DNA from: Isosphaera sp.
Lineage (GTDB): Bacteria > Planctomycetota > Planctomycetia > Gemmatales > Gemmataceae
Length of the DNA stretch: 64,000 nt
NCBI GenBank assembly: GCA_013822345.1
Contig: PNKH01000008.1
Span: 1 to 64,000 of the forward strand
Reading direction: 5' to 3'
Part shown: one piece after another, positions 1-64,000 of the stretch
Layout: each line of letters begins with the position of its first letter
How positions within the stretch are numbered: the stretch's first letter is position 1
Program-made: the position numbers and the translations under genes
The notes under the pieces: generated by a model
Told to the model about the DNA's origin: nothing
The model's input: the letters and a program-made list of their open reading frames with translations, nothing else
Database searches by the model: none

Positions 1-2429
1 CGGACGTACCGCGACGCGTTCTGGTTCCGCCACGCCCCGTTCACCGGCTTGTGCCCGAACCGGGCGGCGTGGTCCATCGCCAGCCGGTAGTACGTCCCGG
101 GCACGTCGTCGCAGTCCGGCAGGTTCACCGTCTTGAAGTCGTCGAGCACGAGGTTCCCGGCCGGCTTTGCCCCGGTGTGGCAGGCGGCGCAGCTGCGGTC
201 GAGGATCGGCTTCACGTCGCGCCAGAACTCCACGTCCTTCACCCCGGCCTCGTGCCGCAGTCCGGTCGCGCCGGCCGCGTCCCACTTCCGCCCCGACTCG
301 TCCTTCGCCTTGGTCGTCAGGAGCGGCGTCTTCGCGGTCAGGTCGAAGACGGCGTAGTCCGGCTTCGCGGCGGCGGTGGCGGCGAAGTCGGTCGGCTTCT
401 GGCTGTGGGCGTGGCACCCGCCGCAGTCGTTGCGGACCTCGCCCGGCCGCACCTGGTGCCACGTCTGGGCCATGTTCAGCACCATCCCGCGGCGGTCGAG
501 CGTCTGGAAGGTGAACCCGACGTCGGCCGGGATCTTCGCCAGGAAGCTGGTGTCCGGGTTGCCGTCGGGGTCGAGGGGTTGTTTGTCGCCGACGAACTTC
601 CGCAGCGGGACCTCGCCGAGGATGCGGAGCCGCTCGGTCGCGTGGCTGCGGAACGCCCGGCCGCTGCCCGGGCCGGTGCCGCGGTCGGTCGTCGGCTCCA
701 TCGCCAGGATGCGGACCGCGTGGATGTCGTCGTTCGCGTACCGGCCGGCGTCGGCCCCCTGGTTCGTCCAGTTCGGCGACGCGGCCGGCTCGGTCGTGTT
801 GAACGGGTCGAGGTCCTGGTACCCGGCGTCGGCCCCGGCGTAGGCGGCGGTCACCGTGCCCGGCTTCACCACCCCGTTCGGGTAGCTCTCGCGCTTGAGG
901 AAGCTCGACGTGCCGACCAGGCCGAACGGGGTGCCGGCCGGGAGGTGCGGCGACACCGCCCCGTCGTTCGCCAGGCTGGCGAGCGCCTTCGGCTCCTTCA
1001 CCCCGTGGATCCGCTCGTACGGCACGACCGCCCGCGGCCACTGCTCGTTGTACTTCGGGTCGTTCTTCACCAGCAGCAGCTTCCCGGGCTCGTCCACCGC
1101 CTGGCCGCCTTTCAGGATGTAGATGCCGCCGTCGACCGCCGGCTGGTGGACGGTGTACCCGCCGTTCACCGGCCCGACCGACCAGACGCACAGGAGGTGG
1201 TTGTCCGGGGCGGCCGACGGGTGCGTCACCTTCCCGACCCGGGTCGCCTCTCCCAGGCCGCGGACGGTCGGCCGGGAGGTGGGGTTGGCGAAGTCCGCCG
1301 GGCCCTCGTCGGTCCGGGCGAACGGGGTCAGGCTCTCGATGCCGAACGGGCTGAACGGCAGCCGGCGGACGCGCGGCTGGCCGCCGGCGGCCCGGCCGTG
1401 CGGCAGGGCGGGGTTGCGGGGGTCGCCGGTGTACCCGGGGCCGAACGCGGTCTGCCCGGCCGGCACGGCCACCGGGAACTTGACGAACCCGCCGAACCCG
1501 CTGCTGGTCTGGCTGTAGTACTCCTCGGCGACGACCGACCCGTCGGACAGTTGCGTCTGGAAGTGCCAGGCGCTCGGGTTCACGCCGGTCGAGAAGGCGC
1601 TGGCGAGCGGACCCCAGTTCGTCCCGTCGGGGTGGATCGTCCACAGCCCCCACAGGGTGCTCGACCGCAGCCCCTGCGACTCCAGCGACGAGAACATCAC
1701 CCGGCCGTCCTTCAGCACCGTCGGGTGCAGCGCCATGCCGAGGTTCAGGTGGCCGACGCACTCGACGTTCGACCCGTCGTCGTCCATCACGAACAGTTGG
1801 AGGACGTGCGGGAGCCGCTTCGGCGGCTTGAACGCGTTGCGGTTCGAGGCGAACATCACCTTCCCGCCGGGCAGCGGGCACGGCCCCATGTTGAACACGC
1901 CGTAGGGGATCGCGTTCTTGCCGGCGGCCGGGGTGCGGAAGTCCGCGGCCCAGTTCCCGGCCCCGGTGTTCGGGGTGAACTGCTGGGTGGTGAGCCGGAC
2001 CGTCTTCCGCGTCTTCAGGTGGAGCTTGTAGATGTCGGCCCCGCCGGCCGGGCCGCGGCTGACGGACGCCCCCTGCATGTCGTGGAAGAGCGAGTAGTAC
2101 ACCCACTCGCCGTCGAACGAGACCACCGGGTCGGTGACCGAGCCGGCGCCGCCGGCGACGAGCACCTCCTCGGTGCCGTCCGGGCGGAGGAGCATGAGGT
2201 CGGCGCCGGCGTCCATGAACACCGGGTTGGAGATCTCCGGCCAGTTGGTGCCGACCGCGTCGCCCTTGCGCGGGGCGCGGACGTAGACGATGTCGTAGTC
2301 GAGCTTGACCGCCGGGTCGGACGCGACCGGCTTCGGGGTGACATCGAGGGTGCGGGCGGGGTCGGGCTGGCGGGCCGCGGCGAGGGACAGGCCGAGGGCG
2401 AGGAGGGCGGCCGGGGCGGCGAGGCGCAT
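1..2429 (-). CDS. PD40 beta-propeller protein with two haem-binding-type CxxCH motifs (3' end cut by window)
   Basis: Exported protein, incomplete at its C-terminus; about 809 codons are visible and the frame stays open to the window edge. The N-terminus (MRLAAPAALLALGLSLAAA) is a signal peptide. The next several hundred residues carry WD40-like PD40/TolB-type repeats, such as segments where HPDGT or RPDGT is followed by hydrophobic strands. Two c-type cytochrome signatures follow, CGGCH near residue 669 and CAACH near 747; the latter sits in a context resembling the Planctomycete cytochrome C domain. Haem attachment would place it in the periplasm. The combination of propeller and haem motifs is common in planctomycetes, but the substrate is unknown. 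The ATG at 2429 was chosen because the signal peptide begins there. Confidence 0.8.
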   Translation of the reverse strand, partial: MRLAAPAALLALGLSLAAARQPDPARTLDVTPKPVASDPAVKLDYDIVYVRAPRKGDAVGTNWPEISNPVFMDAGADLMLLRPDGTEEVLVAGGAGSVTDPVVSFDGEWVYYSLFHDMQGASVSRGPAGGADIYKLHLKTRKTVRLTTQQFTPNTGAGNWAADFRTPAAGKNAIPYGVFNMGPCPLPGGKVMFASNRNAFKPPKRLPHVLQLFVMDDDGSNVECVGHLNLGMALHPTVLKDGRVMFSSLESQGLRSSTLWGLWTIHPDGTNWGPLASAFSTGVNPSAWHFQTQLSDGSVVAEEYYSQTSSGFGGFVKFPVAVPAGQTAFGPGYTGDPRNPALPHGRAAGGQPRVRRLPFSPFGIESLTPFARTDEGPADFANPTSRPTVRGLGEATRVGKVTHPSAAPDNHLLCVWSVGPVNGGYTVHQPAVDGGIYILKGGQAVDEPGKLLLVKNDPKYNEQWPRAVVPYERIHGVKEPKALASLANDGAVSPHLPAGTPFGLVGTSSFLKRESYPNGVVKPGTVTAAYAGADAGYQDLDPFNTTEPAASPNWTNQGADAGRYANDDIHAVRILAMEPTTDRGTGPGSGRAFRSHATERLRILGEVPLRKFVGDKQPLDPDGNPDTSFLAKIPADVGFTFQTLDRRGMVLNMAQTWHQVRPGEVRNDCGGCHAHSQKPTDFAATAAAKPDYAVFDLTAKTPLLTTKAKDESGRKWDAAGATGLRHEAGVKDVEFWRDVKPILDRSCAACHTGAKPAGNLVLDDFKTVNLPDCDDVPGTYYRLAMDHAARFGHKPVNGAWRNQNASRYV

Positions 2430-2463
2430 GGGGGCGTCCGGGACGGGTCGCGGGCGGAGGTGT

Positions 2464-2489
2464 GGGCCGGGGGCAGAGACCCCCGGCCC
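2464..2489 (-). terminator. GC-rich hairpin downstream of the UGA-containing gene
   Basis: Perfect 10-bp inverted repeat (2464-2473 with 2480-2489) with a 6-nt loop, lying 18 bases past the stop codon of the gene ending at 2508 and before the start of the next gene on the same strand. It has no clear U-tract, so termination efficiency is uncertain. Confidence 0.5.
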
Positions 2490-2507
2490 GGCGGGAACAC
2501 GGCGGTC

Positions 2508-3050
2508 CTACTTCAGGGCGTCGGCGGCGGCCTCGGCGATCTCCTTGGCCTTCTCCGCCGCGGACTTGGTGTCCTTGAAGGCGAAGTTCTTGTGGACGGC
2601 CCCGCCCCTCTTGTACACGACCACGGTGACGGCCGCGTCCTTGTTCAGGCTGTACTTCGGCGGCCCGTCCTTGTCCTCGGCGACGGTCAGCGGGGTGGTC
2701 AACTTGTGGGTCGTCTGCAGCTTCTCGAAGTCGGCGTCGGCGACGCCGCTCACCCCGACCACCACGGTCCCGAGCTTGGCGTTCGTCTTCTGCACCTCGT
2801 CCACGGACTTGACCAAACTGGCCAAGTTGTCGTCGGCCTTCTGGCTGAAGATCAGCACCACGGCCGGACGACCTTCCCCGTTGTACTTTCAGACATAGCA
2901 GAAGGTCTTGCCCTTGCTGTCGCCGGTGATCGCCTTCACCTGGAAGGGACCCCCGATCTTCTTCTCCGGGCCGGACTTGACGTCCTCCGCCCGGGCGGCC
3001 GACAGCGATACGATGATCGCCGCCAGGCCGACGCCCTGGAACAGTCGCAT
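2508..3050 (-). CDS. Candidate selenoprotein: exported thioredoxin-like protein with CxxU (in-frame UGA at codon 54)
   Basis: 180 residues if UGA is read through. ATG at 3050 is preceded by GAGGAG six bases upstream. A signal peptide (MRLFQGVGLAAIIVSLSAARA) leads into a domain that matches the neighbouring gene at 3138..3683 codon for codon. That neighbour has CYVCKYNGE; this gene has CYV, then TGA at 2889..2891, then KYNGE. After the TGA the frame is intact and closely similar to the paralogue to a TAA-free end at 2508. A CxxC before a hydrophobic strand (RPAVVLIF) suggests a thiol-redox protein in the cell envelope; Sec at the second Cys would make it a CxxU redox centre. A SECIS-like hairpin follows the TGA. 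The alternative is a recent nonsense mutation TGC to TGA, or a sequencing error; a decayed pseudogene is unlikely because the remainder is so well kept. Confidence 0.7.
2856..2885 (-). promoter_or_regulatory. Putative bacterial SECIS element immediately after the in-frame UGA
   Basis: Counting from the base after UGA, nt 8-11 (ACGG) can pair with nt 26-29 (CCGU). Nt 12-14 (GGA) can pair with nt 21-23 (UCC), with a GG bulge. The loop AGGUCG spans nt 15-20. Outer pairs 4-6 with 31-33 (one G-U) can extend it past one A-G mismatch. The E. coli fdhF SECIS loop is AGGUCU at nearly the same distance from its UGA. The codons here (GGG GAA GGT CGT) use wobble bases rare in this genome; the Cys paralogue has GGC GAG GCC CGC, which breaks two inner pairs. 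Folding was done by eye only. Confidence 0.55.
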
Positions 3051-3072
3051 GAGGTACTCCTCACGGAAAAAG

Positions 3073-3099
3073 CCCCACCCGGAACCGCTCCGGGTGGGG
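3073..3099 (-). terminator. Rho-independent terminator between the two paralogues
   Basis: Perfect 11-bp stem (3073-3083 with 3089-3099), 5-nt loop, followed on the minus strand by a run of five U (3067-3071). It lies downstream of the Cys paralogue at 3138..3683 and just upstream of the ribosome-binding site of the UGA-containing gene, so it should limit read-through from one paralogue into the other. Confidence 0.85.
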
Positions 3100-3137
3100 T
3101 GTACGGTAGGTGTATCGACCCGGGGGGTCGCGTCACG

Positions 3138-3683
3138 TCACTTCACGGCTTCGCCGGCGGCCTTGGCGATGTCGGCCGCGGCGGCGGCGGCCTCCTTGGT
3201 GCTCTTGAACGCGAAGCTCTTGGTGATCTCCCCGCCCTTCTTGTACACCAGCACGGTGACGGCGGCGTCCTTGTTCAGTTTGTACGCGGCCGGCCCGTCC
3301 TTGTCCTCGGCGACGGTCAGGGCGGTGGTCAGCTTGTGGGTCTTCTGGAGGTTCTCGAAGTCGGCCGCGGCGACCCCGCCGACCCCGACGACCACGGTCC
3401 CGAGCTTGGCGTTGGTCTTCTGCACCTCGTCCATCGCCTTGACCACGGCGGCCACGTTCTCGTCCGCCTTCCGGGTGAACATTAGCACCACCGCCGGGCG
3501 GGCCTCGCCGTTGTACTTGCAGACGTAGCACAGGCTCTCGCCGGCCTTCTCGCCGGTGATCGCCTTCACCTGGAAGGCCCCGCCGATCTTCCCGTCCGGG
3601 CCGGACTTCAGGTCGTCGGCGCGGGCGGCGGACAGGGTGAGGGCGACGGCGACGGCCAGGCCGGCGTTGCGGAACGCGCGCAT
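3138..3683 (-). CDS. Exported thioredoxin-like CxxC protein (Cys paralogue of the candidate selenoprotein)
   Basis: 181 residues. ATG at 3683 has GGAG seven bases upstream. The signal peptide (MRAFRNAGLAVAVALTLSAARA) is followed by a single domain with CYVC at residues 52-55, directly before the strand RPAVVLMF. This arrangement is seen in peroxiredoxin/thioredoxin-like folds. The alanine-rich C-terminus ends in a probable helix. The role is probably thiol-disulfide chemistry outside the cytoplasm; partner unknown. It is the upstream member of a tandem duplication with 2508..3050, separated from it by a strong terminator, so the two are probably expressed separately. A more distant relative is at 20600..21406 (CLVC). 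Confidence 0.85.
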   Translation of the reverse strand: MRAFRNAGLAVAVALTLSAARADDLKSGPDGKIGGAFQVKAITGEKAGESLCYVCKYNGEARPAVVLMFTRKADENVAAVVKAMDEVQKTNAKLGTVVVGVGGVAAADFENLQKTHKLTTALTVAEDKDGPAAYKLNKDAAVTVLVYKKGGEITKSFAFKSTKEAAAAAADIAKAAGEAVK

Positions 3684-3926
3684 CGATGCACTCCGTGAGA
3701 GGCCGGCCCGGACGGATACCGGGGCGGCGGGGGGCCACTGCTGGGGTCCGCGGGGCAGGCGAGTCCGTCGGTGACCAACCGGTGAGACGGCGGCGCGGCC
3801 CGGACTATTCGACCGTCCGGGAAAATCCCCTCCGCCCGCGCCCGGTCAGTAAAGTGACGACCCAGGCCTCGGTCAAGATACCGGCCCCGTGGCGGGGCAT
3901 TACACGGGCCGGTTCTGTCTCGGTGT

Positions 3927-4004
3927 GGGAGGGCGAGGCTCCTGCCGAGCCGGGGCGCCACAGGATCGGTCGCGCCTGCGGCTCGGCAGGAGCCTCGCCC
4001 TCCC
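3927..4004. repeat. Long palindromic repeat, family P1, copy 1
   Basis: 25-bp perfect inverted arms (3927-3951 and 3980-4004) around a 28-bp centre. The left arm starts GGGAGGGCGAGGCTCC. The same 25-bp arm recurs exactly at 18970 and 51034. The element ends 3 bases from the stop of the propeller gene at 4008..5039 and should act as a terminator for it. The rest of the 3684-4007 intergenic stretch shows nothing else recognisable. Confidence 0.9.
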
Positions 4005-4007
4005 GCC

Positions 4008-5039
4008 TCACTCCTTCGGCGGGGTGAAGTCGGCGACCCACAGCTGCGTCGGCGACCGCCCGTCCCGGCTGCTCGTCCACATCACCCGCCGGGCGTCCGG
4101 GCTGAACACCGGCAGCACGTCCTGCCCCGGGGCGAACGTCAGCCGCGTCACCTTCCCCGTGCCCAGGTTCATCCAGTACAGGTCGTAGTTCGGCCGGGCC
4201 AGCTCGTTCGAGTGGTCCGCCGCGGTGTAGATGATGTGCTTCCCGTCCTTGTACCAGTACGGCGCCCAGTACACCCACTTGTCGTCCGTCGTCAGGGCCT
4301 TCTCGCCGGTCCCGTCCGCGTTGATCACGTACAACTGCAGCCGGTCCTTCTCCTTCCGGTCCGCCCGGAACACCACCCTCGCCCCGTCCGGGCTGAAGAA
4401 CGGCCCGCCGTTGTAGCAGTTCGGGGCGTTCGTCAGCCGCTTCGCCCCGGTCCCGTCCGCGCTCATCGTGTACAGCTGCACGTTCCCGGCCGTCCCCGCC
4501 GAGTACACGATCCGCTTCCCGTCGGCGGAGTAGCTGCCTTCGGCGGTGTAGACCGTGGCGTCCGGGGTGAGGCACTTCATCTCGGTGCCGTCCGGGTTCG
4601 CCTCGTAGATCTTCATGTGCGGGTCGAAGTCCCACGAGTACCGCCGGCGGACGCCCTTCTTCGCGTCCTCCGCCCGCTGGGCGATCTCGGCCGCCTGGTG
4701 CTTCTTCGCGTCCGGGTCGCCGTGGCTCGACGCGAAGATGATCCGCTTGCCGTCCGGCCGGAAGTACCCGCAGGTGGTGCGGCCGGTCCCCGGGCTGACG
4801 CGGGTCAGCTTCTTCGTCGCCAGGTCCATGACGAAGATCTGGTAGAACGGGTTGCCGGTGTCCTTCTCCTCGGCCTGGAAGATGATCTTGGTCCCGTCCG
4901 GCGAGAAGTACCCCTCGCCGGCCCGGACGAACCCGTCGGTCACCTGGGTGATGTTCTTGAGGTGGGCGGCCTCGGGCGTCTTCCAGTCGTCGGCCGGCGG
5001 CTGGCCGGCCGCGAGGGCGAGGGTGAGAAGGGCGTTCAT
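4008..5039 (-). CDS. TolB-like PD40 beta-propeller protein
   Basis: 343 residues. The N-terminal MNALLTLALAAG looks like a short signal peptide, so the protein is probably exported. The body is a series of PD40 repeats, each with a [FR]SPDG, RPDGK or SADGK turn followed by hydrophobic strands (for example GYFSPDGTKIIFQA and GYFRPDGKRIIFAS). At least six repeats can be counted by eye, consistent with a six-bladed TolB-type propeller. No catalytic domain is visible; a role in protein interaction or as a sensor is inferred only from the fold. It reads away from the HNH gene at 5102, sharing a short divergent promoter region. Confidence 0.85.
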   Translation of the reverse strand: MNALLTLALAAGQPPADDWKTPEAAHLKNITQVTDGFVRAGEGYFSPDGTKIIFQAEEKDTGNPFYQIFVMDLATKKLTRVSPGTGRTTCGYFRPDGKRIIFASSHGDPDAKKHQAAEIAQRAEDAKKGVRRRYSWDFDPHMKIYEANPDGTEMKCLTPDATVYTAEGSYSADGKRIVYSAGTAGNVQLYTMSADGTGAKRLTNAPNCYNGGPFFSPDGARVVFRADRKEKDRLQLYVINADGTGEKALTTDDKWVYWAPYWYKDGKHIIYTAADHSNELARPNYDLYWMNLGTGKVTRLTFAPGQDVLPVFSPDARRVMWTSSRDGRSPTQLWVADFTPPKE

Positions 5040-5101
5040 GGCGGGGGACCTCCGTGCGGGTGGCGCGAACCGGGCGGCGTCCAGTGTATCATTCTGGGGA
5101 A

Positions 5102-5401
5102 ATGAGCGACGCCGTGACCATCCCCTGCGGCCTGTGCGGCCGCGGGTTCGCCCGGGCGGGCCTGACGAAGCACCACTGCCTGCCGAAGTCGCGCGGCGGG
5201 ACGGCCGCGGACGTGGAGCTGATCTGCGGTCAGTGCCACGGGATGGTTCACGCCACGTTCACGAACCGGACGCTGGAAGTGCTCTACCCGACGCTCGCCG
5301 GGCTGCGGAAGGCGCCGGAGCTGGCGGCGTTCCTGACGTGGGTGCGGAAGCAGCCGCCGACGCGGCGGACGCGGAGCGCCCCGCGCCGGCGGAAGGTGTG
5401 A
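5102..5401 (+). CDS. Small HNH endonuclease-family protein
   Basis: 99 residues from ATG at 5102. A CxxC pair (CGLC) is followed by LTKHHCLPKSRGG, then CGQCHGMVH, matching the HNH/treble-clef arrangement of two zinc-binding Cys pairs around the catalytic His residues. The C-terminal 20 residues are very basic (TRRTRSAPRRRKV), consistent with nucleic-acid binding. Standalone HNH proteins of this size often act in restriction, repair or mobile elements; no partner gene is adjacent. An upstream in-frame start at 5054 would add an arginine-rich stretch with no family support. Confidence 0.8.
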   Translation: MSDAVTIPCGLCGRGFARAGLTKHHCLPKSRGGTAADVELICGQCHGMVHATFTNRTLEVLYPTLAGLRKAPELAAFLTWVRKQPPTRRTRSAPRRRKV

Positions 5402-5412
5402 CGTGGTCACCG

Positions 5413-5440
5413 CGTCGCGGCTACACGGGGGTTGTCACCG
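5413..5440. repeat. Half-copy of the P6 palindrome
   Basis: The stretch beginning GCGTCGCGGCTACACGG matches, with about two differences in 28 bases, the reverse complement of the outer part of the palindrome at 21414..21500 and its flank. It lies between the convergent stops of the HNH gene (5401) and the HEAT gene (5435) and overlaps the latter's stop. Confidence 0.6.
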
Positions 5441-6370
5441 CTCCCAAAACATCGCCTGGTCGATCACGTTCTCCAGCCAGGTCGGTTCCGGCACGACCAC
5501 CGCCCCGGCCTGCACCACCTCGTCCCACGCCTTCGGGTCCGGCGGCAGCTTCCTCCCGGTCAGCCGGACCAGCTCCTGGTGCGTCCGCCCGACCAGCGCC
5601 GGGTCGCGGCCGCCGGCCTCGGTGCCCAACACCTGGGCGAGCGCCGCCACCGCCTCGGGCTGGCGGGTGTGCCCCAGCCCGCGGATCGCCGCCAGTCGCA
5701 CGTCCCGGTCGCCGTCCGCCGACGCGTCCGGGTCCGACCCGCCGGCCACCACCGCCAGGAACCGGGTCGCCTCCGGCTGGCCCGTCCGCCCGAGCGCCTC
5801 GGCCGCCCGGCAGCGGATCGCCGACACCCACTCCGGCGGGTACCCGGTCGGCCCGGTGGCCAGCGGGAACCGGTCGGCGCCACGGACCGACGCCCGCAGC
5901 GCCCCGCCGGCCGGCACCACCCCGAGGTCGGCCGGGCGGGCCGGGGCCGGGTCGCCGTCCTTCCGCCCGTGCGCCGCTTGGTACGCGGCCACCAGCGCGG
6001 CCGCCGCCCGCGGGTCCCGGAACCGCCCCAGCGCCCCGATCGCCTCCATCCGCACCACCGGGCTGGGGTCGGCTGCCGCCGCCCGTTGCAGCTCCCCGAG
6101 GACCGCGTCCTGATCCTCCGACGTCCGCCCCGCCTGGGCCGGCTCCTTCAGCCGCCGCATCGCCGCCGCCCGGTCGTCCCCGGTCCGCGGCGGGTCGGCC
6201 AGCAGGACCGCGACCGGGTCCTCGGGCGAGAACATCCGCCGGGTCGTCTCGACCGGGTCCTCGCGGAACCGCCGGCTGGTCAACGTGTCCCACGTCCCGG
6301 CGCACCCGGCGAGGCCGAGCGGGGCGAGGGCGGACGCGGCGGCGAGCAGCGGTCGGAACACGGGCCGCAC
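5435..6370 (-). CDS. HEAT-repeat lipoprotein
   Basis: 311 residues from a GTG start at 6370. A lipobox (LGLAGC, Cys at about residue 23) predicts a lipid-anchored envelope protein. Alpha-helical HEAT/PBS-lyase-like repeats follow, such as DPSPVVRMEAIGALGRF, WVSAIRCRAAEALGRTG and DRDVRLAAIRGLGHTRQPE. The repeats suggest a binding scaffold; no enzyme motif is seen. An ATG is not available near the signal sequence, which supports the GTG start. The C-terminal segment (WLENVIDQAMFWER) is not repeat-like. Confidence 0.8.
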   Translation of the reverse strand: MRPVFRPLLAAASALAPLGLAGCAGTWDTLTSRRFREDPVETTRRMFSPEDPVAVLLADPPRTGDDRAAAMRRLKEPAQAGRTSEDQDAVLGELQRAAAADPSPVVRMEAIGALGRFRDPRAAAALVAAYQAAHGRKDGDPAPARPADLGVVPAGGALRASVRGADRFPLATGPTGYPPEWVSAIRCRAAEALGRTGQPEATRFLAVVAGGSDPDASADGDRDVRLAAIRGLGHTRQPEAVAALAQVLGTEAGGRDPALVGRTHQELVRLTGRKLPPDPKAWDEVVQAGAVVVPEPTWLENVIDQAMFWER

Positions 6371-6693
6371 TCCGTTGGGCGTGGTGGCGGGGTCGGGGTC
6401 TTCGGGGCGGGGGGAATACCCGCCCCGCCGGCCGGGGGCAAGCCCGTCCGGCGCGCGGGTTGCCTCCCGGCTGAACCGGTCTTACACTCCAGCAGGCCGG
6501 CGTCCGGGGACCGTGCGACGTAAGTCCGTCCGTCCGTGACCCTTGTCCGGGTCCTCCGGCCCGGAAACCCCCATCCGACCGAACCCGAGCGGGCGGAAGG
6601 GATTGAGCCGGCCGGTACGCGCGGGTAAGGTGGCTGATGCGGAACCATTCACCCCGCGCGACCGTCCCACACCCGTCGCCCACCGGGAAATCC
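6371..6693. other. Divergent intergenic region, nothing recognised
   Basis: 323 bases between the divergently transcribed HEAT lipoprotein and kinase genes. It must hold both promoters, but no confident -35/-10 pair, operator, RNA gene or long inverted repeat could be picked out by eye. Confidence 0.5.
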
Positions 6694-8181
6694 GTGAACC
6701 TCGACGCCGCCGGCATCGGTCAGCTCGCCCTCCGCCTCGGCCTGGTCACCGAGGCGCAGGTCCGGGAATGCCTGGACGAACTGGGTGATGAGAAGGGGCC
6801 GGCCGAGGGGCTGATCCGGCTGCTGGAGCGGAAGCGGTACCTCACCTCGTTCCAGGGCGGCAAACTCCTCAAGGGCGACCCGGACGGGTACTTCCTGGGC
6901 GGGTACCGGCTGCTGTACCGGATCGCCGCCGGGACGTTCGGCCGGGTGTACCGGGGCGACGACCCGCGGACCGGCCAGGTGGTGGCGGTGAAGGTGCTGC
7001 GGAACAAGTGGATGACGGACAAGCAGAAGGTCGAGCTGTTCCTCCGGGAGGGGAAGCTCGGCAAGAGCATCCGCCACCCGAACATCGTGTCGGTGCTGGA
7101 GGTCGGGCAGGAGCCGCGGACCGGGCAGTACTTCATCGTGATGGAGTTCGTCGAGGGCGGGAACCTCCGGGACATCCTGCAGATCCGCAAGACGCTCGGG
7201 CCGGACGACGCCCTCCGGGTGCTGGAGGGGTGCGCCCGCGGCCTGGCCGCCGCCCACGCCCGCGGGCTGACCCACCGGGACATCAAGCCGACCAACATCC
7301 TGATCTCGGCCGCCGGCCCGCCCAAGCTGGTCGACTTCGGGCTGGCCGAGATCAGCACCAACGAGGCGGCCGGGGACGACGTGGCGGTCGACCGGACGGT
7401 CGACTACGCCGGGCTGGAGCGGGTGACCGGGGCCAGGCCGGGGGACGTGCGGAGCGACATCTACTTCCTCGGGGCGGTCCTGTACGAGTGCCTGACCGGG
7501 GTGCCGCTGCTGACCCCGACCAAGGACCACAAGGCCCGGATGCTGCCGCGCCGGTACCGGGAGGTGGAGGCGACCCTGGCCGGGAACGGCCCGGCCCGCG
7601 GCGTCCCCCCGGCGGTGATGGCGGTGCTCGAGAAGATGGTCGCCCTCGACCCGGACGCCCGGTACCAGACCCCGGCCCAACTGGCCGACGCCCTGCGCGA
7701 CTGCCGGGCCGCCCTCCGCGGCCCGGCCGCCGGCGACCCGCGGCGGCCGGCCGGCCCGCCGACCGTGTTCGCGGTCGAGACCAGCGAGAAGCTCCGGGCC
7801 GCGTTCCGGACCGGGTTCCGGGCCCGCGGGTTCGACCGGGTGCTCCTGTCCGGCGACCCGGCCCAGGCCGCCCGCCAGTTCCAGGAGCAGCCGTACCACG
7901 CCCTGGTGGTGAACGCCGGGTCGGTCGGCCGGGACGCGGTGGCCGCGTACAACCGGGTGCTGAAGGAGTCCGACACCGCCGGGTTGGACGTGGCCGCCGT
8001 CCTCCTCCTGGCCGCCGAGCAGGCGGAGTGGGCGGACGACGCCATCCCGCACCCGCGCGGGGCCGTCCTGGTCTTCCCGGTCGGGATGAAGAAGCTGGTC
8101 CAGACGATCCGCGGCTTGGTCCCGGCCCTGACTCCGGACCGGTCCGGCGGGCGGGACGGGGCGGACGCCGACCCCACGTAG
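6694..8181 (+). CDS. Serine/threonine protein kinase with C-terminal degenerate receiver-like domain
   Basis: 495 residues from GTG at 6694; an ATG 57 bases upstream is possible, but the conserved region begins VNLDAAGIGQLALRLGL. Residues 1-70 form a small helical domain also seen in the pseudokinase at 58749. The kinase domain has a Gly-rich loop (GTFGRVYRG, about residue 79), VAVKVL lysine, HRDIKPTN (about 194) and DFGLAE (about 214), so it should be catalytically active in the cytoplasm. Residues about 357-475 resemble a CheY-like receiver, but the usual phospho-acceptor Asp position reads VVNAG, so it is probably a pseudo-receiver. No transmembrane segment is seen. Gene ends four bases before palindrome P2. 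Confidence 0.88.
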   Translation: MNLDAAGIGQLALRLGLVTEAQVRECLDELGDEKGPAEGLIRLLERKRYLTSFQGGKLLKGDPDGYFLGGYRLLYRIAAGTFGRVYRGDDPRTGQVVAVKVLRNKWMTDKQKVELFLREGKLGKSIRHPNIVSVLEVGQEPRTGQYFIVMEFVEGGNLRDILQIRKTLGPDDALRVLEGCARGLAAAHARGLTHRDIKPTNILISAAGPPKLVDFGLAEISTNEAAGDDVAVDRTVDYAGLERVTGARPGDVRSDIYFLGAVLYECLTGVPLLTPTKDHKARMLPRRYREVEATLAGNGPARGVPPAVMAVLEKMVALDPDARYQTPAQLADALRDCRAALRGPAAGDPRRPAGPPTVFAVETSEKLRAAFRTGFRARGFDRVLLSGDPAQAARQFQEQPYHALVVNAGSVGRDAVAAYNRVLKESDTAGLDVAAVLLLAAEQAEWADDAIPHPRGAVLVFPVGMKKLVQTIRGLVPALTPDRSGGRDGADADPT

Positions 8182-8184
8182 AGA

Positions 8185-8225
8185 GCCGCTTGCGGCGTTG
8201 CGTGCGACGCAACGCCGCAAGCGGC
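8185..8225. repeat. Palindromic repeat, family P2, copy 1
   Basis: 19-bp perfect arms (8185-8203 and 8207-8225) around GCG. The left arm is GCCGCTTGCGGCGTTGCGT. It sits between the convergent stops of the kinase (8181) and the DUF1080 gene (8232), so it can serve as a two-way terminator. The same core recurs at 56297..56349. Confidence 0.9.
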
Positions 8226-8231
8226 GGCGCG

Positions 8232-8876
8232 TCACGGCAGCCGCTTCACCCGGATGTCCTTGAAGTACCACACGCTCTTCGCGTCGTGCGCCTGCAGCGC
8301 GATCCCGCCGCCGTCGGCCGCGAACAGCCGCCCGGCCCGCTCCTTCGGCCGCACCACGTCCGCCGGCTCGGTGTAGTCGACCACCTCCTTGCCGTCGAGG
8401 GCGGCGGTGATCCGCTTGCCCCTCACCACGACCCGGACGGTGAACCACTTCGTCTCGTCCACCGGGGACTTGTCCAGGTCGACGACCGCGTACAGGCTGC
8501 CGGTCTTCCGCTTCTCCTTGGCGGTGCTGTTCAGCTGCACCTCGTACCCCTTGGCGAGGTGCTTCTGGGCGTCCCGGGTGGTCATGTCGGTGTGGACGAA
8601 GATCCCGCCGTTCGAGTCCGGCTCGGCCCGGCACGTCACCTCCAGCTCGAAGTTCTTGAACGTCTCGAACCCGTCCTTCTTGTCCCCGACGTAGAACAGG
8701 TGGGCGCTGGTCGGCCCGGACGCCTGGACGCGGAGGACGCCGTCCTTGACGGCGAAGGACTCCGGGTCGTTGTTCGCCCGCCACCCGGCCAGGTCCTTGC
8801 CGTTGAACAGCGGCCGCCAGTCGTCGGCCCGGCCGGCGGCCGCGGTGAACGCGAACAGGCACAGCGCGGCGCGCAT
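8232..8876 (-). CDS. Secreted DUF1080 (3-keto-disaccharide hydrolase-like) protein
   Basis: 214 residues with an N-terminal signal peptide (MRAALCLFAFTAAAGRA). It spans one DUF1080 domain: the typical opening WRPLFNGKDLAGWR, then NFELEVTCRAEPDSNGGIFVH and a closing jelly-roll ending in WYFKDIRVKRLP. DUF1080 folds like concanavalin A-type lectins/glucanases, and some members have been linked to 3-keto-glycoside hydrolysis; a carbohydrate substrate is therefore likely but not shown here. The family is greatly expanded in planctomycetes. Confidence 0.88.
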   Translation of the reverse strand: MRAALCLFAFTAAAGRADDWRPLFNGKDLAGWRANNDPESFAVKDGVLRVQASGPTSAHLFYVGDKKDGFETFKNFELEVTCRAEPDSNGGIFVHTDMTTRDAQKHLAKGYEVQLNSTAKEKRKTGSLYAVVDLDKSPVDETKWFTVRVVVRGKRITAALDGKEVVDYTEPADVVRPKERAGRLFAADGGGIALQAHDAKSVWYFKDIRVKRLP

Positions 8877-8921
8877 CGGGCACCCCGGGTCGGAGACTCG
8901 TCCCCCACCGCCGAGGGTACG

Positions 8922-10565
8922 TCACGGGGCGTTGGTGACCACCACCACGTCGCAGTTCTTCAGGAAGTCGAAGTGCCGGGCGGCGACCCGGTGCGGGCCG
9001 GGGACCGCCGCCGCCAGCCGCTCCCACACCGCCGCCGGGACGAACAGGTACCCCGGGGTCGGGACCGCCAGGAACCGGGCCGCCGCCTCCGCCGTCGGCA
9101 GCCGCTCCACCTCCCGCCCGGTGTAGAACACCACGCTCGGCTGGAACCACCCGAGGGCCGCCACCCGCACGTCCCGGCCCGGGTCGCCGGCCCCGCTCTC
9201 CCGCACCAGGTCCCGCGGGGCCTTCTGCCGGTCGAGCACCGGCACCGCCGCCGCCGCCGCCCCGACCAACAGCACCGCGGCCGCCGCCGCCGCCGCCACC
9301 ACCCCGCCGCGGTCGCCCCGCCGCAGCCGCCACGCCATCACCCCCGCCCCGAGCACCGGGACCAGCCCGAGCAGGGCGAACGCCCCGACCCCGGGGAACA
9401 CCCGGTCGGCGTACAGCAGCCCGCCCGCCACCCCGACCCCGACCAGCAGCACCCCGGCCGCCGCCGCCGGCATCACCCACCGCGGCACCGCCACCGCCCC
9501 CTCGCGCCACCGGACCAGGAACCGGGCGGTCAGCACCGCCAGGGCCGGGTACAGCGGGAACACGTAGTTCGGCAGCTTGGTCGCGGCGGCCGAGAAGAAC
9601 GCCAGGTACACCCCGGCCCAGCAGAGGAGGAACCGGTGCGCCCGCACGTCCGCCGGGACCGGGTCCGGCTGCGTGATGTGTGACGGGTGCTGAGTACCGA
9701 GTACCGAGGGAGCCGGTGCCCGCCGCGCCCCCTTCACCCCGTACCACACCGCCGGGACGAGGAACACGCTCCACGGGGCGAACATCCCCAGCACCGCCGC
9801 CGGGTAGAACCACACCGGCCCGCGGTGCCCCTCCATCGGCGACAGGAACCGGTTCAGGTTCTCGGTCCCGACGAACGCCCGCACCCACTCCCCGCGCGTC
9901 TCGACCGCCACCAGGGCGTACCACGGCCCGGCCACCAGCAGGAACACCAGCCCGGCCGCCGCCGCCCGCCGGTCGAGCAGCCGGCCGAGCTCCCGGTTCC
10001 ACGCGAAGTACAGGGCGATCACGGCCCCCGGCAGGGCCACCCCGACCGGCCCCTTGGTCAGCACCGCCAGCCCGCACGCGGCGGCGGTCGGGAGCCACCA
10101 CCCGCGGCCGCCGCCGCGGTGCCCGGCCCAGAACGCGAGGTACGTCAGGGCGGTGAAGAAGAGCAGGGTGGCGTCCGGGGTGGCGGCCCGGGCCAGGACG
10201 GCGAACTGCGGGGCCGACGCCAGCGCGACCCCGGCCAACAGCCCGGTCGCCCGGCCGAACATCCGCCGGGCGAGTCCGTACACGAGCAGCACGGCCAGGC
10301 ACCCGGCGGCGGCCGACGGCAGCCGGGCCGACCACTCGGACACCCCGAGCGCGGCGTAGCTGGCCCGCTGGAGCCAGTACAGCAGGACCGGCTTGGCGGT
10401 CCGCAGCTCGTAGTTGAACGTCGGGACGACCCAGGAGTCGGCCTCGCGCATCTCGCGGGCGGCCTGGGCGTTCACCCCCTCGTCCACGTCCCACAGGCTG
10501 GCCGCCCCGAGGCCCGGCAGGGTCAGGGCGGCGGACAGGGCGAGCAGGGCGGCGCGGTCCCGCAT
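8922..10565 (-). CDS. ArnT/PMT-type glycosyltransferase family 39 membrane protein
   Basis: 547 residues, ATG at 10565. Multi-spanning membrane protein with about ten or more hydrophobic segments. Near the N-terminus is the conserved acidic motif in WDVDEGVNAQAAREM, typical of GT39/GT83 (PMT/ArnT) enzymes that use a polyprenyl-phosphate sugar and act on the outer face of the inner membrane. A C-terminal soluble domain carries the rest. The acceptor (protein, lipid A or other glycan) cannot be told from sequence. It lies downstream of the pilus-like operon on the same strand but is separated from it by a strong terminator, so linkage is not assured. Confidence 0.87.
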   Translation of the reverse strand: MRDRAALLALSAALTLPGLGAASLWDVDEGVNAQAAREMREADSWVVPTFNYELRTAKPVLLYWLQRASYAALGVSEWSARLPSAAAGCLAVLLVYGLARRMFGRATGLLAGVALASAPQFAVLARAATPDATLLFFTALTYLAFWAGHRGGGRGWWLPTAAACGLAVLTKGPVGVALPGAVIALYFAWNRELGRLLDRRAAAAGLVFLLVAGPWYALVAVETRGEWVRAFVGTENLNRFLSPMEGHRGPVWFYPAAVLGMFAPWSVFLVPAVWYGVKGARRAPAPSVLGTQHPSHITQPDPVPADVRAHRFLLCWAGVYLAFFSAAATKLPNYVFPLYPALAVLTARFLVRWREGAVAVPRWVMPAAAAGVLLVGVGVAGGLLYADRVFPGVGAFALLGLVPVLGAGVMAWRLRRGDRGGVVAAAAAAAVLLVGAAAAAVPVLDRQKAPRDLVRESGAGDPGRDVRVAALGWFQPSVVFYTGREVERLPTAEAAARFLAVPTPGYLFVPAAVWERLAAAVPGPHRVAARHFDFLKNCDVVVVTNAP

Positions 10566-10631
10566 GGCGACCTCCGTGTCGCGTCGGCGTGGGGGGCGTA
10601 GGTATACCGCGGGGGCGGCGCCGGCGGGAGG

Positions 10632-10715
10632 GCAAAAAGCGTCGACGCCGGGGCGGTTCGGGGTGCGGAGCCGGGTGGTGTCACCCGGCCCCGCACCCCG
10701 AACCGCCCCGGCGTC
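10632..10715 (-). terminator. Large palindromic terminator after the pilus-like operon
   Basis: 25-bp perfect outer arms (10644-10668 and 10691-10715) with a further 7-bp inner stem around a short loop. On the minus strand it is followed by five U (10632-10637). It lies 10 bases past the stop of the gene ending at 10725, so it is probably the end of the 17511-to-10725 transcript. Confidence 0.85.
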
Positions 10716-10724
10716 GGGCCGCGG

Positions 10725-12944
10725 TCAGTTCTTCGGGTCCTTCCGGTCGAACTCACCCTTCTTGTCATCGGTCCGCTGCTTCTCGATCGACTGCACCCAC
10801 TTCTCCCACTCGGACACCACCCGCGGGCGGAACCCCCTGTTCCGGTCGTCCCGCTCGTCCGCCTCGCTGCTCCGGACCACCAGGCTCCCGTCCGGGCGGA
10901 CGATCAGCATCTCGACCGCCGCGTCCTCGGTGACCGCGGCCCGGCCCGGCCGGGCGGTCGTCACCCGCCCGCCCTCGAAGTCCACCAGCACCGACTTGTC
11001 GGCCGAGAAGTCCATGAGCCAGCCGCGCGGGCTGAACTCCCGCTTCCCGATGACCAGCTTGTCCGGCACCTCCCGGAGGACGTACTTGTTGTTCTCGCTC
11101 GACCAGACCGGGAGCTTGACGTACTGCTTCCGCCCGACCCACTCGCCCCGCCCGACCGGGACGTCGGCCACCACCCACGTCCCGATCGGCTCCCGCTTCC
11201 CGCCGGCGTCCGTCCGCACCTGCTCCAGCCACGCCAGCTGCTCGACCACCACCTGGTTGTCCCGGGCCTGGAGCCGGTCCAACAGCGGCTTGTCCTCCTT
11301 CGCCGGGAACTCCTTCTCCAGCCGGGACCGGTACGCCGCCGGGTCGACCGCGTACTGGTGCGCCTCCGGCGGGACGGTGATCGCGTCGGCGATCTGGGCC
11401 CACGGGCTGTACAGGATCTCGTCCCGGGCGTAGGCCGGGTTCGCCACGTCCTTCTCCATCCCCTTGTTCGGGTTCAGCATCCGCAGCCGGACCCGGTACT
11501 CGTACGTGTACCCGGGGCGGACATCGACGTCGACGAACCGGAGCAGCAGTTGGTCGATCTCGACCGGCGGGGCGGCCTCCTGGTTCCGCTGGTCCCCCGG
11601 CCGGACCGGGACGGCCTTCGGCGGCGGGCCGACCGGCGGGACCGGGCCGATCGCCGGCGGCATGCCCATCGGCCGCCCGCCGTCGGCCCCGGCGAGGAAC
11701 CCGCCGGTCTGAACCGGGTTGACCGGCCGGTACAGGTCGTTCCGCGGCGGCCGGGACAGAAACTGCTTCTCCAGCTCGGACTGCTGGGGCGGGGTGAGCT
11801 GGGACTTCTTCAGGGCCTCGATGGTGGCGTTGATCCCCTCCAGCTTCAGGTTCGGGTACGACCCGAGGACCAGCTTCGGGAGCGGCAGGGCCAGGGCCAT
11901 GTCGTACCGGATGAAGTACGACAGGTAGTCGAGCTCCCACCCGTCCTCGAACTTCCGGCGGGCGATCAGGTCGGCGTACAGGGCCTCGAAGTCGTAGTTC
12001 GGCTTCAGGTCCGGGGGCCAGTCCTGGATCACGTCCGGCTTCCCCCCGGGGACGGCCCGGGTGACCCGCCGCTGGATCTCGTACCCGTCGTAGATCGGGC
12101 CCCACCGCTGGGCCTCCTGGTAGCTCGGCAGCCGCAGCGCCCGGCGGATCTCGTCCACCTGCCGGCGGTACGGGACCTCGGCGTTGAGCACGATCATCCG
12201 GAGCGGGACGACGGCCGCCGCCGGGACCTTCTTCCCCTCCGTCAGGGCCCGGCCGAGCTCCGCGATCGGGACGTAGTCGATCCCCAGCTCGACCCGCTGG
12301 GCGGTGGTGTCGAACCCGCCGCCCGGGCCGCGGCCGCCGTCGGCCACCCCCCCCATCCCGTCGCCGACCTTCGGCGGCGGGGGGACCGGGGCCGCCTTGC
12401 CGCCGACCCGCTTCTCGATGTTCTTGCCGAGCTTCTCCAGGGCCGCCCGGTCCTGCGGCCCGACCTGCCGGGCCACCACCATCCCGATCCGGGTCGGGGT
12501 CCCGTCCTGGTCGAAGACCACGTCGTACCCCTTCATCGCCCCGCGGACGAGGTCCGCCTGGTACCGCTCGATCTTCAGCACCTGCGGCCGGTCCCGCTTG
12601 GTGTCCGGCTTGGCGATCGGGTCGAACTGCGGGCCGGTGAGCGGGAACGCGCCGACCGGGGCGGTCACGAACCGGTACGGCTTCTTGAACACGTCGTCGA
12701 TCTTCGGGATCAGCGGGTCGTTGTCGTCGACCTGTGGGTTGCGGATCTGGTCGTGGACGGTCCGGGCCTTCCCCTCCAGGGACTTCACCGTCTCGGTCGG
12801 GTCCTTCGCCCCGGACCACCGGGACGCCCCCCACACCAGGAGCAGCGCCAGGACCACCCCGGCCACCCCCATGGCGAGGTACTCCCCCTTCGCCAGCATC
12901 ACGTTCTTCAGCCCCGCCCTGGGGGCCGACTTCCCCTTCGCCAT
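10725..12944 (-). CDS. Bitopic membrane protein of a pilus/type II secretion-like platform
   Basis: 739 residues. A short basic cytoplasmic N-terminus (MAKGKSAPRAGLKNVMLAKG) is followed by one transmembrane helix at about residues 23-42 and a large periplasmic part. Proline/glycine-rich linkers are near residues 190-215 and 410-440. No named domain is recognised with confidence. It is the last gene of a three-gene operon after the PilM fusion and another bitopic protein, spaced 84 bases from it. Its topology matches PilN/PilO/PilP-like inner-membrane components. A specific assignment would need structure prediction. Confidence 0.65.
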   Translation of the reverse strand: MAKGKSAPRAGLKNVMLAKGEYLAMGVAGVVLALLLVWGASRWSGAKDPTETVKSLEGKARTVHDQIRNPQVDDNDPLIPKIDDVFKKPYRFVTAPVGAFPLTGPQFDPIAKPDTKRDRPQVLKIERYQADLVRGAMKGYDVVFDQDGTPTRIGMVVARQVGPQDRAALEKLGKNIEKRVGGKAAPVPPPPKVGDGMGGVADGGRGPGGGFDTTAQRVELGIDYVPIAELGRALTEGKKVPAAAVVPLRMIVLNAEVPYRRQVDEIRRALRLPSYQEAQRWGPIYDGYEIQRRVTRAVPGGKPDVIQDWPPDLKPNYDFEALYADLIARRKFEDGWELDYLSYFIRYDMALALPLPKLVLGSYPNLKLEGINATIEALKKSQLTPPQQSELEKQFLSRPPRNDLYRPVNPVQTGGFLAGADGGRPMGMPPAIGPVPPVGPPPKAVPVRPGDQRNQEAAPPVEIDQLLLRFVDVDVRPGYTYEYRVRLRMLNPNKGMEKDVANPAYARDEILYSPWAQIADAITVPPEAHQYAVDPAAYRSRLEKEFPAKEDKPLLDRLQARDNQVVVEQLAWLEQVRTDAGGKREPIGTWVVADVPVGRGEWVGRKQYVKLPVWSSENNKYVLREVPDKLVIGKREFSPRGWLMDFSADKSVLVDFEGGRVTTARPGRAAVTEDAAVEMLIVRPDGSLVVRSSEADERDDRNRGFRPRVVSEWEKWVQSIEKQRTDDKKGEFDRKDPKN

Positions 12945-13028
12945 GTCCGTCCTCCGGCTGTGCGGTGTCTCGGGCGCCGCCCCGCGGTATCGAGAACGCG
13001 GGCGGCGGGCGGGCGTTGGTCCGGGCGG

Positions 13029-14879
13029 TCAGCGGCGGCGGCGGGGCTTCGCCCCCTTCGGCCCGGGGCCGGCCGCGTCCTTCGGGTCCTTGCCGTCCTT
13101 CGGGGCCTCGGGCCCCGGGGCGTCCGGCTTCTCGTACAGCGAGACGATCCCGTACACGCTCAGCTCGATCATCCCGGAGGTGAGCTGGGACTCGGACACG
13201 GTCCCCGGCCCGGTGGCCGGCACCGACCCGGGGGGCCCGGACCCCGGGAACGGTGGGCGGCCGCCGTCGAAGTCGGGCCCGCCGCGGAACCCGCCGCCCC
13301 CGGACCCGCGGAGCCCCTCCCCGATGACCCCGGGGCCGCTCGACTGCACCCCGCCGCCGTCGTCCGGCCCGGCGGACCCGGCCGTCCCGAGCCCGCCCAT
13401 CCCGAGCCGGTACCGGGCCCAGGTCGCCTGGGTGACCTGGAACCGGAGCGGGGAGTTGGCGAACGCCAGCATCACGTCCTGCTGGTACGCCTGGTCGACC
13501 AGCAGGACGACCCCGACCGGCATCCGCCGGACGTTATCGGTCACCTCGACGTACCGCTTCTTGTTCCCGTTCACCACCGCCTCGAGCGACTTGTCGCCCT
13601 TCTCGCCCCCGGCCGGGTCGGTCACGGTCGGGTCGGCCGGCCGGGTGGTGGTCGAGGTGGCCCCGTCCGCCCCGGGCAGGGCGGTGGTGGCGGCCGGGTC
13701 GGTCTTCGGCTCCTGCCAGGCCGGGAACTTCGGGGTCAGCAGGTTGGCCTGGAGGGCGGCGTACCGGCTGTCGGTCTTGCCGAGCCGCATCGCCTCGATC
13801 CGGCGGACCGGGACGGTGCGGGCGTCGAACACCTGCTCGACCTTGTAGATCTCGGCCACGGTCGCGGTGACCGGCAGGATGTGGTCGTCCAGCGGGGTGA
13901 TGTCGAACACGTTGGCCGGGGTCTTCCCGTCCGCCTTGACCGCCCCGCGGCCGGGGACGAACTCGTTCCCCAGGATCTTGAACACGAACGGCTCGACCCC
14001 CGGGGCGTCCGGCTGGAGCCACACCTTCAGGACCATGGTGCTCCCGACCCCGGTCAGCTGGAGGCGGTCGGTGTGGTTGGTCAGCCGCCCGGTCAGGGAC
14101 TTCTTCCCGTCCTTCTCGGCGACCTCCAGCTCGACCTCCCAGACCCGGCTCTTGAACTTCCGCCGGAGCGGGTCCTTGGCGGACCCCTTCGGGTCCGGGT
14201 CGTCGATCGTCTGACCGTCCTTCTCGTACTTCACCCGGTCGAACCGGGCCATCTGGGCGTTCACCGACCGGACCGCGTCGAGGAGCGACCGCTGGACCCA
14301 GATGTCCTCCATCAGGAGCCAGATCTGCTCGCTGGTCAGCTCGGCCTCGACCGGGAACGGGTCGACGTACCGGAGGACGGACCGCCACCCGCCCTTGAAC
14401 TGGGTCGGGGCGATGGTGTCGGCCATCCCCTTGAAGTCCGGCGGGAGGGCGCCCGGGGTCTTGACCGCGGCGGCCGAGAACTCGGCCAGGTACACCTCCG
14501 GCTTCTTGAACTCGCCGTACTGGAAGTCGTCGTTCGGGATCGGGGCCCCGAACTTCAGGTTCAGCTGCTCCACCGCCTTGAGCCGCGGGGAGTTCGGCCA
14601 GGTGTACAGGTCCTTCTGCCGGTCCCAGTTCGCCTTCCACAGGTCCTGCTTCCGGCCGCCGACCTCCCTCACCTGGCCCTCGAGCTTGCCGATCAGGGCG
14701 TCGGACTTCGGGTTCTGCTTGGCCGCGATGTTCTTGACCGCGGCCTCGGTCTTCTCCCGGGCCTTGGCGGTGTCGTCCCCGACCCCGGAGGTGACCATCA
14801 CCACCGCGATCAGGACGAGGAGCGGGACGACCCCGAGGAGGATCCAGAAGTGGTGCTTCTTCAGCGCGTCGTTCTTCAT
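13029..14879 (-). CDS. Bitopic membrane protein, second gene of the pilus-like operon
   Basis: 616 residues. The N-terminus MKNDALKKHHFWILLGVVPL enters a single transmembrane helix (about residues 10-30). Next comes a probable coiled-coil or helical stretch (KAREKTEAAVKNIAAKQNP), then a long periplasmic region, ending in a gly/pro-rich and very basic tail (GPKGAKPRRRR). This topology, with a short tail, one helix and a periplasmic helical pair, resembles PilO or GspM proteins, but overall length is about three times theirs. It lies 82 bases after the PilM fusion on the same strand. Function as a platform component is inferred from context only. Confidence 0.65.
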   Translation of the reverse strand: MKNDALKKHHFWILLGVVPLLVLIAVVMVTSGVGDDTAKAREKTEAAVKNIAAKQNPKSDALIGKLEGQVREVGGRKQDLWKANWDRQKDLYTWPNSPRLKAVEQLNLKFGAPIPNDDFQYGEFKKPEVYLAEFSAAAVKTPGALPPDFKGMADTIAPTQFKGGWRSVLRYVDPFPVEAELTSEQIWLLMEDIWVQRSLLDAVRSVNAQMARFDRVKYEKDGQTIDDPDPKGSAKDPLRRKFKSRVWEVELEVAEKDGKKSLTGRLTNHTDRLQLTGVGSTMVLKVWLQPDAPGVEPFVFKILGNEFVPGRGAVKADGKTPANVFDITPLDDHILPVTATVAEIYKVEQVFDARTVPVRRIEAMRLGKTDSRYAALQANLLTPKFPAWQEPKTDPAATTALPGADGATSTTTRPADPTVTDPAGGEKGDKSLEAVVNGNKKRYVEVTDNVRRMPVGVVLLVDQAYQQDVMLAFANSPLRFQVTQATWARYRLGMGGLGTAGSAGPDDGGGVQSSGPGVIGEGLRGSGGGGFRGGPDFDGGRPPFPGSGPPGSVPATGPGTVSESQLTSGMIELSVYGIVSLYEKPDAPGPEAPKDGKDPKDAAGPGPKGAKPRRRR

Positions 14880-14961
14880 GTGCGGCGGACCCGGCAGGGG
14901 TTCGGGGGTGGTTCGGGGGGCGGGCGCGGGGCGGGCGCGCCCGGGGCGGGTTCGGTCGGGG

Positions 14962-17511
14962 TCAGCCGGTCTTCGGGGGCGGGCCGACCGGGCGGACCGG
15001 GCCGCCCCCCGGGTCGTTCGGGTTGCCCGGCCCGCCGCCCGCGTCCGGCGGCGGGGCGAGCGACCCGGGCGGGGTGGACGGGGTCGGCTCCCGCCACAGC
15101 ATCATGACCACGAACTCCCACCGCCGGCGGTCGACGACGACCTCCTTCTTGTCCTTGTCCCCGGGGGTCGGGGTGGTGGCCGGGGTGTTCGGCCCGGTCT
15201 GGGCCGGGGCGGTCCCGCCGGAGCTCCCCAGCCCCTTCCAGTCCGGCCCGAGGGACCCGGCCGGGGCCCCGGTGATGGGGACCCCGCTGCCGTCGTCGAC
15301 CGGGCCGACCGGTGCGGCGGGCCGGCCGGGGACGGCGGCGCCGCCGGCCGGGGACAGGAGCCGGTCCAGCTGCGACTGGTTGATGTACCGGAAGGTGTTG
15401 GCGGCCGCCTCGTCGGCCTGCCAGGTGGCGAACACGAACGGGTGGGACACCCGGCCCTTGACCGGGTCCGGGACGCCGACGATGAACTGCTTGACCTTGT
15501 CCTCGCCCTTCACCTTGACCGGCTCGCCCTTCTCGTTCAGGACGGTGGCCTCGCCCTGCCCGGCGAACTGGTCGACCTTCTGGAGGTTCCGGATCAGGGC
15601 GTCGCGGAGGACCCGGGGGCCGTCCTTGTGGTCGGTGTACCCGCGGATCTCGACCACCCACGCCCCCTCGTTCTCCGGCCCCTTCCAGTCCGGCACCACC
15701 CGGTTCTTCTCGGCGCTCATCACCTTCTCGTCGTCCTTCATGTCCTTGGCGATCAGCCGCCCGCCGCCCTTGGTCGGGTCCCCGTAGGCGGCCGTGTCGG
15801 CGGCCTCCAGGAACGCCTTCGGGTTGGTCACCCACCGGGTGTGGACGACCTCCACGTTGACCATCGCGAGGTTCTTCGGGTGGCCGGACATGGCGTCCGC
15901 CAGGGCCTGCTCGTACGGCACCCCGGTCCGCATCCGGCCGACGAACCACTCGTACGCCTTGACCCCGGCGTCGAGTTCCCCGCGCCACAGCTGGACCTGG
16001 TCCTTGTCGGTCAGGTTCCCGCCCTGGTCCCGCGGACCGGGCCGGGGCATGGCGGCCGTCTGGACCTCGAAGAACCGGGCCCAGTTCAGCCGCTCCTCCT
16101 GCCCGGCCAGGATCGCCTTGACCAGGGTCTGGGTCTGCTTCACCTCCCCTTCCTTGGTGCTGTACTTGCCCTCCTGCTGGCCGTGGGCGGCGACGGCGTC
16201 GGCCGCCGCCTTCTCGGCCTTCTCGATCGCCGGGTCCTTCGCCGCCTTGTAGTCCTGGGCGAACCCCCAGGCCAGCCCGGCGGTGCCGATCAGGAGCATC
16301 GCCGCGGCCGCCACCGCGTACGGCTTCTTGGCCCGGATCATCCGGTCGGTGCGGATCTCGTGCGGCAGCAGGTTGGTGTTCAGCCGGGCCTCCCCGAGGC
16401 CCTGCAGGGCCAGCCCGTAGGCGACCGGGAAGGTGAGGAGGTTCTCCTGGAACAGCGGGTCGGCCGGGACCCCCTCGCCGCCGAGCCGGTCGAACCGGGC
16501 CGGCTTCTTCACCTCCAGCGACAGCTTGTCCGCCAGGTACTTCTGCAGCCCGGGGAGCTTGAACGCGCTACCGAGCCCGACCAGGTACGCGACGTGGGCG
16601 TCCCGGTGGGTGTTGGTGAAGTACCCGAGGGACCGCTGGACCTCGCCGACGAAGTCGGTCAGGACCGGCTTGATGGCCCGCAGGATGTTGGCCATCTCGG
16701 GGGACTTGGCCGCGTTCCGCTTCAGGTGCTCGGCCTTGGCGAAGGTGAGCTTCAGCTCCTTCGTCAGCGCCCGGGTGAAGTGGTTCCCGCCGAGCGGGAT
16801 CGGCCGCTGCCAGATGATCTTCCCGCCGTCGGTGATGATCAGGTTGGAGGCGTCGGTGCCGATGTCCATGACGACGGCGCACCGCTTCTTCCCCTTCGGG
16901 GCGTCGTCCTCGGCCGGGGCGGCCGCCGGGTCGGTGCCGGTCCCGTCGGCCGGGTTGGTGCCGCCCTTCTTGAGGGTCTCGTAGGTGGCGAAGTTGACCA
17001 GGGCGAGGGGGGCCATCTGGACGGTGTGGACCTCGACCTTGGCGGCGTCGAAGTACCCGAGGTTCTTGGAGATCACGTCCCGCTTCATGGCGAACAGGCC
17101 GATCTCGGTCTCCAGGGCGAACCCGTCGACCGCCTCCCCGCCGGACACCTTCTGGAAGTCCCAGACGACCTCCTCCAGCGGGAACGGGATCTGCTGCTTG
17201 GCCTCGAACTTGACGATCTCGGCGATCTTCCGCTCCTCGACCGGCGGGAGCTTGACGAACCGGGCCAGGCCGGACTGGCCGGCGATCCCGACGACGACGT
17301 GGTCGAGGCGGACGGAGTTCCGGGACAGGAACTTCTCCAGGGCCTCGCGGATCAGGGCGTCCGGGTCGGCGTCCGGCTGGGTGAGGATCTTGGCGTGCTC
17401 GACGTAGTCGAACGCGGTGGCGGTCGGCTTGCCGTCGACCAGCTCGAGGCGGAGGGCCTTGAGGGCGCACTGCCCGATGTCGATGCCCCAGACGCCCTTC
17501 GGTGCTGCCAT
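14962..17511 (-). CDS. pilM: PilM-type actin-like ATPase fused to a membrane-spanning PilN-like region
   Basis: 849 residues, more than twice the usual PilM length of about 350. Residues 1-380 are PilM-like: WGIDIGQCALKALRLE is the phosphate-1 motif, VVMDIGTDASNLIITDGG the second, and VYLVGLG-like sequence (AYLVGLGSAFKLPGL) the adenosine motif. A transmembrane helix follows at about 395-415 (AVAAAAMLLIGTAGLAWGF), then a periplasmic C-terminal half with pro/gly-rich low complexity. In classical systems PilM is cytoplasmic and binds the PilN tail; here the two appear covalently joined. First gene of the operon; ATG at 17511. Confidence 0.82.
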   Translation of the reverse strand: MAAPKGVWGIDIGQCALKALRLELVDGKPTATAFDYVEHAKILTQPDADPDALIREALEKFLSRNSVRLDHVVVGIAGQSGLARFVKLPPVEERKIAEIVKFEAKQQIPFPLEEVVWDFQKVSGGEAVDGFALETEIGLFAMKRDVISKNLGYFDAAKVEVHTVQMAPLALVNFATYETLKKGGTNPADGTGTDPAAAPAEDDAPKGKKRCAVVMDIGTDASNLIITDGGKIIWQRPIPLGGNHFTRALTKELKLTFAKAEHLKRNAAKSPEMANILRAIKPVLTDFVGEVQRSLGYFTNTHRDAHVAYLVGLGSAFKLPGLQKYLADKLSLEVKKPARFDRLGGEGVPADPLFQENLLTFPVAYGLALQGLGEARLNTNLLPHEIRTDRMIRAKKPYAVAAAAMLLIGTAGLAWGFAQDYKAAKDPAIEKAEKAAADAVAAHGQQEGKYSTKEGEVKQTQTLVKAILAGQEERLNWARFFEVQTAAMPRPGPRDQGGNLTDKDQVQLWRGELDAGVKAYEWFVGRMRTGVPYEQALADAMSGHPKNLAMVNVEVVHTRWVTNPKAFLEAADTAAYGDPTKGGGRLIAKDMKDDEKVMSAEKNRVVPDWKGPENEGAWVVEIRGYTDHKDGPRVLRDALIRNLQKVDQFAGQGEATVLNEKGEPVKVKGEDKVKQFIVGVPDPVKGRVSHPFVFATWQADEAAANTFRYINQSQLDRLLSPAGGAAVPGRPAAPVGPVDDGSGVPITGAPAGSLGPDWKGLGSSGGTAPAQTGPNTPATTPTPGDKDKKEVVVDRRRWEFVVMMLWREPTPSTPPGSLAPPPDAGGGPGNPNDPGGGPVRPVGPPPKTG

Positions 17512-17673
17512 GGTCGGGTGTCCCCCTGCCTCGGCGGTGTGACGTGCCGGCGGCCCGCCGGGTCGGACGGTTAGATCGGGCGGCGGGCCGACGGGTTCAA
17601 CGTATCATCCCCCTCCGCCGGCTGTCAACGAACCGAACACCCGTGGCGGGAGAATGTTGGCGCCGGGCGGGGG

Positions 17674-17778
17674 GTCGGAAGAGAAGGGGTGAGGGGGTGA
17701 GCGGGTGAAGGGGTGACAAAACCAAGTGTGTCTTGTCACCCCTTCACCCGCTCACCCCCTCACCCCTTCTCTTCCGAC
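17674..17778. repeat. Long palindromic repeat, family P4, copy 1
   Basis: 45-bp perfect inverted arms (17674-17718 and 17734-17778) built from GGGGTGA-like octamers and starting GTCGGAAGAGAAGGGGTGA. The right arm contains the stop codon and last few codons of QueD. A second, longer copy is at 25621..25739. The rest of 17512-17673 upstream of the PilM gene shows nothing else recognisable. Confidence 0.92.
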
Positions 17779-18176
17779 GGGCGGTACGTCGCGAACGAGG
17801 TTTCCGTCTCCCACAGGGTGACCTCGGTCACCGGCAGCCCCTGCTCGGCCGCCCGGTCGAAGATCAGCCGGGCGAGGTTCTCGGCGGTCGGGTTCACGTC
17901 CAGGACGACGACCGGCTCGCCGAGCCGCCGCAGCTCCGGCAGGGCCGGGTCGTCCCGGCGGAGGATCATCCGGTGGTCGAGGGCCTGGTCGATCCACGCC
18001 CCGACGGTCCGCTTGATGTCCCCGAAGTCGGCGACCATCCCGAGGGCGTCGAGGCCCGGGGCCTCCAGGGTGACGACCGCCTTCCCGTTGTGCCCGTGCA
18101 GGTTCCGGCACTTCCCGGCGTAGTCGAGCAGCCGGTGGCCGTAGCAGAAGTGGATCTCTTTGGTGACGCGGAACAT
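17760..18176 (-). CDS. queD: 6-carboxytetrahydropterin synthase QueD / 6-pyruvoyl-tetrahydropterin synthase family
   Basis: 138 residues, ATG at 18176. It converts dihydroneopterin triphosphate to 6-carboxy-tetrahydropterin early in 7-deazaguanine (preQ0/queuosine) synthesis. Zinc ligands are visible as His14 (CYGHRL) and His27/His29 (LHGHNG), with the catalytic Cys at 23 (AGKCRNLHGH). A conserved FGDIK and the C-terminal VTLWETETSFATY (Glu) complete the active site. The reading frame ends inside palindrome P4, so the last residues (SEEKG) are repeat-encoded. QueC lies directly upstream on the same strand; QueE and QueF are not in the window. Confidence 0.9.
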   Translation of the reverse strand: MFRVTKEIHFCYGHRLLDYAGKCRNLHGHNGKAVVTLEAPGLDALGMVADFGDIKRTVGAWIDQALDHRMILRRDDPALPELRRLGEPVVVLDVNPTAENLARLIFDRAAEQGLPVTEVTLWETETSFATYRPSEEKG

Positions 18177-18191
18177 GGGGTGTCTCCGGTC

Positions 18192-18248
18192 GTAGGGCAA
18201 GCGCCCTCGCTGACCCACATTCGGGGCAAGCGAGGGCGCTTGCTCTAC
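18192..18248. repeat. Palindrome between queC and queD
   Basis: 20-bp arms (18192-18211 and 18229-18248) with one mismatch; left arm GTAGGGCAAGCGCCCTCGCT. The right arm contains the queC stop codon. It leaves only 15 bases before the queD start, so it could attenuate queD or form a stabilising mRNA 3' end for queC. Confidence 0.85.
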
Positions 18249-18937
18249 GGGGCCGAGTCGTAAGCGGTCGGGTCCGGGACGCCCGCCTCGGCGAACGCGA
18301 CCCGCCGCTCGTGGCACTTGCTGCACCGCCCGCAGTGCCCGCCGCCGGCCGGCCGGATGCACGACAGGGTGTGCCCCAGCGGCAGCCCGGCCCCGCGGCG
18401 GATCACGTCCGGCTTGTGCAGCCCGGCGTACGGCCGGAGCACCCGGACCGACCCGCCGACCGATCGGTTGACCGCCCCGGCGAGGGCGGCGAAGAACTCG
18501 GGGGTGGCGTCCGGGAACGGGTTGGCGGCGAGCGGGGCGAGCGCGACCTCGGGCACCCGGTGGAGGTGGCACCACAGGAGCGGCTTGGCCAGCAGCAGGA
18601 CGTTCCGGCCGGGGAGGAACACGTCCTCGTCCGGGGTGCCGGCGGCCGGGACGCCGACGCCGGTGAGGCTCCAGTGGTCGCCGTACAGGTCGGCGACCGG
18701 CTGTTCGAGGGTCACGACCGGGCGGACGGCCGGGGCGGCGAGGGCCCGGACGAACCGGTCGAGGTGCTGCCGCTCGACGCCCTCCCAGGCGAGGCCGGTG
18801 CGGACGTACAGCGGGACGACGGCCGGGTACGCCCGGGCGGCCTCGGCCAGCAGGACGGCGCTGTCCAGCCCGCCGCTGACGAGGACGGCGAGCGGGGCGG
18901 CGGGCGGCGGCCACGCCGCGGGGGGGTCGGGGGTCAC
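18245..18937 (-). CDS. queC: 7-cyano-7-deazaguanine synthase QueC
   Basis: 230 residues. ATP-dependent conversion of 7-carboxy-7-deazaguanine to preQ0. The PP-loop ATP-binding motif SGGLDS is at residues 21-26, and FLPGRNVLLL carries the conserved GRN. A C-terminal zinc site is formed by the Cys cluster in LSCIRPAGGGHCGRCSKC. Length fits the family (about 220-240). It is upstream of queD on the same strand, separated by a palindrome, and both act in the same pathway. Confidence 0.93.
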   Translation of the reverse strand: MTPDPPAAWPPPAAPLAVLVSGGLDSAVLLAEAARAYPAVVPLYVRTGLAWEGVERQHLDRFVRALAAPAVRPVVTLEQPVADLYGDHWSLTGVGVPAAGTPDEDVFLPGRNVLLLAKPLLWCHLHRVPEVALAPLAANPFPDATPEFFAALAGAVNRSVGGSVRVLRPYAGLHKPDVIRRGAGLPLGHTLSCIRPAGGGHCGRCSKCHERRVAFAEAGVPDPTAYDSAP

Positions 18938-18969
18938 ACCGGGATTGTAGGGGCCGGCGGGGCGGTTTT

Positions 18970-19029
18970 GGGAGGGCGAGGCTCCTGCCGAGCCGTGTGG
19001 CTCCGGCTCGGCAGGAGCCTCGCCCTCCC
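18970..19029. repeat. Palindromic repeat, family P1, copy 2
   Basis: 25-bp perfect arms (18970-18994 and 19005-19029), identical to the arms at 3927 and 51034, around a 10-bp centre unlike the other copies. It lies 11 bases past the stop of the zinc-ribbon membrane protein gene (19041). Confidence 0.92.
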
Positions 19030-19040
19030 GGGCTCGCCGG

Positions 19041-20438
19041 CTAGTTCTGGGCCGGCTGGGCGGTGAACTGCCCGACCAGGGTCCCGACCCCTTGCTGGAG
19101 GAGCTTGGTCTCGGCCTCGGTGCGGATGATGAACAGCTCCCCGGACGCGCGGAACGACAGCCCGTCCTTGATCACGTTCTCGGCCGTCTTCCCGAGCCCG
19201 CTCTTGTACGACATGCTCCGCCAGTACCGGGGGTTGGGCGCCTCCTCGTCCTTCACCCAGTCCTTCTCCTTCCACGTCTTCCGCGCCTCGGTGGCGGCGT
19301 CCGCGTCCTTGTACCAGGTGACCCACTCCCCGCGGATGTCCCGGGACCCGACGCTGGCCTTCAGCCCGTACCCCTGGGACCCGGCGAGCACCTTGGCGAT
19401 GTCCTGCTTGAGCAGGGTGTCCGCGTCGTCCCCCCCGCCCTGGCCCTCCGGCGGCTTCGGCGGGGCCGGCGGCTTGTACGCCCGGCCGTACAGGACGAAC
19501 TGCCACACCGTCCCCCGGCTGACCGCCTTCCCGAGCTGGCCGGACCGGGCGTACACCGCCTTCTCCGGGTCGTCCTTGTTCCCGGTCAGGGCCGACTTGA
19601 ACGCCGCCTCCGGCATGTCCCCGGGGCAGAACACCACCAGCCGGTTGGTCGGGGCGAACACCCGCAGCCCGGGGTACCCGAGCTTCGGCACGTCCGGGAC
19701 GGTGTAGTAGTCGACCCCGGCCAGGGTGTACTTCTTCGCCCCCTTGATCTTCGCCAGCGCCCCGGGGTCGAACTCCTCGACGGTCCGGAACACCGTCGCC
19801 CCGATCGCCTTCCCGCCGGACGACCCGACCCCCTGGACGACGTAGTCGACGGTGGTGTCGAACTCCCCCCCGAGGGCCTTGGCGAACACCGTCCCGGCCT
19901 CGTGGAACCCGGTCGGCTCGATCTGCCCCTTGCACGTCTCGTAGAACCCCGGGTACTTCCGCAGGTGCCCGAGGTTCACCCCGACCACCTCGTCGCAGTC
20001 GGCCGGCAGGTAGCTCATGATCTCCTGGGACGACGACTTCTTGGTCAGGAAGTAGATGAACACCCCGGACACCAGCCCGACCACCATCAGCACCCCGACC
20101 ACCAGCCCGGCGATCACTGCCGGCGGGGTCTTCTTCTTCTTCGCCTTCCGCTTCTTCGGCCCCTTCCCCTTGGCGTCGGCCGGCGGGGCCGCCTGGCCCT
20201 TCGCCCCGTCGGCCGCCTTCTTCTTTTTCTTCTTCCTCGGCGGCGCGTCCGCGCCCGCCCCGCCGCCGTCGTCGGCCGCCGCCTTCTTCTTGCGCGGCTT
20301 CTCCCCGGCCGGGACGGCGGCCGGCTCGGGGACGAAGACGTGCTCGCACTTCGGGCACTCGACCTCGGCGTCCGGGTCGGGGTCGGCCGGGAGGCGGAGC
20401 CTCGCCTCGCACTTCGGGCAGCGGAGTTCGACGGCCAT
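19041..20438 (-). CDS. Zinc-ribbon, lysine-rich, single-span membrane protein of unknown function
   Basis: 465 residues from ATG at 20438. The N-terminus MAVELRCPKCEARL with a later VECPKCEHVF is an MJ0042-type zinc ribbon. A disordered Lys/Ala-rich stretch (about residues 45-110, with runs of six Lys) follows. One transmembrane helix is at about 113-140 (AVIAGLVVGVLMVVGLVSG), then a roughly 320-residue extracytoplasmic domain with no recognised family. This zinc ribbon, linker, helix and outside domain layout is frequent in Gemmataceae. Upstream in-frame starts only add proline-rich sequence without support. It is divergent from the CxxC gene at 20600. Confidence 0.72.
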   Translation of the reverse strand: MAVELRCPKCEARLRLPADPDPDAEVECPKCEHVFVPEPAAVPAGEKPRKKKAAADDGGGAGADAPPRKKKKKKAADGAKGQAAPPADAKGKGPKKRKAKKKKTPPAVIAGLVVGVLMVVGLVSGVFIYFLTKKSSSQEIMSYLPADCDEVVGVNLGHLRKYPGFYETCKGQIEPTGFHEAGTVFAKALGGEFDTTVDYVVQGVGSSGGKAIGATVFRTVEEFDPGALAKIKGAKKYTLAGVDYYTVPDVPKLGYPGLRVFAPTNRLVVFCPGDMPEAAFKSALTGNKDDPEKAVYARSGQLGKAVSRGTVWQFVLYGRAYKPPAPPKPPEGQGGGDDADTLLKQDIAKVLAGSQGYGLKASVGSRDIRGEWVTWYKDADAATEARKTWKEKDWVKDEEAPNPRYWRSMSYKSGLGKTAENVIKDGLSFRASGELFIIRTEAETKLLQQGVGTLVGQFTAQPAQN

Positions 20439-20599
20439 GGCGGGTGGGACGCTCCGGGGCGGCGGGCGAGGTGCGCGGGTCAGGTTGAGGATACCGGGGG
20501 GCGGCGGCCGGGGGCAAGGGTTAACCGCCCGGCCGGCTTGACCTTTCCGGCCGGACCCGTCACCCTGAAGGGGTGTGTCCCCACCCGGAGGGCGCCCCG

Positions 20600-21406
20600 A
20601 TGCGGGCCCGAACACGGATCGCAGCAATCGGTTTGGTCCTCGCCGCCGGGCTGACCGCCGGCGGGCAGGACCCGGCGGCGACCGACAAGGTCCCGGTCCC
20701 GCCGGACGCGGTCCCGTCCGCGTTCCGCATGTTCCTGGTCACCGACGCCCGGTTCAAGCCGCTGGAGAACCCGGACGGGACCCCGCTCAAGGACAAGAAC
20801 GGGAACGACGTGCCGAACCCGAAGAACCGGCCGAACAAGATCCACTGCCTGGTGTGCGAGTACGGGCTGAACCCGGTGGTGGCGGTGTTCGTCCGCCCGG
20901 ACGCGAAGGACCTGGGGCCGGAGAGCGGGGTGGCGAAGTTGGCCACCCGGCTGAACGCCCTGGTCCCGAAGTACCGGTCGGACAAGCTGTCCGGGTTCGT
21001 CGCGTTCCTGAACCTCGACTTCAAGGACGAGGGCGGGGGGCCGACGGACCCGACGAAGAGGGTGACGGTCAAGAAGAAGCTCCCGGACGGGACCGAGGTC
21101 GAGGAGAAGGTGGAGCAGGACAAGGAGTACCCGGACGACGAGCGGCGGGTCGAGCGGGTCGAGTCGGTCGGCAACCTGGCCCGGGCCTTGGGCGGGGTGT
21201 CGGGGGTGCCGTTCGGGCTGGCCGGGTACAAGTCCAAGGCGCTGGCCGCGTGGGGGGTGGGGGACGACGAGGTGACGGTCATCGTGTACAACCGGATGCG
21301 GCGGGTCGGGGAGCCGTGGCGGTTCCCGAAGGCCGACGGCCTGACCGACGAGAAGATCGACGAGATCCTGAAGGCGGCGGTCGCGAGCTTCGTCAACCGG
21401 AAGTGA
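20600..21406 (+). CDS. Exported CxxC protein related to the tandem thioredoxin-like pair
   Basis: 268 residues, ATG at 20600 with GGAGGG seven bases upstream. A signal peptide (MRARTRIAAIGLVLAAGLTA) precedes a domain with CLVC at residues 83-86 followed by EYGLNPVVAVFVRP. That is the same CxxC-x-x-[YN]-x-x-P-x-V-x-x-[MIV]-F arrangement as in 2508..3050 and 3138..3683. The middle (about residues 145-185) is charged and probably an insertion. A thiol-redox role in the envelope is inferred from the motif. An upstream ATG at 20573 lacks a ribosome-binding site. Confidence 0.75.
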   Translation: MRARTRIAAIGLVLAAGLTAGGQDPAATDKVPVPPDAVPSAFRMFLVTDARFKPLENPDGTPLKDKNGNDVPNPKNRPNKIHCLVCEYGLNPVVAVFVRPDAKDLGPESGVAKLATRLNALVPKYRSDKLSGFVAFLNLDFKDEGGGPTDPTKRVTVKKKLPDGTEVEEKVEQDKEYPDDERRVERVESVGNLARALGGVSGVPFGLAGYKSKALAAWGVGDDEVTVIVYNRMRRVGEPWRFPKADGLTDEKIDEILKAAVASFVNRK

Positions 21407-21413
21407 CCACCCC

Positions 21414-21500
21414 CGTTTAGCCGCGACGCGGAGTCTGCGGAGCGGAGCGCGGCGGACGCGCCCGCGCTCCGCTCCGCAGACTCCGCGTCGCGGCTAAACG
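21414..21500. repeat. Long palindromic repeat P6
   Basis: 39-bp perfect arms (21414-21452 and 21462-21500) around a 9-bp centre; the left arm starts CGTTTAGCCGCGACGCGG. It lies between convergent genes, 8 bases after the CxxC gene stop, and contains the stop codon of the BshC-like gene. A half-copy is present at 5413..5440. Confidence 0.92.
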
Positions 21501-22945
21501 TCGAGGAACCGCCGGAGGAACGGCCGCAGCGCCGCCTCGGGGTAGAGCACCCAGGCGTAGTCCCGCCGCCGCAGCACCGCGTTCGCCGCCACCTCCGCCC
21601 GCACCCGCTCCCGTTCCGCCTCGGCCGACGGCACTTGGTCGGCGGCGAGCGGCCGCAACTCCTCCGTCACCCGCCGCAGCTCACGGAACCACGCCCGCCG
21701 GGCGGCGCGGTCGGTGACCGGGGGTTCGCTCGCGACGAGTGCCGCCTTCCGTGCGGCGATCTCCGGCGGCAGGTGCCGCTGCGGGTTCCAGTGGAGGTCG
21801 CGGACCCGGCGCTCGGCCCGCGTCAGGTCGTCGGGCGTGGACGGGAAGGCGGGCAGCGGCAGGTGGAGCGTCGCGGAGAGGACCTGGTAGGCGGGCGGTT
21901 CGAGGCCGAAGTAGTCGCGGACGATGGCGTCGGTCACCTCGTCGTACTTCCCGCCGCCGATCCCGTGGACGAAGAAGTCGCCGAGGCAGACGCGGGCGAA
22001 CAGGGTGAGCGTCAGGGCGCGTGGGCGGAGCGACCGGAGGTCGCTCGCCGCGGTGGCGCGCTCGCGCCGCCCGGCGGCGGTGCGGACCCAGAACGGGGCC
22101 TCGCCGTCGGCCAGGTCCGGGGCCGGGTGGTTCTTGCTGTCGATGCCGTTCGCGTTCCGGTACGCCCGGACGGCGGCGTTGTACGCCTCCCGGAACCGCC
22201 GCAGGTTGCCGAGAATGTGGAAGGCGAACCGGGCGAACGCCTCCGTCTGTGACAGCCGGCTGACACTCAGTTCGAGGTTGTCGCAGTCCCACGCCCGCTC
22301 GCGGTCCCGCCGCATCGCAGTAAACGCCTCGCCGACGGTCCGGCCGCCGCCCCGCCAGGCGTCCGGCAGCAGCGGCCGGTAGCCCCAGCCCGCCGACCGC
22401 GGGGCGACCCGGTCGGGGAAGCTGCGGAATAGGTCCGCGTCGATCACCCGCCGCGTCTCGAACGGCTCCTCGCCGGCGAACGTGTCGAACGGGACGGCTT
22501 CGAGGTGGGCCTTCGGCCCGCGAACGACGGGTAGGCGGAGCGAGGCGGTCTTGAGCGTGTCGGTGTCGGCGACGAGGTGGAGCGGGACGCCGCCGACCTT
22601 CTTCGCGAGCCCGTTCAGGGCGAAGTTCTTGACCCACACGCCGGGGTGCGACAACTCGGGCTGGTGCCCGGCGAGCAGCAAGGGGGCGGGCGAACCGCGA
22701 CCGTCAGGGAGCGGGTGTCCGCCCCCGAACACCCGCTCCCTGACGGTCGCGGTTCGCCCGCCATCGGCCAGGTTCAGCGCCTCGCGGCGGGCCAGCGCCC
22801 GCAGCTCCGGCAGCGGCAGCCCGCCGACCACCACGTCCGGCCGGGCGAGCCGCCGGCGGTTCTCCGCCACCAGCCGCGGCACCTCCGCGAAGTCCGGGAC
22901 GGCGAGCACCTCGCCGTCCCCGGCCGGCGCGCGGAACGTCGCCAT
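21494..22945 (-). CDS. BshC-like protein (putative bacillithiol synthase-fold enzyme)
   Basis: 483 residues, ATG at 22945. The segment LLAGHQPELSHPGVWVKNFA, followed by a stretch ending GVPLHLVADTDTLK, resembles the GQQPGL and VASED regions of BshC cysteine-adding enzymes. The later GIGGGKYDEVTDAIV is also reminiscent. The similarity is distant and the assignment tentative; it could be a planctomycete-specific relative with another substrate. The start overlaps the stop of the upstream GT2 gene (TGATG), suggesting translational coupling. Residues about 61-86 (around VFGGGHPLPDGRGSP) are encoded by an inserted palindrome at 22686..22761, next to the GHQPEL motif. Confidence 0.6.
   Translation of the reverse strand: MATFRAPAGDGEVLAVPDFAEVPRLVAENRRRLARPDVVVGGLPLPELRALARREALNLADGGRTATVRERVFGGGHPLPDGRGSPAPLLLAGHQPELSHPGVWVKNFALNGLAKKVGGVPLHLVADTDTLKTASLRLPVVRGPKAHLEAVPFDTFAGEEPFETRRVIDADLFRSFPDRVAPRSAGWGYRPLLPDAWRGGGRTVGEAFTAMRRDRERAWDCDNLELSVSRLSQTEAFARFAFHILGNLRRFREAYNAAVRAYRNANGIDSKNHPAPDLADGEAPFWVRTAAGRRERATAASDLRSLRPRALTLTLFARVCLGDFFVHGIGGGKYDEVTDAIVRDYFGLEPPAYQVLSATLHLPLPAFPSTPDDLTRAERRVRDLHWNPQRHLPPEIAARKAALVASEPPVTDRAARRAWFRELRRVTEELRPLAADQVPSAEAERERVRAEVAANAVLRRRDYAWVLYPEAALRPFLRRFLDV
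22686..22761. repeat. In-frame palindromic insertion inside the BshC-like gene (family P7)
   Basis: 33-bp perfect arms (22686-22718 and 22729-22761) around a 10-bp centre, wholly inside a coding sequence and a net in-frame addition. A half-copy of the same sequence (core CTCCCTGACGGTC) is at 30689..30717 just outside another gene. Confidence 0.92.
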
Positions 22946-23682
22946 CAACACACACCCGGGCACGCCACCGGGGTGGCCGCCGGCAGACCCGGCAGCACGT
23001 CCCGCTCGGCCGCCGCCAGCACCCCGCGGTAGTACGCCAGCCGCTTCTCCGGGTCGTTCATCACCCCGCCGAACGCCCGGGTCGGGTCGAGGTACAGCCG
23101 CGGCACGCCGATCTCCTTCACCCGCAGCCCCTGCCGCGCCGCCTGCACCCACAGCTGCAACGGCATCCCCCACCCGGTCTCGGTGATCCGCAGCTTCTCC
23201 AGGGCTTCCCGGCGGTACGCCTTGAACCCGCAGAACGCGTCCGTCAGCCCGAGGCCGTACCGGGCGTTGATCTCCCGGGTGATCGTCGCGTTGATGAATC
23301 GCCGGTCGGTCGGGGCCGCCGAGTCCTGGCGGAAGTCGCGCAGGTACCGCGACCCGGACACGATGTCGGCGTCGTGGATCGCCTCCAAGAGCACCGGCAC
23401 CCGGGCCGGCTCGTGCTGCCCGTCGCAGTCCATCGTCACCAGCACGTCGAAGTCCCGGGCCAGGCTGTACCCGAATGCCGACGCCAGCGCCGCCCCGTAC
23501 CCGCGGTTGGTCGGGTGGTCGACCCGGTGCAGGCCCGGCTCGGCGGCGAGGAGGGCGGCCGTCCCGTCGGTCGACCCGTCGTTGACCACGAGGATGTCGG
23601 GGCTGTACCGGCGGGCGGCGGCGAGCACGTCCCGGACGTGCCTCGCCTCGTTGTAGACCGGGATCGCCAGGAGCGTGCGCAT
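22945..23682 (-). CDS. GT2 family glycosyltransferase (dolichol-phosphate mannosyltransferase-like)
   Basis: 245 residues. GT-A fold opening MRTLLAIPVYNEARHV, followed by VVNDGSTDGT and the metal-binding MDCDGQH, with GSRY later. All are hallmarks of GT2 enzymes that transfer sugar from a nucleotide sugar to a polyprenyl phosphate or similar acceptor. No C-terminal membrane helices are seen, so it is probably peripheral. The stop overlaps the start of the BshC-like gene by one base, making a two-gene operon; the functional link is unclear. Confidence 0.9.
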   Translation of the reverse strand: MRTLLAIPVYNEARHVRDVLAAARRYSPDILVVNDGSTDGTAALLAAEPGLHRVDHPTNRGYGAALASAFGYSLARDFDVLVTMDCDGQHEPARVPVLLEAIHDADIVSGSRYLRDFRQDSAAPTDRRFINATITREINARYGLGLTDAFCGFKAYRREALEKLRITETGWGMPLQLWVQAARQGLRVKEIGVPRLYLDPTRAFGGVMNDPEKRLAYYRGVLAAAERDVLPGLPAATPVACPGVC

Positions 23683-23821
23683 GGGGGTCCGTCCGACAGG
23701 GCTCGAAGGGCCGACCCATTATTAGGCGGGCGGGGGGAGATGGGAACCGGGTGCCCGCCGGGTTTCCGGGGATACCCGGCGGCCGGTCCGGGGCTTACAC
23801 CGCGGCGGTCGGGCGGCGTCT

Positions 23822-23918
23822 TGTAGGGTGGGCCGAGCCGGCGCTTCGCCGGCGAGTCCCACCGGGGCTGCGGCGTGGTGGGACTCGCCGGCGAGGCGCC
23901 GGCTCGGCCCACCCTACA
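23822..23918. repeat. Long palindromic repeat P8
   Basis: 42-bp arms (23822-23863 and 23877-23918) with a single mismatch; the left arm starts TGTAGGGTGGGCCGAGCC. The right arm contains the stop codon of the kinase gene 23914..25554. The rest of 23683-23821 shows nothing recognisable. Confidence 0.92.
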
Positions 23919-25554
23919 CCGCCCGGTCCCTCCACCACCCGGCCGCGTCGGCGGCGCACCACGCGGTCGCGCAGCAGCACGCGGCCAGGGCGGCGTCCAG
24001 CTCGGCGACGCTCTGGTACCGGTCGGCCGGCGTCTTCGCCAGGCACCGGGCGACCACGTCCGACAGGTCGACCGGGACGTCCGGGTGGACGGCCGCCGGC
24101 GGGGGCGGGGTCTGGTGCAGGTGGGCGGCGATCACCTGCATCGCGGTGCCGGCGAACGGCGGGGCCCCGCACAGCAGGTAGTACGCCGTCGCCCCGACCG
24201 AGTAGATGTCCCCGCGCGGGTCGGTCGCGAGCCCGGCCGCCTGCTCCGGGCTCATGAAGTGCGGGGTCCCGAGGATCGACCCGTCGACCGTCAGCCGCGG
24301 CCCCGACCCGGCCCCGCCGCCCCGCTCCAGGACCAGCCCGAAGTCGAGCAACTTGGCCACGTCCGGGACGCCCCCGCGGCGGCACACCATCACGTTCGCC
24401 GGCTTCACGTCCCGGTGGATCAGCCCGGCCGCGTGCGCCTCGGCCAGCGCCCCGCACACCTGCCGCAGGAGGTGGACCACCCGCCCGGGCGGGAGCCGCC
24501 CGTGCAGCGCCACCAGCTTCTCCAGGTCGAGCCCCGGCAGGTACTCCATCACGTAGTAGAAGGTGCCGTCGGCGGTGTGCCCGTGGTCGAACACCTGGAC
24601 CACGTTCCAGTGGGTGAGCGTCGCCAGGATCTGGACCTCGCGCTCGAACCGCTTCCGCACCGCCGGGGTCTTCGCCCGGTCCGCCCGGACCACCTTGACC
24701 ACGCTCGGGCGGCGCAGCAGCAGGTGCTCGGCCAGGTACACGTCCCCCATCCCGCCGCCGCCGAGCCGCCGGGTCAGCCGGTACTGGCCGAACCGCCGGG
24801 CCTCGGCCGCCTGCCGCCGGAGCGTCCCGGACTGGTGCGCCCCGTACGCCGCGAACCACACCCCGATCGCCCCCCAGATGACGTCGGTGGTGAACAGCAT
24901 CGGGGTGTCGGCCCAGTCCAGCCCGGGGTTGACGGCCACCGCCCCGGCCGTCACCACCACCGGGACCAGGGCGATCAGGACGGCCACCGCGAACGCCCGC
25001 CGGGTCGGGCTCGGGACCACCACCGAGTACCCGATGATGAGCACCATCCACGGCAGCAGCCAGGTGTTCGCGACCAGCACCTGCATCTGGCCGGACGTCG
25101 ACTCGTGCATCGGCCGGGTGGTCTCCGGGTCGGCCAGGAACCGGAACTGGTTCCCGCCGAGGAACGCGCACAGGGCGGTCAGCCCGACCCACTCGACCGC
25201 CCGGACCCGGCGGATCGTCCGCGGCCACCCGGTGTACATGACCGCGACGAGGGCCAGTTGCAGCGGGAGGACGGCGTAGAAGCTGGGGAGGGCGAGGCGG
25301 ACCGCCCCGCGGTCCGGGGACGCCAACTCCCGGCCGAGGAACACGACGTACCCGACCAGGAACAGGACGCACACCTGCCGGACCCGGCGGGCGATGAACG
25401 GGGTCGGGTCGCCGTCCCCGGCGGCCGAGGCCCCGTCCGGGACGAGGGCGACCGGGCCGCGGGCCCGGCCGTCCGGGAGGGTGGCGACGGCGGCCTCCGG
25501 CGGGCCGGACAGGGCGGGCGGGTCGGGGTCGGCGGTCGGGGTCGGGTCGCGCAT
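23914..25554 (-). CDS. Serine/threonine protein kinase with N-terminal multi-span membrane domain
   Basis: 546 residues, ATG at 25554. Residues about 50-250 contain six or seven hydrophobic segments (for example QVCVLFLVGYVVFLGREL and LLPWMVLIIGYSVVV), an unusual N-terminal integral-membrane sensor. The cytoplasmic kinase domain follows: GGGGMGDVYLA loop, VVKVV lysine, HRDVKPAN near 378, LLDFGL and MSPEQA. All catalytic residues are present. Most bacterial PASTA-type kinases have the opposite order, with kinase first and membrane segment later. The gene ends inside palindrome P8. The ligand is unknown. Confidence 0.9.
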   Translation of the reverse strand: MRDPTPTADPDPPALSGPPEAAVATLPDGRARGPVALVPDGASAAGDGDPTPFIARRVRQVCVLFLVGYVVFLGRELASPDRGAVRLALPSFYAVLPLQLALVAVMYTGWPRTIRRVRAVEWVGLTALCAFLGGNQFRFLADPETTRPMHESTSGQMQVLVANTWLLPWMVLIIGYSVVVPSPTRRAFAVAVLIALVPVVVTAGAVAVNPGLDWADTPMLFTTDVIWGAIGVWFAAYGAHQSGTLRRQAAEARRFGQYRLTRRLGGGGMGDVYLAEHLLLRRPSVVKVVRADRAKTPAVRKRFEREVQILATLTHWNVVQVFDHGHTADGTFYYVMEYLPGLDLEKLVALHGRLPPGRVVHLLRQVCGALAEAHAAGLIHRDVKPANVMVCRRGGVPDVAKLLDFGLVLERGGGAGSGPRLTVDGSILGTPHFMSPEQAAGLATDPRGDIYSVGATAYYLLCGAPPFAGTAMQVIAAHLHQTPPPPAAVHPDVPVDLSDVVARCLAKTPADRYQSVAELDAALAACCCATAWCAADAAGWWRDRAV

Positions 25555-25620
25555 CGCGGCGGCTCCCGGGCGGACCCGGGGAGTATACCCGGCGGCCGGG
25601 CGGTCGGCCCGGGGGTGGCT

Positions 25621-25739
25621 CTGGAAGAGAAGGGGTGAAGGGGTGAAGGGGTGAAGGGGTGAGGGGGTGAACGGGTGAAAAGACAGGGCTGGGTTTTTCA
25701 CCCGTTCACCCCCTCACCCCTTCACCCCTTCTCTTCCAG
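25621..25739. repeat. Palindromic repeat, family P4, copy 2, with octamer expansion
   Basis: Same family as 17674..17778 (arms begin with GGAAGAGAAGGGGTGA). The left arm carries two more GGGGTGAA octamers than the right, so arms are unequal. It lies between divergent genes (kinase 23914..25554 and the ADP-ribosylglycohydrolase starting 25786), unlike most elements, which sit at gene ends. Confidence 0.88.
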
Positions 25740-25785
25740 GTCGCCGGGGGTGGCGGGGAAGTCCCGGCGGCGGTAGGCTGCGGGC

Positions 25786-26715
25786 ATGACCACCCTCGAC
25801 CGGTACCGCGGCGCCCTGCTCGGGCTGGCCGCCGGGGACGCCCTCGGGACGACGCTGGAGTTCCGCATGCCCGGGAACTTCGAGCCGCTGACCGACATGG
25901 TCGGCGGCGGGCCGTTCGACCTCGCCCCGGGGGAGTGGACCGACGACACGAGCCTGGCCCTGTGCCTGGCCGAGAGCCTCGCCACCCGGCGCGAGTTCGA
26001 CCCGGTCCATCAGCTCGAGACGTACTGCCGGTGGTGGCTCGACGGGCACCTGAGCGTGAAGGGCCGGTGCTTCGACATCGGGAACGCCACCCGCGGCGCG
26101 CTGGCCCGGTTCAAGCAGACCCACGAGCCGTTCTGTGGCGACACCGGCCCCGGCTCGGCTGGGAACGGCAGCCTGATGCGGCTCGCCCCGGCCCCGCTGG
26201 CGTTCGCCGCGAACCCGCCGGTCGCGATCGACCTGGCCGGGCAGAGTTCGCGGACCACCCACGGGGCGGCGGAGTGCGTCGACGCCTGCCGGTACTTCGC
26301 CGGGCTGCTGCTGGCGGCCGTCGCCGGGCTGCCGAAGGCCGACATCCTGAATAACGCTTACGAGCCGGCGGTGGCGTGCTGGCTGGAGCACCATCTGGCC
26401 TCGCGGGTGGCGGAGATCGCCCGCGGGTCATTCAAGGTGAAGGAGCCGCCGGCGGTGCGCGGGAGCGGGTACGTGGTGCACACGCTGGAGGCGGCGCTGT
26501 GGGCGTTCCACGGGACGGACGACTTCCGGAGTGGGGCGCTGGCGGTGGTGAACCTGGGCGAGGACGCGGACACGACCGGGGCGGTGTACGGGCAGATCGC
26601 CGGGGCGTACTACGGGGCGGACGGGATCCCGGCGGAGTGGCGGGCGAAGCTGGCGATGCGGGAGCTGATCGAGCGGCGAGCGGCGGAGTTGCACGCGCTG
26701 GCGTTCGGCGAATGA
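25786..26715 (+). CDS. ADP-ribosylglycohydrolase (DraG/ARH family)
   Basis: 309 residues. It should remove ADP-ribose from modified proteins or nucleic acids in the cytoplasm using two Mg ions. Family motifs are present: GDALG at 17-21, WTDDTS at 51-56 (metal-binding TDDT), and GEDADTTGA near 262 carrying the second metal-binding aspartates. Length matches ARH proteins (about 300). No ADP-ribosyltransferase partner is adjacent, so the target is unknown. ATG at 25786 is the only sensible start before the conserved MTTLDRYRGALLGLA. Confidence 0.9.
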   Translation: MTTLDRYRGALLGLAAGDALGTTLEFRMPGNFEPLTDMVGGGPFDLAPGEWTDDTSLALCLAESLATRREFDPVHQLETYCRWWLDGHLSVKGRCFDIGNATRGALARFKQTHEPFCGDTGPGSAGNGSLMRLAPAPLAFAANPPVAIDLAGQSSRTTHGAAECVDACRYFAGLLLAAVAGLPKADILNNAYEPAVACWLEHHLASRVAEIARGSFKVKEPPAVRGSGYVVHTLEAALWAFHGTDDFRSGALAVVNLGEDADTTGAVYGQIAGAYYGADGIPAEWRAKLAMRELIERRAAELHALAFGE

Positions 26716-26768
26716 GTGTCACCGCCGGACCACGGCAGCGCTCGACTGTTCCCGCCCCAACGCCGGGG

Positions 26769-27245
26769 TCAGTCCTTGTTCATCGGGGCCGGCTTGGCGG
26801 GGGTGGCGGTCAGCCTTTCGATCTCTGCGCGAACGTGCCGGGTGTACTTCGTCTCGGCCCCCTTCGACTTGTGGTACTCCATCCCCATCTGCCAGAACAT
26901 CCCCGCCACGACCCCCTCGTCGAAGCTGTACGCCGCGGGCGGTTTCTCGAGGACGGCCTTGCCCCAGGCGCTGTAGGGTCCACGGGCACTGTAGCCGTAG
27001 AAGTGGAAGTCCTCCTTGTCCTTGAACCCATCGAGTTCAGCGAGCCTGTCCCGGAGGTACTTCTGACCCTCGGCGGTCGGCACGGTACTCAGGTTTCGAG
27101 GCTGAGCCGGGGCCGGGTCGGGGGGGTAAACAACCTTGCCGGTAGTCCAGTTCTCGGGCCGCGTCGCCTCACCCCCACCCCCGCCTCCACAGGCGACGAC
27201 CAGGGCGGCGAGGAAGGTGAGCATCAGGGAGAGGGCGAGCCGCAT
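26769..27245 (-). CDS. Small lipoprotein of unknown function
   Basis: 158 residues from ATG at 27245. Signal peptide with a lipobox (LAALVVAC, Cys about residue 19) followed by a glycine run, so a lipid-anchored envelope protein. The body (for example DKEDFHFYGYSARGPYSAWG and GVVAGMFWQMGMEYHKSK) has no recognised domain. It is the last of a minus-strand cluster with three small antitoxin/toxin-like genes 30 bases upstream. Nothing suggests a functional connection. Confidence 0.65.
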   Translation of the reverse strand: MRLALSLMLTFLAALVVACGGGGGGEATRPENWTTGKVVYPPDPAPAQPRNLSTVPTAEGQKYLRDRLAELDGFKDKEDFHFYGYSARGPYSAWGKAVLEKPPAAYSFDEGVVAGMFWQMGMEYHKSKGAETKYTRHVRAEIERLTATPAKPAPMNKD

Positions 27246-27274
27246 TGTCGAAACTCCAGAGGTCGGGTGCGGGC

Positions 27275-27544
27275 TCATCCCCGCCGCTCCTTCCACTCCC
27301 GCTCGACTTCGGCGAGGTACTCGAGAACCTGGGCCGTCGTCCACCCGTCGGGGTGGGACTGACGCGACCCGTCGAATCCGTCCGTCGCGGACTGCCGGCC
27401 CAGCACTGCGAGCATCATGCGGTAATAATGCCGGGGCGGGACGAAGAAGCCGAGCGTCTTCCCGGTCGCGTCCGTGACCGCCAACTCGGCGGTGACGCGG
27501 TCGAGGTTCACCCGCCCGTCGGCGTCGAGCGCGATCCTCTCCAT
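27275..27544 (-). CDS. Antitoxin-like small protein (second of an A-T-A array)
   Basis: 89 residues, ATG at 27544 with GGAGG six bases upstream. The N-terminal half (LAVTDATGKTLGFFVPPRHY) is clearly related to 27824..28087 (LAVTDASGKTLAYVLPPAVY). The C-terminal half, with TTAQVLEYLAEVEREWKERR, is a probable charged helix. It follows the toxin-like gene by 10 bases and has no toxin-like gene of its own downstream. The role as a regulator or neutraliser is inferred from gene order only. Confidence 0.6.
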   Translation of the reverse strand: MERIALDADGRVNLDRVTAELAVTDATGKTLGFFVPPRHYYRMMLAVLGRQSATDGFDGSRQSHPDGWTTAQVLEYLAEVEREWKERRG

Positions 27545-27554
27545 CGCTCCCTCC

Positions 27555-27827
27555 TCAGCCCCGCGGCCGGTACACGGCGGTCAGCACGACCACGACCTGT
27601 TCATCCTCGTGGATCTCGAACCGGACGGTGAGCGGGGCGACGGTGAGGATGCGCTCGCCCGGCCCCCGCGACTCCCCCTGGTTGCGGGCGTCGTTGAGCA
27701 GGAGGGTGTCGATCCGGGCCATCGCCCGGGTGATCGACTCGGCGTCCCCGCCGGCCTCGCGCAGGTCGTCGTGGGCCGTCGCCGCGTGGGCGAGGGCGGA
27801 CCGGAGCCAGACCACCCGGGTGTTCAC
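27555..27827 (-). CDS. Toxin-like small protein, GESR family, copy 1
   Basis: 90 residues from GTG at 27827, overlapping the upstream gene's TGA by 4 bases (GTGA). An N-terminal helical half (RSALAHAATAHDDLREAGG) is followed by a GESR motif, then alternating hydrophobic strands (TVRFEIHEDEQVVVVLTAVYRP). This fold outline resembles RelE/ParE-type toxins. Sister proteins are at 42765..43034 and 46109..46375, each paired the same way. No catalytic residue can be assigned. A non-toxin role is possible. Confidence 0.6.
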   Translation of the reverse strand: MNTRVVWLRSALAHAATAHDDLREAGGDAESITRAMARIDTLLLNDARNQGESRGPGERILTVAPLTVRFEIHEDEQVVVVLTAVYRPRG

Positions 27828-28087
27828 GTCCCGCCCCCGCCGGGCCGCCCGCCGGTGCGGACGAACTCGATCGCCTCGGCCGTCGAGAGGCCACCCTGCT
27901 CGCGGTACTCCTTCCGCGCCGCCTCCAACTCCTCCGCAGTCGGCTCCCGCCCCTCCATCACCCGCCGGTAGACGGCCGGCGGGAGGACGTAGGCGAGCGT
28001 CTTCCCGCTCGCGTCGGTGACCGCCAACTCGGCGCTCACCGCGTCCACCTTCACCCGCCCGTCGGAGTCGATCACGACCTTTTCCAT
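27824..28087 (-). CDS. Antitoxin-like small protein (pair 1)
   Basis: 87 residues, ATG at 28087 with GGAGG five bases upstream. The core LAVTDASGKTLAYVLPPAVY followed by a charged helical segment and STAEAIEFVRTGGRPG recurs in 27275..27544, 43034..43291 and 46372..46620. It is the first gene of an overlapping pair, the usual order of type II antitoxins. It may bind DNA and the partner; no helix-turn-helix or ribbon-helix-helix is obvious. Confidence 0.6.
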   Translation of the reverse strand: MEKVVIDSDGRVKVDAVSAELAVTDASGKTLAYVLPPAVYRRVMEGREPTAEELEAARKEYREQGGLSTAEAIEFVRTGGRPGGGGT

Positions 28088-28154
28088 ACGATCCTCCCGT
28101 GCCCCGGCGGATGTGTCGATGATACCACCCGCCGCGGCACGGGTTCAACAGCCG

Positions 28155-29405
28155 TCACTTCCCCGCGACGGCCTTCGCCGCCGGCGGGCTCACGAACGCG
28201 GCGGCGATCGCGTTGCACTGCTCCACCGTCATCTCGCCCTCCTGCGCCCACACCCGGTACTTCAGCTTCAGCGGCTTGTCCGCCGCCAGGTCGTACTCGA
28301 AGTAGTCGCCGAACCGGCCGTAGTCCCGCTCGCTGCCCCGCTTCTCCCCGGGGTTGTCCGGGTGGTTCACCCGCAGCACCGTCCACCGCTTCCCCCCGGC
28401 CACGAAGCTGACCGCGTTCCACGGCAGGTTCACCGCCGCCGGGCTCTTCCCCTTCGCGTCCCAGTTCCGCGTCTCCCCCGGCTTCCCCTTCCCGTCCGGC
28501 CGCAGGTAGTACGTGTTCTCCTTCCCGTTCTTCGACACCTCCATGTTCGCCCGGAAGTGGAACCCGGCGTGCTGCGGGTCGCCGTCCAGCCGCACCCTGT
28601 CCAGCTTCGTCGACAGCACCGTGCTCCAGTCGAGCAGCGTCCCGCCGGCGGCGGCGTAGGCGGTCACCTCCCGCTCCTCGGTGGCGAACGTCTTGCCGTC
28701 CTTCCCGTGCCACGAGATCGCCGACCGGTGCCGCCCGAGCACCTCCCCAGCCTCCTTCGACACCATCGTGTCGTGCTGGCTGAACACGTCGTTGGTGCCG
28801 TGCCAGACGTCGGCCGTCTGGTTGTCGCCGTAGGTGATCCGGTTGAACCCGAAGAACAGCCCGCGGTGGTGCGGGAATTGCCCGTCCTCCTTCTTCTTGC
28901 TCGACGTATTGGTGAGCATCAGCTTCCCGTCGGTCGGGTCGTACACGTTGTGGAACGGCTTGAACGTGTAGTAGTGGTCCTTCGGGTCGCGCGGCAGGTT
29001 GAAGTACTGCAGCACCGGCCGCTTCCCGCTCACCGACGCGACCGCCAGCTCGGTCGGGGCGCCGGCCTTCTCGACGAACTCGAAGTGCGGCGGCTGGACG
29101 AAGTAGTTGACCACCCCCGGGGTGGCGGTGACCGTCTCCCCGGCCTTCAGCTTCGGCAGGACGAACACGAGGTACTGCTTGGCGGCCGGGTCGTCGGTCT
29201 GGGCCGGGCCGGCCACCTGGGCCGGGACGGTCGCCCCGCCGGACAGGGCGACGGTGTTGACCCCGGCCGGGGTGCCGGGCGGGAGCGGGGTGCGGACCAC
29301 GACGTTCGCCTGGTCGGCCTTCCCGCCGGTGACGGCGACCGGGCCGGCGTCCGCGACCGCGGCCGACGCGAGGAACAGGAGCAGCGCGGGGAGTGGGGAT
29401 TTCAT
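28155..29405 (-). CDS. Exported DUF6807 (PmoA-like) family protein
   Basis: 416 residues with signal peptide (MKSPLPALLLFLASAAVADA). Motifs DGQFPHHRGLFFGFNRI and the later VNLPWNAVSFVAGGKRWTV with RVNHPDNPG are characteristic of the DUF6807 or PmoA-like group, which is abundant in planctomycetes and Bacteroidota and often lies near carbohydrate-degrading genes. Despite the PmoA label, it lacks the membrane helices of particulate methane monooxygenase, so a methane role should not be inferred. The biochemical activity is unknown. Confidence 0.8.
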   Translation of the reverse strand: MKSPLPALLLFLASAAVADAGPVAVTGGKADQANVVVRTPLPPGTPAGVNTVALSGGATVPAQVAGPAQTDDPAAKQYLVFVLPKLKAGETVTATPGVVNYFVQPPHFEFVEKAGAPTELAVASVSGKRPVLQYFNLPRDPKDHYYTFKPFHNVYDPTDGKLMLTNTSSKKKEDGQFPHHRGLFFGFNRITYGDNQTADVWHGTNDVFSQHDTMVSKEAGEVLGRHRSAISWHGKDGKTFATEEREVTAYAAAGGTLLDWSTVLSTKLDRVRLDGDPQHAGFHFRANMEVSKNGKENTYYLRPDGKGKPGETRNWDAKGKSPAAVNLPWNAVSFVAGGKRWTVLRVNHPDNPGEKRGSERDYGRFGDYFEYDLAADKPLKLKYRVWAQEGEMTVEQCNAIAAAFVSPPAAKAVAGK

Positions 29406-29423
29406 GGGGTGCTCGGGGTTGAC

Positions 29424-29490
29424 GGCGAGCCGGGAGCGTGAGCGACCGGAGGACGTCGTCGCCTCCGGTCGCTCACGCTCCCGGCTCGCC
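29424..29490. repeat. Palindromic repeat P9
   Basis: 29-bp perfect arms (29424-29452 and 29462-29490); left arm starts GGCGAGCCGGGAGCGTGAGC. It lies 6 bases past the stop of the pterin dehydratase gene (29496). A short related stretch (CGGAGCGTGAGCGAC) occurs just after pyrE near 30505. Confidence 0.9.
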
Positions 29491-29495
29491 GGGGG

Positions 29496-29858
29496 TCACG
29501 ACTTACTGAACACGAACGGCTTGGGGTTGCCGGGGGCGCACGCGGCGCCGGCCGGGGGCCGCCACAGGACCACGTCCTCGATCCGCCGGGCGACCTCGAA
29601 GTCCTTGTCGGTGATCCCGCCGGCCGAGTGGGTCTTGAGCTTCACCCACAGCTTGCCCCAGGTCACCGCGAGGTCGGCGTGGTGGTACGCGGCCTCGCAC
29701 ACGAACCCGACGGCGTTCACCGCCATCAGCGTCTGCGGCCACCCGTCGGTGTTGTACTTCCGCCGCAGCCACCCGTCTTCGAGGTGCCAGTCGGCCAGCC
29801 CGTGCTCGAGCAGCTTCGCCCGCACCTCGTCGTCGGTGTAGGTCTTGGTGTCGGACAT
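29496..29858 (-). CDS. phhB: Pterin-4a-carbinolamine dehydratase (4a-hydroxytetrahydrobiopterin dehydratase)
   Basis: 120 residues. It dehydrates 4a-hydroxy-tetrahydropterin during recycling of the pterin cofactor of aromatic amino-acid hydroxylases. The conserved core is AAYHHADLAVTWGKLWVKL then THSAGGITDKDFEVARRIE, containing the catalytic His pair and the TH..GG(L/I)T..D signature. Length is slightly longer than typical (about 100) because of a C-terminal tail. No hydroxylase gene is in the window. Divergent from pyrE. Confidence 0.92.
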   Translation of the reverse strand: MSDTKTYTDDEVRAKLLEHGLADWHLEDGWLRRKYNTDGWPQTLMAVNAVGFVCEAAYHHADLAVTWGKLWVKLKTHSAGGITDKDFEVARRIEDVVLWRPPAGAACAPGNPKPFVFSKS

Positions 29859-29949
29859 GGTGGTTCGTGGGGTGTGGGTTGTCGGGGCGCGGCCGCCGAC
29901 TTACCGTGAGGCTAACGCCGCGACCCCCGACACACAACTCCCGACCGCC

Positions 29950-30498
29950 ATGCCGACCCCCCGCGACCGCCTGAAGGAACTGTTCCGCGACCGGGCCCTG
30001 CAGTTCGGCGACTTCACCCTCGCGAGCGGGAAGAAGAGCAGCTACTACGTCAACTCGAAGCGGGTGCTGTTCCACGCGGAGGCGATCACGCTGCTCGGCG
30101 AGCTGCTGTACGAGGCGACCGCCGACCTCGACTTCCAGGCGATCGGCGGGCTGGAGGTCGGGGCGATCCCGATGGCGGCGGCCGCCCTGACGGCGTACCA
30201 CCGGGCCGGCCGGCACCTGGAAGGCTTCTTCGTCCGCAAGCAGGCGAAGGGGCACGGGAACAAGGACCGGCTGGAGGGCCAGGTGGGCGCCGGGGACAAG
30301 GTGGTGGTGATCGACGACGTGCTGACGACCGGCGGGAGCGTGCTGCAGGCGGTCGAGGTGGTGGAGGCGGTCGGGGCGACGGTCGTGCGGGTGGTGTGCA
30401 TCTGCGACCGCCTCCAGGGGGCGCGGGAGGCGCTGGCGAAGTACGACTTCCGCCCGCTGTTCACCGTCCGCGACTTCGGCATCGACCCGGCCGGGTAG
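29950..30498 (+). CDS. pyrE: Orotate phosphoribosyltransferase
   Basis: 182 residues, ATG at 29950. It converts orotate and PRPP to orotidine 5'-phosphate in pyrimidine synthesis. The PRPP-binding motif VVVIDDVLTTGGSVLQAV is at about residues 117-134. The N-terminal FTLASGKKSSYYVNSKRV is the orotate/hood region of bacterial PyrE. Length matches the short bacterial type. Followed by palindrome P10; no other pyr genes are adjacent. Confidence 0.95.
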   Translation: MPTPRDRLKELFRDRALQFGDFTLASGKKSSYYVNSKRVLFHAEAITLLGELLYEATADLDFQAIGGLEVGAIPMAAAALTAYHRAGRHLEGFFVRKQAKGHGNKDRLEGQVGAGDKVVVIDDVLTTGGSVLQAVEVVEAVGATVVRVVCICDRLQGAREALAKYDFRPLFTVRDFGIDPAG

Positions 30499-30552
30499 GC
30501 GAACCCGGAGCGTGAGCGACGGGGTGCGCGGACGAGAACCCGGGCCGTGTTC

Positions 30553-30664
30553 GTGGGACCCAGGCCGTTGGCCTGGGCTGAGGGAGGCCGGCCCTTCGGG
30601 CCTGAAGAGTCTGAGCACCGAAGGTGCGCCCTCCCTCAGCCCAGGCCAACGGCCTGGGTCCCAC
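30553..30664. repeat. Long palindromic repeat P10
   Basis: 35-bp perfect arms (30553-30587 and 30630-30664), starting GTGGGACCCAGGCCGTTGGC, around a 42-bp centre that has its own smaller hairpins. It lies between the convergent pyrE and DUF697 genes. Confidence 0.92.
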
Positions 30665-30688
30665 GTCCGCCCGGGTTCGGTGGCGTCA

Positions 30689-30717
30689 CCCCCTCCCTGA
30701 CGGTCGGGGTTCGCCCG
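30689..30717. repeat. Half-copy of the P7 palindrome
   Basis: Contains CTCCCTGACGGTC followed by GGGTTCGCCCG, closely matching the right arm of the in-gene palindrome at 22729-22761. It stops one base before the stop codon of the DUF697 gene (30719). Confidence 0.7.
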
Positions 30718-30718
30718 G

Positions 30719-31945
30719 TCACTCCTTCGTCACCGGCCGCAGCAGCCGGGCGGCGTACCGGCCCAGCCGCACCAGCAGCAGCCGGTTCAGGTATCCGGTC
30801 GTCGCCTTCGCCCCGACCTTCCCGAGCAGCTTCCCGACCACGTTCGAGCTCACCCCCACCCCGACCAGGTTCATCGCCTCGTGGAACAGCTGGTCGTACT
30901 GGTCCTCGGCCAGCTTCTCCCACTCCGCCCCCTGGCCGGCCAGGTACGCGTTGAAGAACACCCGCCCCAACAGCACCGCCGTCCCGGTCCGCCCGGCCCG
31001 CAGGTGGTACACCCGGCACAGGTCGGTCAGCAGCGAGAACGCGTAGAACAGCGCCGCCCCCGAGTCCACGGTCGCGTTCGGGGACACCGCCGTCACCACC
31101 CAGATCCGGCTCCCCCAGTACTTGATCCGGGCCTCGGCGGCGGCGTCCAGCTCGGCCTGGAACCAGTCCCGGAACCGGACGAACCACTCCTCGGTCGAGG
31201 CGAACTTGTCCGGGTTCAGGAGGTCCAGCCGGGCCACCCGCAGCCGCCCCTGCGCCTCGTCGGACAGGCCGAGGGCCGCGAGCATCCTCCGGTCCGCCGG
31301 GGTGTCGAGCGGGTACGCCCGCAGATACCCCTCGACCTGGGCCCGGGCCTCCGCGTTCTTCCGGGCCGCCAGCCACCGCAGCCGGGTCCGCTTCGACAGC
31401 TCCGCGATCCCCTTCACCCGCAGCTGCCGGTTCTCCCGCAGCCGGAAGTACACCACCAGGAACCGGAGGAAGGCGTACAGGACGCACACCCCGAACAGGA
31501 CCAGGCCGGCGTACCCGGTGTACCGGGCCCACTCCGGGGCGGCGGCCAGCGCGGCCAGCAGTTGGGCCGTCTGGTTGAACAGGAAGATGCCGAACACCCC
31601 GGCCGTCCCGAGCAGGAAGGCGAGGGCGAGCGGCGACCCGAACCACCCGAGCCAGCCGAGGCCGGTCGGGTCGGCGTTCAGGAGGAGGTCGGCCTCCTCC
31701 ATCTCCCGGGCGGCCTGCTCCTCGTCGAGCAGCCGGAGCCGGGCCTGGTCCTCGGGGGAGAGCGGGGCGAGGTCGGCCGGCACCTGCGGCGGCCGGCCGA
31801 GTTCCGTCTCCCCCGGGCGGAGTTCGAGGTCCGGGTCGGCCGGCGCGCCGGTCCCCAGGTAGTTGGGGTCCGGCGGGACGGGTACGGTGCCGGCGCCCGG
31901 CACCCCGATCCGCATGTCGTCCCACGTCTTCGGGTCCGCACTCAT
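30719..31945 (-). CDS. DUF697/YcjF-like membrane protein
   Basis: 408 residues from ATG at 31945; a start at 31972 (GTG/ATG context) is an alternative. After a proline-rich, acidic N-terminus there are two transmembrane helices near residues 100-160 (SPLALAFLLGTAGVFGIFLF and YAGLVLFGVCVLYAFLRFLV). A C-terminal region resembling DUF697 follows, with IKYWGSRIWVVTAVSPNATV, GRTGTAVLLGRVFFNAYLAG and a glycine-rich GVGVSSNVVGKLLGKVGA. Related YcjF proteins are inner-membrane proteins of unclear role, sometimes paired with a GTPase (YcjX); none is next door. Confidence 0.72.
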   Translation of the reverse strand: MSADPKTWDDMRIGVPGAGTVPVPPDPNYLGTGAPADPDLELRPGETELGRPPQVPADLAPLSPEDQARLRLLDEEQAAREMEEADLLLNADPTGLGWLGWFGSPLALAFLLGTAGVFGIFLFNQTAQLLAALAAAPEWARYTGYAGLVLFGVCVLYAFLRFLVVYFRLRENRQLRVKGIAELSKRTRLRWLAARKNAEARAQVEGYLRAYPLDTPADRRMLAALGLSDEAQGRLRVARLDLLNPDKFASTEEWFVRFRDWFQAELDAAAEARIKYWGSRIWVVTAVSPNATVDSGAALFYAFSLLTDLCRVYHLRAGRTGTAVLLGRVFFNAYLAGQGAEWEKLAEDQYDQLFHEAMNLVGVGVSSNVVGKLLGKVGAKATTGYLNRLLLVRLGRYAARLLRPVTKE

Positions 31946-32052
31946 GGTCGTGTCCCCCTGCGGCGCGGCCATTGTACCCGACTTGCGGGCGGCCCGCGCG
32001 GTGCCTAAGTTGAACCCGTTCCCGGTCGACCCGCAACCCCCGGAGGCCCGCC

Positions 32053-32658
32053 GTGACCGGCGACCCCGCGCCCCCTAACCCCCGATCCCGGCCGACCGCC
32101 CTGGCCCTCGCCGTCGCCGGCGTCCTCCTCGCCGGGCTGCTGTCGCTCGCGTTCTCGGACCTGCCGGCGGCCGTCAAGCCGTGGAACCTGTCGGTCGTCG
32201 GGGCGGTCGGGCTGTTCGCCGCCGCCCGGGTCGGGCTGCTCCCAGGGCTGGGGCTGACGGCCCTCGCGCTGGCCCTCAAAGATGCGGTCGTCTACCTGAC
32301 GACCGGGATGGAGCCGTACCCGCCGTCGTACCTGTACTTCCCCGGGTACGCCGTCCTCGGCTGGGCGCTGCTCCGGCGGACCGGGTCGCCGGTCCGGATC
32401 GGGGCGACCGCCGTCGGGGCGAGCCTGCTGTTCTTCCTCGTGTCGAACTTCGTGAGCTGGGTCGAGCACGCCCTGCCGTATGACGATTCGCTCGCCGGGC
32501 TGCTCCATTCGTACGCCGCCGGGCTGCCGTTCTACACCGGCACCCTGCTCGGGGACGTGGGGTTCACCGCCGCCCTGTTCGCGGCGCACGCCGCCCTGTG
32601 CCCGGCGGCGGTCCCGGCGGTGGTCCCCGCGGGCCGCGACTCGGAGGGCACCCGGTGA
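32053..32658 (+). CDS. DUF6580-like integral membrane protein
   Basis: 201 residues from GTG at 32053. About five hydrophobic helices, including LALAVAGVLLAGLLSLAF, VVGAVGLFAAARVGLLPGL and VGASLLFFLVSNFVSW, with a loop PYPPSYLYFPGYA. The pattern matches DUF6580 proteins, which resemble S-components of energy-coupling factor transporters, but no ECF partners are present. The stop overlaps the next gene's start (GTGA). Confidence 0.75.
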   Translation: MTGDPAPPNPRSRPTALALAVAGVLLAGLLSLAFSDLPAAVKPWNLSVVGAVGLFAAARVGLLPGLGLTALALALKDAVVYLTTGMEPYPPSYLYFPGYAVLGWALLRRTGSPVRIGATAVGASLLFFLVSNFVSWVEHALPYDDSLAGLLHSYAAGLPFYTGTLLGDVGFTAALFAAHAALCPAAVPAVVPAGRDSEGTR

Positions 32659-32945
32659 AGTACGCCGCCGTGATCGAGTACAGCCAGGACCAGGTGCTGG
32701 TGAACGCCCACCGGCCGGCCCACCGGGCGTACCTCACCTCGCTGGTCGAGAAGGACCAGTTGTTCGCGTCCGGCCCGTTCGAGGACGGGTACGGGGCACT
32801 GATCATCTACGAGGCGGAGTCGGCGGAGGGGGCCGAGGAGCTGATCCGGGCCGACCCGTTCCACGCCGCCGGGGTGTTCCTGCGGTGGACCGTCCGGCCG
32901 TGGAAGATGGTGTTCTCGAACCCGCGCCTGATGCCCCCGGCGTGA
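32655..32945 (+). CDS. YciI family protein
   Basis: 96 residues, GTG at 32655 overlapping the previous stop by 4 bases. Ferredoxin-like alpha/beta barrel of the YciI family; conserved pieces are the His near 18-23 (RPAHRAYL), the central FASGPFEDGYGALIIYEAES and ADPFHAAGVFLRWTVRPW, the last containing the conserved DPF. YciI-like proteins are small dimeric proteins, some with chloromuconolactone dehalogenase-like activity; the substrate here is unknown. Part of a three-gene operon. Confidence 0.88.
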   Translation: MKYAAVIEYSQDQVLVNAHRPAHRAYLTSLVEKDQLFASGPFEDGYGALIIYEAESAEGAEELIRADPFHAAGVFLRWTVRPWKMVFSNPRLMPPA

Positions 32946-32949
32946 CCGG

Positions 32950-33303
32950 ATGAGCGACGTGGAACTGGCGGTCACCCGGGCGAAGGCGCTGGAGGCCCTG
33001 TTGGCGCAGGCCGGGGCGGCCGGGAAGGGGCTGCACGAGAAGGTGACGAGCGCGGAGGGCCGGCTCCCGCCGCCGCTGGTGAAGAAGCTCCGGTTCGTCG
33101 CCACCGTGCGGAACAAGATCGTCCACGAGGCGGACTACCAGCGGATCGACGACCGGGCCGGGTTCGTGCGGGCCTGCGACGAGGCCGAGGCGGAGTTGCG
33201 GGCGCTTCTCGCCCCCGCCGGCGGGAGCCTGCGGCGATGGGTGTTGGTGCTGGCGGCCGTGGCGGTGGTCCTGCTCGCCGTGCTGGTGTGGCGGCTGGTG
33301 TAG
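32950..33303 (+). CDS. Small protein with C-terminal transmembrane anchor
   Basis: 117 residues, four bases after the YciI gene. Residues 40-90 (LVKKLRFVATVRNKIVHEAD) resemble DUF4145-like/HEPN-type helical segments with the R-x-x-x-x-H spacing (RNKIVH). The last 20 residues (VLVLAAVAVVLLAVLVWRLV) form a tail anchor. HEPN-like RNKIVH is often part of RNase-type domains, but the match is short and no nucleotidyltransferase partner is present. Function unknown. Confidence 0.65.
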   Translation: MSDVELAVTRAKALEALLAQAGAAGKGLHEKVTSAEGRLPPPLVKKLRFVATVRNKIVHEADYQRIDDRAGFVRACDEAEAELRALLAPAGGSLRRWVLVLAAVAVVLLAVLVWRLV

Positions 33304-33308
33304 GTGGA

Positions 33309-33391
33309 GGGTGCGTCGAGGCCAGCTTCGGGCCGACGACGCACCGGGGGTCGCAGGTGCGTCGTCGCTCGCAGACTCGCTCGACGCACCC
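33309..33391. repeat. Composite palindrome P11 between convergent genes
   Basis: Outer 12-bp arms (GGGTGCGTCGAG at 33309 and its complement ending 33391) enclose an imperfect inner inverted repeat with core GACGACGCACC near 33335 and 33356. It lies 5 bases past the small tail-anchored gene and 17 bases before the Dps stop. Confidence 0.75.
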
Positions 33392-33408
33392 CACGGTCTG
33401 CGGTCCGG

Positions 33409-33924
33409 TCACCCCTGGAGGTGGGCTTCGAGGAAGTACAGGGCCTGGTCGAGGTCGCGGGACACCTCGGTGAACAGGTCGGCGGTGTCCTTGTCCCCCA
33501 GCCCGTCGGACTGGTCGATCGCCGCCCGGGTCGCCTTCCCGACGGCCGCGTACCGGTCGGCCATCGCCCGCACCACGTCCATGTCCTTGTGCGTCCCGGC
33601 GGGGAACTCCGGCGTCTGGCTCGTCGCCGCGACCTGCCGGGCGGTCCCCATCGCCACCCCGCCGAGGGCCGTGACCCGCTCGGCCAGTTGGTCGACGTGC
33701 TCCTCCACCGTGTCGGCCAGCTCGTCGAACAGCTTGTGGAGCGAGAAGAAGCTCGGCCCCTTCACGTTCCAGTGGGCGAACTTGGTCTGCGACATCAGGT
33801 CGAAGGTGTCGGCCAGCCGCTGGTTGAGCAGCGAGATCAGCTTGGCCCGGGCGTCGGCGGGGATGTCGATACGGGTCGGGAAGGCGGTCCCGGCTGCGGC
33901 CGGGGCGGCGGTGCGGGTGCTCAC
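33409..33924 (-). CDS. dps: Dps family DNA-protecting ferritin-like protein
   Basis: 171 residues. Four-helix Dps subunit that forms a dodecamer, oxidises and stores iron and shields DNA. Ferroxidase residues are visible in TKFAHWNVKGPSF (His) and LFDELADTVEEHVDQLAERV (Asp/Glu), with GTARQVAATS as the conserved connecting helix. The N-terminal 20 residues are Ala/Thr/Arg-rich and may contact DNA. Located downstream of the aldehyde dehydrogenase on the same strand, with 74 bases between. Confidence 0.93.
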   Translation of the reverse strand: MSTRTAAPAAAGTAFPTRIDIPADARAKLISLLNQRLADTFDLMSQTKFAHWNVKGPSFFSLHKLFDELADTVEEHVDQLAERVTALGGVAMGTARQVAATSQTPEFPAGTHKDMDVVRAMADRYAAVGKATRAAIDQSDGLGDKDTADLFTEVSRDLDQALYFLEAHLQG

Positions 33925-33998
33925 GCGGGGTCTCCTGTGGGTGCGGGTCCACCCTCATTCATACGCAACCGCCGTACCCGGCTTCCATCGGGCCGGCC

Positions 33999-35486
33999 TC
34001 ACGTCGCCATCGTCACCGTCTTCACCTCGGTGTACAGCTGCAGGGCGTACTGCCCCAGCTCCCGCCCGATCCCGGACATCTTGAACCCGCCGAACGGGGC
34101 GGCTGCGTCGAACACGTCGAAGCAGTTCACCCACACCGTCCCGGCCCGCAGCCCGTTCGCCAGCCGCAGCGCCTTCTTCACGTCCCGCGTCCAGACCGCC
34201 GCCGCCAGCCCGTACACCGTCCGGTTCCCGCGGGCGATCACCTCGTCCGCGTCCTTGAACTTCAGGATGCTCATCACCGGCCCGAAGATCTCCTCCCGGG
34301 CGATCCTCATCTCGTCCTTCACGTCCGCGAACACCGTCGGCTGGACGTAGTACCCGCGGTCCCCGACCCGCCCGCCGCCGGTCAGCAGCTTCGCCCCCTC
34401 GCTCTTCCCGGCGTCGATGTACCCCATGATCCGGTCCGCCTGCTCCTGCGACACCTGCGGCCCCTGCTCGACCCCCGCCTCGAACGGGTCCCCGACCCGC
34501 CGCCCCTTCGCCTTCGCCGTCACCTTGTGGACGAACTCGTCGTACACCGACTCCTGGACGAACAGCCGGCTGCCGGCGACGCAGCACTGGCCCTGGTTGA
34601 AGAACAGCCCGAAGTACGCCCCCTCGACCGCCGCGTCCAGGTCGGCGTCGGCGAACACGATGTTCGGCGACTTCCCGCCCAGCTCCAGCGACACCCGCTT
34701 CAGGTTCGAGTCGGCGGCCGCCTTCATCACGATCTTGCCGGTCGAGGTCTCGCCGGTGAACGCGATCTTGTCGACATCCATGTGGCCGCTGAGGGCGGCG
34801 CCGGCGGTCGGGCCGTACCCCGGGACGACGTTGATGACGCCGTCCGGGAAGCCGACCTCCTGGGCGAGCTGGGCGACGCGGAGGGCGGTGAGCGGGGTCT
34901 GCTCGGCGGGTTTGAGGACGACGGTGTTGCCGCAGGCGAGGGCCGGGGCCCACTTCCACGCCTGCATGAGCAGCGGGAAGTTCCACGGGATGATCTGGCC
35001 GACCACCCCGACCGGCTCGTGCCGGGTGTAGGTGAAGTACGGGCCGTCGACCGGGATGGTGCTGCCGTGGATCTTGTCCGCCCACCCGGCGTAGTACCGG
35101 TAGCACTGGAGGGTGAGGGGGAGGTCGGCGGCGAGGGAGTCGCCGAGCGGCTTGCCGTTGTCGAGCGACTCCAGGGCGGCGAGTTCGTCCTTGTGGGACT
35201 CGATCGCGTCGGCGAGCTTGTGCAGCAGCCGGCCGCGGGCGGACCCGGTCATCCGGCCCCACGGCCCGGTCTCCAGCGCCGCCCGGGCGGCCTTCACCGC
35301 CGCGTCGACGTCGGCCTTGTCGCCCTCGGCGACGCGGCAGATGACCTCGCCGGTGCTCGGGTCGAGCGTCTCGAACGCCTTGCCGCTGGCGCTCTCGACC
35401 CACTTCCCGCCGATGAGCATCTTCTGGTCGGGGACCTTGGGCCGGGCGTGCTTCGGCTTCGGGGCCGCGGCGGTGGCGGTGGACAT
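33999..35486 (-). CDS. NAD(P)-dependent aldehyde dehydrogenase
   Basis: 495 residues, ATG at 35486. Oxidises aldehydes to carboxylic acids. Active-site motifs: [12 protein letters not shown] (general base Glu) and [15 protein letters not shown] (catalytic Cys); the cofactor-binding [20 protein letters not shown] and [11 protein letters not shown] are intact. Length and motifs match the class 1/2-type aldehyde or betaine-aldehyde dehydrogenases; substrate cannot be fixed. The lipoprotein gene at 35672 is divergent. Confidence 0.93.
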
Positions 35487-35671
35487 CGGGAACTCCGGGA
35501 GAGGTGACGGGCGCCGGCCGTCATTGTGCCCCGGCGCGGCGGCGGGTCAAGGGTCCGCCCGACCCGCAGAATCCGCTCAACCATCACCACCCGCACGGTC
35601 GAATGGGAGTTTGCCAGCAAACGTCCGTCGCGCGCGGGGTCGCGGCGGGTGCGGGCAGGGAGGGCTCGCCC

Positions 35672-38600
35672 GTGAGGATGAGGAACTGGGGGGGGTGGGG
35701 GCTCCGGGCGGTGGCGGCGCTACTGCCGCTGACGCTCGCCGCGTGTCAGGCGCTGATCAAGCCGCACGCCGGGGACGGGTGCGACCCGGACTGCCCGCCG
35801 GGGGGAGACTGCCACGTCCACGTCAAGGCGTGCAAGCACCCGACGGTCATGGCCCTGGCCCACGACCTGGACCACCTGGAGAAGCACATCGACTGGTACG
35901 GGAGCGCGGTGGCCAAGGTCCCGGACGTGTGGGGCCAGGCCCGGCTGACCCAGTACCGGGAGGAGTTCGAGCAGCAGATGGCCGCCCAGCTCGGCCAGTT
36001 CTCGGTCAAGCTCGCCGGGTCGACGTCCCGGAGCGACCAGTCGTACCTCGCGTACGCCATGGCCATCAGCGCGGCCGCCGGGGGCATCCCGACCTTACCC
36101 CCGCTGGCGACCGACGCGGTTCAGCGGAGCAAGGGGGACGAGAGCTACACCCGGGTGGTCGGGAAGTACCTGGGCGGGCCGGACACGATCGGCCTGGAGC
36201 CGTCGACCGAGTTGGCCCAGCGGAAGCGGTTCCTCGACCTGCTGAACCAGCTCCGGCGGGAGAACGAGGGGTCGGACACGGCCGACGGCCCGGGGTACTC
36301 GCTCGACCTGATCCGGATCCCGGTGTCGATCCTGCCGGGCAAGCGGACCGACGTCGGGCACGGGGCCGAGGTGACCATGACCATCAACCCGGTGCTCGGG
36401 GACGACCTCCTGCCGATGACGTTCCGGAACCTGGTGGTGAACGACCTCGTCGGCCAGATCGGGTTCCCGCTCACCCGGTTCCTCGACGACGACCGGCTGG
36501 CGAAGCCGGACGAGCGGATCCTCCGGACGGAGATCCAGACCTACCTCCAGGGGCTGGAGGCGGGCAAGACCGTCCCCGCGATGATGCCGCCGGCCAAGGG
36601 GGCGCCGGCCGCGGGGGTAACGCCGCAGCCGGCCAAGGGGACCGATCCGGCCAAGGTGTCGCCGCAGCAGTTGTACGGGGCGAGGGCGGCCGAGAGGGCG
36701 TTCTCCCGGGAAGTCCCGGGGCGGCCTAAGCGGGCCGCCCCGCCGGCCGCCTCGCAGACCCTGGACAGCGCCCGGAAGTACACCCAGAACAACTTCGTGC
36801 CGACCCTCGCCCTCCCGCGGCCGGGTTTCGCCAACGGGCTGGACACCAAGCAGGCGTTCCCCAGCTCGCAACTCCTCGACGTGTACGGGTACCGGTACGG
36901 GTTCGAGATCGCGTTCGGCGCCCAGCAGGCCCTCGGCGACCAGATCGACCGGAACCGGTACGTGTCCCTGCCGGACGTCCAGGCATACCTGCGGGAGGAA
37001 CTGCGGGCCGCGTACCAGTTCCTGGCCCAGCCCCAGAACCAGCACCTGTGGCACTTCTGCGACCCGCACCTGGTGACCACGGTCCGGTCGCAGCAGTGGG
37101 GCGAGGTGGAGAAGCGGCGGGAGCAGTTCGAGGAGGAGGTGCGGAACCTGACCGATTCGGAGAAGGTCGCGCTGAGCGACCGGAAGGACGAGAAGGGCAA
37201 CCTCGTGAAGGACGCCGCCGGGAAAGTCGTGCAGGACCCGACCCCGGTCGGGAAGACCCGCCAGTTCTCGGTCACCTCGGCCCTGGCGTGGGCCATCCTG
37301 GTCGACTCGGCCCTGCTCACCGACCGGCTGATCCGGGACATGAAGGAGACGGCGTCGGCCAAGGGGGTCGGGCTGGCCGGGTGCCGGCAGTGGCTCCCGT
37401 ACTACCTGCCGGAGCCGCCGCCGGACGCCCGGGCGGCGTTCAACGAGTACGTCAAGCTCCGGTGGCCGGTCCGGGTGTTCGCCCTCGACCCGTACACCGA
37501 GCAGCAGAACGTCGCCGACAGCCTGAGCACCCGGCGGGAGCTGCAGCTGGCCCTGTCGGTCGCGTTCACCCAGGGGGCGATCGGGACCAACGCCCTGCTC
37601 CAGTACGCCCGCCGGCTGGAGGCCGAGTACGAGACCATCGCCCTGAACAACACCCAGGTCGGGTTCGGGCACGGGGAGAACGTGTTCGGGTGGCGGTTCT
37701 ACCCCCGGTTCCAGACCCCGGACACCCGGTCGAACCTGACCGTCCTGGTCCGGGACACCCTGGTCGGCGGGCCGAACAAGAACGCCCTGCTCCGGGAGCG
37801 GCGGCTGGAGCCCGGGCCGCGGGAGTGCGTGGCGGTGGTGATGATGCCGTCGTTCGTCCCGTACGCCACCGTCGACACCACCACCAACTGGTTCGGGCTG
37901 GCCAACCCGAAGCACAAGGTGCTGGACCACACCCAGGCGGTGAAGCTGAGCCGGACCGTCCAGGCGATCAAGACGTGCGGCCCCGGGGCCGCGGCCGACG
38001 CCGCCTGCTACCGGGACGGGGAGCTCGGCCGGCTCCTCCGCCGGGCCGAGCAGCTGGAGGCCCGGCTCCCGACCCAGACGCTGATCACCCCGGTCCCGAT
38101 CCTGAACACCCTCGGCGGGTTCGCCATGTTCAGCAACGGGACGACCGACCTGGCCCCGGAGCTGTACGGGTGGTACGGGGCCCCCGGGGTGCACACCGAC
38201 AAGGAGACGACGCTGTTCCTGGTCGGGGACCAGTTCAGCCCGCTCCGCACCCGGGTGATCGTCGGGAACCAGCGGGTCCCGGTCCCGTCCGACAACGTCA
38301 CGGCCCCGCCCGCGGCGGCCGACGCCGCGGCGGCCGACGCCGCCGCAGCCCCGGCCCCGGCGGCCACCGCGACCGTACACCAGCGGCTGCTGAGCCGGCA
38401 GGTGATGCAGGTGACCCTGACCCCGACCGCCGAGAAGCCGCTCGCCACCGTGACCGGCCCGGACCAGCAGCGGTACGTCACCGTCCACGTGGCCACCCCG
38501 TACGGGGTCACCCGGGAGGTGCTCATCCCGGTGGTCGGGGGCGAGGCGGCCCCGGCCGACCCGGGGCCGAAGCCCGGGTTCACCGTCGGGGACGCCAAGC

Positions 38601-39265
38601 TGACGGTCAGGTACGCCCTGCGGCCGGCCGACCTGACGCGGCCCGAAACCCCCGTGGCGGTCGGGGTCGAGCAGGCGAAGCTGAAGTTCCAGTGGGTGAA
38701 CCCGCTCGGGGTCGCCCCGGAGAAGCTCGAGGTCTACCTCGTGTTCGACGTCGACGGGGTGGAGGTCACCGTCCCCTGCCGGTGCGGGGCCGCCGCGACC
38801 GCCACCGGGGCCGGCGAGGTGGTGATCGAGGAGACCGAGCTGAAGCGGGTGGCGGCCCACCTGTTCAACCAGCCGGTGGTCCGCAGGCGGGCGGCCGAGG
38901 GGAAGCTGGCCGACGGGCTGACCACCAAGACCGTCCTCGTCGTCCCCGTGGCCGACCCGCTCAAGCCGGGCGGCCAGGTCGCCCAGCCGGTCGCGGCGAA
39001 CGACCAGTTGAAGGTCGAGTTCAAGGCGGTCGGGTACTGCCAGGCGGACGAGTTGGAGGCGGGGAAGAAGCCGGAGGACAAGTGCCCGGAGCCGAAGAAG
39101 GACGCCGAGAAGCCCAAGGAGAAGGGGAAGGGCAAGGGGAAGGGGAAGGACGACGATGACGACGACCGGGCGGCCCCGCCCCCGCTCGCCCCGCCGCCGA
39201 CCCTGCCGCTCCCGCCGGTCGCCATCCCCATGGCACCGCCGATGCCGGCGCCGGTCGAGCGGTGA
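35672..39265 (+). CDS. Very large lipoprotein of unknown function
   Basis: 1197 residues if it starts at GTG 35672 (GGGAGGG seven bases upstream); ATG 35678 is an alternative with poorer spacing. The lipobox LTLAAC is near residue 22, and a Cys/His-rich segment follows (CDPDCPPGGDCHVHVKACKH). The bulk is soluble with no recognised domain, interrupted near residue 890 by an Ala/Asp low-complexity repeat (AADAAAADAAAAPAPAATAT). It ends in a Lys/Glu/Asp-rich and proline-rich tail. It probably sits on an envelope membrane facing the periplasm. It is one of the longest unexplained genes here; it ends at a strong bidirectional hairpin. Confidence 0.75.
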   Translation: MRMRNWGGWGLRAVAALLPLTLAACQALIKPHAGDGCDPDCPPGGDCHVHVKACKHPTVMALAHDLDHLEKHIDWYGSAVAKVPDVWGQARLTQYREEFEQQMAAQLGQFSVKLAGSTSRSDQSYLAYAMAISAAAGGIPTLPPLATDAVQRSKGDESYTRVVGKYLGGPDTIGLEPSTELAQRKRFLDLLNQLRRENEGSDTADGPGYSLDLIRIPVSILPGKRTDVGHGAEVTMTINPVLGDDLLPMTFRNLVVNDLVGQIGFPLTRFLDDDRLAKPDERILRTEIQTYLQGLEAGKTVPAMMPPAKGAPAAGVTPQPAKGTDPAKVSPQQLYGARAAERAFSREVPGRPKRAAPPAASQTLDSARKYTQNNFVPTLALPRPGFANGLDTKQAFPSSQLLDVYGYRYGFEIAFGAQQALGDQIDRNRYVSLPDVQAYLREELRAAYQFLAQPQNQHLWHFCDPHLVTTVRSQQWGEVEKRREQFEEEVRNLTDSEKVALSDRKDEKGNLVKDAAGKVVQDPTPVGKTRQFSVTSALAWAILVDSALLTDRLIRDMKETASAKGVGLAGCRQWLPYYLPEPPPDARAAFNEYVKLRWPVRVFALDPYTEQQNVADSLSTRRELQLALSVAFTQGAIGTNALLQYARRLEAEYETIALNNTQVGFGHGENVFGWRFYPRFQTPDTRSNLTVLVRDTLVGGPNKNALLRERRLEPGPRECVAVVMMPSFVPYATVDTTTNWFGLANPKHKVLDHTQAVKLSRTVQAIKTCGPGAAADAACYRDGELGRLLRRAEQLEARLPTQTLITPVPILNTLGGFAMFSNGTTDLAPELYGWYGAPGVHTDKETTLFLVGDQFSPLRTRVIVGNQRVPVPSDNVTAPPAAADAAAADAAAAPAPAATATVHQRLLSRQVMQVTLTPTAEKPLATVTGPDQQRYVTVHVATPYGVTREVLIPVVGGEAAPADPGPKPGFTVGDAKLTVRYALRPADLTRPETPVAVGVEQAKLKFQWVNPLGVAPEKLEVYLVFDVDGVEVTVPCRCGAAATATGAGEVVIEETELKRVAAHLFNQPVVRRRAAEGKLADGLTTKTVLVVPVADPLKPGGQVAQPVAANDQLKVEFKAVGYCQADELEAGKKPEDKCPEPKKDAEKPKEKGKGKGKGKDDDDDDRAAPPPLAPPPTLPLPPVAIPMAPPMPAPVER

Positions 39266-39282
39266 CCACGTCGTGACCCGAC

Positions 39283-39311
39283 ACCCCGGCCCGGGTTACC
39301 CGGGCCGGGGT
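39283..39311. terminator. Bidirectional hairpin between convergent genes
   Basis: Perfect 13-bp stem (39283-39295 with 39299-39311) around TTA, between the stop of the large lipoprotein (39265) and the stop of the methyltransferase (39343). No U-run on either strand. Confidence 0.75.
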
Positions 39312-39342
39312 ACTTCCGCCCCGACCCGGCGACCACCCCGCC

Positions 39343-40320
39343 TCACCCGACCCGCTCCCACGTCTGCCGCAGCAGCACGGTCGGGGCCGGGGCGCCGCGG
39401 AACTGCCAGTTCCACGACTCGCTCCCGAACACGCACCGGTACAGCCGGGCCGCCTGCACCGGGCGGCGGAGCATCAGCGGGACCGCCCGCAGCCAGATCG
39501 GCACCCCGCGGGCCGAGTGGATCCGCCGGCGCGACGCGGCCAGGCACGCCTCGGACGTCAGCCGGTAGTCCTCCGTCCCGTCCTCCTCGTCGACCAGACG
39601 GAAGTACCCCTCGGCGCACCGCTCCAGTTGCCCCCGCACCGGGTACCACCCGCCGAACCCCTGCGACAGCACCCGGGCGAAGTGGAACTCCTCCGAGTCC
39701 CGCCGGAACGCGCCCGGCGGCCTCAGCAGGTCGGCCGGGTCCGGCCGCCGGCGGAAGTGGATCGCCGTGGTCACGAACCTCGCCCCCGCGGTCTCCGGGT
39801 CGAGCAGCCGGTGGACGGTCGAGAACAGGTGGCGGTAGATCGCGTCGTCCCGCCCGGCCGCGGCGTCCTCCGGCTGGGCGAAGTGCTCGAGCGACCCGTT
39901 CGCGATGACGGCGTCGAACTGCCCGTCCCACTCCGGCCCGAGGTGCTTGTAGTTCTCCAGCCGGACGTTCAGCCCGGCCGCCGCGTTCCGCCGCACCTGC
40001 TCGGGCGACACGGTGACGCCCCAGCCCTTCGCCCCGCGGTCCCGGGCCGCCCGCAGGACGCGGCCGTACCCGCACCCGATGTCGAGCAGGCGGCTGCCGC
40101 GGGTCACCCCGGCCCGGTCGAGCAGCGCCTCGGCCTGGCGGGCCTGGGCCGCCTCGTAGGGGCGGTCCGGGTCGCCCTCGTACATCCCGTCGGTCAGGTC
40201 GGTGAACCCGCACCGGGTCATGAACGCGTCGAACAGGGAGTAGCAGGTCACCACTCGGCCGGCGGTCGGGGCGGCGGCGACGGCCGGGTCGGTCGCGCGG
40301 GCAGGTTCGGCGGCGGTCAC
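39343..40320 (-). CDS. SAM-dependent methyltransferase, cyclopropane-fatty-acid-synthase-like
   Basis: 325 residues. Motif I is RLLDIGCGYGRVLRAARDRG (SAM-binding). GVTVSPEQVRRN and the downstream GSLEHFAQPEDA are typical of the CFA/mycolic-acid synthase group. An N-terminal helical region (YSLFDAFMTRCGFTDLTDGMY) resembles the lipid-facing part of these enzymes, while the C-terminal half is divergent and ends in FGSESWNWQFRG. Likely modifies unsaturated lipids or a related small molecule; substrate unproven. Confidence 0.82.
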   Translation of the reverse strand: MTAAEPARATDPAVAAAPTAGRVVTCYSLFDAFMTRCGFTDLTDGMYEGDPDRPYEAAQARQAEALLDRAGVTRGSRLLDIGCGYGRVLRAARDRGAKGWGVTVSPEQVRRNAAAGLNVRLENYKHLGPEWDGQFDAVIANGSLEHFAQPEDAAAGRDDAIYRHLFSTVHRLLDPETAGARFVTTAIHFRRRPDPADLLRPPGAFRRDSEEFHFARVLSQGFGGWYPVRGQLERCAEGYFRLVDEEDGTEDYRLTSEACLAASRRRIHSARGVPIWLRAVPLMLRRPVQAARLYRCVFGSESWNWQFRGAPAPTVLLRQTWERVG

Positions 40321-40432
40321 GGGAAGCTCCTTCGCGCCGGACGGGGCGCGGGGCGGACCGTCCCCGGGGGCGGCGACGAGCCACCCGCGGGAGCGCGGTC
40401 GGGAACGGGGTCAGGAGGAAGTCAGGGAGCGG

Positions 40433-42088
40433 TCACGCGGCCGGGCCGGGCGGGGGCGCCGGGCCGGCACACCGGGCCGCGTCGGCGGGGCGCGAGACCC
40501 GGAGGATGTGGAACCCCGACAGGAGCTGGGCCCCGCCGAGGAGCAGGCCGTAGACCCCCGGCCAGTAGGTGGCCGGGACGAGGGGGAGGGCCGCGGCCAC
40601 GGCGAAGAACCCGAGGCCGGCGACGTAGAACCGCCCCCAGTACAGGACGCCGTGGACGAAGATGCCGAGCCCGACGAGGGCGGTGAACGACGGCAGCGCG
40701 AACACCGGGTCCCCCCCGTGGAGCGACAGCACGGCCGGGAGCACCGCGAGGCAGCTGAACTTCGCCCCGAAGTGGATGGCGGTACTCGCCCGCTCCACCG
40801 CCGTCAGGCTGTCCCGGCGCACCACCAGGAACCCCCACATGATCCCCAGCCAGGCGAGCAGGTAGTACCCGACGGCAGCCTGCGAGACCCACAGCGGGGC
40901 GTCCATCAGGACGGCGGCCTGCAGCACGGCCATCGCCAGGAAGGTGGAGGCCGCGCCCCAGAACAGGACGCCCCAGGTCGTCATCCCCCCGACATCCCTC
41001 CGCCGGCCGAGGGCCCGCAGGACCGACCCCCACACCCAGCCGCGCCCGCCGTCTTGCGGCTCGCCGGCCAGGAACTTCCCCAGCGCGTCGGCCAGCGCCT
41101 GGGCGGACGGGAAGCGGTCCCGCGGGTCCTTGCTCTGGCACTTCGCGCAGATCGCCTCCAGATCCCGCGGCACGTCCGGGCGGAACGCCCGGACCGGCGG
41201 GGGAGGGTCCTCGGCGACGCGGCGCAGCACGCTGGCGACGTGCTCCACCCCGAACGGCGGCCGCCCGGTCAGCAACTCGAACAGGATCGCGCCGAGGGCG
41301 TGGACGTCGGCGGCCGTGGTCAGGTGCTTCTCCCCGCGGGCCTGCTCCGGGGCCATGTACGCCGGGGTGCCGGCGGCCGCCGAGGCGGTGGCGTCGGCCG
41401 GCCGGGCCAGCCCGAAGTCGGCGACGTGCGGCCGGCCGTCCCGGTCGAGCAGGACGTTCCCGGGCTTCAGGTCCCGGTGGATCAGCCCCCGCTGGTGGGC
41501 GTGGTGGACCCCGAACGCGATGTCCCGCACCAGCTCGGCCGCCTCGTCCGCCGGCCGGCACCGGTCCGGACCGAGCGACCGCAGCCACCCGGCCAGGCTC
41601 CCGCCGGGCATCAGCGGCATCACCAGGTACGGGACCCCGTCCTCCTCCCCGCACGACAGGACCGGAACGACGTTCGGGTGGTCCAGGGAGGCGGCCACCT
41701 CGGCCTCGTACCGGAACCGGGCGGATTCGTCGGCCGACAGCCCGCCGGCGGCCCGCACCACCTTCACCGCCACCTCCCGCCGCAGCACCGGGTCGAACGC
41801 CCGGTACACCACGCCCGCCGCCCCGCGGCCGATCTCCTCCCGCAGCTCCAGCCCGCCGAGGGCGGACCCGGCCCGGTCCGGGGCCGGGAGCCGCAGCGGG
41901 GCGGCCGCCGACCGCAGCCCGCGCTGCCCGGCCAGGAAGTCGGCGAGGTCGCGGGCGTGGGCCGGGTTCCGGGCCAGCCAGTCGGCGACCGGCCCCCAGT
42001 CGCCGGAGTCCTCGGCCCTCAGGGCGAGGGCGACGCCCTCCTCCAGCCCGTGGGCGGCGGTCTCGTCGGCCGGCCGGTCGGTGGACAC
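40433..42088 (-). CDS. Serine/threonine protein kinase with C-terminal six-span membrane domain
   Basis: 551 residues from GTG at 42088 with GGAGG eight bases upstream. A short helical N-terminus precedes the kinase domain: GRGAAGVVYRAF loop (about 85), VAVKVV, HRDLKPGN (about 199), VADFGLARP and PAYMAPEQARG; all catalytic residues are present. After about residue 365 come roughly six hydrophobic helices (for example LFWGAASTFLAMAVLQAAVL and LPSFTALVGLGIFVHGVLYW). The ECF sigma factor gene ends 17 bases upstream, so the two are almost certainly co-transcribed, a pattern known for planctomycete ECF/kinase pairs. Confidence 0.9.
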   Translation of the reverse strand: MSTDRPADETAAHGLEEGVALALRAEDSGDWGPVADWLARNPAHARDLADFLAGQRGLRSAAAPLRLPAPDRAGSALGGLELREEIGRGAAGVVYRAFDPVLRREVAVKVVRAAGGLSADESARFRYEAEVAASLDHPNVVPVLSCGEEDGVPYLVMPLMPGGSLAGWLRSLGPDRCRPADEAAELVRDIAFGVHHAHQRGLIHRDLKPGNVLLDRDGRPHVADFGLARPADATASAAAGTPAYMAPEQARGEKHLTTAADVHALGAILFELLTGRPPFGVEHVASVLRRVAEDPPPPVRAFRPDVPRDLEAICAKCQSKDPRDRFPSAQALADALGKFLAGEPQDGGRGWVWGSVLRALGRRRDVGGMTTWGVLFWGAASTFLAMAVLQAAVLMDAPLWVSQAAVGYYLLAWLGIMWGFLVVRRDSLTAVERASTAIHFGAKFSCLAVLPAVLSLHGGDPVFALPSFTALVGLGIFVHGVLYWGRFYVAGLGFFAVAAALPLVPATYWPGVYGLLLGGAQLLSGFHILRVSRPADAARCAGPAPPPGPAA

Positions 42089-42105
42089 GGGCGGATCCTC
42101 CGGCG

Positions 42106-42648
42106 TCAGGCGTCGGGGTCGGTCAGGAGGCCGCGGAGGGCGGTCACGGCCCGGTGCAGCAGGAGCGAGACGGCCCCCTCGGAGCGGCCGAGGGCGCGGG
42201 CGATGTCGGTTACCTTGCACCCCCGCAGGTACCGCATCTCGACGGCCACCCGCTGGGCGTCCGGGAGGCCGGCCAGGGCGACCGCCAGCCGGGCGAACCG
42301 CTCGTTCCGGTCGGCCCGCTCGCTCGGCGAGGTGTGGTCGGCGGCGAGGAAGTCGGCCAGCCGCCCGGACGACTCGGCGAGGGCGTCCGGGGACAGGTCA
42401 CCGCGGGTGCGGGCGAACTTCCGGGCGGCGTCGACCAGGTTGTTCGCCAGCGCCCGCCGGAGGTACGCCAGCACCTCGTGGTCGGGCCGGCCGGCGAACG
42501 CGTCGGGCGTGCGGAGCGCCTCCAGCAGCGTCTGCTGCACGAGGTCGGCCGGGTCGAGCTTGCCGCGGACCCAGGCCGGGAGCTGGCACGTCGCCCACAG
42601 GAGCAGGGCGGGCTGGTGGCGGGCGAGGTCGGGCGGCGGGTCGGTCAT
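42106..42648 (-). CDS. ECF-type RNA polymerase sigma factor (kinase-linked)
   Basis: 180 residues from ATG at 42648. Region 2 includes DLVQQTLLEAL and YLRRALANNLVDAARKFART (core binding and -10 recognition). Region 4 is LPDAQRVAVEMRYLRG followed by a helix-turn-helix KVTDIARALGRSEGAVS for -35 recognition. No anti-sigma gene is present; instead a membrane serine/threonine kinase follows 17 bases later, suggesting that activity is controlled by phosphorylation, as reported for some planctomycete ECF groups. Confidence 0.9.
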   Translation of the reverse strand: MTDPPPDLARHQPALLLWATCQLPAWVRGKLDPADLVQQTLLEALRTPDAFAGRPDHEVLAYLRRALANNLVDAARKFARTRGDLSPDALAESSGRLADFLAADHTSPSERADRNERFARLAVALAGLPDAQRVAVEMRYLRGCKVTDIARALGRSEGAVSLLLHRAVTALRGLLTDPDA

Positions 42649-42764
42649 GGCGGGCTCCGGCGACGCCGTTCCCAGCGGGGACGGCGGCCCGATCTTACGC
42701 CGGATTCCGTGAGATGTGTCGGGCGGCTGGTCGGACCGGCCGCGGCGCGGGGTTCCGGCGGTCG

Positions 42765-43034
42765 TCAAGCCGGCCGGGGGCGTGCCGCCAACTTCACGTC
42801 CACGACCCGGGCGGTGCGGCTCCCCACGTCGACGCGCACCAGGACCGACAACACCCCGACGAACCCGAGCCGGAGGTTGCCGGTCCGGGACTCGCCGAAG
42901 GTGTCCGCCGACTCGCCGAGGGCGGTGGTGAGTTCCGCCAGGGTGTACGCGAACCCCGCCTTGAGGGTCGGGTTGTCGCGGATCAACTGCTGCATCCGGT
43001 CGAAGCCCGCCGGCTCCCAGAAGGTTCGGAACAT
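42765..43034 (-). CDS. Toxin-like small protein, GESR family, copy 2
   Basis: 89 residues, ATG at 43034 overlapping the upstream stop (TGATG). Helical N-terminal half (AGFDRMQQLIRDNPTLK) then TFGESRTGNLRLGFVGVLSV and a strand-rich end (LVRVDVGSRTARVVDVKLAA). The GESR motif and following beta pattern match 27555..27827 and 46109..46375. The predicted outline is RelE/ParE-like, but no active-site residues can be named. It lies directly downstream of the sigma/kinase operon region on the same strand. Confidence 0.6.
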   Translation of the reverse strand: MFRTFWEPAGFDRMQQLIRDNPTLKAGFAYTLAELTTALGESADTFGESRTGNLRLGFVGVLSVLVRVDVGSRTARVVDVKLAARPRPA

Positions 43035-43291
43035 CACTGCCTCTCGAACCAGCGGAGGACGTCCTCGTGCGGGACGTCCGGGCGGGGGTCGTTCTTCCGC
43101 TCCTCCTCCAGCCGGGCGATCTCCTCGTCCGTCCACGGGTCTTCCGGCTTCGGGGTGAGGCGGGCGAACCGGGCCGCCGTGACGGCGTACCCGACCACGT
43201 TGCCGGCCTCGTCGCACAGCACGACCGGGTCGCCGTTGGCCCCGGCCAACTCCTCGCGCAGGTCGGCCGGAATCGTCACCTTCTTGCTCAT
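43034..43291 (-). CDS. Antitoxin-like small protein (pair 2)
   Basis: 85 residues, ATG at 43291 with GGAGG six bases upstream. The short N-terminus MSKKVTIPADLREEL could be an AbrB- or Phd-like strand-helix. The core VVLCDEAGNVVGYAVTAARF matches the VTD-x-xG core of the other antitoxin-like proteins, and the acidic helical tail ends VPHEDVLRWFERQ. First gene of an overlapping two-gene unit. It is the most divergent member of the set. Confidence 0.6.
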   Translation of the reverse strand: MSKKVTIPADLREELAGANGDPVVLCDEAGNVVGYAVTAARFARLTPKPEDPWTDEEIARLEEERKNDPRPDVPHEDVLRWFERQ

Positions 43292-43331
43292 GGCTCGCCT
43301 CCGGGGGACACGTCCAGCTTACCGGTGCCGC

Positions 43332-43390
43332 GGACGGGTGGGAACGGCGGCCGGCGGGGTTGCCCGCCCCGCCGGGCCGCGGACCCGTCC
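43332..43390. repeat. Imperfect palindrome after the LRR gene
   Basis: Outer 8-bp arms (GGACGGGT at 43332 and its complement at 43383) enclose an imperfect GC-rich inner stem around GGTTGCC. It lies 10 bases past the stop of the LRR gene (43400) and probably acts as its terminator. Confidence 0.65.
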
Positions 43391-43399
43391 GGCTCCCCG

Positions 43400-44509
43400 T
43401 CACTTGTCGATCCGGCACCCCGGCAGCGCCTTCTCCAACTCCTTCACCCCCGCGTCCGTCACCTTCGTGTTGTCCAGGTACAGGAGCCGGAGTTTCTTCA
43501 GGACGGCGAGATCCTTCAGCCCGGCGTCCGTCACCCCCGTCCTGGACAGGTCGAGCACGGTGAGCTTCTGGAGGCCCGCGAGATGCTTCAGCCCGGCGTC
43601 CGTCACCTTGGTGGACGGCAGGCGGAGCTCGGTCAGGTGCTGGAGAGGGACTAACTCCCCCAGCGCGGTGTCCGTCAACGCGGTGCTGCCGATCTCGAGC
43701 CGGGAAAGGCTCTTGAGCCCGGCCAGCTCCTTCAGCCCGGCGCCCGTCACCGCGGTGCCGGACAGTTGGATCCGCGTCAGCCCCGGGAGGGCGGTCACGT
43801 CCTTCAGCCCGGCGTCCGTCACCTTCGTGTCGGACAGGTCGAGGTCGGCCAGGCGCTTGAGCCCGGCCAAGTCCTTCAGCCCCGCGCCCGTCACCGCGGT
43901 GTACGCCAGGCCGAGGGTGGTCAGGCTCTTGAGGGCGGCCAGCCCCTTCAGGCCCTGGTCCGTCACCGGCGCGAAGGACAGGTAGAGGGCGGTCAAGCCG
44001 TCGAGGGGGGCGAGGTCCGCCAGCCCGGCGTCCGTCACCCCCGTCCGGATCAGGTAGACGACCGTGAGCTGCTTGAGGGCGGCCAGCTCCCTCACCCCCG
44101 CGTCCGCCACCTTGGTGTTGGTCAGGTTCAGGACCCGGAGCTTCTTCAGCCCGGCCAACTCCTTCAGCCCGGCCCCGGTCACCTGGGTGCCGGCCACGGA
44201 GAGCTCGACGAGGCTGTCGAGTCGCGCGACGTCCTTGAAGCCCGCGTCCGTCACCCTGGAGTCGGACAGGGAGAGGTCGGCGAGGTGCTTGAACGCGACC
44301 AACCCCTTCAGGTCCGCGTCCGTCACCTTCTCGTCGCCCCAGTAGACCCGGACGACCGGGTTGCCGGGCTTGGCGCGGTCGCGGGCGACCTCCCCCCCGA
44401 GCTTCTCCACGAGCGCGACGGCCTTGTCTTCGGCCTCGTCGGCGCGGGCGGGCGGGGCCGACACCAGGACGCAGCCGACCAGGACGAGCAACGCGGGCAG
44501 TCGGGACAT
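43400..44509 (-). CDS. Exported leucine-rich-repeat protein
   Basis: 369 residues with a signal peptide (MSRLPALLVLVGCVLVSAPP). Thirteen near-identical repeats of about 24 residues fill most of the protein, each built on VTDAGLKxLAxLKxLTxLxL (variants VTGAGLK, VADAGVR). This is the GALA/ribonuclease-inhibitor-like LRR subtype frequent in planctomycetes. The repeats form a solenoid used for binding other proteins. No enzyme domain or membrane anchor is seen. The high mutual similarity of repeats suggests recent internal duplication. Confidence 0.9.
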   Translation of the reverse strand: MSRLPALLVLVGCVLVSAPPARADEAEDKAVALVEKLGGEVARDRAKPGNPVVRVYWGDEKVTDADLKGLVAFKHLADLSLSDSRVTDAGFKDVARLDSLVELSVAGTQVTGAGLKELAGLKKLRVLNLTNTKVADAGVRELAALKQLTVVYLIRTGVTDAGLADLAPLDGLTALYLSFAPVTDQGLKGLAALKSLTTLGLAYTAVTGAGLKDLAGLKRLADLDLSDTKVTDAGLKDVTALPGLTRIQLSGTAVTGAGLKELAGLKSLSRLEIGSTALTDTALGELVPLQHLTELRLPSTKVTDAGLKHLAGLQKLTVLDLSRTGVTDAGLKDLAVLKKLRLLYLDNTKVTDAGVKELEKALPGCRIDK

Positions 44510-44611
44510 CGTCGTTCCTCCGAGTGTGGGGGTGCCGCCAGCTTACCCGCCCGGCGCCAGCCATTCACCGACGACTTGTAGGAACGGCCGCGGCGCGGGA
44601 ACTTATCCGTA

Positions 44612-46090
44612 ATGACCCTGACGCTGCTGCACGCCGTCGTCCGGACCGCCGACGCCCGGACCCCCGACCCCGACCTCCTCGCACGGTTCGCCCAGAACCG
44701 CGACGAGGCCGCGTTCGCCGAACTCGTCCGCCGCCACGGGCCGCTCGTCTGGGCCGTCTGCCGGCAGCTCCTCCCGCACCACGCCGACGCCGAGGACGCG
44801 TTCCAGGCCGTGTTCCTCGCCCTCGTCCGCGGGGCCGCCGCCGTCCGCGCCGGACGCGCCCTCCCCGCCTGGCTCCACGCGGCCGCCGTCCGGACCGCCC
44901 TCAAGGCCCGCCGCGCCGCCGCCCGCCGCCGCCGGCGCGAGGAGCACGCCGCCGTCCCGGAGGCCGACCGGACCGTCCCGGACGGGGCGTGGGCCAACCT
45001 CATGGCCGCAGTTCACGAAGAAGTCCGGAGCCTGCCCGACCCGGAGCGGACGGCGTTCGTCCTGTGCGACCTCGAAGGGGTGCGGCAGCCGGACGCCGCC
45101 GACCGCCTCGGGTGGCCGCTCGGGACGCTCTCGGGGCGGCTGTGCAAGGCCCGGCAGAAACTGCTCGACCGGCTCACCCGCCGCGGCATCGCCCCGGCGG
45201 CTCTGGCCTTCACCGGGTCCGCCGGCACGGTGCCGGCGGCGCTCGCGGAACGGGTCTGTTCCTTCCCGGTCGCGGGTGCGGCCGGGGTGTCTTCGGCCGT
45301 GGCCGTGTTGGCCCGCGGCCTTACGGAGGGTGTGGCGATGCGGACGAAGCTGGCGGTCGGGGCGCTGATGCTGGCCGGGGCGGTCGGCCTCGGCGGCGGG
45401 GCGATGGTGCTGTCGGACGCGGGGGCCCAGGACCCGGGGAGGCCGGCGGCCCGGCCGGTGCCGCCGGTCCCGCCCCAGCCGCCGGTCCCGGCGTTCTTCC
45501 CGCCCGCCGACGCCCCGGGGAGGCCGGCCGACCCGCGCGGCGCCGGCGGCCAAGGCCGGGCGGGCGGGTGGGAGTACAAGTTCGTCGACCAGCGGTCCGC
45601 CGACCGGGACGCGTTCGAGAAGACGCTGACCCAGCTCGGCGGCGAGGGGTGGGAGTACGCGAGCAGCGAGCGGTTCCAGAAGGGGAACGACACCCAAACG
45701 GTCCTGGTGTTCAAGCGGCCTCGGGGCGGGGCCCCGGGCTTCGCCCCGGGCGCCCCCGGCGGCGGGGGCGGGCGCCCCGGGGGTGGGGCCGGCGGCGAGG
45801 GCGGGGTTCCCACCCCGCGGCCGCCCGGCGGGAACACGATCCCCGCCCCGGCCCAAGGCGGGGACCGTGTTCCCGCCGCGCGGCCGGCCGGTCAACTCAA
45901 CGTGATCGAGCTGAAGAACGCGGCCGCGGGGGAGACGGCCGAGCTGCTGAAGAAGTTGTTCCCCGGGTCCGAGTTCGCGGCCGACGCCCGGACGAACTCG
46001 GTCGTCGTGCGGGGTGACGAGCGGACGCTGGAGGAGGTGCGGGCGCTGGTCACCCGGCTCGACGCGGCCGGGGCCCGGAAGCGGCCCTGA
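44612..46090 (+). CDS. ECF sigma factor fused to a transmembrane helix, DUF4177-like and secretin-N-like domains
   Basis: 492 residues. Residues 1-190: sigma region 2 (LVRRHGPLVWAVCRQLLPHH, then AEDAFQAVFLALVRG) and region 4 (LPDPERTAFVLCDLEGV, then DAADRLGWPLGTLSGRLCKA). One transmembrane helix lies near 245-265 (LAVGALMLAGAVGLGGGAMV). The outside part has a DUF4177-like segment at 320-372 (GWEYKFVDQ to VLVFKRP), a Gly/Pro linker partly encoded by a palindrome (45818..45884), and a secretin short N-domain at 430-490 (NVIELKNAAAGETAELLKKL and DARTNSVVVRGD). The sigma factor thus carries its own membrane anchor and sensor. Confidence 0.85.
   Translation: MTLTLLHAVVRTADARTPDPDLLARFAQNRDEAAFAELVRRHGPLVWAVCRQLLPHHADAEDAFQAVFLALVRGAAAVRAGRALPAWLHAAAVRTALKARRAAARRRRREEHAAVPEADRTVPDGAWANLMAAVHEEVRSLPDPERTAFVLCDLEGVRQPDAADRLGWPLGTLSGRLCKARQKLLDRLTRRGIAPAALAFTGSAGTVPAALAERVCSFPVAGAAGVSSAVAVLARGLTEGVAMRTKLAVGALMLAGAVGLGGGAMVLSDAGAQDPGRPAARPVPPVPPQPPVPAFFPPADAPGRPADPRGAGGQGRAGGWEYKFVDQRSADRDAFEKTLTQLGGEGWEYASSERFQKGNDTQTVLVFKRPRGGAPGFAPGAPGGGGGRPGGGAGGEGGVPTPRPPGGNTIPAPAQGGDRVPAARPAGQLNVIELKNAAAGETAELLKKLFPGSEFAADARTNSVVVRGDERTLEEVRALVTRLDAAGARKRP
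45818..45884. repeat. In-frame imperfect palindrome inside the ECF fusion gene
   Basis: Arms of about 30 bases (45818-45847 and 45855-45884, core CGGCGGGAACACG) with a few mismatches; it encodes the low-complexity linker around PPGGNTIPAPAQGGD between the DUF4177-like and secretin-N-like domains. Confidence 0.75.
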
Positions 46091-46108
46091 CCCGCGGCCG
46101 CGCCGGGG

Positions 46109-46375
46109 TCAGAGCAGCACCCACCGCAGCCGGACGTTCAGAATCAGCACGCGCCGGTCGGCCGGCGCGACCTGGAAGTCGACGACCAGTGGGTCGTGGA
46201 ACGTGATCCGCAGCCCGTCGCCCCGCGACTCCCCGGCCCCCTCCGGGTCGGCCCGCAGCGCCGCGGTCAGGTCCCGGAGGGCCGCGGCCAACTCGTCCTT
46301 GTGGTCGGGGTGGTTGCGGACGATCCGGGCCATCTGGTCGAACGCCGTGTCGTGCCACGCGACGTGCCAGGTCAT
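46109..46375 (-). CDS. Toxin-like small protein, GESR family, copy 3
   Basis: 88 residues, ATG at 46375 overlapping the upstream stop by 4 bases (ATGA). A helical first half (WHDTAFDQMARIVRNHPDHK) is followed by GAGESRGDGLRITFHDPLVV and a strand-rich end (DFQVAPADRRVLILNVRLRW). Similar in size, order and motif to 27555..27827 and 42765..43034. Its N-terminal half resembles that of copy 2 (RNHPDHK versus RDNPTLK), linking the two. Function as a toxin is inferred. Confidence 0.6.
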   Translation of the reverse strand: MTWHVAWHDTAFDQMARIVRNHPDHKDELAAALRDLTAALRADPEGAGESRGDGLRITFHDPLVVDFQVAPADRRVLILNVRLRWVLL

Positions 46376-46620
46376 GCCCCCTCCAGCAGCTTGAGCACGT
46401 CCTCCGGCGTCTTCGTCCCGCCCTCGGCCGCCCGGCGGATCAGCTCCTCGTTCGTCGTCTCCCGCTTCGCCCACTCGAGTACCGCCCTCCGCCGCGCCTC
46501 GTAAGCCTCCGGGGCCATCACGTACCCGACCGTGCGGCCGGCCGGGTCGGTCACCCGAGTCGGCGTCGGCGACCCGGCCACGGCAGCGGCGGCGGTCGCG
46601 TCCAGGACGATCTCGCTCAT
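46372..46620 (-). CDS. Antitoxin-like small protein (pair 3)
   Basis: 82 residues from ATG at 46620, which has GGAGGA six bases upstream; a GTG six bases further out would overlap that site. Core [25 protein letters not shown] matches the VTD-x-xG-x-T-[LV] core of the other copies; C-terminal [13 protein letters not shown] resembles AQVLEYL and EDVLRWF in them. It is divergent from trpE, so the pair may be autoregulated from the short shared promoter region. Confidence 0.6.
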
Positions 46621-46708
46621 CGGCACTCCTCCACTGCGGTCCCGGGATTATACCCCCGCGACCCGCCCGCCCCAAGCCGACCGCCGGCGGCGGGGATACA
46701 CCAGCCGC

Positions 46709-48211
46709 ATGTCGCACTCCCCCGCCTTCGACCGGTTCGCCGCCCTCGCCCGCGCCCACACCGCCGTCCCGGTGTTCCGCCGCCTCACCGCCGACACCCT
46801 CACCCCCGTGTCCGCCTTCTGCAAGCTCCAGGAGGGCGACCGCGCCTTCCTGTTCGAGAGCGTCGTCGGCGGCGAACGGGTCGGCCGGTACAGCTTCCTC
46901 GGGGCCGGCCCGTTCCTCACCTTCGAGGCCCGCGGCACCCGCACCCGCACCCGGCACGCCGACGGCCCCTGGGCCGACGCCGAACACCCCGACCCGCTCC
47001 GCGTCCTCGAAGACCTCACCGCCCGGTACCGCGCCCCGCAGCTCCCCGGCCTCCCCCGGTTCTGCGGCGGGGCCGTCGGGTTCGCCGGGTACGACGCCGT
47101 CCGGTACGTCGAGCACCTGCCGGACGCCCCCCCCGACGACCGCGGCCTCCCCGACCTGTCGTTCGGCTTCTACGACCGCATGGTCGTGTTCGACCACGCC
47201 GCCAAGACCGTCCTCGTCGTCGCCCACTGGGTCGGGGGTCGGGAAGACGAAGACCTGCGGGCCGGGTTCGCCGCCGCGTGCCGGCGGGTGGACGAGTTGG
47301 TCGAGCGGCTGCAGCGCGGCGTCGCCGACATCCAGTTGACGGACATCGACCCGGCGGGAACCACCCCGGACTTACGCCCGGGGCTCGCCTCGAACTTCAC
47401 GCGCCCGGGATTCGAGGCGGCGGTCGAGAAGGCCCGCGAGTTCATCCACGCCGGGGACGCGTTCCAGGTCGTCCTCAGCCAGCGGTTCCGGACCGAGACC
47501 CGGGCCAGGCCGTTCGACATCTACCGGGCCCTGCGGGTGGTCAACCCGAGCCCGTTCATGTTCTACCTCCGGGCCGGCGACGCCACCCTGGTCGGGGCGT
47601 CCCCGGAGATCATGTGCCGGGTCGAGAACGGGGTGGTCACCAACCGCCCGCTCGCCGGCACCCGCCGCCGCGGGGCCACCCCCGAGGAAGACGCCGCGCT
47701 GGCGGAGGAACTCGCCGCCGACCCGAAGGAGCGGGCCGAGCACGTCATGCTCGTCGACCTCGCCCGGAACGATGTCGGCCGGGTCGCCGAGGTCGGCACC
47801 GTCCGGGTCGCCGACCTGCTGGCGGTCGAGCGGTACAGCCACGTCATGCACCTGTCGAGCACCGTCACCGGCCGGCTCCGGCCCGGGCTGACGGCGTTCG
47901 ACGCGCTGCGGGCGAGCCTCCCGGCCGGGACGCTCAGCGGGGCCCCAAAGGTGCGGGCGATGGAGCTCATCGACGCCCTGGAGCCGCACCGCCGCGGCCC
48001 GTACGGCGGGGCGGTCGGGTACGTCGACTTCGGCGGGAACATGGACACCTGCATCGCCCTGCGGACGATGGTGCTGCTCGGGCAGACGGCGTTCGTCCAG
48101 GCCGGGGCCGGGGTGGTCGCGGACAGCTCGCCGGCGGCCGAGTACGAGGAGACGGTGAACAAGGCGATGAGCCTGCTGCGGGCGATCGAGGTGGCCGAGA
48201 CGCAGTTGTGA
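46709..48211 (+). CDS. trpE: Anthranilate synthase component I
   Basis: 500 residues, ATG at 46709. Converts chorismate to anthranilate in tryptophan synthesis together with the glutaminase TrpG. The feedback-inhibition region [20 protein letters not shown] (the LLES-type motif) is present. The catalytic chorismate-binding half has [40 protein letters not shown] and [19 protein letters not shown], all typical of TrpE rather than isochorismate synthase. No TrpG or other trp gene is adjacent. Confidence 0.94.
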
Positions 48212-48301
48212 GGCGGCACTCGCCGCCGGCCGAAACCTGTGCTATCTCTCCTTCTGCGCCCCCCGCCCGACGCCAACGTCGCCCGCCCCACGAGGTGAAC
48301 C

Positions 48302-49390
48302 GTGCGCCGCTCCGTCGTCCCCGCCGTGCTGCTCGCCGCCTGTGCCGCGGCCGCCGCCCAGCCGCCGAAGGCCGCCCAGCCGAAGGCCCAGCCGAAGGGG
48401 GTCGTGTCCGGCGACCCGGCCCGGCTGGAGCGGATCAAGAAGGCGAAGATGCCGAAGGTCGACAAGGTGGTGATGTTCGACACCCCGGAGGCGGACGCCA
48501 TCCTGTCCGCCCTGGAGGTGTTCCCCCCGGACAACCCGTGGAACCTGGTGGTCGCCGACTGGCCGCTCCACCCGAACTCGACGAACATCATCAACTCGAT
48601 CGGGGCGGGCAAGCCGCTCCGGTACAACCCGGACATGAACTTCGTCATCGTCCCGCCGGGCCAGAAGAAGGTGCCGGTGAAGGTCACCCTGTCCCCGCAC
48701 GAGTCGGACCCGGGCCCGTTCCCGGTCCCGGACAACGCCCCGATCGAGGGCTGGCCGGCGTACTACAAGCGGGACCCGGGGCTGAAGGGCCTCACCCTCG
48801 ACGAGGTCCAGCGGGACAAGCTGAACAAGGGCGAGGACCGGCACATGATCGTCCTCGACCCGACCAACCGGGTGGTCCACGAGTTCTTCGTGGCGAAGAA
48901 GACGGACGCCGGGTGGGAGGCCGGGTCCATCGCCACCTTCGACCTGAAGACGAACAAGCTCCGCCCGGACGGGTGGACCTCGGCCGACGCGGCCGGGCTG
49001 CCGATCTTCCCGGCCACCGTCCGGTACGACGAGCTGAAGCGCGGGGCGGTCGAGCACGCCCTGCGGGTGACCGTCACCAACACCCGCCGGGCGTACGTCC
49101 ACCCGGCCACCCACTGGGCCAGCCAGAAGACGGACGAGAACCTGCCGCGGATGGGCGAGCGGATCCGGCTCCGGAAGGACTTCGACACGTCCGGCTGCAC
49201 CCCGGAGGTGAAGACCATCCTGGAGGGGCTGAAGAAGTACGGGATGTTCGTCGCCGACAACGGGCTGGACTGGTCCCTGTCGGTCACCCCGGACGAGCGG
49301 ATCCCGTCCCTGCACGAGGAGCTGCGGAAGGTCAAGGGGTCGGACTTCGAGGTGGTCGTCCCGCCCCCGGGGTACGTCCCGGCGAAGTGA
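48302..49390 (+). CDS. Exported protein of unknown function
   Basis: 362 residues from GTG at 48302. The signal peptide MRRSVVPAVLLAACAAAAA is followed by a Lys/Pro/Gln-rich linker, then a roughly 310-residue domain. Notable pieces are NPWNLVVADWPLHPNSTNII, GEDRHMIVLDPTNRVVHEFF and a C-terminal TILEGLKKYGMFVADNGLDWSL. I do not recognise the family with certainty; the HMIVLDP and YGMFVADNG segments recall secreted proteins annotated in planctomycetes near dehydrogenases. No membrane anchor. Confidence 0.65.
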   Translation: MRRSVVPAVLLAACAAAAAQPPKAAQPKAQPKGVVSGDPARLERIKKAKMPKVDKVVMFDTPEADAILSALEVFPPDNPWNLVVADWPLHPNSTNIINSIGAGKPLRYNPDMNFVIVPPGQKKVPVKVTLSPHESDPGPFPVPDNAPIEGWPAYYKRDPGLKGLTLDEVQRDKLNKGEDRHMIVLDPTNRVVHEFFVAKKTDAGWEAGSIATFDLKTNKLRPDGWTSADAAGLPIFPATVRYDELKRGAVEHALRVTVTNTRRAYVHPATHWASQKTDENLPRMGERIRLRKDFDTSGCTPEVKTILEGLKKYGMFVADNGLDWSLSVTPDERIPSLHEELRKVKGSDFEVVVPPPGYVPAK

Positions 49391-49437
49391 CCGGGAGGGG
49401 CGTGCCCCGGACCTGCTGGAGTGGTCGGTCGGCTCGG

Positions 49438-49638
49438 CAGGTGGTGCCCCTCACCCGCCGCACGGGGCGAAGCGCCCCGTGCGGCGACCTCTCCCCGGCG
49501 GGGAGAGGTGGGGGCCTCGGCGCTCCTCGACGGCAATCCGGATCGGGCGGCTGCCGGGAAGGCCGGTGGTCCCCACCTCTCCCCGCCGGGGAGAGGTCGG
49601 CCCGGCGCTTCGCCGGGCCGGGTGAGGGGCACCACCTG
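49438..49638. repeat. Inverted pair of two-hairpin repeat units (family R68)
   Basis: Two roughly 70-bp units in opposite orientation (49438-49514 and 49571-49638). Their outer 19 bases are perfect complements. Each unit is GGTGGTGCCCCTCACCC, then a variable hairpin with GAA or TTC loop, then GACCTCTCCCC, then a second hairpin GGCGGGGAGAGGTG. It lies between convergent genes. Four more units are at 60906..61325. No gene is seen in the 290-base gap. Confidence 0.9.
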
Positions 49639-49680
49639 ACGAGACGACCGGCGGCCCCCCGAATCTCTGCGGCCCCGCCG

Positions 49681-50937
49681 TCACACCTTCGGCAGCTCGA
49701 ACCCCTTCCGGTACTCCCGGCCCAGCAGCTTGTTCGCCTCCGGGCTGTCCGTCGTCTCGGTCTTGGCGTCGAACGTCAACGTCTTCCCGGTCCGGAACGC
49801 CAGGTTCCCGAGGTGGCACAGCCGGGTGCTCGCGTGCCCCACCTCGATGTCCGCGTTCGGCTTCGCCTCGCCCCGGACCGCGTCCACGAAGTTCTTCTGG
49901 TGGTTCGCCCCCAGCCCCGGGTCGGCCGCCACCTTCACCTCGTCCCCGTCCCGCACCGACCAGGCGTCGCCCTGGAACAGCAGCGTCCCCTTCTCCCCGT
50001 GCAGGGCCACCCCGTAGGACTGCTTCTCCGGCCCGTTCTTCTCCCAGATCCGGTGCTCCCACACGACCGTGCAGCCGGGGAAGTCGAACGTCGCCGTCTG
50101 GGTGTCCGGGGTCTGCCCGTCGTCGTCGAACACGAACCGCCCGCCCGTCGACGACACCCGGGTCGGGGCGTCCAGGTTCAGGACGTTCCGGACCACGTCC
50201 AGCCCGTGGATCCCGTTGTTCCCGAGCTCGCCGGTACCGAGGTCCCAGAACCAGTGCCACTCGTAGTGGAACCGGTTCTTCCGGAACGCCAGGGCCGGCG
50301 CCGGCCCGAGCCACAGGTCGTAGTCGACCCCGGCCGGCGGGGTCCCGTCCTGCTCCTTGCCGATCGGCTTCCGGTTGCCGGCGATCCACGCCCGGGCGAA
50401 CGCCACCTTCCCGAGCTTCCCGGCCTGGACGTACTCCCGGGCCGCCGCCACCGAGGCCGAGCTCCGCCGCTGCGTCCCGGTCTGCACCACCACCTTGTAC
50501 TTCCGGGCCGCCTCGACCATCCGCCGGCCCTCGGCCAGGTTGTGCGACACCGGCTTCTCGACGTACACGTGCTTGCCGCGCTCGGCCGCCCAGATCGTCG
50601 CCAGGGCGTGCCAGTGGTCCGGGGCCGACACGACGACCGCGGTCACCGTCTTGTCGTCGAGCACCTTGCGGATGTCGGCCTCGGCCTTCGGCGGGGACGC
50701 CGGGTTCTTCAGCGCGTCGAGGGCCGGCTTGACCATCGACGGGTCGGGGTCGACGAGGTGGGTGACCTCGACGTTCGGGATCGCGGCGAACCCGGGGGCG
50801 AGCTGCTTGCCGCGGACCCGCAGGCCCATGACCGCGACCCGGACCTTCTCGTTCGGCTTGTCGGCGGCCCGGGCGTAGCTGGCGGCGGACAGGGTGAGGG
50901 CGGACGCGGCGAGGAACTCGCGGCGGGTGGCGGGCAT
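49681..50937 (-). CDS. TAT-exported Gfo/Idh/MocA family oxidoreductase
   Basis: 418 residues from ATG at 50937 (GGAG eight bases upstream). A twin-arginine signal (TRREFLAASALTLSAASYA) sends the folded, NAD(P)-bound enzyme across the membrane. The Rossmann fold starts at KVRVAVMGLRVRGKQL, and EKPVSHNLAEGRRMVEAARK is the conserved EKP motif. The C-terminal part fits the dehydrogenase beta-sheet domain. The reaction is probably oxidation or reduction of a sugar or sugar derivative. Gfo/Idh/MocA proteins with TAT signals are strongly expanded in planctomycetes. Confidence 0.9.
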   Translation of the reverse strand: MPATRREFLAASALTLSAASYARAADKPNEKVRVAVMGLRVRGKQLAPGFAAIPNVEVTHLVDPDPSMVKPALDALKNPASPPKAEADIRKVLDDKTVTAVVVSAPDHWHALATIWAAERGKHVYVEKPVSHNLAEGRRMVEAARKYKVVVQTGTQRRSSASVAAAREYVQAGKLGKVAFARAWIAGNRKPIGKEQDGTPPAGVDYDLWLGPAPALAFRKNRFHYEWHWFWDLGTGELGNNGIHGLDVVRNVLNLDAPTRVSSTGGRFVFDDDGQTPDTQTATFDFPGCTVVWEHRIWEKNGPEKQSYGVALHGEKGTLLFQGDAWSVRDGDEVKVAADPGLGANHQKNFVDAVRGEAKPNADIEVGHASTRLCHLGNLAFRTGKTLTFDAKTETTDSPEANKLLGREYRKGFELPKV

Positions 50938-51027
50938 CGGGTTAACTCCGGGAGGGAAGAGCGGCGGGCGTGCGAAGGACATGGTAACCCGGGCGGGCCC
51001 CGGGGGCCAGAAGCCCGGGTCCCGCCC

Positions 51028-51098
51028 CGGTGTGGGAGGGCGAGGCTCCTGCCGAGCCGGAGCTCAAGGCTCGGCAGGAGCCTCGCCCTCCCACACCG
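51028..51098. repeat. Palindromic repeat, family P1, copy 3
   Basis: 31-bp perfect arms (51028-51058 and 51068-51098); the inner 25 bases equal the arms at 3927 and 18970. Ends 19 bases from the stop of the sulfatase gene (51118) and lies just upstream of the oxidoreductase gene on the same strand. Confidence 0.92.
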
Positions 51099-51117
51099 AG
51101 ACACGACCGGGATGGTG

Positions 51118-52536
51118 TCACTCCGGCGGCAGGCGGCCCGGCTCGCGCACCCCCGACCCGGTCCGCTTGGTCAGCGCGTCGCCCAGGTCGGCGCGGGCCT
51201 TCTCCGCCAGCCCGAGCAGCCGCTTCACCACCTCCGGGTGGTCCGCGGCGACGTTCTTCGCCTCCCCGACATCGGCGTCCAGGTCGTACAGCTCGGCCGC
51301 CTCGACCTTCACCTGGCGGTACCGCCCCGGGGTGCCGCCCTTGCCCGGCTCCTGACCCTGCATCGTCCGATAGGTGTGCGGCAGGATCAGCTTCCACTTC
51401 CCGGACCGCACCGCCTGCAGCTCCCCCTGCGCGAAGTAATGGAAATATGCCTCGTGCGGGCACGCCGCCCCCGGCTCGGCGCGCAACAGCGGGCCGATGT
51501 CCTTCCCGTCGATCGGCCGCTTCGGCGGCTCGGCCCCGACCAGCTTCGCCACGGTCGGGAGCACGTCGATCGCCATGGCCGGCTCGCGGCACCCCGCCCC
51601 GGCCGGGATCGTCCCCGGCAGGCGGGCCAGGAACGGCACCCGCACCCCGCCCTCCCACACCGTCCCCTTCCCCTCCCGCAGCGGGCCGGCCGACCCGGCG
51701 TGGTCGCCGTAGCTCAGCCACGGGCCGTTGTCGCTCGTGAACACCACCAGCGTGTTGTCGGCCAGCTTGTGCTCGTCGAGCGCCTTCAGGATCTCGCCCA
51801 CCGACCAGTCGATCTCCTGGATCACGTCCCCGAACAGCCCGGCCTTCGACTTCCCCTTGAACGCGTCGCCGGCGAACAGCGGGACGTGCGGCATCGCGTG
51901 CGCCACGTACAGGAAGAACGGCCTCGCCTTGTTCTCGGCGACGAACTTCACCGCCCGCTCGGTGTACTGCCGGGTCAGCTTCGCCTGGTCGGCGGCGGTC
52001 ACGTCCGCGTTGACGACCTTCTCGCCGTCGAACAGCGGGAGCGGCGGGTAGGTCCCCTTCTTCGCCTCCGGGTGGTTCGGCCACATGTCGTTCGAGTACG
52101 GCAGGCCGAGGTACGAATCGAACCCGTGCCGGGTGGGGAGGAACTGCGGGTGGTGGCCGAGGTGCCACTTCCCGACCATCCCGGTCGCGTACCCCTTCGA
52201 CTTGCACACCTCGGCGAGGGTGGTCTCGTCCGCGTGGATGCCGTGGCGGGCGCCGGGGCCGAGCGCCCCGTGGATGCCGACCCGGTTGGCGTAGCACCCG
52301 GTCAGGAGCGACGCCCGGCTCGCCGAGCAGACCGGCTGGGAGGCGTGGAAGTCGGTGAACCGGACGCCCTCGTTGGCGAGGCGGTCGAGGTTCGGGGTCT
52401 TGATGTCCTTGGCCCCGTAGCACCCGAGGTCGCCGTACCCGAGGTCGTCGGCGAAGACCAGCACGACGTTCGGCGGGGCGGCGGCCGCGGCCGGCGGCAG
52501 GAGGAGGGCGGCGACGGCGGCCAGGCGGGCGGGCAT
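51118..52536 (-). CDS. Secreted type I sulfatase (1)
   Basis: 472 residues from ATG at 52536. Signal peptide, then PNVVLVFADDLGYGDLGCYG with the metal-binding Asp pair. The formylglycine signature is QPVCSASRASLLTG (Cys to be oxidised to formylglycine; position four is Ser where Pro is usual at +2). MVGKWHLGHHP and TLVVFTSDNGPWLSYGDH complete the active site. It hydrolyses sulfate esters, probably on polysaccharides. Transcribed in the same direction as the second sulfatase at 54468, with a divergent FG-GAP gene between. Confidence 0.93.
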   Translation of the reverse strand: MPARLAAVAALLLPPAAAAAPPNVVLVFADDLGYGDLGCYGAKDIKTPNLDRLANEGVRFTDFHASQPVCSASRASLLTGCYANRVGIHGALGPGARHGIHADETTLAEVCKSKGYATGMVGKWHLGHHPQFLPTRHGFDSYLGLPYSNDMWPNHPEAKKGTYPPLPLFDGEKVVNADVTAADQAKLTRQYTERAVKFVAENKARPFFLYVAHAMPHVPLFAGDAFKGKSKAGLFGDVIQEIDWSVGEILKALDEHKLADNTLVVFTSDNGPWLSYGDHAGSAGPLREGKGTVWEGGVRVPFLARLPGTIPAGAGCREPAMAIDVLPTVAKLVGAEPPKRPIDGKDIGPLLRAEPGAACPHEAYFHYFAQGELQAVRSGKWKLILPHTYRTMQGQEPGKGGTPGRYRQVKVEAAELYDLDADVGEAKNVAADHPEVVKRLLGLAEKARADLGDALTKRTGSGVREPGRLPPE

Positions 52537-52744
52537 CGGGCGGCTCCGGGGGAGGGATCGGGCACCGGTGATGTTACCGCCCGGACGCCGGCCGCAACAG
52601 CGCCCGCCCGGCGGTTCCCGCACGGCGCGAGTTCCTCGCCCCCGGGTCAACTTCCGGCCGCGGCTTGTATTTCCTCGCCCGTGTCCTTTGCTTGTGCGAC
52701 TCGCCCACGTAGCGACGCCTTCCTCCGACGCCCACGGAGCCGAC

Positions 52745-54358
52745 ATGGCCCGCCGCTTCCGCCCCGCCCTCGAAGCCCTCACCGACCGCACCGTCCCGGC
52801 CCTCGTGTCCGCCGGGTCGTTCGCCACCGGGGCGGGGCCGTTCTTCGCCGCCGTGGCCGACTTCAACGCCGACGGCGACCTCGACGCCGTCACCGCCGAC
52901 TTCAACAACAGCACCGCCAGCGTCCTGGCCGGCAACGGCGACGGCACCTTCGGCACCGCGCTCAACTTGACGACCGGGGGCGGGCCGATCGGCGTCGCGT
53001 TCGGCGACTTCAACGGCGACGGGAAGACGGACCTCGTCATCGCCAACGCTGGCTCCGACAGCGTCACCGTCTTCCTGAACACCGGCACCCCCGGCGGGGC
53101 CATCACCTTCGGCGCCGGCACAACGTTCGCGACCGCGGTCGATCCGCTCGACATCGTGGTCGCGGACTTCGACGGCGACGGCAACCTCGACCTCGCCACC
53201 ACCGACTCCGCCGGCTCGTCCACCATCGGCGTGCTGCGCGGCAACGGCGACGGCACGTTCGCGGCCCGCGTCGCGTTCGCGGCCGCCGGCTACCCCATCG
53301 GCATGACCGCGGTCGACCTCGACGGCGACGGCAGACTCGACCTGGCGGTCGCGCTGGCGACGGGCGACAGCGTCGGCGTGCTGCGCAACACCAGCACCTC
53401 CGGCTCGGTCTCGTTCGACACGTTGGCCACGTTCGCCGTGGGCGACGGCCCGTTCGACGTGACCGCCGGCGACTTCAACGAGGACGGCAAGATCGACCTG
53501 GCGGTGACCAACAACGGCACCAGCTTCGCCTTTCCCACGACCACCGGCTCCACCCTGAGCGTGCTGCTGAACACCTCGACGGGGGCCGGCAACGTCAGCT
53601 TCGGCGCCCACACCACCTTCGCGACGGGCATGGGGCCGGCCGGCATCGTCGCGGCGGACTTCACCCAGGACGGCAACCTCGACCTGGCGGTGGCCAACGG
53701 CGGGAGCAACACCGTCAGCCTGTTGGCCGGCAACGGCGACGGCACCTTCCAGGCGCAGGTGACGACGGCCGTCAGCGGCACCCCGCGGGGGCTGGCGGTC
53801 GGCGACCTGGACGGCGACGGCGTGCCCGATGTCATCGTCACGCAGAGCACCGCGGGCACCCTCACCTCCCTGCTGAGCGACGCCCCGCTGTTCGTGCCCG
53901 CGCCCCCGCCCGCCCCGCCGGCCCCGCCGGCCGCCACCGTTCTGGCCGCGGTGTCCGTGCCCGGGCCGGGCGGGGCCGTCCGGGTGTTCAACCCGGACGG
54001 GTCGCTCCGGTTCGACCTGACCCCGTTCGCCGGATACCGGGGCGGGGTGAACGTGGCCGTCGGGGACGTCACCGGGGACCGGGTGTCGGACATCGTCGTC
54101 GGGACCCGGAACGGGGCGGGGCACGTCAAGGTGTTCGACGGGGCGACCGGGGCGCTGGTCCGGAGCTTCTTCGCGTTCGGCGGGCGGGTCCGGGGCGGGG
54201 TGGCGGTGGCGGCCGTGGACGTGACCGGGGACGGGCGGGCGGACCTGGTCGTCGGGGCCGTCCCGGGCGGGCGGCCGCACGTCAAGGTGTTCGACGGGGC
54301 GACCGGGGCGCTGCTCCAGAGCTTCCTCCCGCCCGCCGCCCGGCTCCCGAGGAGGTGA
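52745..54358 (+). CDS. FG-GAP/VCBS repeat surface protein
   Basis: 537 residues from ATG at 52745. The N-terminus RRFRPALEALTDRTVPA is the planctomycete surface-protein leader (RPxLExLExR type). It is followed by about eight FG-GAP/VCBS repeats, each with a calcium-binding DxDGDGxxD-like loop: ADFNADGDLD, GDFNGDGKTD, ADFDGDGNLD, VDLDGDGRLD, GDFNEDGKID, ADFTQDGNLD, GDLDGDGVPD, then after a proline linker DVTGDRVSD and DVTGDGRAD. It probably forms a beta-propeller outside the cell. The last repeat is incomplete and ends in a basic tail. Starts divergently from sulfatase 1. Confidence 0.88.
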   Translation: MARRFRPALEALTDRTVPALVSAGSFATGAGPFFAAVADFNADGDLDAVTADFNNSTASVLAGNGDGTFGTALNLTTGGGPIGVAFGDFNGDGKTDLVIANAGSDSVTVFLNTGTPGGAITFGAGTTFATAVDPLDIVVADFDGDGNLDLATTDSAGSSTIGVLRGNGDGTFAARVAFAAAGYPIGMTAVDLDGDGRLDLAVALATGDSVGVLRNTSTSGSVSFDTLATFAVGDGPFDVTAGDFNEDGKIDLAVTNNGTSFAFPTTTGSTLSVLLNTSTGAGNVSFGAHTTFATGMGPAGIVAADFTQDGNLDLAVANGGSNTVSLLAGNGDGTFQAQVTTAVSGTPRGLAVGDLDGDGVPDVIVTQSTAGTLTSLLSDAPLFVPAPPPAPPAPPAATVLAAVSVPGPGGAVRVFNPDGSLRFDLTPFAGYRGGVNVAVGDVTGDRVSDIVVGTRNGAGHVKVFDGATGALVRSFFAFGGRVRGGVAVAAVDVTGDGRADLVVGAVPGGRPHVKVFDGATGALLQSFLPPAARLPRR

Positions 54359-54467
54359 CGGTCGCCCCCGGCCCCCTCGGGGCGCCCGTCGGCGCGGAGG
54401 CCGCCGGCGGCGTAGTCGACCGGCTCGTACCCGAGCCCGGGCGGCGGGCGACCGACCCGGCCCGGCG

Positions 54468-55820
54468 TCAGCCCTCGCCCTCGTCGTCCTTCGCCTTCTT
54501 CTTCATCGGCACCCACAGCGGGGCCATCTGCTCGCCGCTCCACTTGTCCCAGTCGGCCTTCAGTTCCTTCGCCTTGTCCGGCATCGCGTCGGACAGGTCC
54601 TTGGTCTCCCCGATGTCGTCCTTCAGGTTGTACAGCAGCACCTTGTTCACCCCGTCGATGGTGCTCGCCACCAGCTTGAAGTCGCCCTTGCGGATCGCCC
54701 ACTGCGGGCCGAACCGCCAGTACAGCACCGGGTGCGGCGGGTCCTTCACCTTCCCGGTCAGGTGCGGCAGCAGGTCGACCCCGTCGAGCTTCCAGGACGG
54801 GTCGATCTTCCCGCCGGCGGCGACCACCGCGGTCGGCAGGAGGTCGAGGTTCTGGATCGGGTGGTCGAACGTGGTGCCGGCCGGGATCACCCCCTTCCAC
54901 TGGGCGCAGAACGGGACCCGGGTGCCGCCCTCCAGGGTGGTCGCCTTGAACCCCCGGAGCGGGCCGTTGCCCGAGGTGGTCGACTTCGTCGGCCCGCCGT
55001 TGTCGCTGAAGAAGAACACCAGGGTGTTCTCCTCCTCGCCCATCTCCTTCACCTTCCCGAGCACCTTCCCGACCGCGTCGTCCATCGCCGACATCATCGC
55101 CGCGAACGTCTTCCGGTCGCCCTCCAGCTTCGGGAACCGGGCCAGGTACTTCTCGGTCGCCTGCAGCGGGGCGTGCTGGGCGTTGAACGGCAGGTACAGG
55201 AAGAACGGCTTCCCCTTCTGCTTCCCGACCCAGTCGGCCGCCCGCTCGCCGTACGCGTCGGTGGTGTAGAACGTGTCGTCCTTCACCGGGGTGACGGTCG
55301 GGGCCTTCCGGCTGTCGACGAAGTTCGGCGGGTTGAAGAACGGGGTGTTGGCGACGGTCCCGTAGAACTCGTCGAACCCGCGGGCCATCGGCAGGTACTT
55401 CTCCCCGCCGCCGAGGTGCCACTTCCCGACCGCGCAGGTGGCGTACCCCAGCTCCTTCATCCGGTCGGCGAACGTCTTCTCGGTCAGCGGCAGGCCGAAC
55501 GGGACCGGGCCCTTGCCGATCCCGGTCCCGCCGCCCTCGTTGAACTCGTGCCCGAACCGGGTCGGGTACCGGCCGGTCATCAGCCCGGCCCGGCACGGGG
55601 AGCAGTACGTCGCGGCGACGTACCCGGCGGTGAACCGGACCCCGTTCTTGGCGATCGAGTCGATGTTCGGGGTGGGGATCGACTTGTTCCCCTGGAACCC
55701 GTACTCGCCGTAACCCACGTCGTCGGATAGGAACACGATCACGTTCGGCTTCTTGCCGTCGGCGGCGGCCGCCGCGAGGGCGGTCAGGCCGACGGCGGCC
55801 ACGGACAGGACCAGTCGCAT
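54468..55820 (-). CDS. Secreted type I sulfatase (2)
   Basis: 450 residues with signal peptide (MRLVLSVAAVGLTALAAAAA). PNVIVFLSDDVGYGEYGFQG carries the metal-binding Asp pair. The formylglycine motif is TYCSPCRAGLMTGR (C-S-P-C-R). AVGKWHLGGGEKYLP and LVFFFSDNGGPTKS complete the site. The C-terminus is acidic/lysine-rich (MKKKAKDDEGEG). Only moderately similar to the sulfatase at 51118, so substrates probably differ. Sulfatase expansions are typical of planctomycetes that use sulfated glycans. Confidence 0.93.
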   Translation of the reverse strand: MRLVLSVAAVGLTALAAAAADGKKPNVIVFLSDDVGYGEYGFQGNKSIPTPNIDSIAKNGVRFTAGYVAATYCSPCRAGLMTGRYPTRFGHEFNEGGGTGIGKGPVPFGLPLTEKTFADRMKELGYATCAVGKWHLGGGEKYLPMARGFDEFYGTVANTPFFNPPNFVDSRKAPTVTPVKDDTFYTTDAYGERAADWVGKQKGKPFFLYLPFNAQHAPLQATEKYLARFPKLEGDRKTFAAMMSAMDDAVGKVLGKVKEMGEEENTLVFFFSDNGGPTKSTTSGNGPLRGFKATTLEGGTRVPFCAQWKGVIPAGTTFDHPIQNLDLLPTAVVAAGGKIDPSWKLDGVDLLPHLTGKVKDPPHPVLYWRFGPQWAIRKGDFKLVASTIDGVNKVLLYNLKDDIGETKDLSDAMPDKAKELKADWDKWSGEQMAPLWVPMKKKAKDDEGEG

Positions 55821-55860
55821 GGGAACCCCGGGAGAAGGGAGACGTGTTGGGCGAAAGGTG

Positions 55861-55895
55861 AAACCCCGGCCCGCGCGGGGCGGACCGGGGTTTTT
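55861..55895. terminator. Hairpin terminator between the small membrane gene and sulfatase 2
   Basis: 13-bp stem with one mismatch (55861-55873 with 55881-55893). On the plus strand it ends in five T; on the minus strand, where the neighbouring genes lie, only three. It follows the stop of 55920..56168 and precedes the sulfatase ATG. Confidence 0.65.
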
Positions 55896-55919
55896 CCTAT
55901 CCCGGGGGCGGGCCGGCGG

Positions 55920-56168
55920 TCAGATCATCGACCCGTCGCCGCGCGGGCCGCTGTCGTCCCCGACCCGGGTGAACAGCCAGGCGACGAAGGCCAGGAAGGC
56001 GACCACCCCGATGACGATCAGGACGCCGAACTCCGGGCTGCCGGCCGGGGCGACCTCGGCCGGGTCGGCCTTGGAGGTCGGGGTCGGGCGGGCGGCGGCG
56101 GCGAGCGGGACGGCGGCCACCGCCAGCCACGCCAGCGCCGGACGGAACCAGTTGGTGATGACGGACAT
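55920..56168 (-). CDS. Small membrane protein with signal peptide
   Basis: 82 residues from ATG at 56168 with GGAGG seven bases upstream. An N-terminal signal (WFRPALAWLAVAAVPLAAAA), a short spacer with PTSKADPAEVAPAGSPE, then a transmembrane helix FGVLIVIGVVAFLAFVAWLF and a polar tail. No family recognised. The clean ribosome-binding site and signal-plus-helix layout support a real gene. Confidence 0.65.
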   Translation of the reverse strand: MSVITNWFRPALAWLAVAAVPLAAAARPTPTSKADPAEVAPAGSPEFGVLIVIGVVAFLAFVAWLFTRVGDDSGPRGDGSMI

Positions 56169-56296
56169 CGGACGCCCTCCTGGTGTCGGGGGGCCGGACA
56201 CCCATCCGGTGTGACACCCGCGCCTACCCCATTGTTCGCGCGCGGGCGGCCGGGATAAAGGGGGAAACGCCCGCGGCGAACACCGTACCGGTTCGA

Positions 56297-56349
56297 GCGT
56301 CCGCCGCTTGCGGCGTTGCGTCGCCCGCAACGCCGCAAGCGGCGGACGC
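56297..56349. repeat. Palindromic repeat, family P2, copy 2
   Basis: 24-bp perfect arms (56297-56320 and 56326-56349) with core GCCGCTTGCGGCGTTGCG shared with 8185..8225. It ends immediately before the stop codon of the SEC-C/TPR gene (56350). Confidence 0.92.
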
Positions 56350-58554
56350 TCACCCCCCCGCCTTCTTCGCCGCCGCGACCAACTCCTGGCAGTGGCCCTC
56401 CAGGTCGCGGTCCCCGTGCTCCCGGGCCTTGGCCAGCCCGCGCTCGGCGAACCCCAGGGCCCGCCCCCCGGCCTTCAGCCGCAGCATGTCCTCGGCCGCG
56501 GCGGCGTAGAACCGGCCCTCGTCCGGGCGGGCGGCCAGCAGCACGTCGAACGTGGCCGCGGCCGCCGCCGCGTCCTTCATCCGGACGAACAGCTGGGCCT
56601 TCTTCAGCCCCAGCTCGACCGCCCGGCCGCCGCCGTTGTGGGCCGCGTCGTACCGCTCCCCCTGCTCGACCAGGTCGACCGCCTTCGCGAGGTCGCCGCC
56701 GACCGCCGCCCCGGTGGCGGCGGCCGCGTACAGCGGGTACCGGTCCGGGGCGTCGGGGTCGGGAGGCCGGGTCAGCCCGGCCTGGGCGAACGCCACCGCC
56801 AGCTCGTGGGCCTTCAGATTGACGGCGGCCCGCATCGCCTGTTCCAGCTCCCCGACCGACAGGGCGGCCGCGTCGAGGGCGGCCAGCTCCGCGGCGCTCA
56901 TCGCCGAGAAGTCTCGCTTCGCGGGGGCGGGCGGCTCCCCGGTGGGCGAGGCAGGAGTGCCTCGCTCCTCTTCGGGGCGAGGCGGGGGCGCCTCGCCCAC
57001 GGGCGCGGGGGCGGGCTCCGGCTCCGCCGGCACGTCGATCTTCGGCGGGTCGGCGGCGACGTACTCCAGCCCGAGCTTGTGCCGCAGGGCGTCGAACGAG
57101 TACGTCTCGATCGGCACCACCTCCTCGCCGACCTGCTTGTGCGGCTGGACCGCGAGCAGGCAGTCCTCCATGAACTTCACCACCCCGAACACCCGCTTCC
57201 GGAGGACCGAGCTGCCGACCGCGTCGAGCGGGGAGTTGCCGGCCAGCGCCTTCAACGGGCGGTGGATCCAGACGGTCTCGAAGAAGTTCCGGGCGTGGTC
57301 CCGGAGCTTGGCCTCGGCGGCCGAGATGTCGGACGTCTGGACCGGCTGGGCCAGGGCCTCCAGGGCCACGTCCCCGAAGCCGAGCGGGCGGGTCGTCTCC
57401 TGCGGCTGCTCGACCGCCAGGTTCAGCTCGGCCCGCAGCTCGTCCGCCACCTTCGCCGCCGACTCCCGGTTCGGGTGGGCGACCTGGATCACCCCCTCGA
57501 CGATCGTCAGCTTGGCCGCCACCCGGGCGAGGGTGGCACTGCCGACGGCCAGGAGCGACGGCAGCTCCTCGGCCACCAGCCCGAACACCACCCCGGTTTC
57601 TTGGACCACCCGCACCCCGACCAGCTTCCGCCGCTGGCCCCACCCCCGGAGCAGCTGCGACACCGCGTTCGGGTCGCGGATCGGCATCACGAACCCGTGG
57701 GACAGGTGGTCGGTGTCGGCCTCCATCCCGTACCCGCACCGGAGCACCTCGGCCAGCGCCCCCGCCTCCTCCGCCCGCCGGTCGTCCGGGTCCAGGTCGA
57801 TCGACCTCAGGAGCGCCTCGACCGCCTTCGGCTGCTCGCCGACCCAGGCCAGCACGACGCCGAGGTCGAACCACGCGGCCGGGTCGTCGGGGGTGAGGTG
57901 GGTGAGCTGCTCGAACGCCTTGCGGGCGTCGCCGAGCCGGCCGGTGATGAGGGCGGGCGGGACCGGCCGGGCGGTCGGGCGGAAGGTGTACTTCTTCCGG
58001 GCGGCCTCCGGGAGCGGGCTGTCGGGGCCGAACTCGGCGTCGAACTGCTCGCGGATCTCGGCCTCGGCCGGCTGGTAGTGGAGGACCCGCTCGAGGGCGG
58101 CCCGGGCGGCGACCGGGCGGTTGAGCATGGTCTCGAGCTGGTACACCTTGAGGTAGACGGTGGTGAGGGAGTCGTGGGCCTCCGGGTCGTACGCCTCGGC
58201 CGCCCGGCGGTACAAGAGCAGGGCGCCGATCAGCTCGCCCTCCCGCTCCCGGAAGGTGGCCCGGAGGTGGTGGGCGAGGCCGAAGTCGGGGTTCAGGGCG
58301 AGGGCCTTGGAGACGGCCTCCTCGGCCTGCTCCGGGCGACCGGCGTTGTACAGGAACTGGGCGTGGTACCCCCAGACGGCCGGCTTGTCGGCGTGGGCCC
58401 TGGTCAGGTCGGTCATGACCCCGACGGCGGCCTCGTGCTGGGCCTGCTGCTCCAGCTCGAACGCCCGCTGGACCTGGCCGTAGTACGGGGCGCAGCACCA
58501 CTTGAACTTCTTCCCGCTCCCGCACGGGCACGAGACGTAGGGGTCGAGGGGCAT
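56350..58554 (-). CDS. SEC-C zinc-motif protein with TPR repeats
   Basis: 734 residues, ATG at 58554. The N-terminus has a SEC-C metal-binding motif, CPCGSGKKFKWCC (residues 9-21), as found at the SecA C-terminus and in other proteins. TPR-like helices follow (PAVWGYHAQFLYNAGRPEQA, ALALNPDFGLAHHLRATF, DPAAWFDLGVVLAWVGEQPK). The central region (about 270-480) has no clear family. A pro/glu-rich linker near 520-540, partly encoded by an inserted palindrome, leads to a second helical TPR-like region. Cytoplasmic; function unknown, possibly a scaffold. Confidence 0.8.
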   Translation of the reverse strand: MPLDPYVSCPCGSGKKFKWCCAPYYGQVQRAFELEQQAQHEAAVGVMTDLTRAHADKPAVWGYHAQFLYNAGRPEQAEEAVSKALALNPDFGLAHHLRATFREREGELIGALLLYRRAAEAYDPEAHDSLTTVYLKVYQLETMLNRPVAARAALERVLHYQPAEAEIREQFDAEFGPDSPLPEAARKKYTFRPTARPVPPALITGRLGDARKAFEQLTHLTPDDPAAWFDLGVVLAWVGEQPKAVEALLRSIDLDPDDRRAEEAGALAEVLRCGYGMEADTDHLSHGFVMPIRDPNAVSQLLRGWGQRRKLVGVRVVQETGVVFGLVAEELPSLLAVGSATLARVAAKLTIVEGVIQVAHPNRESAAKVADELRAELNLAVEQPQETTRPLGFGDVALEALAQPVQTSDISAAEAKLRDHARNFFETVWIHRPLKALAGNSPLDAVGSSVLRKRVFGVVKFMEDCLLAVQPHKQVGEEVVPIETYSFDALRHKLGLEYVAADPPKIDVPAEPEPAPAPVGEAPPPRPEEERGTPASPTGEPPAPAKRDFSAMSAAELAALDAAALSVGELEQAMRAAVNLKAHELAVAFAQAGLTRPPDPDAPDRYPLYAAAATGAAVGGDLAKAVDLVEQGERYDAAHNGGGRAVELGLKKAQLFVRMKDAAAAAATFDVLLAARPDEGRFYAAAAEDMLRLKAGGRALGFAERGLAKAREHGDRDLEGHCQELVAAAKKAGG
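56941..57000. repeat. In-frame imperfect palindrome inside the SEC-C/TPR gene
   Basis: Arms of about 25 bases (56942-56968 and 56974-57000) match except for six central bases per arm; right core GCCTCGCCCAC. It encodes the proline/glutamate linker of the surrounding protein (around GEAPPPRPEEERGT). Confidence 0.75.
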
Positions 58555-58748
58555 CGGGGTCTCGGAGGTGGCAGAGGGCGGCGGGCTCGCCCGCCGCCCC
58601 GTGAGGTTACCTGCTCAGGATAGCGGGTCCGGACGGGGCCGAAAACGGGGGCGGGGGAGTTTGACACCCCCGGAACCGGTCCTAATTTTGGGTGCCCCAC
58701 GGACTTTCACGGGCGGCCGCGCCCGCACCCCCGGAGGAACGACCCGCC

Positions 58749-60302
58749 ATGGTGACCGGTGACCTCGGGGCGTGCGAGTGGTTCGTCTGGGACCTGCGGC
58801 GGAGCGGGCTGATCGAGCGCGGGCAACTCGACCAGACGGTCGGCGAGTTCCTCCGCCGGAACCCGCGGGCCGAGGCCCCGGCCCTGGCCGAGCACCTCGT
58901 CGCCCAGGGGGCGCTGACCCCGTTCCAGGCGGAGCGGGTGCTGAACGGCAAGACCCAGGGGCTGGTCCTCGGCCCGTACGTCCTGCTCGACGCGATCGGG
59001 GCCGGGAGCATGGGCCAGGTGTACAAGGCGTCGTCGAAGAACGACGAGGCCCTGTACGCGGTCAAGGTGCTGCCGCGGCGGAGCATGTGGAACGTCCGGC
59101 TGGCCCGGCGGCAGGTGCGGTCGTTCGGGAACTTCACCCACCCGGCGGTGGTCCCGTTCGTGGACGTCGGGACGGCCGGCGGGCTCCACTACCTGGTGTG
59201 GCCGCTGGCCGAGGGGGCGACGCTGGAGGGGCTGGTGCGGGAGCGGGGGAGGCTGCCGGCGAACCTGACCGCGCTGTTCGGGGTGCAGGTCGCCCGGGGG
59301 CTGACCGAGGCCCACCAGAACAACCTGTTCCACGGGCTGGTGAAGCCGTCGAACGTCCTGGTCGGGGCGGACAACCAGGCCCGCATCCTCGACTTCGGGA
59401 TCGGGTCCCTGCTGGTCGAGAACGAGGGCGAGAGCCTGGTGGACACGATGTCCACCGCGAACACCCTGACCAGCGGGCTGGACTGCGCCAGCCCCGAGTC
59501 GATCATGGAGCCGACGAACCGGACCCCGGCCGGGGACCAGTACAGCCTGGGGTGCACGCTGTACTACTGCCTGACCGGGCGGGTGCCGTTCCCGGAGGGG
59601 AGCGCGGTCGAGAAGATGATGGCCCACCAGACGAAGGAGCCGGTCCCGGTCCGGGAGTTCGTCCCGGACGCCCCGGCCGGGCTGGTGGCGGTGGTCGGCC
59701 GGCTGATGGCGAAGGACCCGAGCGCCCGGTACACCGGGTGCGACGAGGTGGTGGAGGCGCTGGAGCCGTTCGTCGGCGACCCGAAGCTGATCCCGGGCGG
59801 GGTGCCGGGGGCCCGGCCGGCCGGGCTGTCGAGCGGGAAGCTGCCGGGGCTCGGGAGCCGGTCCGGGGGGAAGATGCCGGGGCTGCCGCCGAAGTCGTCG
59901 ATCGTGGTCCCCGGCCCGGCCGCGGGGGCGCGGCCGGCGCCGTCGGGGGAGCGGCCGGTGCCGGGCCGGGCGGCGGTGGTGCCGGGCCGGGCGGCGGTCC
60001 ACGCCGCCCCGGCGGACCCGGCGGCCGACACCGGCGAGGTGCTGCGGACGCCGCTGCCGGCGGACGCGCCGCGGAAGGCGGGGGCCCGTCCGCCGGCGGC
60101 GGTGCCCGGTCGGGCGGCGCGGGCGGCGGTGCCGGTGCCGGAGTTGGAGCCGGAGGCGGAGGAGATCGCGGAGGGGTGGGCGGAGGAGTTGCCGGAGCGG
60201 GAGGGCCGGGGCGGCGGGTTTGGCCCGCTCGGGCTGGTGGCGGTGGCGGTGGTGCTGATGGTGGCGGTGTACTTCGGGGCGACGCTCCTGATGAAGCAGT
60301 GA
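58749..60302 (+). CDS. Membrane-anchored serine/threonine pseudokinase
   Basis: 517 residues, ATG at 58749. Residues 1-70 resemble the N-terminal helical module of the kinase at 6694 (a later FQAERVLNGKTQ parallels FQGGKLLKGD). The kinase fold has an intact Gly loop GAGSMGQVYKA (about 82) and YAVKVL lysine. The catalytic loop near 195 reads HGLVKPSN instead of HRDxKxxN, so the catalytic Asp is lost; LDFGIGS is kept. Pro/Gly-rich residues 345-480 follow, then one transmembrane helix near 495-515 (VAVAVVLMVAVYFGATLLM). It probably works as a nucleotide-binding or scaffolding pseudokinase. Confidence 0.85.
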   Translation: MVTGDLGACEWFVWDLRRSGLIERGQLDQTVGEFLRRNPRAEAPALAEHLVAQGALTPFQAERVLNGKTQGLVLGPYVLLDAIGAGSMGQVYKASSKNDEALYAVKVLPRRSMWNVRLARRQVRSFGNFTHPAVVPFVDVGTAGGLHYLVWPLAEGATLEGLVRERGRLPANLTALFGVQVARGLTEAHQNNLFHGLVKPSNVLVGADNQARILDFGIGSLLVENEGESLVDTMSTANTLTSGLDCASPESIMEPTNRTPAGDQYSLGCTLYYCLTGRVPFPEGSAVEKMMAHQTKEPVPVREFVPDAPAGLVAVVGRLMAKDPSARYTGCDEVVEALEPFVGDPKLIPGGVPGARPAGLSSGKLPGLGSRSGGKMPGLPPKSSIVVPGPAAGARPAPSGERPVPGRAAVVPGRAAVHAAPADPAADTGEVLRTPLPADAPRKAGARPPAAVPGRAARAAVPVPELEPEAEEIAEGWAEELPEREGRGGGFGPLGLVAVAVVLMVAVYFGATLLMKQ

Positions 60303-60528
60303 CGCGGGGCGAACGAGTCACAGCGAGCGGGGGCCACGGGGCCCCCGCTCGGCGTTGGCGGCGGGAGGAGTCGATCCCGTTGCCCGGCCGCGACCGGCGA
60401 ACGAGGAGGACCAAACCGACGACGCACACGCCGAAGGCGAGTGCGGCCCCGACGACCGCGTCGTACAAGTCGACGGTCGAGCCGCCCGCCAGCGCGCGAG
60501 CGAGGCTGGCGAGCCAGTAGAAGGTCAT
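60303..60528 (-). CDS. Putative small membrane protein (C-terminal end undefined)
   Basis: From ATG at 60528 the frame encodes MTFYWLASLARALAGG, then a helix AVVGAALAFGVCVVGLVLLV followed by basic residues, which looks like a genuine small bitopic protein. The frame has no stop before the pseudokinase gene and runs antisense into it as far as 59503 with low-complexity residues, so the annotated end is arbitrary. It may have lost its stop codon. It lies 57 bases after the zinc-ribbon gene on the same strand. Confidence 0.35.
60325..60350 (+). terminator. Hairpin after the pseudokinase gene
   Basis: Perfect 11-bp stem (60325-60335 with 60340-60350) and a 4-nt loop, 23 bases past the stop codon. 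No U-tract follows. Confidence 0.6.
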
Positions 60529-60585
60529 CACCGCACCCACCCCGAGGACGCAGCCCGCCCGCCGCCGCCCCTTCGCGCCGGCCTT

Positions 60586-60801
60586 TTAGCGGGCGTCCCG
60601 CTCCGCCGCCTCCCGCCTCGCCGCGGCCTCGGCCGGCGGCGCCCCGCACGCCGGGCAACTCCCGGCGGGGCGGTCGCCCTGGGCGCGGGCGGCACACGGG
60701 TTGTGGACCGGGCTGGAGCAGGCGTTGCAGAACCGGCTGTCCAGTTCGGAAGGGATGCTTTCCCGGCAGTGGACGCACCGCTGTCCGACGAGTTGGGGCA
60801 T
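60586..60801 (-). CDS. Small zinc-ribbon protein
   Basis: 71 residues, ATG at 60801. Three Cys pairs (CVHC, CNAC, CPAC) plus His/Cys in SSPVHNPCAARAQ suggest two zinc sites of RING-like or double-ribbon type. A charged alanine/arginine helix forms the C-terminus (AEAAARREAAERDAR). No membrane segment. A probable membrane protein gene follows directly, and such pairs are frequent in planctomycetes, but function is unknown. Confidence 0.65.
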   Translation of the reverse strand: MPQLVGQRCVHCRESIPSELDSRFCNACSSPVHNPCAARAQGDRPAGSCPACGAPPAEAAARREAAERDAR

Positions 60802-60905
60802 GGGACGGTCCGGGTGGGTTCGCGGGGTCGGGAGTCGACGTTACCACCCGCGGCCCGCGACCGCAACCGCCGGGTGGACCGGATCTCGGGCGGCTCGGGG
60901 CTTCC

Positions 60906-61325
60906 GCCTCTCCCCGCTGGGAGAGGTCGCCGGCTTTGCCGGCGGGTGAGGGGGAACCACCTTCGGGACGCTCGGTCGGGCGGACGGCGCGGAGTGGCGG
61001 CCCGGGTTTCACGGCAGGTGTCGCCCCTCACCCGGCCGGCGAAGCGCCGGCCGACCTCTCCCCGGCGGGGAGAGGTGGGGCCGGTGCGGCCCCTCGAAAC
61101 GCACCCGACTCGCAGAGCTGTCGAGGAGGCCGTCGGCCCCCACCTCTCCCCGCCGGGGAGAGGTCGGCCCCGGGGCTTTGACCGGGGCCGGGTGAGGGGC
61201 ACCACCTGCGAGAACGCCCGGTCGCCGAACGACGCGGGGTTGCGGGCCGGGCGACTCGGCAGGTGGCGCCCCCTCACCCGCCGGCGAAGCGCCGGCGACC
61301 TCTCCCCGAAACCGGGGAGAGGTGA
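60906..61325. repeat. Cluster of four two-hairpin repeat units (family R68)
   Basis: Units at about 60906-60962 (reverse), 61015-61080 (forward), 61137-61207 (reverse) and 61259-61325 (forward). Conserved flanks are CCCCTCACCC and GACCTCTCCCC; between them a hairpin whose arms differ in each copy yet stay complementary. The same unit occurs as an inverted pair at 49438..49638. The 649-base gap 60802-61450 holds this cluster and the dxr promoter; no gene is seen. Confidence 0.88.
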
Positions 61326-61450
61326 AGACCTGGGCCGCGCCCCCGGCGGCTGACCCCGCCGCCCCGTCCACCTTGTTCCCGTCTCCGGGCCGGCCCTACA
61401 ATGCCCGGTATCGCGCGGGCCGGGGCCCGGGCGGACCAGGTCACCCGCCG

Positions 61451-62650
61451 ATGCCCGCCGACCACCCGAGCACCGCCCGACCCCGACGGGTCGCCGTCCT
61501 CGGGTCCACCGGGTCCGTCGGCACCAGCGCCCTCGACGTCGCCCGACACCTCCCCGACCGCCTCCAACTCGTCGGCCTCGCCGCCCACTCCAGGTGGGAA
61601 CAGCTCGCCGAACAGTGCCGCGAGTTCCGGCCGCGGCTCGCCGTCCTCTGCGACCCCGACGCCTTCCGCCGGGCCGACCGCACCGCCTTCCCCAAGGAAA
61701 CCGAACTCCTCGGCGGGCCGGACGCCGCCTGCCGGCTCGCCGCCGACCCGGACGTGGACGTGGTGCTGTCCGCCGTCGTCGGGGCGGCCGGGCTGAACGG
61801 GACGTGGGCCGCCCTCGAAGCGGGAAAGACCGTTGCCCTCGCCAACAAGGAAACCCTGGTCGTCGGCGGCCCGCTCGTGACCGAGCTCGCGGCCCGCCGC
61901 GGGGCGAAGCTCCTCCCGGTCGACAGCGAGCACTCGGCCATCTTCCAGGCGCTCACCGGCCACACCGCCGCCGACGTGGAGCGGGTCGTGCTCACCGCCA
62001 GCGGCGGGCCGTTCCGCGGCCGGTCGGCCGCCGACCTTGAGGCCGTCACCCCGGCGCAGGCCCTCAAGCACCCGACCTGGCAGATGGGGCCGAAGATCAC
62101 CGTCGACTCCGCCACCCTGATGAACAAGGCCCTCGAAGTCATCGAGGCCCGGTGGCTGTTCGACCTCCCGGCCGACAAGATCGACGTGGTCGTCCACCCG
62201 GAGTCGGTCGTCCACTCGTTCGTCGAGTTCGCCGACGGGTCGGTCCTCGCCCAGCTCTCGCCGCCGGACATGCGGCTGCCGATCCAGCTCGCCCTCACCC
62301 ACCCGGCCCGCGTCCCCGGCCCGGCGAAGCGCCTCGACTGGCGCGGCCTGTCCGCCCTCCACTTCGAGGCCCCCGACCGGCAGGCGTTCCCGGCCCTCGA
62401 CCTCGGGTTCGAGGTGGCCGCCCGCGGCGGGACGTGCGGGGCCGTCCTCAACGGCGCGAACGAGGCCGCGGTCGGCCGGTTCCTCGCCGGGAGTCTCCCG
62501 TTCCCGGACATCGCCCGGTGCTGCCGGGCGGTCCTCGCCGCCCACGACTTCGACCCCCGGCCCACCCTCGACCGCGCCCTCGCGCTCGACCGGTGGGCCC
62601 GGCAGGAGGTAGCCCGTTGGACCCGAACCCGAACCCCGGCAACCCCGTGA
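61451..62650 (+). CDS. dxr: 1-deoxy-D-xylulose 5-phosphate reductoisomerase
   Basis: 399 residues from ATG at 61451. Second step of the MEP isoprenoid pathway: NADPH-dependent conversion of DXP to MEP. N-terminal NADPH motif [29 protein letters not shown]; substrate/metal-binding [23 protein letters not shown] and [19 protein letters not shown]; all conserved. An earlier in-frame ATG at 61322 lies inside the repeat cluster and is unlikely. The stop overlaps the start of rseP by 4 bases, a pairing common in bacteria. Confidence 0.95.
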
Positions 62651-64000
62651 CCCCGCCGCCCAGCCCGGGTGAAGGCCAGGCCGCCGGGGTGTCGGCCCTG
62701 AAGGCGTGGCTGCGGGAGAACGCCGTCTCCCTGGTCATCACCGCCGTCGGCATCGCCCTCGTGATCGCCTACCTCGACCCGATCGACACCCTGAAGGTGG
62801 TGTTCGGCCTCGGGTTCATCATCTTCATCCACGAGCTCGGCCACTTCCTCGCGGCGAAGTGGTGCGACGTCCACGTCCGGACGTTCTCGATCGGGTTCGG
62901 CCCGGCCGTCCCGTTCTGCTCGTACAAGTGGGGCGAGACCACGTACATGGTCGGCATCATCCCGCTCGGCGGGTACGTGTCGATGGTCGGGGAGGGGGAC
63001 GCGGCCGGGGAAGAGGACGCCGAGGAAGACCCGCGGAGCTTCCGGAAGAAGTCGGTCGGCCAGCGGATGCTCATCATCTCGGCCGGCGTCGTGATGAACA
63101 TCCTGCTCGGGATGGCGTGCTTCGTCGCCGCGTACCTGCACGGGGTGCAGGAGAAGCCGGCCACCGTCGGGTGGGTGGAGAGCGGCGGGGCGGCCTGGCG
63201 GGCCGGCCTCCGGACCGACGACGATGTCCTCCGGATCGACTCCCGCGAGCGGCCGTTCTTCAACGACATCCGCCCGATCGTGATGAGCACCCGCAAGGGC
63301 GAGCAGGTCGAGCTGCAGGTCCGGCACGCCGGGCAGGGCGAGGAGCGGACTCTGCGGGTCGAGCCGATCCGCGACGAGGGGGCCCGGTTCCCGCAGCTCG
63401 GGATCGCCCCGCCGGACCGCCTCACCCTGCCGGTCGTCCGGAAGGGCGACTTCCGCCCGGTCGCCCCCGGCAGCCCGGCGGCCGCCGCCAAGGACCCCGG
63501 GTTCGAGCCCGGCGACCGGATCGTCGGGATGACCGACCCGGACCCGGCGAAGGGGGTGACCGCGCTGCGGCCCGACCCGCGGGACCCGGAGGTCGGCGGG
63601 GACATCGCCGATTACTACGACCGCCTGGCGAAGCTCGCCGGCAAAGACATCACGTTCCGGGTCGTCCGCAAGGACGACGGGCCGACGGTGGACGTGGTGG
63701 TCCAGCCGGCGTACCGGTCGGACCTCGGGGTGCGGATGCGGATGGGGAAGGTGGTCGCCCTGCGGGCCGGCGGGCCGGCCGAGCAAGCCAAGATGGTCGC
63801 GTACTCCGAGTCCCCGGCGGTGCCCGGCGACACGATCAAGACGGTGAAGCTGCCGGAGGCCGGCGGGAAGCAGTTGTGGCTCACCACCGGCGAGCCGAAG
63901 GCGGTCCCGGCGGGGGTCGAGGTGCGGAAGCTCGACCCGGTCCTCCTGCCGCTGGAGCTGAAGCGGTGGGCGGACCGGAACCCGGCGGACCGGACGGTCC
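62647..64000 (+). CDS. rseP: RseP/site-2 protease family zinc metalloprotease (3' end cut by window)
   Basis: 451 codons visible, from GTG at 62647 overlapping the dxr stop (GTGA). Membrane-embedded protease that cleaves transmembrane substrates such as anti-sigma factors. HELGH at residues 62-66 sits in a membrane helix ([17 protein letters not shown]); [20 protein letters not shown] follows as the family's G-x-V segment. Then come one transmembrane helix ([20 protein letters not shown]) and PDZ-like modules ([20 protein letters not shown] and [12 protein letters not shown]). The second catalytic motif would lie beyond the window. Confidence 0.9.

Follow-up and report, generated by a model that had tools for sequence, protein, structure and literature searches.

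A putative exported selenoprotein family of Planctomycetota with a candidate two-hairpin SECIS element

Does an in-frame TGA in a planctomycete gene end the protein, or does it specify an amino acid? The question is raised by a minus-strand gene (3050 to 2508) in the 64,000-nucleotide stretch of Isosphaera DNA analysed here (the window). Read through, this UGA gene encodes 180 residues; codon 54 (TGA, 2889–2891, minus strand) is its sole internal stop, lying within the motif FCYVU and followed by 126 codons and a TAG stop. A tandem paralogue of 181 residues (3683–3138, also minus strand; 70% identity) carries CYVC instead, and the TGA aligns with the second cysteine of this motif. The original prediction, which placed the TGA opposite that cysteine and counted 126 codons beyond it, is borne out by the read-through translation and the paralogue's open reading frame, and the ribosome-binding site (GTGAGGAG) and signal-peptide-like N terminus that it described are both visible by eye. 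On the comparisons below, the UGA gene very probably reads its stop codon as selenocysteine. A third member of the family, distantly related, lies at about 20600–21300 on the plus strand of the window; it is a Cys form (HCLVCEYG) of longer sequence, with a weak profile match (20837–21016, 23.4 bits).

Within the bacterial family to which this genome belongs, 95 genomes were searched and 94 contain relatives of the UGA gene. Alignment of the fetched loci gave 118 distinct relatives: 54 with one in-frame TGA, 63 with a cysteine codon and one partial gene. All 54 TGAs occupy a single alignment column, the one in which the 63 others show cysteine, a placement beyond chance; the 54:63 ratio itself is no estimate of frequency, because fetching followed listing order, favoured TGA rows in one later batch and left out part of the listed rows. 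The matches listed in the 95-genome search have either no internal stop or one TGA. Across the phylum, a profile search detected relatives in 60 of 392 genomes, and of 48 proteins read from these and related loci, 21 have a CxxU motif with a single TGA, 25 have CxxC and two lack the motif. One of the 21 repeats a gene already counted; the other 20 are spread over ten further families of the phylum. The two states thus alternate at one column across relatives, as predicted, and where stops or frameshifts scattered elsewhere in the gene had been named as evidence against a selenoprotein, none of the 54 + 20 UGA genes has a stop other than the single TGA.

Coding constraint is found on both sides of this in-frame UGA, as expected of a bacterial selenoprotein whose homologues carry cysteine: dN/dS after the TGA is 0.04–0.27 (Nei–Gojobori, 17 pairs of UGA genes). 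On a FastTree phylogeny of 162 rows, in which many forks are weak, the Sec/Cys state changes 7 times, against a mean of 53 with shuffled labels, suggesting few switches and placing tandem UGA and Cys copies in old, separate lines. Seven genomes have UGA and Cys genes as neighbours, the Cys gene leading in six of them, and one genome has a UGA/UGA pair. The predicted Cys backup copy in tandem is thus borne out only in part: the arrangement recurs, but the two copies represent old sister lines and no recent duplicate. Relatives are not independent, so the p values given here are only indicative. A divergent subfamily (L023_2208, L183, L184, L221 and L237) has CPVU in place of CYVU or CLVU, and two relatives in the same superfamily, L188 (G000:C71) and L190 (G374), lack any CxxC in the matched part.

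The host genome (7.47 Mb, 95% complete) encodes the components of selenocysteine insertion that the original prediction proposed to look for: SelA (553.7 bits, cut-off 268), SelB (365 bits, cut-off 242), SelD (384 bits, cut-off 125) and tRNA-Sec (selC; 79.6 bits, confirmed by ARAGORN, anticodon TCA), so that selA, selB, selC and selD are all present, as in bacteria that make selenoproteins. Of the 60 genomes of the phylum sample that contain a family member, 18 of 19 with a TGA gene have SelA at E ≤ 1e-70, versus 10 of 41 with Cys genes only (Fisher p 3.8e-7); the counts are 17 of 19 versus 8 of 41 at 1e-100, and 16 of 19 versus 9 of 41 for tRNA-Sec of at least 65 bits (p 8.8e-6). Within the bacterial family SelA does not discriminate, because nearly all genomes have it (above cut-off in 85 of 95). 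Of the 47 family genomes with a TGA member among the matches listed, 7 lack it; four of these have a strong tRNA-Sec, and in G039, G077 and G082 (TGA-bearing; 95, 59 and 88% complete) neither SelA nor a strong tRNA-Sec was found. Together with the alternation of UGA and Cys and the lack of other stops, this machinery supports the predicted selenoprotein.

The same genome carries a putative second selenoprotein, a UGA-bearing FwdB/FmdB (TIGR03129, 453.6 bits, cut-off 327.8; L197, G000:C56), whose in-frame TGA (1504–1506) lies in a UHxP motif (HTSLUHGPTE) of the kind listed for the FwdB family in PMC13188914. The hairpin downstream of this TGA has the loop AGUU, at a distance of 25 nt. A search for formate dehydrogenase as a known-selenoprotein control returned nothing over cut-off in this genome, and a weak row with a TGA in that search turned out to be FwdB.

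Folding of the UGA genes revealed two adjacent hairpins downstream of the UGA, P1 nearer to it and then P2. The distal P2, our proposed SelB-binding hairpin, is CUUGGCCAGUUUGGUCAAG in the window (2808–2826, minus strand; MFE −8.6 kcal/mol, z −4.2 versus dinucleotide shuffles). Its 19-nt consensus, CYUGRCC[RGUYU]GGUCARG, forms 8 bp, or 7 if the loop is taken as 5 nt, and its distance from the UGA is fixed at 56, 59 or 65 nt. All eight pairs form in 62 of 74 UGA genes (48 at 56 nt, 12 at 65 nt and 2 at 59 nt) and six in a further seven; the remaining five reach 3–5 pairs and are counted as lacking P2 (L045 twice, L135, L183 and L184). The CPVU subfamily is divided in this respect, with P2 present in L023_2208, L221 and L237 and absent from L183 and L184. 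In 88 Cys genes the interval +41 to +89 contains a perfect hairpin twice and a 7-pair hairpin 19 times. The loop follows R-G-[UG]-Y-U in 69 of 74 UGA genes, the 62 perfect hairpins having AGUUU (30), GGUCU (17), AGUCU (12), AGGUU (2) or AGGCU (1). Double changes in the stem of 58 distinct, unselected P2 sequences fill 15 cells versus 2.0 in shuffles, with none of 500 shuffles as high.

P2 can also be found with the protein ignored. The exact pattern CYTGRCCRGTYTGGTCARG has 64 matches in 49 of the 95 genomes, and the reversed pattern has none. Reading of 30 loci covered 31 occurrences: 29 lie in UGA members of the family whose TGA stands 56, 59 or 65 nt upstream, and the other two have no TGA nearby; 34 further matches lie outside the loci read. 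Nine of the loci read played no part in deriving the pattern, and these gave seven new UGA members, each with the TGA 56 nt upstream, and two misses. Within the window the pattern occurs once at up to two mismatches, at 2808–2826. One Cys member, L148 (G447), has a consensus P2 exactly 56 nt after its Cys codon, the sole such case among the 88 Cys genes. Because its genome also has SelA and tRNA-Sec, L148 looks like a recent Sec-to-Cys change, and its P2 like a fossil SECIS.

P1 occupies 2829–2872 (minus strand; MFE −22.9, z −3.9 versus dinucleotide shuffles). It is variable, with a median length of 35 nt (range 29–50), and its sequence, register and apical loop differ among lineages; without a fixed register it yields only a weak consensus fold when the wider set is aligned. 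Against synonymous-codon shuffles, the P1 region gives mean z values of −2.39, −1.77 and −2.11 in three sets of UGA genes (17, 38 and 19) versus −0.22, −0.23 and −0.59 in the matching Cys genes (24, 39 and 25). A sliding window tested in the same way finds extra structure in UGA genes only, from 6 and from 12–18 codons past the UGA (mean z at +6 of −1.99 and −1.81 in UGA genes of two subfamilies, and −0.29 and −0.26 in their Cys counterparts). The energy of nt 0–51 past the UGA does not separate the two groups (mean z −0.34 for UGA and −0.21 for Cys, p 0.72); this interval cuts P1 and misses P2. RNAalifold on nt 0–48 gave no convincing fold, with seven pairs with no double changes in 15 of 16 first-subfamily UGA genes (L024, with a deletion, is excluded) and four pairs in 33 second-subfamily sequences. 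In sum, a conserved RNA structure of the kind expected for a bacterial selenoprotein lies downstream of the UGA and is absent from the Cys homologues, the tandem paralogue included. The original prediction had put a SECIS at 2850–2895; our candidate overlaps this interval, but it consists of two hairpins spanning 2808–2872, further downstream and of a different build.

How does this arrangement compare with known bacterial SECIS elements? The consensus model of PMC13188914 (Fig. 2 legend) has a stem of 4–16 bp, a loop of 3–9 nt with G in its first two positions, an MFE of −7.5 or below and a spacing of 16–37 nt from UGA to apical loop, with the loop pattern N1-G-[G|U]-N-N2 in section 5. P2 agrees with the stem, loop and energy rules (8 bp, RGUYU, −8.6 kcal/mol in the window) but not with the spacing: in all 69 genes with at least six P2 pairs, 60, 63 or 69 nt separate its loop from the UGA, with P1 intervening. 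With P1 taken out, the loop comes to a median of 25 nt from the UGA (17–31), within 16–37 nt in 69 of 69, a result that is arithmetic and no test, because the space available limits how large an intervening hairpin can be and so partly dictates the outcome. The E. coli SECIS minihelix (ggttgcaggtctgcacc, 17 nt), as excerpted from PMC3834832, contains GGUCU, a loop shared by 17 of the 62 fully paired P2 copies; its stem sequence is unlike that of P2, and the excerpt describes no intervening hairpin. FwdB shares with the UGA gene the use of UGA for a putative selenocysteine and a downstream hairpin whose AGUU also occurs in P2 loops, but its spacing is the canonical 25 nt and no spacer hairpin is seen, whereas the UGA gene has P1. 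Because P2 fits the loop, stem and energy rules, the FwdB loop lies at 25 nt and the P1-removed median is also 25 nt, we assign P1 as the probable spacer and P2 as the probable SelB site.

The roles could be reversed, with P1 as the SECIS bound by SelB and P2 as an accessory structure or ribosome-pausing element. P1 does have the canonical spacing from the UGA, and it deviates more from synonymous shuffles, yet it is P1 whose sequence, register and apical loop vary, while the P2 loop is held to R-G-[UG]-Y-U, fits the N1-G-[G|U]-N-N2 pattern of section 5 of PMC13188914 and shares AGUU with the FwdB hairpin. We regard the reversal as unlikely.

A further hairpin lies in the 5′ leader of the UGA gene (3073–3099, minus strand). 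It has the pentaloop GCGGU and is followed by TTTTT, which makes it terminator-like for the upstream Cys gene. In the leaders of related genes it lies 20–40 nt 5′ of the start codon, with pentaloop [GA]NNG[UG]; in the first subfamily it is conserved just ahead of the ribosome-binding site in UGA and Cys genes alike. Among first-subfamily genes, 13 of 16 with UGA and 10 of 24 with Cys have it; the second subfamily has it in 5 of 37 and 1 of 23, respectively, and the third in 0 of 16; outside the family it occurs in 1 of 20 UGA and 0 of 23 Cys genes, shuffles giving at most 0.5 on average. Pair counts for these leaders overstate pairing, because 27 of 40 were chosen for having the hairpin. In this genome the leader model R1 matches the UGA gene's own leader best, on both strands, and the weaker matches that were read lie inside genes or beside other genes. 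As a SelB site the leader hairpin is not favoured: its loops (mostly GCGGU or ACUGG) are unlike P2, and it also precedes Cys genes.

The leader bears on a regulatory reading of the locus, in which the UGA would be a switch that responds to selenium, and the 53-residue product, or the lack of it, would count for more than the full-length protein. The hairpin and T-tract would suit such a switch, and the Cys copy could cover the function under selenium shortage, but strong constraint across all 126 codons after the UGA indicates that the full protein is used, making this very unlikely. A suppressor tRNA that inserts cysteine or tryptophan at UGA in place of selenocysteine would yield a working protein in the case of cysteine, the sole alternative residue at the column. 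Against it, other genes of this genome end in TGA, the Cys paralogue using it as an ordinary stop; the genome has SelA, SelB, SelD and tRNA-Sec along with a UGA-bearing FwdB; the occurrence of TGA genes follows that of SelA and tRNA-Sec; and the RNA structure is UGA-specific. On the machinery, FwdB and this structure we reject recoding as another residue as extremely improbable. A pseudogene or sequencing error, that is, a nonsense mutation in a copy made redundant by the adjoining Cys gene, is refuted by the relatives and has negligible probability, given 54 of 54 stops that are TGA in one column in many genera, the same column in ten other families, and the low dN/dS after the stop.

We are thus highly confident that the best explanation is an exported CxxU selenoprotein, belonging to a thioredoxin-fold family of Planctomycetota, whose UGA is decoded through a two-hairpin P1/P2 SECIS. 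Conservation of the UGA, its alternation with Cys, coding constraint, the Sec machinery and an RNA structure confined to UGA genes all support this by comparison. Selenocysteine would take the place of the second cysteine of CxxC in an exported thioredoxin-fold protein, bringing selenium into the product. SelB may bind P2, with its 8 bp and RGUYU loop, to direct decoding of the UGA; P1, folded between UGA and P2, would act as a spacer that shrinks the 60–69-nt path to the P2 loop to about 25 nt, the distance found in the FwdB gene of this genome. It is likely, in our judgement, that this is a distinct class of bacterial SECIS, in which P1 folds out and the distal P2 acts as if about 25 nt away, serving a phylum-wide exported family with its redox motif ahead of the first core strand.

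An AlphaFold2 model of the family (53 aligned members, Cys in place of Sec; pLDDT 90.3, pTM 0.84) predicts a thioredoxin fold of the TlpA/ResA–peroxiredoxin type. Foldseek and VIA-align place it nearest to Bcp/peroxiredoxin and ResA/TlpA proteins, with Bcp1 (3drn) the top Foldseek match and ResA (2h1b) superimposing with Z 15.8 and 2.4 Å over 134 residues. A PDB sequence search gave no meaningful match, and in Pfam the family has no match above cut-off, AhpC-TSA reaching 13.8 and 17.2 bits for the two tandem proteins of the window (cut-off 26). In ResA and peroxiredoxins the active-site cysteine stands at the N terminus of the helix that follows the first core strand. The predicted model shares their overall fold but places CxxU (residues 51–54) before that strand, at the start of a short helix (52–57) ahead of strand 63–69; the segment past the strand, SQKADDN, has no cysteine, and C51 and C54 are the only invariant Cys columns. 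The fold part of the predicted exported thiol-redox family thus agrees with the model. As to activity, fold, motif and signal-like N terminus suggest a thiol/selenol oxidoreductase that probably works outside the cytoplasm, via a Cys51–Sec54 pair.

By sequence, the family is spread through the phylum and is not found in the catalogues searched. NCBIfam 20.0 has no model for it: the UGA-gene product matches none, and 53 members hit only four stray models (E 0.0024–0.0075), each in one or two members. PMC13188914 names other CxxU selenoproteins, several of thioredoxin class by name (for example, Prx-SUH NF045827 and Trx7/PDZ NF041199); they share CxxU with the family, but NCBIfam models of this group have no meaningful match to the 53 members scanned. 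The 119-family table of that 2026 review has, in the part available, no entry with the family's combination of features, and the words planctomycet and Gemmata are absent from its text. Selenoproteins of marine Planctomycetes include FmdB, according to excerpts of PMC4807772; the family is not mentioned in the excerpts of deep-Sep (PMC12013277) or PMC5029168, and the listings from full-text searches of the open-access literature show no such family and no two-hairpin SECIS.

If the reading is right, standard annotation would be cutting a widespread set of selenoproteins at codon 53, and SECIS searches confined to 16–37 nt would miss the RNA signal of this family. It would offer a testable case for how SelB copes when the SECIS is far from the UGA, and nature supplies the controls: adjoining Cys paralogues free of the hairpins, the Cys member L148 with its P2, and, within this one genome, an FwdB SECIS at normal distance. 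The shifted position of CxxU would, in turn, pose a structural question about thioredoxin-fold enzymes.
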